Below, piece after piece: positions 1-34,640 of a stretch of DNA of 34,640 bases. Under the pieces are notes generated by a model that was not told the DNA's origin, did no database searches, and saw only the letters and a program-made list of their open reading frames with translations. Every line of letters starts with the position of its first letter. Positions within the stretch are counted from its first letter, which is position 1. The translations under genes were made by a program, and so were the position numbers. The DNA comes from Nocardioidaceae bacterium. GTDB lineage: Bacteria > Actinomycetota > Actinomycetes > Propionibacteriales > Nocardioidaceae. The stretch is taken from the NCBI GenBank assembly GCA_025980475.1, contig JAICXL010000024.1, forward strand, positions 1 to 34,640, written 5' to 3'.

Positions 1-304
<304 letters not shown>

Positions 305-322
305 CTGCGTGCTATCCCGCTC

Positions 323-682
323 TCAGTCCCAGTCCAGCCCGCCGCGACGCCAGACGTACACGTAGGCGACGAACACCGGCACGATGAAGAGGACCATCTC
401 GATGAACCCGAAAAGCGCCATCTGGTCGAAGGCCACCGCGATCGGGTAGAGGAACACGATCTCGATGTCGAAGACGATGAAGAGCATCGCGGTGATGTAG
501 TAGCGGATCGGGAACCTGCCACCACCCACCGGCTGCGGCGTCGGCTCGATGCCGCACTCGTAGGAGTCGAGCTTGGCCCGGTTGTAGCGCCTCGGTCCGA
601 CCAGGGTGCTCATCACCACCGAGAACACCGCGAACAACGCTGCCAGGACCAGCAACGCCAGGACCGGTGTGTAGAGCTCCAT
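323..682 (-). CDS. nuoA: NADH-quinone oxidoreductase subunit A
   Basis: Small membrane subunit of complex I, located at the junction of the peripheral and membrane arms near the quinone site. The 119-residue protein has three hydrophobic helices (about 7-28, 62-82 and 88-109). The conserved loop YECGIEPTPQPVGGGRFPIR includes the family cysteine, and helix 2 has the acidic FDIEIVFLYP motif. Length is normal for the family. The ATG at 682 is preceded by a good ribosome site (GAGGAGG, about 8 nt upstream). It is the first gene of the nuo operon and nuoB follows after 18 bp. A candidate Rex operator lies about 50-67 bp upstream, so expression probably follows the NADH/NAD+ ratio. Confidence 0.97.
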   Translation of the reverse strand: MELYTPVLALLVLAALFAVFSVVMSTLVGPRRYNRAKLDSYECGIEPTPQPVGGGRFPIRYYITAMLFIVFDIEIVFLYPIAVAFDQMALFGFIEMVLFIVPVFVAYVYVWRRGGLDWD

Positions 683-731
683 CCGACTGGCCTCCTCGCC
701 GCCGCTTCGTCAGGGGCGCAGGCTCGTGAGC

Positions 732-749
732 ATGTGAATCGCTTCACGA
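732..749. promoter_or_regulatory. Candidate Rex operator upstream of nuoA
   Basis: An inverted repeat reads TGTGAA-TCGC-TTCACG, matching the Rex operator form TTGTGAANNNNTTCACAA at 12 of its 14 specified positions. It lies in the 102-bp gap between menG and nuoA. The Rex repressor itself is encoded at 29050-29718. In Streptomyces, Rex is known to control nuo, rex-hem and cyd operons. The site and its match are seen in the sequence; function is inferred. Confidence 0.78.
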
Positions 750-784
750 ACCTTTGACCGACTCAGCATAGAGGCCCGGCCCGG

Positions 785-1507
785 TCAGCGCGAACCCGGG
801 CGGGGGTCATCCGTGACCTGTCTGGTGGCCCGATGCAGGGCCACGATCCCGCCCGACAGGTTGCGCCACTCAACGGCTTGCCAGCCGGCCCCGGCGATCC
901 GCGCGGCCAGCGCGGGCTGGTCGGGCCAGGCCCGGATCGACTCGGCGAGGTAGACGTAGGCGTCCGGGCTGGAGGAGACCGCGCGGGCGACCGGGGGCAG
1001 CGCGCGCATGAGGTACTCCAGGTAGGCGACGCGGAAAGGAGCCGCCGTCGGCGAGGAGAACTCGCAGACCACCAGCCGGCCCCCCGGACGGGTCACACGG
1101 TGCAGCTCCCGGAGCCCGGCGTCGGGGTCGACCACGTTGCGCAGCCCGAAGGAGATCGTGACGGCGTCGAAGGACGCGTCGGCGAACGGCAACCGGGTGC
1201 CGTCACCGGCGACGAACGGCAGGTGCGGAAGGGTGCGCTTTCCCACGCGAAGCATCCCGACCGAGAAGTCGCAGGGCACCACCGTTGCGCCGCGGTCCCG
1301 GAACGGCTGGCTCGACGTGCCGGTCCCGGCGGCCAGGTCGAGCACGCGCTCGCCCGGCTTCGGGTCCGCGGCCACCAGCACCTCGCGCCGCCAGCGGCGG
1401 TCCTGCCCGAGGGAGAGCACGTCGTTGGTGACGTCGTAGCGCCGGGCGACGTCGTCGAACATCGCCCGGACCTCGGCGGGCTGCTTGTCCAGGTCGGCGC
1501 GGGTCAC
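785..1507 (-). CDS. menG: Demethylmenaquinone methyltransferase
   Basis: Catalyses the last step of menaquinone synthesis, the S-adenosylmethionine-dependent C-methylation of demethylmenaquinone. The 240-residue protein shows class I methyltransferase motif I ([12 protein letters not shown], about 55-66), FGLRNV in the middle, [12 protein letters not shown], and the C-terminal UbiE/MenG signature [13 protein letters not shown]. Length is typical. The start is GTG at 1507. A TAGGCT box 7 nt upstream (1515-1520) and no Shine-Dalgarno sequence suggest a leaderless transcript. It diverges from menF, and menE, menC, menD and menA lie within 12 kb, which supports the menaquinone rather than ubiquinone role. 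The alternative symbol ubiE is also used. Confidence 0.95.
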
Positions 1508-1514
1508 AGCGGCC

Positions 1515-1520
1515 AGCCTA
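1515..1520 (-). promoter_or_regulatory. Putative -10 box of leaderless menG transcript
   Basis: TAGGCT on the minus strand sits 7 nt before the menG GTG. That spacing would place transcription initiation at or next to the start codon, as in leaderless actinobacterial mRNAs. There is no purine-rich ribosome site in the gap. Confidence 0.55.
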
Positions 1521-1639
1521 GGGTGTCGCCGATGCGTCCACGTCCGCGACCAGGACGGGACCGGTTGGCCCTCCGGGCAGGTGCACGTCGATGAGGAGGT
1601 CGTCGCGTACTGGTCGTGAGACCCCTTCGCGGCCGGGGA

Positions 1640-1645
1640 TAGGCT
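1640..1645 (+). promoter_or_regulatory. Putative -10 box of leaderless menF transcript
   Basis: TAGGCT, the same hexamer as before menG, lies 8 nt before the menF GTG at 1654. It supports this GTG over an upstream in-frame ATG at 1591, which lies before the box and would add residues unlike the family N-terminus. Confidence 0.55.
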
Positions 1646-1653
1646 GGCTCCTC

Positions 1654-2916
1654 GTGACCAGCCCGAAGCCCGCCGACGAGGCGCCCGCCGGCCGACTCGT
1701 GGCCCGCTCCGTGGAGGTTCCCGACCCCGGACCGCTGCTGGACCTGCTCCCCGACGACAACCCGACGGCGTGGTTGCGGCGGGGCGAGGGCATCGTCGGC
1801 TGGGGCGCCGCGGCCCGCTGCCGCACGTCGGGCCCCGACCGGTTCACCGAGGCGTCCGACTGGTGGCGCGCCGTCGCCGCGCACGCCGTCGTGCGCGACG
1901 AGGTCGCTGTCCCCGGCTCCGGGCTGCTCGCCCTGGCCAGCTTCGCGTTCGCCGACCAGCCCGGCGACAGCGTCCTCGTCGTGCCCCGCGTGGTCGTCGG
2001 GCGGCGCGGCGACGCCTGCTGGGTGACGGTGGTCGGCGAGGACGAGCTCACGCCGACGCCGGACCTCACGGCCGCAGCGGAACCGACCTCACCCGGAGGG
2101 GTCGCGTTCGCCGACGGCGGGATCAGCGGTGCCGCGTGGGAGACCGTCGTCGCGCAGGCGGTGCGCCGGATCAACGCCGGGGAGCTGGAGAAGGTCGTGC
2201 TGGCCCGCGACCTGGTGGCCACCACCGACGAGCCGGTCGACGTGCGCTGGCCGCTGCGCCGGCTGGCGTCGCGCTACGACATGTGCTGGACCTTCCACGT
2301 CGACTCGCTCTTCGGGGCGACCCCGGAGATGCTCGTGCGTCGCGAGCGCGGGCTGCTGACCTCGCGCGTGCTGGCCGGCACGATCCGGCGCACCGGCGAC
2401 GACGCCCACGACCTCGCACTCGCCGCGACCCTGGCCCGGTCGTCGAAGGACCTGGAGGAGCACGAGTACGCCGTGCGGTCGGTCGCCGAGGCGCTGCGGC
2501 CCTACTGCTCGTCGATGAACGTGCCGGAGTCACCGTTCGTGCTGCATCTGCCCAACGTGATGCACCTGGCCACCGACGTGGCCGGAGTCGTGCACGACGC
2601 GAGCGGAGCCACCGTGCTCGAGCTGGCCGCTGCCCTGCATCCCTCTGCGGCCGTCGGTGGCACGCCGACGAAGGTCGCCGTGGAGATGATCGCGGAGATC
2701 GAGGGGATGGACCGCGGCCGCTACGCCGGACCGGTCGGCTGGATCGACGCCGCGGGCGACGGGGAGTTCGGCATCGCGCTGCGCTCCGGCGAGGTGCAGG
2801 GCAACCAGGTGCGGCTCTTCGCCGGCTGCGGCATCGTCGCCGACTCCGACCCCGCCTCCGAGCTGGCCGAGGCGCAGGCGAAGTTCGTGCCAGTGCGCGA
2901 CGCGCTGGCGGACTGA
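1654..2916 (+). CDS. menF: Isochorismate synthase
   Basis: Converts chorismate to isochorismate, the committed step of menaquinone synthesis. The 420-residue protein has the chorismate-binding fold in its C-terminal two thirds. It shows KVVLAR with the general-base lysine, [66 protein letters not shown] and the metal-binding end [20 protein letters not shown]. It could be confused with a salicylate or siderophore isochorismate synthase, but the adjacent menG and the menE-C-D cluster favour menaquinone. The GTG start at 1654 is chosen because the reading frame before it does not resemble the family and a promoter-like box directly precedes it. Confidence 0.93.
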
Positions 2917-3180
2917 GGCGCTCGCGGTCACCGGGGCCACGGGCAACGTCGGTGGCCTGGTTGCCCATCTGGTGGCGGACCTCTCCCCCCGGCTGGTGGT
3001 GCGGGACGCGTCGCCGGCAATCGTGCGGGCTTCGACGTCCGGACCGCGGCGTACGGCGACGAGGCCGCCTCGGTGTCAGCACTGCAGGGCGTCGACGTGC
3101 TCTTCATGGTCTCGGCGGCGGGGTCGGCCAACCGTCGTCTCGAGCATCGGTCGTTCATCCGGGCCGCGGCCGTCCTGCGT
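2917..3180 (+). pseudogene. Decayed NmrA/QOR2-like NAD(P)-binding oxidoreductase fragment
   Basis: Directly after the menF stop, frame 2 reads ALAVTGATGNVGGLVAHLVA followed by SPRLVVRDASPA, a Rossmann dinucleotide motif of the NmrA/SDR-like quinone oxidoreductase family. From about 3023 the similarity moves to frame 1 (FDVRTAAYGDEAAS, LQGVDVLFMVSAAGSANRR, LEHRSFIRAA) and then stops at about 3170. There is no usable start codon, one frameshift, and only about 80 of the roughly 280 residues of an intact protein. The rest, to 3259, contains nothing I recognise. This accounts for most of the 343-bp stretch between menF and the metallohydrolase gene. Confidence 0.82.
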
Positions 3181-3259
3181 GACCCGGACGCGCACGTCCG
3201 GTCGTCCCGCTACCGTCCGCTCACGACACGCGCCGGCGGGATGCGGCCGGACGTCGTGG

Positions 3260-3898
3260 CTAGCCGAGATCGGTCCCGGGCGCGAGGCGGGTGTACCCCA
3301 GGCCACGCTCGCCGAGGAAGCGCTGCAGATGGCCGTCGGCGATGGCCAGGCCGGCGTTGCTGTAGACGGCGTCGTGGATGGCCAGTGACCGTGTGGCGCC
3401 GACGTCGCGGGCAAAGTCGACGCACTCCGAGACCTTCAGCCACGGGGCGCTGACCGGGAGCAGCAGCAGGTCGATCGGCTCGCCCGGGGTGGTCAGCGAG
3501 TCGCCGGGGTGGAAGACCGAGGTGCCCTCGACGTCGAGGAGGTAGCCGCTGTTGTCGAAGTGCGGCAGCTCGGGGTGGATGATCGCGTGCTTCTCCCCGA
3601 CGACCCGGACCGGGACACCGACATCGACACTCGCGCCGGGCGTCACGACGGTCACCCGCTCGGCGAGGTCGGGCGCATCGGCGCGGATCTTCGCCGCGAC
3701 CGCCTCGATCGTGAACACCGGCGCGTCGGTGGCGCGCAGATGATCGGGGTCGTAGTGGTCGGCGTGCTCGTGGGTGAGGAGTACGGCGGTCGCACCCTGC
3801 ACCGCCTGCCGGTCGGTGAACCCGCCGGGGTCGAGCACGACGACGGCGTCGCCGCTCTCGATGCGGACACATGCATGACCGAACTTGGTGATCCTCAT
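3260..3898 (-). CDS. MBL-fold metallohydrolase (UlaG/COG2220-like)
   Basis: A 212-residue cytoplasmic metallo-beta-lactamase-fold hydrolase. It starts MRITKFGHACVRIE and has the zinc motif THEHADHYDPDH (H43, H45, D47, H48). A later histidine region (HAIIHPELPHFDNSGYLLD), HPGDSL with the metal-bridging aspartate, and LLLPVSAPWLKVSE follow, as in the UlaG-like family. The substrate cannot be told from sequence. The ATG at 3898 is preferred over upstream in-frame starts because it begins the conserved strand and a TAGTTT box lies 7 nt before it. It diverges from the P450 gene with only 19 bp between start codons. Confidence 0.88.
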   Translation of the reverse strand: MRITKFGHACVRIESGDAVVVLDPGGFTDRQAVQGATAVLLTHEHADHYDPDHLRATDAPVFTIEAVAAKIRADAPDLAERVTVVTPGASVDVGVPVRVVGEKHAIIHPELPHFDNSGYLLDVEGTSVFHPGDSLTTPGEPIDLLLLPVSAPWLKVSECVDFARDVGATRSLAIHDAVYSNAGLAIADGHLQRFLGERGLGYTRLAPGTDLG

Positions 3899-3904
3899 GC
3901 GTGC

Positions 3905-3911
3905 GAAACTA
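3905..3911. promoter_or_regulatory. Overlapping divergent -10 boxes for the MBL and P450 genes
   Basis: On the minus strand TAGTTT (3906-3911) lies 7 nt before the MBL ATG. On the plus strand GAAACT (3905-3910), a weaker TANNNT match, lies 7 nt before the P450 ATG. The two boxes share five bases, so the 19-bp gap could hold both promoters only if they exclude each other. Spacing is seen in the sequence; promoter function is inferred. Confidence 0.45.
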
Positions 3912-3917
3912 CCCGCC

Positions 3918-5147
3918 ATGACCATCGAGGCGCCCTTCTTCGACCTCGGCGACCTGTCCTTCGACGTCGCCTCCGAGGACGTCCACGCCGCCCGTGAGAA
4001 GGACTGGTTCGTCCGCACCAACTACGGCATTGCGGTGCTCCGCTATGCCGAGGCGAGCGCGATCCTCAAGGACCGCCGCTTCCAGCAGGGCACCGCGAGG
4101 TGGCCGGAGCAGAACGGCGTGCACACCGGCCCATTCCAGGAGTGGTGGGGCAAGACGCTGCTGGCCCTCGAGGGCGAGGACCACACCAGGATCCGGCGGC
4201 TGCTCTTCCCGGCCTTCAAGCAGAGGCCGGTCGCCGCGATGGCGCCGCGGTTCCAGGCACTGGCGATGGAGCTGATAGACGGCTTCGCGCCGCGCGGCGA
4301 GGTGGAGCTGATCTCGGAGTTCGCCGAGCCCTACTCCTCCCGGGTGATCTGCGGGCTGCTCGGGCTGCCCGACGGCGAGTGGCCGCAGGTCGCGCGCTGG
4401 GCCGACGATCTGGGCAAGTCGTTCGGGGTGAACCTCAAGGCCGACCTGCCGCGCATCGAGACGGCGCTGGACGGGCTCCACGGCTACGTCAACGAGGTGG
4501 TCGCGGAGCGCGCCGCCCGTCCCACCGACGACCTGGTCAGCCGGCTCGTGGCGGCCCAGCAGGAGGCCAGGCTGTCCGCCGACGAGCTCGGGGTGGCGCT
4601 GGTGTTCCTGGTCTTCGCCGGGATGGAGACCACCCGCAACCAGCTCGGCCTCGCGCTGCGGACGTTGTTGGCCCATCCGGACCAGTGGGCGCTGCTCGCG
4701 CAGCGGCCCGAGCTCGGGCGCAACGCGGTCGAGGAGGTCATGCGGGTCAACCCGACGGTCACCTGGATCACCCGCGAGGCCGTCGAGGACGTCGAGCTCG
4801 AGGGCCTGCGCATCCCGAGGGGCGGCATCGTGCAGCTGCTGTCCCACGCCACCGGTACCGACCCGCGCGCGATGGCCGAGACCGGCTTCGACATCACCGC
4901 AGCGCGGCCGATGCACCTGGGCTTCGGCGGCGGGGTGCACCACTGCCTGGGACACTTCGTCGCGCGCATCGACATGGCGATCGCCCTGCCGCTGCTGGCG
5001 ATCCGGATGCCCAACGCAGTACCCGACGGGCCGGGTGAGTGGCTGCCGGCCTCGGGCAACACCGGGGCGATCCGCTTCCCGATCCGTTTCGACGCCGAGA
5101 CCCGGCATCCCGGGCAGATCGAGCTGCCGCCGCCGACGGCGTGGTGA
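3918..5147 (+). CDS. Cytochrome P450
   Basis: Soluble haem-thiolate monooxygenase of 409 residues. The I-helix oxygen-binding motif is FAGMETTRN, the K-helix ExxR is EEVMR (about residue 273), and the haem-binding loop is GFGGGVHHCLGHFVAR with ligand Cys343. Length and motifs are those of a typical bacterial class I P450 that depends on ferredoxin and ferredoxin reductase; neither partner is nearby. Substrate unknown. The ATG at 3918 begins MTIEAPFFDLGDLSF; in-frame starts at 3885 and 3897 would overlap the divergent MBL gene and are less likely. It ends 1 bp before the convergent antiporter stop, so the two genes have no separate terminator space. Confidence 0.94.
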   Translation: MTIEAPFFDLGDLSFDVASEDVHAAREKDWFVRTNYGIAVLRYAEASAILKDRRFQQGTARWPEQNGVHTGPFQEWWGKTLLALEGEDHTRIRRLLFPAFKQRPVAAMAPRFQALAMELIDGFAPRGEVELISEFAEPYSSRVICGLLGLPDGEWPQVARWADDLGKSFGVNLKADLPRIETALDGLHGYVNEVVAERAARPTDDLVSRLVAAQQEARLSADELGVALVFLVFAGMETTRNQLGLALRTLLAHPDQWALLAQRPELGRNAVEEVMRVNPTVTWITREAVEDVELEGLRIPRGGIVQLLSHATGTDPRAMAETGFDITAARPMHLGFGGGVHHCLGHFVARIDMAIALPLLAIRMPNAVPDGPGEWLPASGNTGAIRFPIRFDAETRHPGQIELPPPTAW

Positions 5148-5148
5148 G

Positions 5149-6999
5149 TCAGCCGCCGACCTGGTCGACGTAGCACCACCGCCAGTCCTCGTCTGCCTCC
5201 GCGGAGCGCATGACCGGATGGTCGGTCTCCTCGAAGTGGCGAGAGGCGTGCCGCTGCGGCGAGGAGTCGCAGCAGCCGACGTTGCCGCAGACCACGCACA
5301 TCCGCAGGTGCACCCAGCGGGAGCCCTCGGCCAGGCACGCGTCGCACTGGCCCAGGGTGTGCGGCTCGACCGGCGGACGCGGTCTGCGCAGGTGCTCGCA
5401 GTCGCCCTCGAGCACCACGGGCTCCGACGAGCCGCGGACCGGCGCCCGGTCCGCGGTGCGCTGCTCGAGCATGGACTCCTCGATGTCCAGCATCGCCAGC
5501 ACGTCCTGGATCACGTCGTAGGTGACCTTGCCGGAGTCGCGGATCTCCAGGACCCTGGCCCGCTCGGCGTTGATCATCTGCAGCCGGCGGCGGGCGTAGG
5601 TCTCGCTCGGGGTCTCCTCCTCACGGGGCGAGATCCGCTCCCACGCGGCGAAGTCGCGGCGGGCGAGCCGGTCCCGGATGGCGTCGTTGACGTCGTGCGG
5701 GTCGCCCTCGTCGAGCTCGTCGAGCCGCTTGAGGCCGGCGAGCGACGCCTGGTGCATGAGGTTCGCACGGGCGAGGGCGTCGGCACTCGGGTCCGGCGAG
5801 GGGACGTGGAGCCGCCTGGCCAGCCAGGGCAGGGAGAAACCCTGCAGGAAGAGGGTGCCGGCGGTCACCGTGAACGCGGCCAGCAGCAGCACGTCGCGGT
5901 GCGCGACGTCGAGCGGGATGACGAACGCAGCCGCCAGGGTGACCACCCCACGCATCCCCGCCCACCCGAGCAGCGCGCTGTAGCGCCAGTCGGGGATCTC
6001 GTGGCGGGTCCCGGTGCCGGGCCGGACCAGGAGGTAGCGGGCCGCGAACATCCACACGAACCGCAGGACGATCACGGTGAGCAGGGTGACGCCGCAGATG
6101 GTCAGCACGCGCTCGACGCCGACCCCCTGGCCGGTCAGGTGCGTGAGGATCGACTGGGCCTGCAGCCCGATCAGCAGGAAGACGGCGTTCTCCAGCACGA
6201 ACGCGATCGCCCGCCAGTTGGTCCTCGAGGCGATCCGTGACTGCGCCGACTGCAGCACCGGCGAGCGGTGGCCGAGGAGCAGCCCGGCGACGACGACCGC
6301 GAGGACCCCCGATGCGTGGATCGCCTCGGCCGAGACATAGGCCAGGAAGGGAGTGATGAACGAGAGGGTGCTGTCCATCAGGGGGTCGGTCAGGTGCTTG
6401 CGGACGTAGCCGAGCAGCAGGTAGGCGAGCCCGCCGACGGCGAGCCCGCCGCCTGCTGCCAGGAGGAACTGCAGCGCCACGTGCTGCCAGACGACCGCGG
6501 CGGCGAGCGCGGTGCGCAGAGCCACCAGCGCGGTGGCGTCGTTGAGGAGCGACTCCCCCTCGAGGATGGTGACCACCCGTCGCGGGAGCCCGATGCGCTT
6601 GCTGATCGCCGTCGCCGCGACCGCGTCCGGTGGGGCGACCACCGCGCCGAGGGCGAACGAGGCGGACCAGCCGAGGCCGGGCAGCAGCGCATGCACCACC
6701 GCTCCCACGCCGACGGTGGTGAACGCGACCAGGCCGACCGAGAGCAGCAGGATCGGCCGGCGGTTGGCGTTGAAGTCCACCAGGGAGGTCTGCACGGCGG
6801 CCGCGTAGAGCAGTGGCGGGAGGATGCCGACCAGCACCACCTCGGGCTCCAGCCGGATGTGCGGCACGAACGGCAGGTACGACGCCGCGATCCCGACCGC
6901 GATCAGCACGAGTGGACCGGGCACGTCGATCCGGCGCGCCAGCCAGGTGAAGGCCACGACGGCCGACACCAGGCAGACGAGGAGGAATGCGACGTGCAC
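5149..6999 (-). CDS. CPA1 Na+/H+ antiporter with C-terminal UBP-type zinc finger
   Basis: Integral membrane cation/proton exchanger of about 616 residues. Residues 1-400 hold about 12 membrane helices with the CPA1 signatures GAVVAPPDAVAATAISKRIG and EGESLLNDATALVALR, containing the essential acidic and Asn-Asp residues. A charged cytoplasmic linker follows (about 430-530). The last 80 residues are a UBP zinc finger: CEH, CDAC, CVVCGNVGCC, and the spaced histidines of RHASRHFEETDHPV. The start is ambiguous: GTG at 6999 gives VHVAFLLVCLVSAVV, directly entering helix 1, while an in-frame ATG at 7032 adds 11 polar residues. In eukaryotes UBP fingers bind ubiquitin C-termini; their bacterial role is unknown, so the finger may regulate the exchanger or bind a partner. 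Confidence 0.9.
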   Translation of the reverse strand: MHVAFLLVCLVSAVVAFTWLARRIDVPGPLVLIAVGIAASYLPFVPHIRLEPEVVLVGILPPLLYAAAVQTSLVDFNANRRPILLLSVGLVAFTTVGVGAVVHALLPGLGWSASFALGAVVAPPDAVAATAISKRIGLPRRVVTILEGESLLNDATALVALRTALAAAVVWQHVALQFLLAAGGGLAVGGLAYLLLGYVRKHLTDPLMDSTLSFITPFLAYVSAEAIHASGVLAVVVAGLLLGHRSPVLQSAQSRIASRTNWRAIAFVLENAVFLLIGLQAQSILTHLTGQGVGVERVLTICGVTLLTVIVLRFVWMFAARYLLVRPGTGTRHEIPDWRYSALLGWAGMRGVVTLAAAFVIPLDVAHRDVLLLAAFTVTAGTLFLQGFSLPWLARRLHVPSPDPSADALARANLMHQASLAGLKRLDELDEGDPHDVNDAIRDRLARRDFAAWERISPREEETPSETYARRRLQMINAERARVLEIRDSGKVTYDVIQDVLAMLDIEESMLEQRTADRAPVRGSSEPVVLEGDCEHLRRPRPPVEPHTLGQCDACLAEGSRWVHLRMCVVCGNVGCCDSSPQRHASRHFEETDHPVMRSAEADEDWRWCYVDQVGG

Positions 7000-7055
7000 C
7001 CGGTCATCATCGCCGAATCCGACTCGACTCATGGCGCGGCAGCGACCAGACTCAG

Positions 7056-7826
7056 ATGGTGAACACCTTCCTCGACCTGCACGTCCCCGGCTCGCCGTTG
7101 CTGATCCCGAACCCGTGGGACGTCGGGTCTGCCCGGCTGATGGAGTCGCTCGGCGCCCGGGCGCTGGCCACGACCAGCTCCGGGTTCGCAGCGACGCGCG
7201 GCCGGCCGGACGGCGGCGGCTCGCTCGACGACGTGGTCGCCCACTGCGCGGCGGTCGTCGCCGCAGTCGGCGTGCCGGTGTCGGCGGACCTCGAGGACGG
7301 CCACGCCCCGTCTGCGGAGGGCGTTGCAGCGACGTACTCCCGCGCGGCCGCGACGGGGCTGGCCGGTGCCTCGATCGAGGACTGGTCGGGTACGACGACC
7401 TATCCCCTGGCCGAGGCCGCCGAACGGGTCGCCGCCGCACGCCACGCGGCCCCTGACCTGGTGCTGACCGGCCGGGCCGAGGGCTACCTGCACGGCAACC
7501 CGTCGCTGGCGGACGCGATCGAGCGGCTGCAGGCCTATGCCGAGGCCGGCGCCGACGTCCTCTACGCGCCGGGCCTCACCGACCTGGAGGAGATCCGCAC
7601 GCTGGTCAGGGAGGTGCCCCGCCCGGTGAACGTGCTGCTGCGGCCGGGGATGGCGGTGGCCGACCTGGCCGACGCCGGCGTCGCACGGATCAGCGTCGGC
7701 GGCTCGCTGGCCTGGGTCGGGTGGGGTGCGACCGTTGCCGCGACGCGGGCGTTCCTCGACGGTGGGTCCGGCTGGCTCGAGGCGTCCGGACAGGGCCGCG
7801 AGGCGGCTGCGCGGGTGATCGGGTGA
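7056..7826 (+). CDS. Isocitrate lyase/PEP mutase family protein
   Basis: A 256-residue TIM-barrel enzyme of the phosphoenolpyruvate mutase/isocitrate lyase superfamily. Recognisable parts are LLIPNPWDVGSARLMESLG, GFAATRGRPDG, the metal-site strand VPVSADLEDG, ASIEDWSG, VLTGRAEGYL, GADVLYAPGL and PVNVLLRPG. The isocitrate-lyase catalytic cysteine loop (KKCGH) is absent, so it is unlikely to be a true isocitrate lyase. Oxaloacetate decarboxylase-like or C-C lyase activity is possible but not assignable. It diverges from the antiporter, and its stop abuts the AraC-DinB stop with no gap. The start is ATG at 7056; GTG at 7059 is equally possible. Confidence 0.85.
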   Translation: MVNTFLDLHVPGSPLLIPNPWDVGSARLMESLGARALATTSSGFAATRGRPDGGGSLDDVVAHCAAVVAAVGVPVSADLEDGHAPSAEGVAATYSRAAATGLAGASIEDWSGTTTYPLAEAAERVAAARHAAPDLVLTGRAEGYLHGNPSLADAIERLQAYAEAGADVLYAPGLTDLEEIRTLVREVPRPVNVLLRPGMAVADLADAGVARISVGGSLAWVGWGATVAATRAFLDGGSGWLEASGQGREAAARVIG

Positions 7827-8732
7827 TCAGCTCGCCACCCACGTCATCGGGTCGCCCCAGCCGAGGTCGGTGACGCCGTGCCGGTCCAGCGCCAGCACGG
7901 CGAGCGTGCGGCGGTGGGCGGCGAAGGTCAGGACATGGGCGATCATCCCGCCGTACGTGAACACCTCGGCCGGCTCGCACAGCGCATCCACGAAGGTGTC
8001 GTCGAGTCGGCCCTGCTCCACGACCTCGCGGACGTGGCCGAGGTAGATCGGCCCCTCCTCGGGGAGCCGCCGGCGCATCGAGGTCAGCGACTCGTGCTCC
8101 TCGACCGACCAGTCGTACTCCCGGTTCGCCAGCGCGGCATTCCACATGCCCAGCTGGCCGATCAGGCGGGAGAGCAGCGAGCGCAGCGTCTGCTCGTCCT
8201 CGTCGACGTTCAGCTCGATCTGCTCGTCGAACTGCTCGGGGGTCAGGCGCTCGGCGCAGCCGAGGATCTCGCCGGTCAGCCAGACATGGTGCTCGACCAT
8301 GCGGGTCAACAGGTCCATGGAGCTCACCTTGTCTCGTGCGGGCAGCCGGATGCTGCCGGGGGGATGGAAGTGCACGCCGCTGGGCGCCTCGATCCGGATC
8401 GCGTGCGGCTTGCGCCGGAACGCGCCGGGGGTGACGCCGTAGGCCGTCGTGAACGCGCGGGTGAACGCCTCGTGCGAGCCGTAGCCGGCCTCGACGGCGA
8501 GGTCGAGGATGGTCCGGTCGGTCGACAGGAGCCGGTAGGCCGCCCGCTCCAGCAGGATCCGTCGGCGGAACCTGCGCGGCGGCTCCCCCGCGACCGAGCT
8601 GATCACCCGGTCGAGGTGGAAGCGCGACAGGTACAACCGCGCGGCCAGCTCCTCCGCGGTCGTGTCGTGGTCGTCGAGCGCGCCGGCGAGCACGTCCACG
8701 AAGGCGGCGAAGGTGTCGGTCCGCGTGGTCAT
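7827..8732 (-). CDS. AraC-family regulator fused to a DinB-like domain
   Basis: A 301-residue predicted cytoplasmic regulator. The N-terminal 110 residues carry an AraC DNA-binding domain with two helix-turn-helix units: LAARLYLSRFHLDRVI and then ILDLAVEAGYGSHEAFTRAF followed by YGVTPGAFRR. From about residue 135 the protein becomes a four-helix DinB/damage-inducible-like domain (MDLLTRMVEHHVWLTGEIL, LSRLIGQLGMWNAAL, GGMIAHVLTFAAHRR), whose spaced histidines could bind metal. The order is the reverse of classical AraC proteins, where the DNA-binding part is C-terminal. The ligand is unknown. The start ATG at 8732 has a good GGGAGG ribosome site. The gene ends back to back with the PEP mutase-family gene. 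Confidence 0.88.
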   Translation of the reverse strand: MTTRTDTFAAFVDVLAGALDDHDTTAEELAARLYLSRFHLDRVISSVAGEPPRRFRRRILLERAAYRLLSTDRTILDLAVEAGYGSHEAFTRAFTTAYGVTPGAFRRKPHAIRIEAPSGVHFHPPGSIRLPARDKVSSMDLLTRMVEHHVWLTGEILGCAERLTPEQFDEQIELNVDEDEQTLRSLLSRLIGQLGMWNAALANREYDWSVEEHESLTSMRRRLPEEGPIYLGHVREVVEQGRLDDTFVDALCEPAEVFTYGGMIAHVLTFAAHRRTLAVLALDRHGVTDLGWGDPMTWVAS

Positions 8733-8777
8733 GGCAGTGATCCTCCCCGCTGCCGACGCTAGTCGGCTTGATCGCGC

Positions 8778-8791
8778 TTGCGGCCCCGCAA
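8778..8791 (-). terminator. Weak hairpin after menD
   Basis: A short palindrome TTGCGGCCCCGCAA lies 4 bp past the menD stop. The stem is only 5-6 bp and no T-run follows, so termination here is possible but unproven. The rest of the 63-bp gap before the AraC-DinB start holds that gene's ribosome site and a TAGCGT box. Confidence 0.25.
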
Positions 8792-8795
8792 TCCT

Positions 8796-10418
8796 TCAGA
8801 CGCCAGGGTCCGGGTCCAGCACCAGGGCGCGGATGCGGGCGTCGAGCTCGCGCCGGGTGTCCCGACGGACGACGGCCTCCACCACCTCGATGCCGCCGTT
8901 GGGGGAGGCCAGCACCTGCTCCAGCTCGGGGCGGGAGGTCACCCGCAGGTGCGGGACCCGCACGGCAGCGCAGAGAGCGCCGATGTCGACGCCGTGCGGC
9001 GTCCCGAACAGCTTGTCATAAGAGGCGGCGCGCTCCGGCGCCCCCTGCTCGAGCGTGGCGAAGATCGAGCCGCCGTCGTCGTTGGCCACCACGATCGTGA
9101 GGTCGGGGCGCACCTCGCCGGGCCCGATCACCAGTGCGGTCAGGTCGTGCAGGAAGGTGACGTCGCCGACGTAACCGATCGCCCTCGCCGTCCGCGGCCG
9201 AGCGATCGCGGCACCGATCGCGCTGGAGAGGGTGCCGTCGATGCCGGCCAGGCCACGGTTCGCGACCACCTTGTGATGCTGGCCGGCGCCGTACGGGAGC
9301 GCCATCAGGTCCAGGTCACGGATCGGGTTGCTGGCGCCGACGTAGAGCAACCCGTCGACCGGGATCGCGGCGTTGACGACCGCGGCGACCTCGTACGGCG
9401 TCAGGCCCGGCTCGTCCGCCAGCAGGGCGTCGATCCGCCGGCCCAGCGCGCGGTCCGCAGCACGCCACTCGTCCAGCCAGGCCGGGTCGTCGGAGCGGTC
9501 GACGCTGAGCGCGTCGTGCTCGCTGGCCACCGGGAACGGCCGCGCCGGCCAGCGACCGCGCGCCTGCACCGACACGACCTCGACGTCGCCACGCGAGAGC
9601 AGCCGGCTCACCGGGCGCGACAGCGTCGGGTGGCCGCAGACCACGACCCGCTCGATGCGGTCTCCGAGCGGACCGGCCAGGAGCAGCCGGTAGGTGCGGA
9701 TCGGGTTGACGCCGTTGCGCGACCCGCTGGACGGCTCGGCGAGCAGCGGCCAGCTGCCGGCCTCGGCGAGCAGCCGGGCGCGCGGGCCCGCGTCGTCGCC
9801 GGCGACCACGACCGTGCGCGGCCCCGTCGCCAGTCGAGTTCCCCCTCGCGGCCCGTCGAGTTCCGGGTTTCGGCCCGTCGAGTCGGGAGTCCTGGCCCAT
9901 CCGCCGGGCCCTGGAGGGCCGGCCACCAGCGGCTCGACCAGCTGCACGTTGAGGTGCACCGGCCCCCGGTCGAGCCCGCCGAGCGCTATCCCCAGCACGG
10001 CACCGAGGGAGTCGTCGATGTCGACCGACACCGCCGCGTCCCCGAAAAGGTCCACCTGGTCGGTGGTCTGGTTGGCCCCGGTGCCACGCAGCTGCGCCGG
10101 TCGGTCGGCCGTCACCGCGACCAGCGGCACCCCGGCGTGCGCGGCCTCGAGCACGGCCGGGTGCAGGTTGGCCGCCGCGGTGCCGGACGTGGTGAAGACG
10201 GCCGCCGGCCGGCCGGAGACCTTCGCCATCCCCAACGCGAGGAACCCGGCCGTGCGCTCGTCGATCCGCGAGTGCAGCGTCAGCAGGCCGTGGGCGGCGG
10301 CCTCGTCCAGGGCGAAGGCCAGCGGGGCGTTCCGCGACCCCGGGCACAGCACGGCGTGCTCGAGGCCGGCGTCGAGCAGCGCCGACACCACGTCGTGGGC
10401 AAGGGCCGTCGCACTCAT
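8796..10418 (-). CDS. menD: SEPHCHC synthase (2-succinyl-5-enolpyruvyl-6-hydroxy-3-cyclohexene-1-carboxylate synthase)
   Basis: Thiamine diphosphate enzyme that joins isochorismate and 2-oxoglutarate in menaquinone synthesis. The 540-residue protein has the N-terminal motif LCPGSRNAPLAFAL, the catalytic glutamate in SRIDERTAGFLALG, TSGTAAANLHPAVLEA, and the ThDP/Mg motif GDVTFLHDL with NDDGGSIF downstream. The ATG at 10418 overlaps the menC stop by 4 bp (ATGA), so it is the last gene of menE-C-D and probably translationally coupled. Odd feature: residues about 174-196, in the linker between the first and middle domains, are encoded by three tandem 22-bp repeats that also occur after menA (see repeat entries). 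The reading frame remains open, so the gene is probably functional. Confidence 0.95.
   Translation of the reverse strand: MSATALAHDVVSALLDAGLEHAVLCPGSRNAPLAFALDEAAAHGLLTLHSRIDERTAGFLALGMAKVSGRPAAVFTTSGTAAANLHPAVLEAAHAGVPLVAVTADRPAQLRGTGANQTTDQVDLFGDAAVSVDIDDSLGAVLGIALGGLDRGPVHLNVQLVEPLVAGPPGPGGWARTPDSTGRNPELDGPRGGTRLATGPRTVVVAGDDAGPRARLLAEAGSWPLLAEPSSGSRNGVNPIRTYRLLLAGPLGDRIERVVVCGHPTLSRPVSRLLSRGDVEVVSVQARGRWPARPFPVASEHDALSVDRSDDPAWLDEWRAADRALGRRIDALLADEPGLTPYEVAAVVNAAIPVDGLLYVGASNPIRDLDLMALPYGAGQHHKVVANRGLAGIDGTLSSAIGAAIARPRTARAIGYVGDVTFLHDLTALVIGPGEVRPDLTIVVANDDGGSIFATLEQGAPERAASYDKLFGTPHGVDIGALCAAVRVPHLRVTSRPELEQVLASPNGGIEVVEAVVRRDTRRELDARIRALVLDPDPGV
9833..9898 (-). repeat. Three tandem 22-bp repeat units inside menD
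   Basis: Units at 9833-9854, 9855-9876 and 9877-9898 each begin GTCGAGT on the plus strand and end GGCCC. Units 1 and 2 share their first ten bases. The total length of 66 bp is a multiple of three, so the array reads in frame as a 22-residue Gly/Arg/Pro-rich stretch. The same family, in opposite orientation, lies at 13384-13449; plus-strand bases 9844-9863 are the exact reverse complement of 13419-13438 (20 of 20). Confidence 0.85.
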
Positions 10419-11371
10419 GGGTGCTGAGCCTCCAGCACCGCGGCCACCTCCGCCAGCCGCCGTTCCCAGTGCGTACGACGCCCCTCCCCAGCACGCACTC
10501 GCTGCAGGGCAGCGGGATCGACCGAGGGCCGCCGCACGGCGACCGACCCGTCGACCGGGAGCAGCGACCCGGCCGCGACATCGCCCGACAGCAGCTGCAC
10601 CGTCGCCAGGCCGCACGCATGCGGCAACGAGGGCAGCGCTGCGGCCAGCGCCACACCGGCGGCGATGCCGATGCTCGACTCCACGGCGCTCGACACGACC
10701 ACCGGCATCCCGATCTCGGCGGCGATCCGCAGGCACGCGCGCACCCCGCCGAGCGGTTGCACCTTCAGGACGGCGATGTCCGCGGCCGCCAGGTCCCTGA
10801 CCCGGTAGGGGTCCGAAGCCCGTCGGATCGACTCGTCAGCGGCGATCGGGACGGAGACCCGGCGCCGGACGGCAGCGAGCTCCTCCACCGAGGCGCAGGG
10901 CTGCTCGACGTACTCCAGGCCGCCGGCAGCCCTGTCCAGCAAGGGGATCCGGGCCGCCGCCTCGTCCGTCGACCAGCCGCCGTTGGCGTCGATGCGCACC
11001 TGGCCCGAGGGCCCGAGGGCGTCGCGCACCGCCTCCAGCCGGGCCTGGTCGGCCGCCACCGGCTGGCCCTGCTCGGCGACCTTGACCTTCGCGGTGCGGC
11101 AGCCGGCCGACGACCGCACGATCGAGGCGGCCAGCGACGGCTCGCACGCCGGCACGGTCACGTTCACCGGCACCGACGAGCGCACCGGCGCGGGCCAGCC
11201 GTCGAAGGCAGCCTCCCGGGCCGCGGCCAACCAGGGCGCCGAGGTGCGCGCGTCGTACTCGAGGAACGGGCTGAACTCACCCCATCCCGCGTCGCCGCGC
11301 AGCAGCATCCCCTCCCGCACAGTGATCCCCCGGAAGCGCGTGCGTAGCGGGATCGCGAAGACCTCAGCCAC
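10415..11371 (-). CDS. menC: o-Succinylbenzoate synthase
   Basis: Enolase-superfamily dehydratase that turns SHCHC into o-succinylbenzoate. The 318-residue protein has the capping-domain motif GWGEFSPFLEYD. Catalytic and metal residues are visible: the KxK pair in AKVKVAE (K95/K97), RIDANGGWS (D128), EYVEQP (E156), IAADESIR (D179) and the opposite-face base in AVLKVQPLGG (K203). The start is GTG at 11371, giving VAEVFAIPLRTRFRG; it overlaps the menE stop by 8 bp. The stop overlaps the menD start as ATGA. An in-frame reading upstream of this GTG is the antisense of menE and is rejected. Confidence 0.94.
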   Translation of the reverse strand: MAEVFAIPLRTRFRGITVREGMLLRGDAGWGEFSPFLEYDARTSAPWLAAAREAAFDGWPAPVRSSVPVNVTVPACEPSLAASIVRSSAGCRTAKVKVAEQGQPVAADQARLEAVRDALGPSGQVRIDANGGWSTDEAAARIPLLDRAAGGLEYVEQPCASVEELAAVRRRVSVPIAADESIRRASDPYRVRDLAAADIAVLKVQPLGGVRACLRIAAEIGMPVVVSSAVESSIGIAAGVALAAALPSLPHACGLATVQLLSGDVAAGSLLPVDGSVAVRRPSVDPAALQRVRAGEGRRTHWERRLAEVAAVLEAQHP

Positions 11372-12389
11372 GCGCGACCGCCTCGGCCCGGGCCAGCGCC
11401 CGCATCGCCACCCGGTCCGGCTTGCCGTTCGGCAGCACCGGGATCTCCTCGACCACGACGAGCTGGCGGGGCGCCCACACGCGGGGAGTGACGACGTCGC
11501 GCAGGGAGGCCAGGACCACGCGGTCCCGGGGTTTGACCACGGCCACCACGCGCTCGCCCCACTCCGGGTCGGGCACACCGACGACCTCCACCGCCATCAC
11601 CGCGGTGTGCGCGGCGACGGCCGCCGCGACGGCGCCTGCCGGCACCTTGACGCCGCCGGAGATGATCACGTCGTCGACGCGGCCGTCGATGCACAGCCGG
11701 TCGTCCTCCCAGTGGCCGAGGTCCGACGTGGCGAACCAGCCGTCCCGCATGACCGAGGCAGTGCGGGCTGGGTCGTCGTACCCGTCGAAGAGCATCGGCC
11801 CGCGCAGCAGCACGGCGCCCTCGTCGACGCGCACCTCCACCCCGTCCAGCGGCACCCCGTCGTAGACGCAACCGCCGCACGTCTCGCTCATGCCGTAGGT
11901 CTGGACGACCCGGATTCCGTGCTTCTCCGCCTCGGCGCGCGCCCGCCTGTCGAGCGGGCCCCCACCGACGAGCACCGCGTCGAAGTCGGCCAGCGCGTCC
12001 AGGTCGTCCTCCTCGTGCAGCTGCCGGGCCAGCTGGGTGGGCACCAGCGAGACGTAGCTGCGGCCGGTGATGCGCTCGCGGGTCGCACGGAAGGACTCGT
12101 CGAAGACCACCGGCTCCGTCCCTGCCACCACGGACCGATAGAGCACCTGGACGCCGGCGACGTAGGTCGGCGGCAGGTTCAGCACCCACTGCCCCGGGCC
12201 ACCGAGCCGTTGGTGCGTCGCGACGGCCGAGGCCCGCATCGCGTCACGGGAGAGCACCACCCTCTTGGGCTCCCCGGTCGACCCCGAGGTCTCGATGACC
12301 AGCGGCGGCGGTGAGGGTACGGCGTCCCACTCCTGGAGCAGCGCGAGGATCTCGTCGGCGCTTCCGCTGAGGGGTCGCAGGCTGCTCAC
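11364..12389 (-). CDS. menE: o-Succinylbenzoate-CoA ligase
   Basis: Adenylate-forming enzyme that activates o-succinylbenzoate with ATP and CoA. The compact 341-residue form lacks the first part of a full-length acyl-CoA ligase, as is usual for actinobacterial MenE. Motifs are the P-loop ETSGSTGEPKRV, YGMSETCGG, TSDLG, DDVIISGGVKVPAG and the C-terminal NGKPDR with the catalytic lysine. The start is GTG at 12389 (VSSLRPLSGSADE), preceded at 7 nt by TAGCGT, which suggests a leaderless mRNA. First gene of menE-C-D. It diverges from menA across 43 bp. The dihydroxynaphthoyl-CoA synthase gene (menB), which acts next, is not in the window. Confidence 0.94.
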   Translation of the reverse strand: MSSLRPLSGSADEILALLQEWDAVPSPPPLVIETSGSTGEPKRVVLSRDAMRASAVATHQRLGGPGQWVLNLPPTYVAGVQVLYRSVVAGTEPVVFDESFRATRERITGRSYVSLVPTQLARQLHEEDDLDALADFDAVLVGGGPLDRRARAEAEKHGIRVVQTYGMSETCGGCVYDGVPLDGVEVRVDEGAVLLRGPMLFDGYDDPARTASVMRDGWFATSDLGHWEDDRLCIDGRVDDVIISGGVKVPAGAVAAAVAAHTAVMAVEVVGVPDPEWGERVVAVVKPRDRVVLASLRDVVTPRVWAPRQLVVVEEIPVLPNGKPDRVAMRALARAEAVARG

Positions 12390-12396
12390 CCGGGCA

Positions 12397-12402
12397 ACGC
12401 TA
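12397..12402 (-). promoter_or_regulatory. Putative -10 box of leaderless menE-C-D transcript
   Basis: TAGCGT on the minus strand, 7 nt before the menE GTG, with no ribosome-binding sequence between. It would drive the whole menE-menC-menD operon. Confidence 0.5.
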
Positions 12403-12432
12403 TCCGGCGGGCGCCCTGACATGATCTCCGCC

Positions 12433-13380
12433 ATGGCCACCGCAGCCCAGTGGATCGAGGGCGCCCGTCCGCGCACCCTGCCGGCTGCCGTCGCCCCGGT
12501 CCTGGCGGGCACCGGAGTCGCGGCCTACAGCCATGTCGAGGTGTGGTGGAAGGCCGCGCTCGCGCTGGTGGTCTCGGTGGCGCTGCAGATCGGCGTCAAC
12601 TACGCCAACGACTACTCCGACGGCATCCGCGGCACCGATGACCACCGGATCGGGCCTCTGCGGCTGACCGGCTCCGGCGCGGCGACCCCGAGGGCGGTCA
12701 AGCTCGCGGCCTTCGCCTGCTTCGGGGTGGCCGGCGTCGCGGGCCTGGCGCTCGCGGCCACGACGGCGTGGTGGCTGGTGGCGGCCGGTCTCGTCTGCAT
12801 CCTCGCGGCCTGGTTCTACACCGGTGGCTCGCACCCCTACGGCTACGTGGGCCTCGGCGAGGTGATGGTCTTCGTGTTCTTCGGGCTGGTCGCGGTCATG
12901 GGCACGACGTACGTCCAGGACGACGGCACGCACTATCTGGGCACCCACTCCTACGGCTGGTTCGCCTACGCCCCGACGCCAGCGTCGCTCCCGCCGTCAC
13001 CGGTGCTCGGCTCCCTCTACGCCGGCATCGGCATCGGCGCGCTGGCCTGCGCGATCCTGGTCGCCAACAACCTGCGCGACATCCCGACCGACCGGGAGTC
13101 CGGCAAGCGCACGCTGGCAGTGCTCCTCGGCGAGACCGGCAGCCGCTGGCTCTACGTGGCCCTCGTCGTCGGGTCGGTGGCCGCCCTGGTCGCGGTGGCG
13201 CTGGTCACGAGCTGGTGGGCCCTGGTCGGGCTGGCCTCGCTGGTCGCGCTCCTGCCGGCGTCCCGGGTGGTGCTCGCCGGGGCGCGCGGGCCGGCGCTGG
13301 TGCCGGTGCTGCAACGCACCGGGCAGGGAGAGCTCGGCTACGGCCTCGGTCTGTTCCTCGCCCTGCTGCTCACCCGCTGA
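12433..13380 (+). CDS. menA: 1,4-Dihydroxy-2-naphthoate polyprenyltransferase
   Basis: Membrane UbiA-family prenyltransferase that attaches the isoprenoid chain to dihydroxynaphthoate, giving demethylmenaquinone, the substrate of MenG. The 315-residue protein has about eight or nine membrane helices. The two Asp-rich prenyl diphosphate motifs are NDYSDGIRGTD (first) and NNLRDIPTDRESGKRTLAVL (second). It begins MATAAQWIEGARPRTLPAAV, the usual MenA N-terminus, so ATG at 12433 is preferred; ATG at 12421 adds four residues and is also possible. It diverges from menE and converges on the Cds1-like gene, from which it is separated by a 22-bp repeat array. Confidence 0.95.
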   Translation: MATAAQWIEGARPRTLPAAVAPVLAGTGVAAYSHVEVWWKAALALVVSVALQIGVNYANDYSDGIRGTDDHRIGPLRLTGSGAATPRAVKLAAFACFGVAGVAGLALAATTAWWLVAAGLVCILAAWFYTGGSHPYGYVGLGEVMVFVFFGLVAVMGTTYVQDDGTHYLGTHSYGWFAYAPTPASLPPSPVLGSLYAGIGIGALACAILVANNLRDIPTDRESGKRTLAVLLGETGSRWLYVALVVGSVAALVAVALVTSWWALVGLASLVALLPASRVVLAGARGPALVPVLQRTGQGELGYGLGLFLALLLTR

Positions 13381-13383
13381 ACC

Positions 13384-13449
13384 GGGCCGCGAGGCCCGAC
13401 TGGACCGGCCACGGGGCCGAACTCGACGGGCCGCGAGGCCCAACTCAAC
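13384..13449 (+). repeat. Three tandem 22-bp repeat units between menA and the Cds1-like gene
   Basis: Units lie at 13384-13405, 13406-13427 and 13428-13449. Units 1 and 3 share GGGCCGCGAGGCCC, which can fold as a 5-bp stem with a GCGA tetraloop. The array starts 4 bp after the menA stop and runs over the stop codon of the convergent gene (13445-13447). It belongs to the same family as the array in menD. It may act as a terminator for both genes, but no T-run is present. Confidence 0.85.
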
Positions 13450-14566
13450 GAGTTGGCTCGGCCCAGTCGCCGGTGTCGGCGAACCTCTCGAGCGTGGCGA
13501 GGAAGGGCGCGACGTCGAGACCCTGGCCCGCCAGCCAGTCGTCGTCGTAGTAGGTGTGCAGGTAGCGCTCGCCACCGTCGCAGATCAACGTGACCACCGA
13601 CCCGGTCTCGCCACGTGCACGCATCCCGGCGACCAGCCGCAGCGCCCCCCACATCGCCGTGCCCGTGGAGCCGCCGACGAGCCGCCCGCTGACCGTCGAG
13701 GTCCACCGCGCCGCCGCGATCGACGCGGCGTCGGGCACGCTGATCATGCAGTCGACCACGCCGGCCTGGAACGACGGCTCGACCCGCGGCCGACCGATCC
13801 CCTCGATGCGCGACCCGCGACCGGTGGAGTACGACGCATCACCGCGCCGCCAGCCCTCGAAGAAGGCGGAGTTCTCCGGGTCCACCACGCAGACCCGCGT
13901 GTCGTGCCGCTGGTAGCGGACGTAGCGTCCGATCGTCGCCGACGTCCCGCCGGTGCCGGCCCCGACCACCACCCAGCTCGGCACCGGGTGCCGCTCGCGA
14001 GCCAGCTGCCCGAAGATCGACTCGGCGATGTTGTTGTTGCCCCGCCAGTCGGTGGCCCGCTCGGCGTAGGTGAACTGGTCCATGTAGTGGCCACCGGACT
14101 CGGCCGCGAGCCGGCGCGCCTCGTCGTAGATCGTGCCCGGGTCGTCGACCAGGTGGCACGACCCACCCTGGAACTCGATCAGCTCGATCTTCTCCCGTGA
14201 GGTCGAGGCCGGCATCACCGCGACGAAGGGCAGCCCGAGCAGCCTGGCGAAGTAGGCCTCGGAGACCGCGGTCGACCCCGACGATGCCTCGATGACCGTG
14301 GAGCCGGAGTGGATCCACCCGTTGCACAGCGCGTAGAGGAAGAGCGACCGCGCCAGCCGGTGCTTCAGGGAACCGGTGGGGTGGACCGACTCGTCCTTGA
14401 GGTAGAGGTCGATCCGCCACTCGGGGGGCAGCGGGAAGACGTGCAGGTGCGTGTCCGCCGAGCGGTTGGCGTCGGCCTCGACAAGGCGGATCGCCTCATG
14501 CAGCCAGGGCCTCCCGGACGCGTCGGCCTCGGCCGTCAGGCAGCAGCCCTCGTCGCGCGTCTCCAC
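13445..14566 (-). CDS. PLP-dependent cysteine synthase-family protein (Cds1-like cysteine desulfhydrase)
   Basis: A 373-residue fold-type II pyridoxal phosphate enzyme. The Schiff-base lysine is K68 in [14 protein letters not shown]. The substrate loop is [20 protein letters not shown], the phosphate-binding glycines are in [20 protein letters not shown], and [15 protein letters not shown] and [20 protein letters not shown] are near the end. These features resemble the mycobacterial Cds1 branch, which releases sulfide and pyruvate from cysteine, rather than CysK/CysM, but specificity cannot be proven here. It starts with GTG at 14566, 7 bp after the DUF4229 stop, so the two genes form a pair. 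Its stop codon is inside a 22-bp repeat unit. Confidence 0.85.
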
Positions 14567-14573
14567 CCGGCGC

Positions 14574-14840
14574 TCAGTCCTCGTCCTCGCGGGACCGGAT
14601 CTGCTCCATCAGCGCGGAAGCCTTCTCGGCCCGGGCCTGGACCCGGGCGGCGAGCCGCTCGCGCTGAGGGGCGAGGTACTTCAACGAGATGAACGACGAC
14701 AGCAGTGCGGCGATCACGAACGGCCAGAGGAACGCCTGGCTGTCACGGCCCACCACGAGCAGCCAGACCCCGGCGATCACCGCGTAGGTGACCACGAAGA
14801 GCGCCAAGCGCAGCAGGGTGTAGGTCCAGAACTCCTTCAC
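14574..14840 (-). CDS. DUF4229 membrane protein
   Basis: An 88-residue protein with two predicted membrane helices (about 8-30 and 36-54) followed by a charged, probably helical tail ([30 protein letters not shown]). The pattern and length fit the actinobacterial DUF4229 family, which has no known function. The start is GTG at 14840, with TACCCT 6 nt upstream and no ribosome site. First gene of a pair with the Cds1-like enzyme; it diverges from the small membrane protein at 14899. Confidence 0.8.
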
Positions 14841-14846
14841 CCTGCA

Positions 14847-14892
14847 AGGGTATGCCGGGACAGGTCCTCCCCCTTCCCCGCGGTACTACCCT
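14847..14892. promoter_or_regulatory. Mirror-image divergent leaderless promoters
   Basis: The minus strand has TACCCT (14847-14852) 6 nt before the GTG at 14840. The plus strand has the identical hexamer TACCCT (14887-14892) 6 nt before the GTG at 14899. The 34 bp between the boxes would have to hold both -35 regions, so they must share sequence. Confidence 0.55.
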
Positions 14893-14898
14893 TGAGGC

Positions 14899-15111
14899 GT
14901 GCTGCGACTCATCATCTGGCTCATCCTCGTCGGGCTGGTGATCTACGCCGTCTTCTGGGCCATCGACCGCCGCAGCACCGAGCAGCACCCGGAGCAGCCG
15001 CGGCCCCGCCGCCCCACGCCACCGGCGCCGCGCGGACCGGACGACGACGAGGACTTCCTCCGCGACCTCGACCGCAAGTGGCGCCGACACCGCGACGACC
15101 CGCCCAGCTGA
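14899..15111 (+). CDS. Small single-pass membrane protein, unknown function
   Basis: A 70-residue protein with one N-terminal membrane helix (LRLIIWLILVGLVIYAVFWA, residues 2-21), then a proline-rich cytoplasmic segment (about 33-46) and a charged end with DDDEDFLRDLDRKWRRHRDD. I do not recognise a family. The coding case rests on the clear helix, a plausible leaderless promoter and the snug fit between neighbours. GTG start at 14899. It converges on the cupredoxin gene, with a shared hairpin between them. Confidence 0.7.
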   Translation: MLRLIIWLILVGLVIYAVFWAIDRRSTEQHPEQPRPRRPTPPAPRGPDDDEDFLRDLDRKWRRHRDDPPS

Positions 15112-15126
15112 ACAGCCGGGCCTTCC

Positions 15127-15148
15127 CGTCCGGCGTCAGCGCCGGACG
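15127..15148. terminator. Bidirectional hairpin holding the cupredoxin stop codon
   Basis: CGTCCGGC (15127-15134) pairs perfectly with GCCGGACG (15141-15148) around a 6-nt loop. The stop codon of the minus-strand cupredoxin gene (15136-15138) is in the loop, and the plus-strand gene ends 15 bp before the stem. No T-run, as is common for GC-rich actinobacterial terminators. Confidence 0.6.
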
Positions 15149-16113
15149 ACCACCGTCCCGACCATGCCCTGCACGTCGTGCAGCGCGCAGATGTAGTGGT
15201 AGGTGCCCGGCTCGGTGAAGGTCACCTTGAAGTCGAGGTGCCCGGGGATGAACGAGCTCAGGTTTCCGCCCCCGTAGCTCGCCGCGGGGACGTACGCCTC
15301 CAGGGCCGGGCCTGGTGGCTCCTCCCCGAAGGTCACCGTGTGCGGGCCGCCCATCCCCGGGTTCGTGAACGTCACGGTGCCGCCAACGGGGACGGTCACC
15401 CTCTGGTGCACGAACCTCATCAGCATGGCGTTCATGTCGTCGTTGCCCACCATGACGGTGTGCGGGCCGGCCATCGCTGCCATCCGGTTGGTCTCCGCGC
15501 GCAGCCGGTTGCCGTCGGTGACGATCGCGTTCGCCTCGAGCTGCGCCCGGTGGTCGATCTCGGCCTGGGTCATCGGGTAAGGCGTCCCGGCCGGGTCCAC
15601 CGTCACGACGCCCTTCATCATCGCGCCGTGCACGAGGCAGTAGTAGGTGTAGGTGCCGGCGTCCGGGAAGGTCAGGTCGTAGCTGGCGACGTGCGCCACC
15701 GGAGGCAGCGGCCCGGCATCCTCACCGGTCGGGACAGTCGTCATGATGCCCGAGTTGTAGTCGCCCCCGCCTTGGAGGACCGGCCCTCCTTGGGTAGTGA
15801 TCTGCGAGGTGATGCCCGGGTTGAACTCCGGCAGCGCGTCCTGGGGCTGCCCGCCGTCCAGGAAGGTGACGGTGTGCAGCTCGATCGAGTTCGCCACCCA
15901 GTGCACCGTGTCGCCGGCATCGATGGTGATCTCGCCGGGCAGGAACTTCATCCCGGAGATCGCACTGTCGGGCGACTGGGCGCCGACCAGCACCGTCCAG
16001 GTCTGCGGCGAAGTGTCGGCCCCGGCCATGGCGGGTGACCAGACGACCACCCCCAGCGCAAGGGCCGTCAGGACGACGAGCAGGCGGACGGCGGACAGTG
16101 GTTTCACGGACAT
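15136..16113 (-). CDS. Secreted protein with two cupredoxin (plastocyanin-like) domains
   Basis: A 325-residue exported protein. The N-terminus has a Sec signal peptide (hydrophobic 11-25, probable cleavage after AMAGA near residue 32). Domain 1 (about 38-174) has a type 1 copper ligand set: H80 in ELHTVTF, C159 and H162 in YYCLVHGAMMKG, and a methionine at 165/166. Domain 2 (about 217-325) has H258 in GPHTVTF, C309 and H312 in YICALHDVQGMVG, and M317. Both sites look intact, so it may carry electrons outside the membrane. Multicopper oxidase is unlikely, as trinuclear-site HxH pairs are missing. The ATG at 16113 has a GGAGG site 4 nt upstream. The neighbouring cytochrome c assembly genes suggest a respiratory role. 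Confidence 0.85.
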   Translation of the reverse strand: MSVKPLSAVRLLVVLTALALGVVVWSPAMAGADTSPQTWTVLVGAQSPDSAISGMKFLPGEITIDAGDTVHWVANSIELHTVTFLDGGQPQDALPEFNPGITSQITTQGGPVLQGGGDYNSGIMTTVPTGEDAGPLPPVAHVASYDLTFPDAGTYTYYCLVHGAMMKGVVTVDPAGTPYPMTQAEIDHRAQLEANAIVTDGNRLRAETNRMAAMAGPHTVMVGNDDMNAMLMRFVHQRVTVPVGGTVTFTNPGMGGPHTVTFGEEPPGPALEAYVPAASYGGGNLSSFIPGHLDFKVTFTEPGTYHYICALHDVQGMVGTVVVRR

Positions 16114-16240
16114 CGTGCCTCCAGGTGGTGGGCCCCCAGTCAGGGGTACGCCCGCTCACCACGGCTGCGCCATAGTCCCTTCGGGCCGTTGACACGGCAT
16201 GAACCGGGACGGAATCGACCGAACCGGTCAGGCGTACCGG
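16114..16240. other. Gap between cupredoxin gene and ccsB with 13-bp tandem duplication
   Basis: Bases 16224-16236 and 16237-16249 are identical 13-bp copies (CCGGTCAGGCGTA), the second covering the ccsB stop codon. The remainder should contain the cupredoxin promoter. A clear -35/-10 pair was not identified, and no convincing terminator for the ccs operon was found. Confidence 0.6.
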
Positions 16241-17293
16241 TCAGGCGTAGGAGTGCATGCTCCCCTGGCCGAAGAAGAAATTGATGCCGATGAAGTTGAA
16301 CCACAGCGTGGCCAGGCCGATGAGCGCGATGATCGCAGCGGCGCGGCCCTTCCAGCCCGCGGTGGCGCGGGCGTGCAGGTAGGCGGCGTACACCACCCAC
16401 GTGATGAAGGCCCAGACCTCCTTGGGGTCCCAGCTCCAGTAGGTGCCCCACGCGTGCTTGGCCCAGATCGGCCCGGCGATCAGCGCCGCGAACGTCCAGA
16501 CGGGAAAGGCGAATGCCTGGGTCCGGTAGGCGACCCGGTCCAGCGCCTCGAGCCCGGGGAGCCTGGCCAGGTAGCCGCGCCCGGTGGCGAGTCCGGTGGC
16601 GTGTCCGGTGGCGTGTCCACGGGCCAGCCAGCGCTCCTTGACCAGGTAGAGCACCGAGGCCATCCCGCCGATGGTGAAGGCGCCGGTCGCGATGATGGCG
16701 GCGACCACGTGGATCACCAGCCAGGGTGACTGCAGGGCGTCCCGCAGCGGCGTGACCGGGCTGTAGAGCAGCAGCACGTCGGCCATCAGGGTCACCAGCA
16801 CGAAGCCGGTGACGATCGGCGCCAGCCACGACAGCGAGAACTTCCGGTAGAGCAGCAGGTAGCCGGCCGCCACGACGAGCGTGCCGGTCAGGGTGAACTC
16901 GTACATGTTGCCCCACGGCACCCGGGCCGGGTCGGCGGCGAGCCCGCGGGAGACCACGGCGACCAGGTGGATCGCCGCGGCGACCACCGTCAGCGCGAGG
17001 CCGATCCGCCCGAAGCGGTCGGCCCGATCACCGGTGTGGTCGTACGGCGCAGCCGGGGCGGCTCCCGTGGTCACCGGGGGGTCTTCCCGCACCGCCGACC
17101 CGGCCACGGCGCCGACCGCCGCCCGCGCCGGCTCCCGGGCCGGCTCCCGGGCCGGCTCGCCGGTCGACGCGGTCACCGGCACCTTGCGCTCGACGGCCCA
17201 CTGGGCCAGGTGCGCGAGCAGCGCCAGGAAGTAGACGACCGCGCACGCGGCGACGGCCTGGTTGCTGAGCACCTCGAACTGCTCGTGGCTCAC
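16241..17293 (-). CDS. ccsB: Cytochrome c biogenesis protein CcsB (haem handling, System II)
   Basis: Membrane protein that, with ResB, moves haem across the membrane and attaches it to apocytochrome c. It is called CcsA or ResC in other systems. The 350-residue protein has about eight membrane helices and the tryptophan-rich WWD haem-binding motif WAKHAWGTYWSWDPKEVWAFITW (about 275-297), flanked by histidines. The start is GTG at 17293, overlapping the resB stop by 4 bp (GTGA). Two short low-complexity insertions are encoded by 12-bp repeats: EPAR repeats in the first cytoplasmic loop and GHAT-like repeats in a later loop. Last gene of the hemL-to-ccsB operon. Confidence 0.93.
   Translation of the reverse strand: MSHEQFEVLSNQAVAACAVVYFLALLAHLAQWAVERKVPVTASTGEPAREPAREPARAAVGAVAGSAVREDPPVTTGAAPAAPYDHTGDRADRFGRIGLALTVVAAAIHLVAVVSRGLAADPARVPWGNMYEFTLTGTLVVAAGYLLLYRKFSLSWLAPIVTGFVLVTLMADVLLLYSPVTPLRDALQSPWLVIHVVAAIIATGAFTIGGMASVLYLVKERWLARGHATGHATGLATGRGYLARLPGLEALDRVAYRTQAFAFPVWTFAALIAGPIWAKHAWGTYWSWDPKEVWAFITWVVYAAYLHARATAGWKGRAAAIIALIGLATLWFNFIGINFFFGQGSMHSYA
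16581..16616 (-). repeat. 12-bp tandem repeat in ccsB (GHAT units)
   Basis: Three consecutive 12-bp units of the form CCGGTGGCGTGT on the plus strand (16581-16592 with one variant, 16593-16604, 16605-16616). They encode the repeated tetrapeptide in a cytoplasmic loop. Changes in copy number would stay in frame. Confidence 0.85.
17129..17158 (-). repeat. 12-bp tandem repeat in ccsB (EPAR units)
   Basis: Two perfect 12-bp units CGGCTCCCGGGC (17129-17140, 17141-17152) and a half unit. They encode EPAREPAREPAR in the first loop. Each unit contains the palindrome CCCGGG. Confidence 0.8.
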
Positions 17294-18981
17294 GAATTCT
17301 CCTCAGCTGTGCTCGGGCCGTCGGAGCGGCGGCTTCCGTGTCCGTCGACCGGCCGGTCGGACAACCCACCGACCAGGCCGTCGACCTCGCCGGCGAGATC
17401 ACCCCCCGCTGTCCGGTCGAGGCCGGCCACCTCGACGAGGGTACGCCCGCCCTCGCGGCGCACCTTCACCCACATCCGGCGTGGCCGGATGAAGAGCGAG
17501 CCGAGCAGGCCGAGCAGGGCCAGGCTCATGCCGAGCAGCGCCAGCCAGTCGGCCGGCGAACTGCTGATCTGCAGCTTCACGAAGCGGCTGACCCCGTCGA
17601 AGGTGACGGTGCCCATCCCGTCGGGCAGCTTCTGGCTCTGCCCCAGCATCAGGTCCAGGCGCAGCGGCTTGCCGTCGGCCTTCCGGATCGGCGTGAGGTG
17701 CTGCTTGTCCAGGGTGTAGACCGACTGCGGCTGGCCGCTGTCGAGGCCGAGGTCGCCGCGGTAGGCGAGCATCGAGACTGCGGGGTTCTTCGCGTCCGGG
17801 AACGCCGAGAAGGGCCCACTGCGCATCGTGAAGGCGTAGGTCGGGTAGAACTCGCCCTCGAAGCCCAGCTGCTCGGGCCGGCCCGTGCTCGACACGGCGT
17901 CGGGGACCTTGACCACGCCGAAGGAGCGGAAGGTCGCGTTCTCGGGCAGGAAGACGACCGGCCCGGCATAGGCGACGTGGCCCTGTCCGTCCCGCACGGT
18001 GATGTGCGGGGCGTACCCGTGGCTGATCAGGTAGACGTCCGTGCCGTCGAGCTGGAGCGGGTGGTTGACCGAGATCGTGGCGTGCTTCCGGGGCGCCGTC
18101 GGGGAGCTCTGGTAGTCCAGCCCGGCGGAGAACTTGTGCGCCTGCCCGGCCTCGCGGCCGCGGCGGATGAAGGTGACGTCGAAGTTGGTGACCTTGAACG
18201 AGAACGGGGCCAGGTTCTCCGGGTTGAAGAGCGATCCGGAGGTGAAGTCGTCGTACTGGCTGAGCGAGTTGGAGAAACCGTGACCGGTCACCACGATCAC
18301 GCCGCCCTTGAAGCCGAAGAGCGAGCCGATCGCCACCCCGGCGAGCACGAGCAGCACCGAGACGTGGAAGAGCAGGTTGCCTGCCTCGCGGAGCTTGCCC
18401 CGCTCGGCGGCGAGCGACTCGACCGCAGACCCCTCACCGGCGGCCGGGGCCGTCGCGACGCGGAAGCGACGCCTGCGCAGCAGCCGGCGAGCCCGCTCGA
18501 GCACGGCCTCGGGCGGCTCGTCGGTCACGAAGGAGCGGTGCTCCGGCAACCGCTCGAGCCGGTGCGGCGCCCGCGGCGGTCGGGCCCGCAACCCGCGCCA
18601 GTAGACCGCGGAGCGCGGCAGGATGCAGCCGACCAGCGAAACCATCAGCAGGATGTAGATGGCCGAGAACCAGGCGGAGCTGAAGACGTGGAAGAGGCCG
18701 AGCTTCTGGTAGATCGGCGTCAGGTGCGGGTGCTGGCCCTGCCACTGCGAGGCGCGGTTGGGGTCGACGGTCTCCTGCGGGATCACCGACCCGGGCACCG
18801 CGGCCAGGGCGAGCAGGAAGAGCAGGATCAGCGCGATCCGCATCGAGGTCAGCTGCCGCCAGGCCCAGCGGCCGAGCTCGCGCGGGGCGAGGCCGGGAGG
18901 CGCCGTGGCCGGCCGGTCCTGCCGGTTCCGCTGCACGGGCACGTCCTGGTCCTCGCGGTGGTCCAACCGGTCGAGACTCAT
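17290..18981 (-). CDS. resB: Cytochrome c biogenesis protein ResB
   Basis: Membrane partner of CcsB in System II cytochrome c maturation; it holds reduced apocytochrome and haem for ligation. The 563-residue protein has three N-terminal helices (the first in SMRIALILLFLLALAAVPGS, about 47-66), a long extracytoplasmic domain, and a final helix near SPADWLALLGMSLALLGLLGSLF. Family features include PQETVDPNRA, FHVSVLLVLAGVAIGSLFGFKGG, and the folded outer domain with DVYLISHGYAP. The ATG at 18981 ([12 protein letters not shown]) overlaps the ccdA stop by one base (TGATG). The longer in-frame reading to 19380 is antisense to ccdA and rejected. Confidence 0.94.
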   Translation of the reverse strand: MSLDRLDHREDQDVPVQRNRQDRPATAPPGLAPRELGRWAWRQLTSMRIALILLFLLALAAVPGSVIPQETVDPNRASQWQGQHPHLTPIYQKLGLFHVFSSAWFSAIYILLMVSLVGCILPRSAVYWRGLRARPPRAPHRLERLPEHRSFVTDEPPEAVLERARRLLRRRRFRVATAPAAGEGSAVESLAAERGKLREAGNLLFHVSVLLVLAGVAIGSLFGFKGGVIVVTGHGFSNSLSQYDDFTSGSLFNPENLAPFSFKVTNFDVTFIRRGREAGQAHKFSAGLDYQSSPTAPRKHATISVNHPLQLDGTDVYLISHGYAPHITVRDGQGHVAYAGPVVFLPENATFRSFGVVKVPDAVSSTGRPEQLGFEGEFYPTYAFTMRSGPFSAFPDAKNPAVSMLAYRGDLGLDSGQPQSVYTLDKQHLTPIRKADGKPLRLDLMLGQSQKLPDGMGTVTFDGVSRFVKLQISSSPADWLALLGMSLALLGLLGSLFIRPRRMWVKVRREGGRTLVEVAGLDRTAGGDLAGEVDGLVGGLSDRPVDGHGSRRSDGPSTAEENS

Positions 18982-19745
18982 CAGACGCCTGCCGTGAAGC
19001 CGGGGAAGACCGAGCCGCGCATCCAGCCGACGGCGACGTCCCACCAGCCGGTGACCAGCGCCAGGCCCACCGCCACCAGCATCAGCCCGCCCAGCGCGGT
19101 GACCCAGCGCTGGTGCCGGCGGACCCAGCCGATCGCGCCGAGCATCCGCCGGTAGGCGAGTGCCGCGACGATGAAGGGCAGACCGAGGCCCACGCAGTAG
19201 GCGACGCTGAGCAGCGCGCCACGACCGGCGCTGCCCTCGTGGGCCGACAGGGACGTGACCGCCGCGAGCGTGGGCCCGATGCAGGGTGTCCAGCCGAGAG
19301 CGAAGAGCAGTCCCAGCAGCGGGGCCGCCGCGAGTCCCACCGCCGGCACCCGGTGGACCCGGTAGTCGCGCTGCAGCCACGGGAGCGCCCCGATGAAGGC
19401 GACCCCGAGCGCGATCACGAGGATGCCGAGCCCGAACTCGAGCTGCCGCTGGTAGGCGAAGAGCCAGTCCCCGACCGAGCCGAAGAGCGCACCCCAGGAG
19501 ACGAAGACGAAGGTGAAGCCGAGCACGAAGAGCAGCGAGCCGGCCAGCATCCGGCCGCGCCGCGCCTGGGCGAGGTCGGCCCCGGAGAGGCCGGTGGCGT
19601 AGGAGAGGTAGCCGGGCAGCAGCGGCACCACGCAGGGCGAGAAGAAGGAGATCAGCCCGGCGACGAGCGCGACCGGTACGGCGAGCAGCAGCGAGCCGTC
19701 CAGTGCCGTGTCGCGGAACCAGGAGCCGATGCTGAGCAGGATCAC
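18981..19745 (-). CDS. ccdA: Cytochrome c biogenesis thiol transporter CcdA
   Basis: Carries reducing equivalents from cytoplasmic thioredoxin across the membrane to ResA, keeping apocytochrome cysteines reduced. The 254-residue protein has six membrane helices and the two functional cysteines in [17 protein letters not shown] (C38) and [14 protein letters not shown] (C155). The GTG start at 19745 overlaps the resA stop by 4 bp (GTGA), and the stop shares one base with resB. Tight overlaps show co-translation with its redox partner ResA. Confidence 0.95.
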
Positions 19746-20341
19746 GAGGCGGCCTCCGGGGAGCGTGCCCCGGCCGACTCGGCGAGGTCGATCAAGGTCT
19801 GCTTGCTGGTCACCTCGCCCAGGATGCTGGCGGCAACCCGGCCCTTGCGGTCGATGACCACCGTGCTCGGGATCGCGGTTGGTCCGAGCGTCCCGCGGAA
19901 GGCGAGCAGGTTCTTGCCCGACGGGTCGTAGATGGAGGGGTAGGGCACGTGGTACGTCCTCACGAAGGCGCGCGCCTGGGCCGCGCTCGGGTCGCGCGAG
20001 TTGATGCCGAGGAAGACCACGCCGCGGGGCCGCAGCTGACGGGCCGCGGCGACGAGGTTGTCGGCCTCCGCCCGGCACGGCGGGCACCACGAGCCCCAGA
20101 TGTTCACCACCACGACCTTGCCGCGGTCGGCGGCGAGCGACAGGTGCCTGCCGTCCAGCGACTTCCCCTCGACGGCACCGGGCGCCTGGCGCCTGGCCAC
20201 CGGGACCTGGGCGATGACGCCCTCGCCGGCGACGTAGCCCTTGGCGCCGGTGGCGGCGGAGCCGCACGCGGAGAGCAGGACCGACAGCAGCCCGAGCACG
20301 AGCACGGGCAGCAGCGGGGGGAGCACGCGGGAACGAGTCAT
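19742..20341 (-). CDS. resA: Thioredoxin-like lipoprotein ResA/TlpA
   Basis: Membrane-anchored extracytoplasmic thiol-disulfide oxidoreductase that reduces the CXXCH cysteines of apocytochrome c. The 199-residue protein has a lipoprotein signal peptide with lipobox LLSAC (lipid on C26), then a thioredoxin fold with active site WCPPC (C86, C89) in [16 protein letters not shown] and the cis-proline strand [12 protein letters not shown]. The ATG is at 20341. Located between the phosphatase gene (14-bp gap) and ccdA (overlap), the usual actinobacterial order. Confidence 0.94.
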
Positions 20342-20355
20342 CGGCGTCAGGGCGA

Positions 20356-21030
20356 TCAGGAGATCGGCTTCTCCTCCTCGGGGGCACCGCCTGCGGAGAA
20401 GGCCGCCCGGCGGTCACCGACCGGGATCAGGTCGCCGGCGGGCTCGGCATAGCTGATCGTGACCAGCCGCCCGTCTTCGAAGGCGAACGAGGTCAGGCTG
20501 CACAGCGTGCACTGCCGGTGGCGCGGGTCGTGCAGGAAGCGCCGACGCTCAGCGAAGAGCCGGGTCACCCAGATCGGCAGCTGGTGGGAGACCACCACGG
20601 TCTCGTGCCCCGCGGCGGCGGCGCGGGCGTCCTCGACGGCGGCCCACATCCGCTCGGCGATGTCGCGGTAGGGCTCCCCCCACGACGGCGTGAACGGGTT
20701 CCACAGGTGTCGCCACGTCGAGGGCCGCTGGAAGATGCCGCTGCGCAGGCTGAACGGCCGGCCCTCGAAGATGTTGGTCGACTCGAGCACGCGCTCGTCG
20801 GTGAGCACCTCCAGGTCTCGTACGGCGGCCAGCGGGGCCGCGGTCTCCCGGGCGCGCTCCAGCGGCGAGGAGACGATCCGGACGATGTCGCGGCCGCCGA
20901 TCCGCTCCGCGACCCGCTCGGCCATCCGGCGACCGAGGTCGGAGAGGTGGTAGCCCTCCGAACGGCCGTAGAGGACGCCCTGGGGGTTGTAGACCTCGCC
21001 GTGGCGGAGCAGGTGGACGGTGGTCCTCAT
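20356..21030 (-). CDS. Histidine phosphatase family protein
   Basis: A 224-residue phosphoglycerate mutase-like phosphatase. The N-terminal RHG motif with the catalytic histidine is in [19 protein letters not shown] (R9 H10 G11). The second conserved arginine is in [12 protein letters not shown], and the second catalytic histidine is in [13 protein letters not shown]. The substrate is unknown. The gene occupies the position that a phosphoglycerate mutase-like gene has between hemL and resA in mycobacteria (Rv0525), so a link to haem or cytochrome c supply is likely but undefined. The ATG at 21030 overlaps the hemL stop (ATGA). Confidence 0.9.
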
Positions 21031-22361
21031 CGGGCCGCTCCGGCGGCCTCGGCGGCGGCCGGCAGCGCGGCCAGCACGTGCTCGACCGCCCGGTCGTCGT
21101 GGGCCGCGGAGCAGAACCACGCCTCGAACGCGCTCGGGGGCAGGTAGACCCCTCGCTCGAGCATCGCGTGGAAGAACGCCTTGAAGGCAGTGGTGTCCTG
21201 GGTGCCCGCTGTCGCGTAGTCGGGCACGTCGGTGGTGCCCTCAGGGGTGAAGAAGACACTGAACATGCTGCCTCCTGCCTGGACCACGTGCGGCACGCCG
21301 GCAGCGCTGAGCGCCTCGTCGGCCGCCGCCGAGATCGTCGCGGCCACCCCGTCGACGTGGGCGTAGACCTCGTCGGTGGCGAGGCGCAGCGTGGCCAGGC
21401 CGGCGGTGGTCGCGACCGGGTTCCCCGACAGGGTGCCGGCCTGGTAGACGGGGCCCTCCGGCGACAGCCACGCCATCCCGGCGGGGGGCCCGCCGAGGGC
21501 GGCCGCCGGGAAGCCACCGCCCATCACCTTGCCGAAGGTCATCAGGTCCGGCGCCCAGCCCTCCCGGGCGCCGTCCAGGCCCCACTGGCCGCGGCGCGAC
21601 ACGCGGAAGCCGGTCATCACCTCGTCGGAGACGAAGAGCGCCCCGTGGCGGGCGCAGATGCGAGCGAGGACCTGGTTGAACCCGGGGGCCGGCGGGACGA
21701 CGCCCATGTTGCCCGGGGATGCCTCGGTGATCAGGCAGGCGATCTCGTCGCCGCGCTCGGCGAAGGCCTTCTCGACCGCCGCCGGGTCGTTGTAGGGCAG
21801 CACCAGGGTCGCTGCGGTCGAGGCGGCCGGCACCCCGGGTGTGCCGGGCACGGCGTGGGTGGCCAGTCCCGAGCCGGCCTCGGCCAGCAGCGAGTCGACG
21901 TGGCCGTGGTAGCAGCCGGCGAACTTGACCACGAGGTCGCGGCCGGTGAAGCCGCGCGCCAGCCGGATGGCCGACATCGTCGCTTCGGTGCCCGAGGAGA
22001 CCAGTCGGACCTGTTCGACGGGGGTGCGGGCGACGATCTCCTCCGCCAGCTCCACCTCGCTGCGTGTCGGGGTTCCGTACGACGTCCCCCGGGCCACGGC
22101 CTCCTGCACTGCCGCCTGGACGTCGGGATGGGCGTGCCCCAGAAGCATCGGCCCCCACGAGCAGACCAGGTCGACGTACTGGTTGCCGTCGACGTCGGTC
22201 AGCCAGGCACCCCGGGCGGAAGCGATGAAGCGCGGGGTGCCACCGACGGCGCTGAACGCCCGGACCGGCGAGTTCACCCCGCCGGGCGTGACCGCCCGGG
22301 CCCGGTCGAACCAGGCGGCGGACTGTCCGGCCGCCTGTCGGGGGAGCTGCTCGGTGTGCAC
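21027..22361 (-). CDS. hemL: Glutamate-1-semialdehyde 2,1-aminomutase
   Basis: PLP enzyme that makes 5-aminolevulinate from glutamate-1-semialdehyde, the product of HemA (27764-29053). The 444-residue protein has [55 protein letters not shown] and the PLP lysine K278 in [11 protein letters not shown]. The start is taken as GTG at 22361 (VHTEQLPRQ), with purine-rich sequence just upstream. GTG at 22394 would add 11 residues and cannot be excluded. First gene of an operon with the phosphatase and cytochrome c assembly genes, separate from the rex-hem operon. Confidence 0.94.
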
Positions 22362-22655
22362 CTCCGCATTCTCCCCGACTAGCGTGAAGACCACGAATCG
22401 GGTTCATGGCCGCCAGCGCTGGGTACACCTGATAAGTCGATAAAAGGAGCCCCGGAACGCACGGAACCGGTGTCACCCCCAGCTGCCGCGCGGCAGCGGC
22501 GTCATGAGGTTGGCCGACCACCGTCTCCTCACCGCGGAGCGAGATGTGACTCACAGGTGACGGAGGGCGTGACCTACGCCTCGGATACTCGTTGATTCAG
22601 GTGTCGTTCGGCGCGAGGGAGACCGGCGACAAGGATCACTTGGGAGAGAGCACGC
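22362..22655. promoter_or_regulatory. Divergent regulatory region between hemL and the lytic transglycosylase gene
   Basis: Contents from left to right: the hemL leader; an AT-rich repeat GATAAGTCGATAA (22430-22442); a perfect 16-bp palindrome GCTGCCGCGCGGCAGC (22482-22497); three direct GTGAC repeats at about 22545-22573; a BldN-like promoter (separate entry); and a GGGAGAG ribosome site before the ATG at 22656. I looked for a c-di-AMP (ydaO) riboswitch, common before actinobacterial cell-wall hydrolases, and did not find its conserved core. Confidence 0.6.
22568..22595 (+). promoter_or_regulatory. Candidate BldN-type promoter of the lytic transglycosylase gene
   Basis: CGTGAC (22568-22573), 16 bp, CGTTGA (22590-22595). 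As I recall it, the Streptomyces BldN sigma consensus is CGTAAC-N16-CGTTGA, giving 11 of 12 matches with exact spacing. Transcription would start near 22602, about 54 nt before the ATG. A BldN-like sigma gene is in the window (32851-33624). The consensus is from memory and binding is inferred. Confidence 0.55.
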
Positions 22656-23987
22656 ATGGCAGCGAAGGCCCCACGGAAGGCCCCCGCCCCGGGTTCGGCG
22701 AGGGCGCTCAGCAGGCGGAGCAAGGCGCTCGCGATCGTCCCCGTCGCGCTCCTGTCCGGACTGTGGACCGCGAGCCTGGTGACCACCTCGGCCACCGCAG
22801 CCGGAACCCACGACCGCCACGGGTCGGTGCTCCCTGACGGGACCCACGTGCCTACGAAGGCGATCGAGGCCCCCGCCAGCGTGCCGGTCCCGGGCGTCAT
22901 CGCTCCCGGAGTCCCGGCCGGGACCGCCGACTCGGTCGTCACCGGCGCCTCCACCAACGGAATCCCCGCACCCGCCCTGGCCGCCTACCAGCGCGCCGCC
23001 CAGGTGATCGACACCGCCGACAAGAGCTGCAACATCCCGTGGGAGCTGATCGCCGCGATCGGCCGAGTCGAGTCCGACCACGGCCAGTTCGGCGGCAGTC
23101 ACCTCACCGCGAAGGGCATCGACGAGCCGGGCATCTACGGCCCCGTGCTCGACGGCCGCAACGGCACCCAGGCGATCCCCGACACCGACGGCGGCCTGAT
23201 CGACCACGACAAGCAGTGGGACCGCGCCGTCGGCCCGATGCAGTTCATCCCGTCCACCTGGTCGGTGGTCAAGGTCGACGCGGACAACGACGGCCAGCGC
23301 AACCCACAGGACATCAACGACGCGTCGCTGGCCACCGCCGTCTATCTCTGCTCCGGCACCGAGAACCTCTCCACCCGCTCTGGCCAGGAGCAGGCGGTCT
23401 ACCGCTACAACCACAGCCAGCAGTACGTCGACCTCGTCCTGCGCCTGATGGAGGCCTACAGCCACGGCGACTACACCGCCGTCCCGGCCGGCACCTCCGC
23501 GGGCACGCTGTTCACGCCCGACTACGCCTCAGCGGTCCACCGGGCCCACCACCGGGCGGCCGTCCGCACGCAGCACCAGGCCCGGACGCACAGCGGCGGG
23601 TCGACCTCTGGCGGCGGCTCCACCTCGACCCGTTCGACCGGCGGATCCGGCACCGGCTCGACCGGCGGCACCGGCACCACCCTGCCGACCAGCCCCAGCA
23701 CCCCCAGCAGCGGCGGCAGTCTCAGCGACACCACCAAGAAGGTGACCGACGGCCTCAAGGACGCGACCGGTGGCACCACGAACAAGGTCACCCAGCCGGT
23801 GGTCGACCTGATCACCCAGACCGAGGCCAAGACTCTCTGCACCAACAAGCTGGGCAGCCTTCCACTCCTCACGCAGAAGTTGCTCCCCAGTGACGCTGAG
23901 TCCGTGTGTGAGAACAAGCTCACCGGTCAACCGCAGGCCGATGCGTCGAGCCTGCTGCAGGACGTGCTCACCCTGCTGGGGGTGTGA
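22656..23987 (+). CDS. Secreted lytic murein transglycosylase
   Basis: Predicted peptidoglycan-cleaving enzyme of 443 residues. An N-terminal signal/anchor segment follows a basic start (hydrophobic 24-46). The transglycosylase domain (about 105-275) has the catalytic glutamate E139 in LIAAIGRVESDHGQFGG, GPMQFIPSTW (193-202), an Asp-rich DADNDGQRNPQDINDA segment and YRYNHSQQYVDLVL, as in the SLT_2/MltB-like group. A Gly/Ser/Thr-rich linker (about 315-360) follows, then a C-terminal region with cysteines 396 and 417 that could form a disulfide. The ATG at 22656 has a GGGAGAG site. Transcription may depend on the BldN-like sigma factor. It shares a stem-loop with hemB at its 3' end. Confidence 0.9.
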   Translation: MAAKAPRKAPAPGSARALSRRSKALAIVPVALLSGLWTASLVTTSATAAGTHDRHGSVLPDGTHVPTKAIEAPASVPVPGVIAPGVPAGTADSVVTGASTNGIPAPALAAYQRAAQVIDTADKSCNIPWELIAAIGRVESDHGQFGGSHLTAKGIDEPGIYGPVLDGRNGTQAIPDTDGGLIDHDKQWDRAVGPMQFIPSTWSVVKVDADNDGQRNPQDINDASLATAVYLCSGTENLSTRSGQEQAVYRYNHSQQYVDLVLRLMEAYSHGDYTAVPAGTSAGTLFTPDYASAVHRAHHRAAVRTQHQARTHSGGSTSGGGSTSTRSTGGSGTGSTGGTGTTLPTSPSTPSSGGSLSDTTKKVTDGLKDATGGTTNKVTQPVVDLITQTEAKTLCTNKLGSLPLLTQKLLPSDAESVCENKLTGQPQADASSLLQDVLTLLGV

Positions 23988-24016
23988 GCCCGCCCCTGAT
24001 CCCGGCTCGGGCTCAC
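23984..24016. terminator. Bidirectional hairpin spanning two convergent stop codons
   Basis: GTGAGCCCG (23984-23992) pairs perfectly with CGGGCTCAC (24008-24016), 9 bp with a 15-nt loop. The left arm contains the stop of the transglycosylase gene (23985-23987) and the right arm the stop of hemB (24013-24015). It probably ends both the plus-strand transcript and the long rex-hem operon. Confidence 0.65.
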
Positions 24017-24990
24017 CCAGCCAGCAGCTGGACCGCCTCGAGAGCCCAGTAGGTCAGCACCACGTCGGCCCCGGCCCGCCGGATCGAGGTCAGCGTCTCG
24101 ATGATCGCGGCCTCGCGGTCGATCCAGCCGCGGGCGGCGGCGGCCTCGACCATGGAGTACTCGCCCGAGATGTTGTAGGCCGCGACCGGCACCTGGACCG
24201 CCGACCGCACGGCGCGGACGACGTCGAGGTAGCCCATGGCCGGCTTGACCATCACCATGTCGGCGCCCTCCTCGACGTCGAGCAGCGCCTCGCGGACCCC
24301 CTCGAGACCGTTCGCGGGGTTCTGCTGGTAGGTACGCCGGTCGCCCTGCAGCGAGGAGTCGACGGCCTCGCGGAACGGCCCGTAGAAGGCCGATGCGTAC
24401 TTCGCCGAGTAGGCCAGGATGCCGGTGCCGTAGTGCTCCTCGGCGTCGAGCGCCCGCCGGACGTGGCCGACCTGGCCGTCCATCATCCCGCTGGGCGCTA
24501 CCAGGTCGACACCGGCGGCCGCCTGGGCCACCGCCATCTGGGCGTAGATCTCCAGGGTGCGGTCGTTGTCGACGTTGCCGTCGGGGTCGAGGACGCCGCA
24601 GTGACCGTGGTCGGTGAACTCGTCGAGGCACAGGTCGGACATCACCGTCAACTGGTCGCCGACCTCCGCGACGACGTCGGTGATGGCCAGGTTGAGAATG
24701 CCGTCGGGCTCGACCGCCCCGGTGCCGGTGGCGTCCTTCTCGGCCGGGATGCCGAAGAGCATCACCCCGCCGAGACCGGCAGCAACCGCGTCGGCGGCGG
24801 CCTTCTTCAAGCTGTCGCGGGTGTGCTGCACGACGCCGGGCATGCTCTTGATCGGGGTCGGCTCGGGCGCGTCCTCGTGGACGAAGAGCGGCAGCACCAG
24901 CTGGCGCGGCTCCAGCGTGGTCTCGGCGACCAGCCGGCGGAGGGCCGGAGTACGACGCAGCCGCCGGGGCCGGATGTCGGGGTAACCCAT
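24013..24990 (-). CDS. hemB: Porphobilinogen synthase (5-aminolevulinate dehydratase)
   Basis: Condenses two 5-aminolevulinate molecules to porphobilinogen. The 325-residue protein has both active-site lysines: K197 in [16 protein letters not shown] and the Schiff-base K249 in [13 protein letters not shown]. The metal region reads [15 protein letters not shown]: of the three zinc cysteines of the classical form, the first and third remain (C121, C131) and the middle one is Asp. An allosteric-Mg-type segment is present near the end. The ATG at 24990 ([13 protein letters not shown]) has GGGGAGG 8 nt upstream; the GTG at 25023 gives an atypical N-terminus. Last gene of the rex-hem operon. Confidence 0.95.
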
Positions 24991-25042
24991 CAGCGGGCCC
25001 TCCCCGTCATGGGGAGTCGGCACAAGCCTCGCCGGACTCCCG

Positions 25043-26797
25043 TCACTGCGACCGCACCTTCCGCCGGCCGGAGGGTCGCCGCTCCGACGGCTTCGTCACC
25101 GGCTGGCCGGCCTCGAGCAGGGAGGCTCGCCGGACCGCCCCGAAGTCGGCGAGCGCGTCGGCGAGCTCCTCCACCGACGGGTGGGCAGCCATCACGTCGA
25201 CCCGCAGGCCGTGCTCCTCCGCCGTCTTGGCCGTGGCCGGGCCGATCACCGCGATCACCGTCGAGGCGTGCGGCTTGCCGGCGATGCCGACGAGGTTGCG
25301 CACCGTCGAGGACGAGGTGAAGACGACCGCGTCGAACTTGCCGCTCTTGATCGCCTCGCGCACCGGCGCCGGCGGCGGCGCGGCACGCACGGTGCGGTAG
25401 GCGGTGACGTCGTCGACCTCCCAGCCGAGCTCGACGAGCCCGGCGACCAGCGTCTCGGTGGCGATGTCGGCCCGGGGCAGGAAGACCCGGTTGATCGGGT
25501 CCAGGAGCCCGTCGAAGGGCGGCCAGTCCTCCAGCAGGCCGCGGGCGGACTGCTCGCCCGAGGGCACCAGGTCGGCGTTCAGGCCCCAGTCTGCGAGACA
25601 GGCTGAGGTCTTGTCACCGACGGCAGCGATCTTCAGGCCGGAGAAGGCGCGCGCGTCGAGACCGTACTCCTCGAACTTCTCCCGCACCGCCTTGACCGCG
25701 TTGCCCGAGGTGAAGGCGATCCATTCGTAGCGGCCCTCGACCAGGCCGCGCACCGCCTTGTCCATCTGCTGGGGGTTGCGGGGAGGTTCGACCGAGATAG
25801 TCGGGACCTCCTCGGGCACCGAACCGAAGGAGCGCAGCCGCGCCGACAGCGAGCCGGCCTGCTCCTTGGTGCGGGGAACCAGCACCCGCCAGCCGAAGAG
25901 CGGCTTGGTCTCGAACCACGACAGCGACTGCCGCAGGTCGACGACGGGGCCGACCACGGTCACGGCGGGTTCGGTCATCCGGGCGGCCTTCGCGTCGGCG
26001 CCGATCCGCCCGAGCGTCGACACGACGGTCTGCTGGGTGGTTTCGCTGCCGGAGCGCGTCATCGCGACCGGGGTGTCCTCGTCGCGGCCGGCCTCAACCA
26101 GCTGCCGGGCGACCTGCGCGATCGGGCCGCAGGCCGACATCAGCACCAGGGTCGGGTAGGCGGCGTAGGCGCTCCAGTCGACCTTCGCGTCCCCGCAGGA
26201 CACGACGGCGACCTCGCGGTGGGTCTTGGTGGTCAGCGGGATGCCGGCGTACGCCGGGACCGCCGTGGCCGACGAGACACCGGGCACCAGGTCGAAGCCG
26301 ATGCCCGCCTTCACGCAGGCCTGGGCCTCCTCGGGCCCGGAGGCGTAGAGGAACGGGTCCCCGGAGAGGAGCCGGACCACCCGCCTGCCGCTGCGGCCCT
26401 GCCTGACGACGAGCTTGGACCGGGCGGCGTGGGTGAGCGGCTGGCCGTCCTCGCCGAAGCCGCCGTCGACGAAGACGGGCGCCCCGGGGACGGCCTCCTC
26501 GGCGGTCGGGACCTCAGCCGCGCACGACAGGCCCAGCAGCGAGCGCACCATCGGCTCGTGCTCAGGCACCTCGGTGACCACGATCTCGGCGGACCGGAGC
26601 AGCTCGACCGCACGCACGGTGAGCAGGTCGGGGTCACCGGGGCCGGTGCCCACGAAGGTCACCCACCGCGTGGGTCGCGCCGCCTTCCCGGTCTGCGGGC
26701 CGGTCTGCGAGCCGGTCTGCGGCCCGGTCTGCGGCCCGGTCTGCGGCCCGGTCTGGTCGCCGCTCTCGTTGATGGTCTTGTGGTCGATCTTGGTCAC
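25043..26797 (-). CDS. cobA/hemD: Bifunctional uroporphyrinogen-III C-methyltransferase / uroporphyrinogen-III synthase
   Basis: A 584-residue fusion. Residues about 43-290 are a SUMT-type methyltransferase ([51 protein letters not shown]), which starts the sirohaem/cobalamin branch. Residues about 300-560 are uroporphyrinogen-III synthase ([43 protein letters not shown]), which closes the tetrapyrrole ring. The fusion is common in actinobacteria. The methyltransferase part is divergent and its activity is less certain. The GTG start at 26797 lies 13 bp after the hemC stop. The N-terminal 40 residues are a TGPQ repeat from 12-bp units, outside the enzyme fold. Confidence 0.93.
26688..26754 (-). 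repeat. 12-bp tandem repeat encoding TGPQ units in cobA/hemD
   Basis: Five full 12-bp units of the form CCGGTCTGCGGC on the plus strand (26688-26747) and a partial sixth. The last three full units are identical. They encode the N-terminal TGPQ/TGSQ repeats. Length changes would be in frame and outside the catalytic domains. Confidence 0.88.
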
Positions 26798-26810
26798 GAT
26801 CGGCTTCGCC

Positions 26811-27767
26811 TCACTTGCTGCTTGCGATTGGTCGGATGTCGATCAGGTCTGCGGCGCCGTCGGCGATCATCTCCTCAGCCAGCGCCCGGCCGAGCGCCTC
26901 CGGATCGGTGGTCGGCCCGGAGGCGGAACGTCGCACGGCGACGGCACCGTCGGTGCTCGACGCCACCGCCCGCAGCCACAGCTCCTCGCCCTGCTCACCC
27001 TCGGCGACCTCGGCAAGGGCGCCGACCGGTGCTGCGCAGCCGGCCTCGAGGACGGCCAGCAGGGTGCGCTCGGTGGTCACGCACGCGCGGGTGCGCGGGT
27101 CGTCCAGGGCCTGGCGTACGGCGTCCACCAGCTCGTCGTCCGCCCGGCACTCCACCGCGAGCGCCCCCTGGCCGGCTGCCGGGAGCACCTGCAGCGGGTC
27201 GAGCACCTCGGAGATCTCATCGAGCCGCTCGAGCCGGGCCAGCCCCGCCCGGGCGAGCACGACGGCGTCGAGCTGGCCGGAGCGCACCTTGCCGATGCGG
27301 GTGTCGACGTTGCCGCGGACGTCGACCAGGTCGAGGCCGATCCCGAGCGCGCGAAGCTGGGCGACGCGCCGGGGGGCGCCGGTGCCGACGCGGGAGCCCG
27401 TGGGCAGCTCGGCCAGGGTGAGCCCGTCGCGGGCGACCGCCACGTCGCGCGGGTCCTCGCGCACGGGGACGGCCGCGAGCGCGATCCCCTGCGCGGGGGC
27501 GGTGGGAAGGTCCTTGAGGGAGTGGACGGCGACGTCGACGTCACCGCGCAGCAGGGCGTCGCGCAGCGCGCTGACGAAGACGCCGGTGCCACCGAGGGCG
27601 GCGAGCGACGCCCGGCTGACGTCGCCCTCCGTGGTCACGTCGACGAGCTGCACCGGCCGGCCCAGTGCCTGCTCGAGCCGTGCGGCGACCTGGCCGCTCT
27701 GGGCGCGGGCGAGGGCGGAGGCACGGGTGCCGACGCGCAGCGTCGTCGGGGACGTCGCGGGGGTCAT
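26811..27767 (-). CDS. hemC: Hydroxymethylbilane synthase (porphobilinogen deaminase)
   Basis: Polymerises four porphobilinogen molecules to hydroxymethylbilane, the substrate of HemD. The 318-residue protein has LRVGTRASALARAQSGQVA at the start, AVHSLKDLPT, RVGTGAPRRVAQL, DVRGNVDTRIGKV and the dipyrromethane cofactor cysteine C244 in LEAGCAAPVGA. Length is typical. The ATG at 27767 overlaps the hemA stop by 4 bp (ATGA). Confidence 0.96.
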   Translation of the reverse strand: MTPATSPTTLRVGTRASALARAQSGQVAARLEQALGRPVQLVDVTTEGDVSRASLAALGGTGVFVSALRDALLRGDVDVAVHSLKDLPTAPAQGIALAAVPVREDPRDVAVARDGLTLAELPTGSRVGTGAPRRVAQLRALGIGLDLVDVRGNVDTRIGKVRSGQLDAVVLARAGLARLERLDEISEVLDPLQVLPAAGQGALAVECRADDELVDAVRQALDDPRTRACVTTERTLLAVLEAGCAAPVGALAEVAEGEQGEELWLRAVASSTDGAVAVRRSASGPTTDPEALGRALAEEMIADGAADLIDIRPIASSK

Positions 27768-29053
27768 GTCACGCCCTCCGCCCGGGTCACGGCCTGCACG
27801 GCCTCGGGGTCGAGCGCGAAGAGCTCGGCGAGGGCGGCGGCGTAGGAGACCGCGCCGACCTCGTTGGCGAGCTCCTTCACGCGCACCGTGGGCTGGTGGA
27901 GCAGCTTGTCGGCGACCCGGCGCACGGCCTGCTCCACCTCGGCGCGGGCGTCGTCGTCGAGACCGGGCAAGCGGCCGAAGACGCGCGCCAGCTCGGCGTC
28001 GACCACGCCGGTCGCCATCGTCCGCAGCGCGATGACCGTGGGGGTGACGCTGGCCGCGCGCCGCAGCGCAAGGTAGGAGGTGATCTCCTCGGCGACGATG
28101 CGCCGGACGTCCTCGACACCGACGGTGTCCTCGTCGTGCGCCTCGGCGAGCGTGGCCAGGTCGACCAGGTGCACCCCGGGCAGCTGCATCACGCCGGGGT
28201 CCACGTCGTGCGGCAGCGCGAGGTCGACGACGACGAACGGCTCGGTGCGGCCCGCCCGGCCGGCGGCCACGGTCGACTCGCCGACCACCACGCCCACCGC
28301 GCCGGTGCAGGAGACGAGCAGGTCGGCGCCCTCGATGGCGTAGCGGAGGTCCCCGAGCGGGACGGCCGAGGCGGCGTAGGACTCCGCCAGCCTGGCCGCG
28401 CGGTGGGGCGTGCGGTTGGCCACGGCGATCGACTCGACGCCCGAGCGCGCGAGGGTGGCGACCGCCAGGGCCGCCATCGAGCCGGCACCGACCACGACGG
28501 CCCGCTTGCCCTCGAGGGTGCCGAGGTGCCCCGTCGCCCGGTCGAGCGCGGCACCGACCAGCGACGGGGCAGCCCGGTCGATGTCGGTCTCGGCGTGGGC
28601 GCGCTTGCCGACCCGCAGGGCCTGCTGGAAGAGCGAGTTCAGCGCGGCGCCGACACCGCCGTTCTCCTGCGCGACCCGCAAGGCCTCCCGCGCCTGCCCG
28701 AGGATCTGAGCCTCGCCGACGGCCAGCGAGTCCAGCCCTGAGGTGACGTGGAAGAGGTGCGAGACGGCCCCGTCGTCGTAGTGGACGTAGAGGTGCGGGA
28801 GCAGGTCGTCGAGCTGCTCGCCGGCGCGCTCGCAGAGCAGCCCCGAGATCGCCTCGACGCTGCCGTGGAATCGGTCGACGTCGGCGTAGACCTCGACGCG
28901 GTTGCAGGTCGCCAGCACCGCCGCCTCCGCGACGTGCTCGTTGTCCAGGGCCGCGTGGACGAGCTTGGCCACGTCGTCACCCTCGAGGGCGACCTTCTCC
29001 AGCAGCGAGACGGGGGCCGACCGGTGCGACATCCCGACCACGAGAACGCTCAC
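27764..29053 (-). CDS. hemA: Glutamyl-tRNA reductase
   Basis: First committed step of C5-pathway tetrapyrrole synthesis: NADPH reduction of glutamyl-tRNA to glutamate-1-semialdehyde, the substrate of HemL. The 429-residue protein has the catalytic cysteine C50 in VLATCNRVEVYADV, VGEAQILGQAREAL, the NADPH Rossmann motif VVVGAGSMAALAV, VANRTPHRA and a C-terminal dimerisation helix region. The GTG start at 29053 overlaps the rex stop by 4 bp (GTGA), so haem entry is translationally tied to the redox sensor. Confidence 0.96.
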   Translation of the reverse strand: MSVLVVGMSHRSAPVSLLEKVALEGDDVAKLVHAALDNEHVAEAAVLATCNRVEVYADVDRFHGSVEAISGLLCERAGEQLDDLLPHLYVHYDDGAVSHLFHVTSGLDSLAVGEAQILGQAREALRVAQENGGVGAALNSLFQQALRVGKRAHAETDIDRAAPSLVGAALDRATGHLGTLEGKRAVVVGAGSMAALAVATLARSGVESIAVANRTPHRAARLAESYAASAVPLGDLRYAIEGADLLVSCTGAVGVVVGESTVAAGRAGRTEPFVVVDLALPHDVDPGVMQLPGVHLVDLATLAEAHDEDTVGVEDVRRIVAEEITSYLALRRAASVTPTVIALRTMATGVVDAELARVFGRLPGLDDDARAEVEQAVRRVADKLLHQPTVRVKELANEVGAVSYAAALAELFALDPEAVQAVTRAEGVT

Positions 29054-29718
29054 GACGCGCCCACCTCCGTGGTCGGCACCCGGTCGGCACCGGACTTGCG
29101 CTGCTCGTGGTAGGCGAGGATCTGCAGCTCGCTGGAGAGGTCGACCTTTCGGACGTCCACCCCCGGGGGCACGGCGAGGATCCTCGGTGCGAAGTTGAGG
29201 ATGCTGCGGATCCCGGCCGCGACCATCTTGTCGCAGACCGCCTGGGCGGCCGAGGCCGGCGCGGCGATCACGCCGATCGCGACACCGTGCTCGCTGACGA
29301 TCGCCTCGAGCTCGTCGAAGTCGCGGACCTTCAGCCCGGCCACCACCTCGCCCTGGCGGGAGGTGTCGGCATCGAGCAGCGCCACGGTGCGGAAGCCTCG
29401 GGAGGAGAAGCCCGAGTAGTTCGCCAGCGCGTGGCCGAGGTTGCCGATGCCGACGATGACCACGGGCCAGTCCTGGGTCAGTCCGATCTCCCGGGCGATC
29501 TGGTAGCGCAGGTACTCGACGTCGTAGCCCACTCCCCGGGTGCCGTAGGAGCCGAGGTGGGAGAGGTCCTTGCGGAGCTTGGCGCTGTTGACGCCTGCGG
29601 CCGCGGCCAGCTCCTCGCTGGAGCAGGTGGCCTGCCCGGAGTCGAGCAGTGCGTTGAGTGCCCGCAAGTACACCGGCAGGCGCGCGACGGTCGCCTCGGG
29701 GATGCGTGAGCTGCTCAC
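29050..29718 (-). CDS. rex: Redox-sensing transcriptional repressor Rex
   Basis: Homodimeric repressor that leaves DNA when NADH is high, relieving repression of respiratory genes. The 222-residue protein has an N-terminal winged helix (about 1-80, with VNSAKLRKDLSHLGSYGTRG) and a Rossmann domain with VVIVGIGNLGHALANY (about 86-101) for NAD(H). Length is typical. The start is GTG at 29718. First gene of rex-hemA-hemC-cobA/hemD-hemB, the order also known from Streptomyces. Candidate operators precede its own promoter and nuoA. Confidence 0.96.
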   Translation of the reverse strand: MSSSRIPEATVARLPVYLRALNALLDSGQATCSSEELAAAAGVNSAKLRKDLSHLGSYGTRGVGYDVEYLRYQIAREIGLTQDWPVVIVGIGNLGHALANYSGFSSRGFRTVALLDADTSRQGEVVAGLKVRDFDELEAIVSEHGVAIGVIAAPASAAQAVCDKMVAAGIRSILNFAPRILAVPPGVDVRKVDLSSELQILAYHEQRKSGADRVPTTEVGAS

Positions 29719-29785
29719 GGTCTCGACTCTCCAGAGCCGCCGCCCGGCCGTGTTCTGGGTGGCCTTCGGAAGCGGCGGTCAGGCA

Positions 29786-29815
29786 ACTTTATGCACTTTG
29801 TGAACGAGGGAACAA
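29786..29815 (-). promoter_or_regulatory. Predicted promoter of the rex-hem operon
   Basis: On the minus strand: TTGTTC (-35, 29815-29810), 18 bp, TAAAGT (-10, 29791-29786). The start would be near 29779, leaving a leader of about 60 nt. The -35 falls within one arm of the candidate Rex site, a position suited to repression. Confidence 0.55.
29798..29815. promoter_or_regulatory. Candidate Rex operator upstream of rex (one perfect half)
   Basis: TTGTGAA-CGAG-GGAACAA: the left arm matches the Rex form 7 of 7, the right arm 4 of 7. It overlaps the predicted -35. This fits autoregulation as known in Streptomyces, though the imperfect half suggests weaker binding than at nuoA. Confidence 0.6.
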
Positions 29816-29838
29816 ACCGAGACCGCTGGGTGGCTAGC

Positions 29839-29877
29839 ACACGTGAGTCGTGTCACGTCCGCCGGGGTGGGCGGACG
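29839..29877 (-). terminator. Tandem hairpins after the glutaredoxin-like gene
   Basis: CGTCCGCC (29856-29863) pairs with GGCGGACG (29870-29877) around a 6-nt loop. Further downstream in the minus direction, ACACG and CGTGT (about 29839-29853) form a second, weaker stem. They lie between the ligase/glutaredoxin operon and the rex promoter and probably insulate the two. No T-run is present. Confidence 0.6.
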
Positions 29878-29913
29878 CGGCGCCTCCCGCGTCGTCGCCC
29901 CGTCGGGTCGGCC

Positions 29914-30168
29914 TCACTGCGGGGCCAGGGCCGCGCGCAGCCGCGTCGCGTCGACGCGCCAGAAGTCGTGCTGCCGTCCGTCGACGAAGGTCACCGGGAT
30001 CTGCTCGCCGTACTCCGCCATCAGCTCCGGCGATCCGGTGATGTCCACCTCGTCCCAAGAGGTGCCGCTCTCCGCGCACACCCGGTCGATGACCGCCCGG
30101 GCGTCGTCGCACAGGTGGCAGCCGGGCTTGGCATAGAGCAGGACCCGGGCAGGCGTCGGCTCGGTCAT
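29914..30168 (-). CDS. Glutaredoxin-like (DUF836-type) thiol-disulfide protein
   Basis: An 84-residue redoxin. The N-terminal strand and redox motif are RVLLYAKPGCHLCDDARAVI, with C17 and C20. A cis-proline strand follows (EQIPVTFVDG, then WRVDATRLRAAL). The short form fits the glutaredoxin-like proteins of actinobacteria that are often near rex-hem loci. The partner is unknown; mycothiol or NrdH-type roles are possible. The ATG at 30168 has a GGAGGAG site formed by the last codons of the upstream ligase gene, 4 bp away, so translation is coupled. The longer frame to 30396 lies antisense to the ligase and is rejected. Confidence 0.85.
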   Translation of the reverse strand: MTEPTPARVLLYAKPGCHLCDDARAVIDRVCAESGTSWDEVDITGSPELMAEYGEQIPVTFVDGRQHDFWRVDATRLRAALAPQ

Positions 30169-30172
30169 CGCC

Positions 30173-31765
30173 TCACTCCTCCAGCAGGCCCAGGCCGCGC
30201 CGCCGCTCCGTTGCGCGCAGCCGGCCCTTCTGCACCTTGCCGGTGACTGTGTGGGGGAGGGCGGCGACGACCTCCACGACGCTCGGCTGCTTGAACCGCG
30301 CGAGCCGCGCGGCGCAGTGCCGGCGTACGGCGTCTGCCAGCTCCGCGGCGTCCTCGCCGGGATCGACGGGCCTGACGTAGGCGGCGACCGCCTCACCGCT
30401 CTGGTCGTCCGCCACCCCGATCACCGCGGCCTCCGCGACCTCGTCGAGCTCGGTGATGACCTCCTCGACCTCGCTGGGGTAGACGTTGAAGCCGGAGACG
30501 ATCACCAGCTCCTTGACCCGGTCGACGAGGTAGAGGTCGCCCCCCGGGTCGAGGTAGCCGACGTCGCCGGTGGCGAACCACCCCTCAGCGTCCGGTCCGT
30601 CGGCGCCGTCCGGCCAGTAGCCGGAGAAGAGGTTGTCGCCGGCGACGACGATCTCTCCGGCGTCCCCGCCCTCGGGCTCGTCCCCCCTGTCGTCCACGAG
30701 CCGGAGCCTGATGCCGGGCAGCGCCGCCCCCACCGAGCGGGCCGTCGGCTCCTTGCTGCACAGCGTCGAGGTGACCACAGGTGCCGCCTCGGTCAGCCCG
30801 TAGCCCTGGTGCACGGCCACGCCGGTGACGGCGGTGAACTCGTCCACGACCTCCGGCGCCAGGGGCGCCGAGCCGCTCAGCACCAGGCGCACCGGCCCGA
30901 AGCGCTCCCCGAGCGACGGCACGTCGCGCCAACGGGCGAAGACGGCTGGTGCGACGGGCAGGACCGAGACCGCCTCGTCCTCGACGATGTCGAGGACGCC
31001 GTCGGGGTCGAACCGGTCCACGAGCACCAGGCGGGCATGCTGGCGCAGCACCTGGCCGAGGACGGCGTTGAGGCCGTAGACGTGGAAGAGCGGAAGCACG
31101 CCGAGGACGACGTCACGACCCATGATCATGGGCGGCTGGACCGACGCCACCTGCTCGATGTTGGCGAGCAGCGCACGGTGGGAGAGCATCGCCGCCCGGG
31201 GACGACCCGACGTGCCGCTGGTGTAGAGCAGCACGGCCAGCGCCTCGGGGTCCCGCCGGGCGGGGACAGGTCGGGGTGGCTCGGCGACCAGCTCCTCGAA
31301 GGAGTGCTCGCCCTGCTGCGCCGGCGTACCCACCGTCACCACCCGGGGCCCGGTCTGGGCCGCCGCTGCGCCGGTGCCGGCGGCCAGGGCGTCTCCGACC
31401 CCGAGCACGGCGGCGCGCACGACGTCGGCCGTGGTCGCGTCGACGACCACCAACCGCGAGCCGGAGTCCACCAGCATCCGCAGCAGCTCGCCGGTGACCG
31501 CTCGGGGGTTGACCGGGACGGCGACCATGTGTGCCCGGAGCACCCCGAGATAGGCGGCCACGAACTCGATCCGGTTCGTGAGGGCGATCATCACCCGGTA
31601 CCCGGCCACCAGGCCCCTCGACGACAGGCCCTGCGCGACCCGGGAGGCCAGGTCGTCGAGCTGGGCCCAGGTGATGGTGCGACCGTCGCTCGCCTCGGAC
31701 AGGGCCGTCTTGGCCGGCTCCTGCTCCGCAGCCCTGGCGAGCAGGTCAGCGAGGTTGGTGTCCAC
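30173..31765 (-). CDS. Class I adenylate-forming acyl-CoA ligase (fatty acyl-CoA synthetase-like)
   Basis: A 530-residue ATP-dependent CoA ligase. Motifs: the P-loop LLYTSGTSGRPRAAMLSH (about 180-197), VYGLNAVLG, HQGYGLTEAAPVV, FATGDVGYLD, VDRVKELVIVSGFNVYPSEVEE and the C-terminal VTGKVQKGRLR with the acyl-adenylation lysine. In the P-loop the usual PKG is PRA, a conservative change of the lysine. Substrate is not assignable; long-chain acyl or aromatic acids are possible. The GTG start at 31765 has CAGACT 7 nt upstream. It is co-transcribed with the glutaredoxin-like gene and diverges from the HAD phosphatase gene. Confidence 0.88.
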   Translation of the reverse strand: MDTNLADLLARAAEQEPAKTALSEASDGRTITWAQLDDLASRVAQGLSSRGLVAGYRVMIALTNRIEFVAAYLGVLRAHMVAVPVNPRAVTGELLRMLVDSGSRLVVVDATTADVVRAAVLGVGDALAAGTGAAAAQTGPRVVTVGTPAQQGEHSFEELVAEPPRPVPARRDPEALAVLLYTSGTSGRPRAAMLSHRALLANIEQVASVQPPMIMGRDVVLGVLPLFHVYGLNAVLGQVLRQHARLVLVDRFDPDGVLDIVEDEAVSVLPVAPAVFARWRDVPSLGERFGPVRLVLSGSAPLAPEVVDEFTAVTGVAVHQGYGLTEAAPVVTSTLCSKEPTARSVGAALPGIRLRLVDDRGDEPEGGDAGEIVVAGDNLFSGYWPDGADGPDAEGWFATGDVGYLDPGGDLYLVDRVKELVIVSGFNVYPSEVEEVITELDEVAEAAVIGVADDQSGEAVAAYVRPVDPGEDAAELADAVRRHCAARLARFKQPSVVEVVAALPHTVTGKVQKGRLRATERRRGLGLLEE

Positions 31766-31772
31766 CCGAGCG

Positions 31773-31844
31773 AGTCTGGCACATGCGGAGCGCTCCGCCA
31801 GGGTCTGCTCAGACCGGTCGACGGGCCACTGTGTCCCCTAGGCT
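31773..31844. promoter_or_regulatory. Divergent leaderless-type boxes for the ligase and HAD genes
   Basis: Minus strand CAGACT (31773-31778) is 7 nt before the ligase GTG. Plus strand TAGGCT (31839-31844) is 6 nt before the HAD GTG, the same hexamer as at menG and menF. The HAD box is the more convincing of the two. Confidence 0.5.
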
Positions 31845-31850
31845 GAGGCC

Positions 31851-32747
31851 GTGTCCCGCCGCGAGCACCGCCGACCGGCCGCGCCCCGTCCGGTCAACCT
31901 GCAGCGCCGCTCGCAGCTGGCCGGAGAGGCCGCCGCCGCAGTGGCGGAGGTGGAGTCCGCGCTGGCGCCCGTGCCGGACCCGTGCGTGGCGGCGTTCTTC
32001 GACGTGGACAACACCGTCATGCAGGGCGCCTCGATCTTCCACCTCGCGCGCGGACTCTACCGTCGTCAGTTCTTCACCAAGCGCGACCTGGTGGCGATGG
32101 CCTGGAAGCAGACCTGGTTCCGCGTCGTCGGCGTGGAGCACCCTGACCATGTCGCCGACGCCCGAGAGGGTGCGCTGTCGTTCATCGCCGGGCACACCGT
32201 CGCCGAGCTGCAGGAGCTCGGCGAGGCGATCTTCGACGAGGCGATGGCGCACCGGATCTGGCCCGGCACCCGCGCCCTGGCCCAGCTCCACCTCGACCAG
32301 GGGCAGCGCGTCTGGCTGGTCACTGCGGCCCCGGTCGAGATCGCCGAGATCATCGCTCGCCGACTGGGGCTGACCGGCGCCATGGGCACCGTCGCGGAGC
32401 ACGAGGACGGGGTCTACACGGGCCGGCTCGTCGGAGAGATGCTGCACGGACCGGCCAAGGGCGAGGCGGTGCGCGCGCTGGCCGAGCGCGAGGGGCTGGA
32501 CCTCGCCCGCTGCTACGCCTACTCGGACTCCGCCAACGACCTGCCACTGCTGTCCCTGGTCGGCAACGCGTGTGCGATCAACCCCGACCGCAGGCTCCGC
32601 GACCACGCGCGGGCCGCGGGCTGGGTGGTGCACGACTACCGCACTGGACGGAAGGCCGCCCGTCTGGGCCTCGTGACCGCCGGGATCGCTGGGGCGATGA
32701 CCGGTGGCGTGGCCGTGGGCGCCGCGGTACGCCGACGCGTGCGCTGA
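31851..32747 (+). CDS. HAD-IB family phosphatase
   Basis: A 298-residue haloacid dehalogenase-type hydrolase of the SerB/CicA-like subfamily IB. Motif I is FFDVDNTVMQGAS (about 49-61, nucleophile Asp and acid/base Asp), motif II is WLVTAAPVEI, the motif III lysine is in GPAKGEAVRALA, and motif IV is CYAYSDSANDLPLLSLVG. A helical cap (about 65-150) fits phosphoserine or phospholipid head-group phosphatases; the substrate is unknown. The C-terminus ends in a short hydrophobic stretch (LVTAGIAGAMTGGVAVGAAV), possibly a membrane contact. The GTG start at 31851 follows a TAGGCT box. It lies directly before the BldN-like sigma gene. Confidence 0.88.
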   Translation: MSRREHRRPAAPRPVNLQRRSQLAGEAAAAVAEVESALAPVPDPCVAAFFDVDNTVMQGASIFHLARGLYRRQFFTKRDLVAMAWKQTWFRVVGVEHPDHVADAREGALSFIAGHTVAELQELGEAIFDEAMAHRIWPGTRALAQLHLDQGQRVWLVTAAPVEIAEIIARRLGLTGAMGTVAEHEDGVYTGRLVGEMLHGPAKGEAVRALAEREGLDLARCYAYSDSANDLPLLSLVGNACAINPDRRLRDHARAAGWVVHDYRTGRKAARLGLVTAGIAGAMTGGVAVGAAVRRRVR

Positions 32748-32780
32748 CTCCCCCGGCTGCTCCAGTGGCCCCGCGACCTG

Positions 32781-32809
32781 TGGTCAAACCCACTCATCGC
32801 CCGTAGGAT
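32781..32809 (+). promoter_or_regulatory. Predicted promoter of the BldN-like sigma gene
   Basis: TGGTCA (32781-32786), 17 bp, TAGGAT (32804-32809), 4 of 6 matches in the -35 and a TANNNT -10. The leader would be about 35 nt and ends in a GGGGAGGGAG ribosome site. A small palindrome ACTCACGAGT (32811-32820) lies at the expected start of transcription and could be an operator. Confidence 0.5.
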
Positions 32810-32850
32810 TACTCACGAGTACCTGGCTCGATGAGCTGGGGAGGGAGAGC

Positions 32851-33624
32851 ATGACCGACCAGGGGACTTTGCGTGGCCTCGACGCGCTGCGGCGTGCCCT
32901 GGTCGAAGTCCTCTGTGCCGCGCAGCCCGTGCCGACCACCGGCCCGACCGTCGCCGGCTGGCTCCTCGCCGACTCCCTGACCGGCGCACCGGGCACCCGC
33001 CGGCAGGCGGCGTCGGGGGGCGGCTCCCGCGACGACTCCTCGATGGCGTCGTCGTCGGCGGCCGACGACGCCGAGGGGCGGCGGATCATCGCGCTGGTCG
33101 ACCTCGCCCGGTCGGGCGACAAGGAGGCGTTCGGCCAGCTCTACGACCACTACCACGTCTCGGTCTACCGCTTCATCTACTACCGCGTCGGCTCGGCCTC
33201 GCTCGCGGAGGACATCACCAGCGAGACGTTCTTCCGCGCACTGCGCAGCATGGGCTCCTTCCGCTGGCAGGGCAAGGACTTCGGCGCCTGGTTGATGACG
33301 ATCGCCCGCAACCTCACCGCGGATCACTTCAAGGCCGGCCGCACCCGGCTGGAGCAGTCCACCGAGGACATGCAGACGCTGGACACCACCGCGGACGGCC
33401 CCGAGCGCGAGGTGCTGGCGAGCCTGACCAACGAGGCACTGCTCGCCGCGCTGGGCGACCTGCCCGCCGAGCAGCGCGAGTGCCTGGTGATGCGCTTCCT
33501 GCAGGGCCTGTCGATCGCCGAGACGGCTGAGATCCTGGGGCGTTCCTCGGGCGCGGTGAAGCAGCTCCAGCTGCGCGGGGTGCGCAACCTGGCGAAGGTG
33601 CTCCCCAGGGAGGCGCACCGATGA
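32851..33624 (+). CDS. bldN: BldN-type ECF sigma factor with N-terminal extension
   Basis: Extracytoplasmic-function sigma factor of 257 residues. Sigma region 2 is about 80-165 (AFGQLYDHYHVSVYRFIYYR, AEDITSETFFRAL, WQGKDFGAWLMTIARNLTAD). Region 4 is about 195-250 (LGDLPAEQRECLVMRFLQGL, IAETAEILGRSSGAVKQLQL). This resembles Streptomyces BldN closely, as does the gene neighbourhood: BldN also lies by the rex-hem genes and is followed by its anti-sigma gene. The first 79 residues are a non-sigma extension; Streptomyces BldN is made as a proprotein with such an extension, so processing is possible here. The ATG at 32851 has a strong GGGGAGGGAG site; the frame upstream is non-homologous. Confidence 0.9.
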   Translation: MTDQGTLRGLDALRRALVEVLCAAQPVPTTGPTVAGWLLADSLTGAPGTRRQAASGGGSRDDSSMASSSAADDAEGRRIIALVDLARSGDKEAFGQLYDHYHVSVYRFIYYRVGSASLAEDITSETFFRALRSMGSFRWQGKDFGAWLMTIARNLTADHFKAGRTRLEQSTEDMQTLDTTADGPEREVLASLTNEALLAALGDLPAEQRECLVMRFLQGLSIAETAEILGRSSGAVKQLQLRGVRNLAKVLPREAHR

Positions 33625-33755
33625 CCCCCGTCACGACCGCCATAACCAACCGCCGGCGACTCTCGTTGACCGGGGTGAAAGCGTGTCCGTCCGGACGCAG
33701 CACCCCCGCGCCCACGCCGGCCACATCCCTCCAGCCCACAGGAACGCACCGATGA
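33621..33755 (+). other. Possible 44-codon ORF bridging the sigma and anti-sigma genes
   Basis: An ATG at 33621 overlaps the sigma stop (ATGA), and its TGA at 33753-33755 overlaps the anti-sigma ATG (ATGA). The 44-residue product is basic and Thr/Pro-rich with no recognisable domain. Both ends carry the same 11-bp direct repeat CGCACCGATGA (33614-33624 and 33745-33755), 131 bp apart. The region also holds a promoter-like sequence, so the frame may be chance or a translational bridge. No ribosome site of its own is evident. Confidence 0.3.
33641..33669 (+). promoter_or_regulatory. Candidate BldN-type promoter of the anti-sigma gene
   Basis: CATAAC (33641-33646), 17 bp, CGTTGA (33664-33669): 11 of 12 bases of the recalled Streptomyces consensus CGTAAC-N16-CGTTGA, with spacing longer by one. 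Transcription would begin near 33676, about 76 nt before the ATG at 33752. In Streptomyces the anti-sigma gene rsbN is, as I recall, itself a BldN target. Confidence 0.55.
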
Positions 33756-34640
33756 AGCCCCTCTTCCCGGCCCACCGCGCCGCTGAGGAGTTCGCCAGCG
33801 TGATCGACGGGCATCCCAGCGACGAGACATCCGACCGCTACGCCTCGCTGGCTGCTGTCGTGACCCTGATGCGTACCCAGGAGCATCCGGAGCCACGGCC
33901 CGAGTTCGCCGCCGACCTCCGTTCGCGCCTCATGCTCGCAGCCGAGGCCGAGCTGGTCCCCGCCCCGGTCGTCACCCCGGCGAGGCCTCAGGTCCGGCCG
34001 CCACGGCGTCGTGAGCGGCGTCTCGCCGCGGCCGCTGCCGCCCTCGTCCTCGTCGGCAGCGCAGCCGGCATGGCGACCGCGGCGCAGCGCAGCGTGCCCG
34101 GCGACCCGCTCTACCCGTTGAAGCTCGGCATGGAGCAAGCATCGGTGGCGCTGCACAGCAGCGACGCGGGCAAGGGCGCCGACCTGCTCGGTCAGGCCGA
34201 CACCCGTCTCTCCGAGGTCCAGGCACTCGTCGCCGACGGCGGCACGCCGGCCGACATCGGGGCGACGCTGCAGCGCTTCCAGGCCACAGCCGGCCACGGT
34301 GCCGACCTGCTCTTCCAGAGCTACCAGCAGGACGGCGACGACGCGTCCATCGCCACGGTGCGTTCGTTCGCGACCGACCAGATGGCGACGCTGGCCCGGC
34401 TGGCGCCCACGGCTCCGGCCGGGAGTGCCTCGGCGTTCCAGCGGGCCGCCGACACGGTGGCCGCCATCGACCAGCAGGCCCGGGTGCTGTGCGTCGCCTG
34501 CAGCCAGGCGACTGCGCTGTCGGTGCCCGGCGACCTCATCGGCCCCACGTCGGCCGCCTCTCTCACCACACTCATCCAGCACCCCGCGCAGATCGCCGGA
34601 GCCGAGGCCCGGGCGGCCCGGGCGCTGGCCGCTGCTGCGC
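33752..34640 (+). CDS. DUF5667 protein, probable RsbN-type anti-sigma factor (3' end outside window)
   Basis: The visible 296 residues begin MKPLFPAHRAAEEFASVIDG. The N-terminal 85 residues are predicted cytoplasmic and helical, the place where an anti-sigma domain would bind region 2 or 4. A basic stretch (PPRRRERR) leads into a single membrane helix (about 91-110). The extracytoplasmic part opens with AAQRSVPGDPLYPLKLGMEQA, the DUF5667 signature, and continues as helices with a short CVACSQ motif late in the visible part. Position after a BldN-like sigma gene and this topology point to the RsbN family. The ATG at 33752 has only a weak GGAA site. The reading frame is open to the window end. 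Confidence 0.8.
   Translation, partial: MKPLFPAHRAAEEFASVIDGHPSDETSDRYASLAAVVTLMRTQEHPEPRPEFAADLRSRLMLAAEAELVPAPVVTPARPQVRPPRRRERRLAAAAAALVLVGSAAGMATAAQRSVPGDPLYPLKLGMEQASVALHSSDAGKGADLLGQADTRLSEVQALVADGGTPADIGATLQRFQATAGHGADLLFQSYQQDGDDASIATVRSFATDQMATLARLAPTAPAGSASAFQRAADTVAAIDQQARVLCVACSQATALSVPGDLIGPTSAASLTTLIQHPAQIAGAEARAARALAAAA

Follow-up and report, generated by a model that had tools for sequence, protein, structure and literature searches.

A predicted BldN-type promoter in front of an rsbN-type anti-sigma gene of Nocardioidaceae, with a putative regulon of secreted and lipid-import functions

The gap between an ECF sigma gene and the DUF5667 gene that follows it in a Nocardioidaceae genome carries the motif CATAAC-N17-CGTTGA. 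We read this site, with a probability of about 0.88, as the promoter of an rsbN-type anti-sigma gene that the adjacent sigma factor would recognise, giving negative feedback, with a predicted regulon of secreted and lipid-import functions. BldN is a developmental sigma factor of Streptomyces, and the relatives considered here are mostly simple in shape. The stretch of DNA analysed, from here on the window, is 34,640 nucleotides long, and the genome it belongs to (2.76 Mb in 114 contigs, 92.8% complete) is referred to as the source genome. In the proposed mechanism, RNA polymerase carrying the sigma encoded upstream would read the site and transcribe the anti-sigma gene; an active sigma would thus cause its membrane-bound inhibitor to be made and would be recaptured by it. 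The earlier note on this DNA had proposed such a loop. Its parts are in place: the sigma is of BldN type, the anti-sigma is of RsbN type, and the promoter between the two is conserved. From these we infer recognition by the sigma, the transcription starts and the feedback itself. The features of the window are collected in Table 1.

Table 1. Features of the window around the sigma/anti-sigma gap (window coordinates).
Feature	Position	Strand	Remarks
hemA, glutamyl-tRNA reductase	27764..29053	-	NF000744, 535 bits
rex, redox-sensing repressor	29050..29718	-	NF003992, 364.7 bits
HAD-IB family hydrolase, upstream of the sigma gene	31851..32747	+	TIGR01490, above cut-off
BldN-type ECF sigma gene, 257 aa	32851..33624	+	structure, NCBIfam and Pfam matches
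-35 element CATAAC	33641..33646	+	CRTAAC kept in 80/80 loci (66 CGTAAC, 14 CATAAC; best 80 of 227)
-10 element CGTTGA	33664..33669	+	CGTT kept in 80/80 loci, last two bases vary (best 80 of 227)
predicted rsbN transcription start	33676..33677	+	putative, about 7 nt after the -10
rsbN-type anti-sigma gene	33752..34640	+	ATG placed via orthologues; gene cut by contig end
cytoplasmic anti-sigma domain, aa 1-67	33752..33952	+	alignment to 6dxo_D; model helices 6-19, 24-29, 31-42, 50-67
predicted membrane helix, aa 86-112	34007..34087	+	hydrophobic helix in model; presumably inserted in the membrane
DUF5667 domain, aa 114-216	34091..34399	+	Pfam; presumably extracellular
CxxC, aa 247-250	34490..34501	+	C247 and C250 invariant in 40/40 aligned

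The motif lies on the forward strand at 33641-33669, exactly where the earlier note had placed it, and is the sole match without mismatch to CRTAAC-N17-CGTTGA in the window. The remaining four matches have two mismatches each (shuffles predict 1.77 at two or fewer), and a first-order Markov model predicts about 2e-6 perfect sites for the gap and 0.001 for both strands of the whole window. From the end of the sigma ORF at 33624 there are 16 bases to the site and a further 82 to the ATG at 33752. This start (MKPLFPAHRAAEEF...) aligns with the MTPL and MTSL starts of orthologues, which fixes it and thereby confirms the gap length of 127 bp that had been claimed. The Streptomyces BldN consensus appears as CGTAACN16CGTTGA in the accessible part of PMC2375139; as stated in the earlier note, the window site agrees with it at 11 of 12 bases, with a spacer of 17 in place of the printed 16. 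We do not regard the longer spacer as a defect, since it is N17 in all of the best 80 of 227 loci. The putative start of rsbN transcription was placed by analogy with the other predicted targets, 17 of 60 of which have a start codon 6-7 nt past the -10. An own site for the sigma gene was rejected, as the best match within 150 bases upstream of it has three mismatches; control by the sigma thus appears to cover the inhibitor gene and not the sigma gene itself.

Two further patterns were seen by eye in the rsbN leaders of the genus. An imperfect palindrome starting from G[AT]AC at the predicted start, just after the -10, is visible in 10 of 22 leaders (e.g. L019, L022 and L020); it has a partly inverted half-site, is degenerate in the source genome, and resembles a LexA box (tCGAAC-N4-GNNCGa in the accessible text of PMC9380542). 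The leader of one genome (L016, G001) has a hairpin with a CCTCCCTCCC loop, akin to the loops of the guaA-linked RNA described below.

Conservation of the hexamers in close relatives, on which the earlier note had made its proposal depend, was borne out: the layout CRTAAC, spacer of 17, CGTT is intact in 80/80 related loci (the best 80 of 227). Within this set of the best 80 of 227, the -10 is CGTTGA in 26 loci, and mismatches to the 12 bases number zero in 26, one in 30 and two in 24 loci; one shuffle per gap gave 2-5 mismatches against 0-2 in the real gaps. In a phylum-wide sample, a sigma match at E 1e-45 was found in 22 of 346 genomes. Nine of these 22 belong to one genus with genomes of 7-10 Mb, which is Streptomyces by inference, because eight of its nine anti-sigma proteins begin almost like chain 6dxo_D (see below). 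In all nine, CGTAAC-N16/17-CGTTGT lies between the sigma and anti-sigma genes, with N17 in eight and N16 in one. At the distant loci L299, L300 and L305 the sites are weaker or absent.

Among solved structures, the closest to the sigma protein is 6dxo_A (178.7 bits, the next at 62.7), and it is thus nearest to BldN among the solved ECF sigmas. Pfam sigma-70 regions 2 and 4 are present, and the best NCBIfam family is TIGR02952, the BldN equivalog family (185.3 bits, the next at 103.4). The protein falls below the cut-off of that family (206.45), as do the match stretches of six relatives (173.7-192.8 bits), so that none of the seven proteins compared reaches it, and for this reason we use the term BldN-type. 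The window holds hemA, rex and an rsbN-type gene, and hemA, rex and rsbN may also make up a conserved neighbourhood of bldN in Streptomyces. No relatives of the sigma were found among viral contigs.

The downstream gene product matches DUF5667 (PF18915, E 3.4e-12 in Pfam). A profile of 40 sequences retrieves the 91-residue chain 6dxo_D at E 1.9e-4 as its sole PDB match below 0.1. This chain is labelled BldN in the PDB match table; we take it to be RsbN, judging by how long it is, how it aligns, and what the accessible part of PMC8103513 says of the BldN-RsbN complex. The profile thus gives the protein an N-terminal anti-sigma domain homologous to that of RsbN; the single anti-sigma sequence used as query did not find 6dxo_D, and Foldseek with the structural model found nothing in the PDB at an E value of 0.001 or below. 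In this model, whose mean pLDDT is 85, there are four short helices, a hydrophobic helix at 86-112 and a helical outer part, and on this basis the protein is probably membrane-anchored; its gene adjoins the sigma gene. An rsbN-type orthologue stands downstream of the sigma gene at 80/80 loci of the best 80 of 227, one of which (L094) was matched in part. The CxxC lies in the predicted outer part of the protein. Its alignment comprises the window's protein and 39 of the 80 orthologues, and that this cysteine pair is a thiol sensor, perhaps of redox state, is a guess.

The dependence of site frequency on the sigma, like the motif, its conservation and its target neighbourhoods, is read directly from the genomes. 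The 24 genomes of the genus contain 84 copies of CRTAAC-N16/17-CGTTGA, and the reversed control gives 3. The sigma was found in 22 of the 24; there are no perfect sites in the two genomes without it, nor in the sigma-positive G001, G002 and G023. Across the order, 381 sites (control 30) were counted in the 158 genomes with the sigma and 31 (control 51-52) in the 135 without it; over these 293 genomes it is thus only in sigma-positive ones that the motif is commoner than its control (p 4e-36, a value in which kinship of the genomes overstates independence). Within the family the figures are 2.34 against 0.27 sites per genome in 112 against 11 genomes (p 2e-5, with independence again overstated because the genomes are related). 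There are exceptions in both directions: no perfect site was found in 20 of the 158 sigma-positive genomes of the order, and one draft genome of 220 contigs (G289) has two sites though the sigma was not found in it. Chance origin of the motif was rejected on the basis of its conservation and the reversed-pattern controls.

For the predicted regulon, 81 of the 84 genus sites were analysed (the rsbN sites of G013, G018 and G019 were left out). Sixty of the 81 precede a convincing ORF within 130 nt and were kept for the secretion count, the others being dropped for weak coding signal, a distance over 130 nt, absence of an ORF, or by the rsbN name filter, which missed two rsbN genes that remain among the 60. 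By coding score, 11 of the 81 have no convincing target ORF, among them four that belong to the predicted RNA. According to a crude rule, an N-terminal hydrophobic segment is found in 44/60 target products versus 9/73 other ORFs of the same loci. The short distance from -10 to start codon in 17/60 targets suggests leaderless messages. In BLAST clustering, 16 sites fall into one group, of which the member that was scanned, L139, proved to be an S15 X-Pro peptidase; other clusters comprise an AYP-type family (7), small hydrophobic proteins (5), trypsin-like proteins (3), Mkl ATPases (2) and YrbE permeases (2). Two conserved families of small proteins also stand behind perfect sites, one beginning MELI... 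(L127, L137, L155, L196) and one MHALPAP... (L129, L114, L191); L137 and L129 have no Pfam match, and the crude rule finds no N-terminal hydrophobic segment in either family.

With a looser pattern the source genome has 11 sites, and some of its targets may be due to chance, as the control gave 3. The sites precede rsbN, two S15 peptidases, a pro-kumamolisin protein, a presumed trypsin-like protein (without Pfam match), a secretory lipase, the mkl-yrbE-mce operon behind rplJ-rplL, a Wzz/tyrosine-kinase gene (polysaccharide chain-length) followed by a UDP-sugar dehydrogenase, a periplasmic-binding protein and the guaA-linked RNA, while one, on contig C70, has no gene. Individual families were scanned with a position matrix trained on the rsbN sites and the 81 perfect sites, with mononucleotide shuffles and the reverse strand as null (99th percentile 5.3-7.5); the genus target tests are partly circular, since the matrix was trained partly on genus sites. 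For the trypsin-like family 21 of 24 matches were scanned (three further copies were left out), and the site is present at 19/19 best-match loci and absent from two tandem copies of the source genome. For S15 it is present at 12 of 13 loci, the thirteenth being incomplete, with a perfect site that is the same as that of L121.

The mkl/mceG operon consists of the ATPase gene, two yrbE genes and at least four mce genes, and adjoins rplJ-rplL. A site is found 5' of mkl/mceG in 21/21 genus orthologues (in the 21st, L237, where the locus had been truncated, about 72 nt before the gene), and a weak one (13.1) in one of eight paralogues. Outside the genus, 47 of the 75 genomes of the order that have mceG were scanned at this gene, including all six without the sigma. 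Among the 41 sigma-positive genomes examined, 40 reach a score of at least 13, and the 41st (G037) has CGTAAC-N16-AGTTGT, scoring 10.7. None of the six sigma-negative genomes has the site (scores of -4 or less). These six represent two genera only (g2 and g4); within g2 the site is present in 8/8 sigma-positive genomes examined versus 0/4 sigma-negative ones. At one mceG locus (G025) the reverse strand, used as control, gave a score as high as 18.6. The literature search found no paper linking BldN to an mce operon, and searches for MceG with sigma factors or promoters gave nothing on BldN-type control, as judged by the listings.

Near guaA in the source genome (G000:C89:11717-11852; L002:1501-1636), a BldN-type site is followed by a predicted RNA of about 100 nt with two hairpins carrying CU-rich loops. 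A perfect site with the strong-hairpin stretch occurs in at least six of the 24 genus genomes, including the source genome; the loop of the strong hairpin is CTCCCTCCCTCCCC in five and ACCCTCCCTCCCC in G003. The first hairpin, with a C-rich loop, begins 8 nt after the -10 in G000, G010, G016 and G020; in G008 the C-rich stretch is present and the predicted fold differs, and in G003 it is absent. All six stretches (95-125 nt, with ends chosen by us) fold better than 200/200 shuffles (z -4.2 to -7.4). Both partners vary in 11 of the 23 pairs of the consensus fold, and the covariation term is small (-1.13 of -37.4). Relative to guaA, the site faces away in four genomes and towards the gene in G003, where the stretch could be a leader of guaA; the stretch examined in G020 showed no guaA. 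Rfam returned nothing at gathering scores, and membership of ar14 (RF02344) was rejected at 24.7 bits versus a gathering score of 58.8 (E 0.44). The loops could pair with Shine-Dalgarno sequences.

Taken together, the sigma would drive surface and secreted functions in the genus, and mceG across three families of the order. The predicted outputs would be mce lipid import, S15 peptidases, trypsin-like and kumamolisin-type proteases, a lipase, the chain-length/tyrosine-kinase gene and a small RNA. Their biological sense may be digestion outside the cell, lipid uptake and a change of the cell surface.

The earlier note did not expect chaplins in such an organism. In fact, an LPXTG-anchored protein of the source genome carries three chaplin repeats, and chaplin-repeat genes are found in 6 of the 24 genus genomes, the source genome included. 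The three repeats of the source genome are in tandem (G000:C100:21186-21674; L141, L200), behind a co-oriented gene whose product ends PG.SPD. Chaplin control by the sigma was looked for in the source genome, and no BldN-type site was found upstream of this operon, so the chaplin control that characterises BldN is not seen there. Of the six chaplin loci, G009 has a strong site at the 5' end (CGTAAC-N16-CGTTTA) and G003 a weak one (8.5). The accessible text of PMC4255298, the only paper that a literature search on BldN and Nocardioides returned, confines convincing BldN matches to morphologically complex genera and describes Nocardioides as mycelial and sporulating.

A different ECF sigma whose consensus is similar might read the promoter, which would leave the adjacent sigma as a bystander. 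A loose search gives 8 to 55 candidate sigma relatives per genus genome, and a CGTT-type -10 is common to other sigmas, such as SigH with GGGAACA-N16-CGTT (accessible part of PMC2375139). We consider this improbable, as site frequency tracks the adjacent type of sigma over the 293 genomes and the mceG site is missing from every sigma-lacking genome scanned, four of them in the very genus, g2, whose sigma-positive members examined all have it. The boxes could also be a transcription factor site or part of an RNA leader, since conserved non-coding elements can be operators and a weak palindrome follows the -10 in some of the genus leaders. However, hexamers at a near-fixed spacing of 16-17, start codons so soon after the -10 in 17/60 targets, and a predicted guaA-linked hairpin that begins 8 nt past the -10 in four of six genomes all fit a promoter, and make the operator or leader explanation very improbable.

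A different question is whether the regulon of this predicted promoter is simply the ordinary BldN regulon of Streptomyces, with little that is new. The accessible part of PMC2375139 predicts 24 further BldN-type sites in S. coelicolor, and some of our predicted targets may already be known in Streptomyces. However, chaplins, rodlins, bldM and rsbN are the key targets named in the accessible parts of PMC4125116 and PMC4255298, the source genome has no site at its chaplin gene, and the mce link did not appear in the literature search; we therefore regard the ordinary regulon as rather unlikely. The preferred reading remains a promoter read by the adjacent sigma, with outputs of its own. A bolder version, to which we give slightly less than even odds, is that sigma-BldN was not at root a regulator of aerial hyphae: its core output in Propionibacteriales would be Mce lipid import, an exported set of hydrolases (proteases, peptidases and a lipase) and a small RNA covering ribosome-binding sites, under an anti-sigma whose outside thiol pair may sense redox state. 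If this is true, chaplin control would be an addition in the Streptomyces line. Conservation of the loop in relatives of mostly simple shape, together with its different predicted output, would show how a developmental switch has been rewired, and Mce lipid importers outside mycobacteria would gain a named regulator. The set of predicted core targets is small and conserved.

Among known systems, the ar14 small RNAs of Alphaproteobacteria likewise have two hairpins with C/U-rich loops, whereas the RNA described here lies near guaA behind a BldN-type site. The mkl/mceG and mce operons of other actinobacteria share the order of ATPase, yrbE pair and mce genes (accessible parts of PMC1810536 and PMC9947336), and differ from the present operon in the BldN-type promoter that stands in front of it here. 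The nearest likeness is to sigma-BldN and RsbN of S. venezuelae and S. coelicolor: in both cases an ECF sigma gene is followed by a gene for a membrane-type anti-sigma whose N-terminal domain matches RsbN, and a BldN-type promoter lies between them, presumably placing the inhibitor under its own sigma. The statement of the earlier note that BldN activates rsbN in Streptomyces agrees with the accessible text of PMC4255298, where S. venezuelae rsbN has its own BldN-dependent promoter. The differences are that the -35 of the window is CATAAC (with G in 66/80 loci, best 80 of 227), and that the CxxC present in 40/40 anti-sigma sequences here is lacking in eight of the nine Streptomyces-like anti-sigma ORFs and located elsewhere in the ninth. 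The predicted targets here are mce genes, secreted hydrolases and an RNA, in place of the chaplins of Streptomyces BldN. The feedback loop is thus of the kind known from S. venezuelae, and its predicted output is new.
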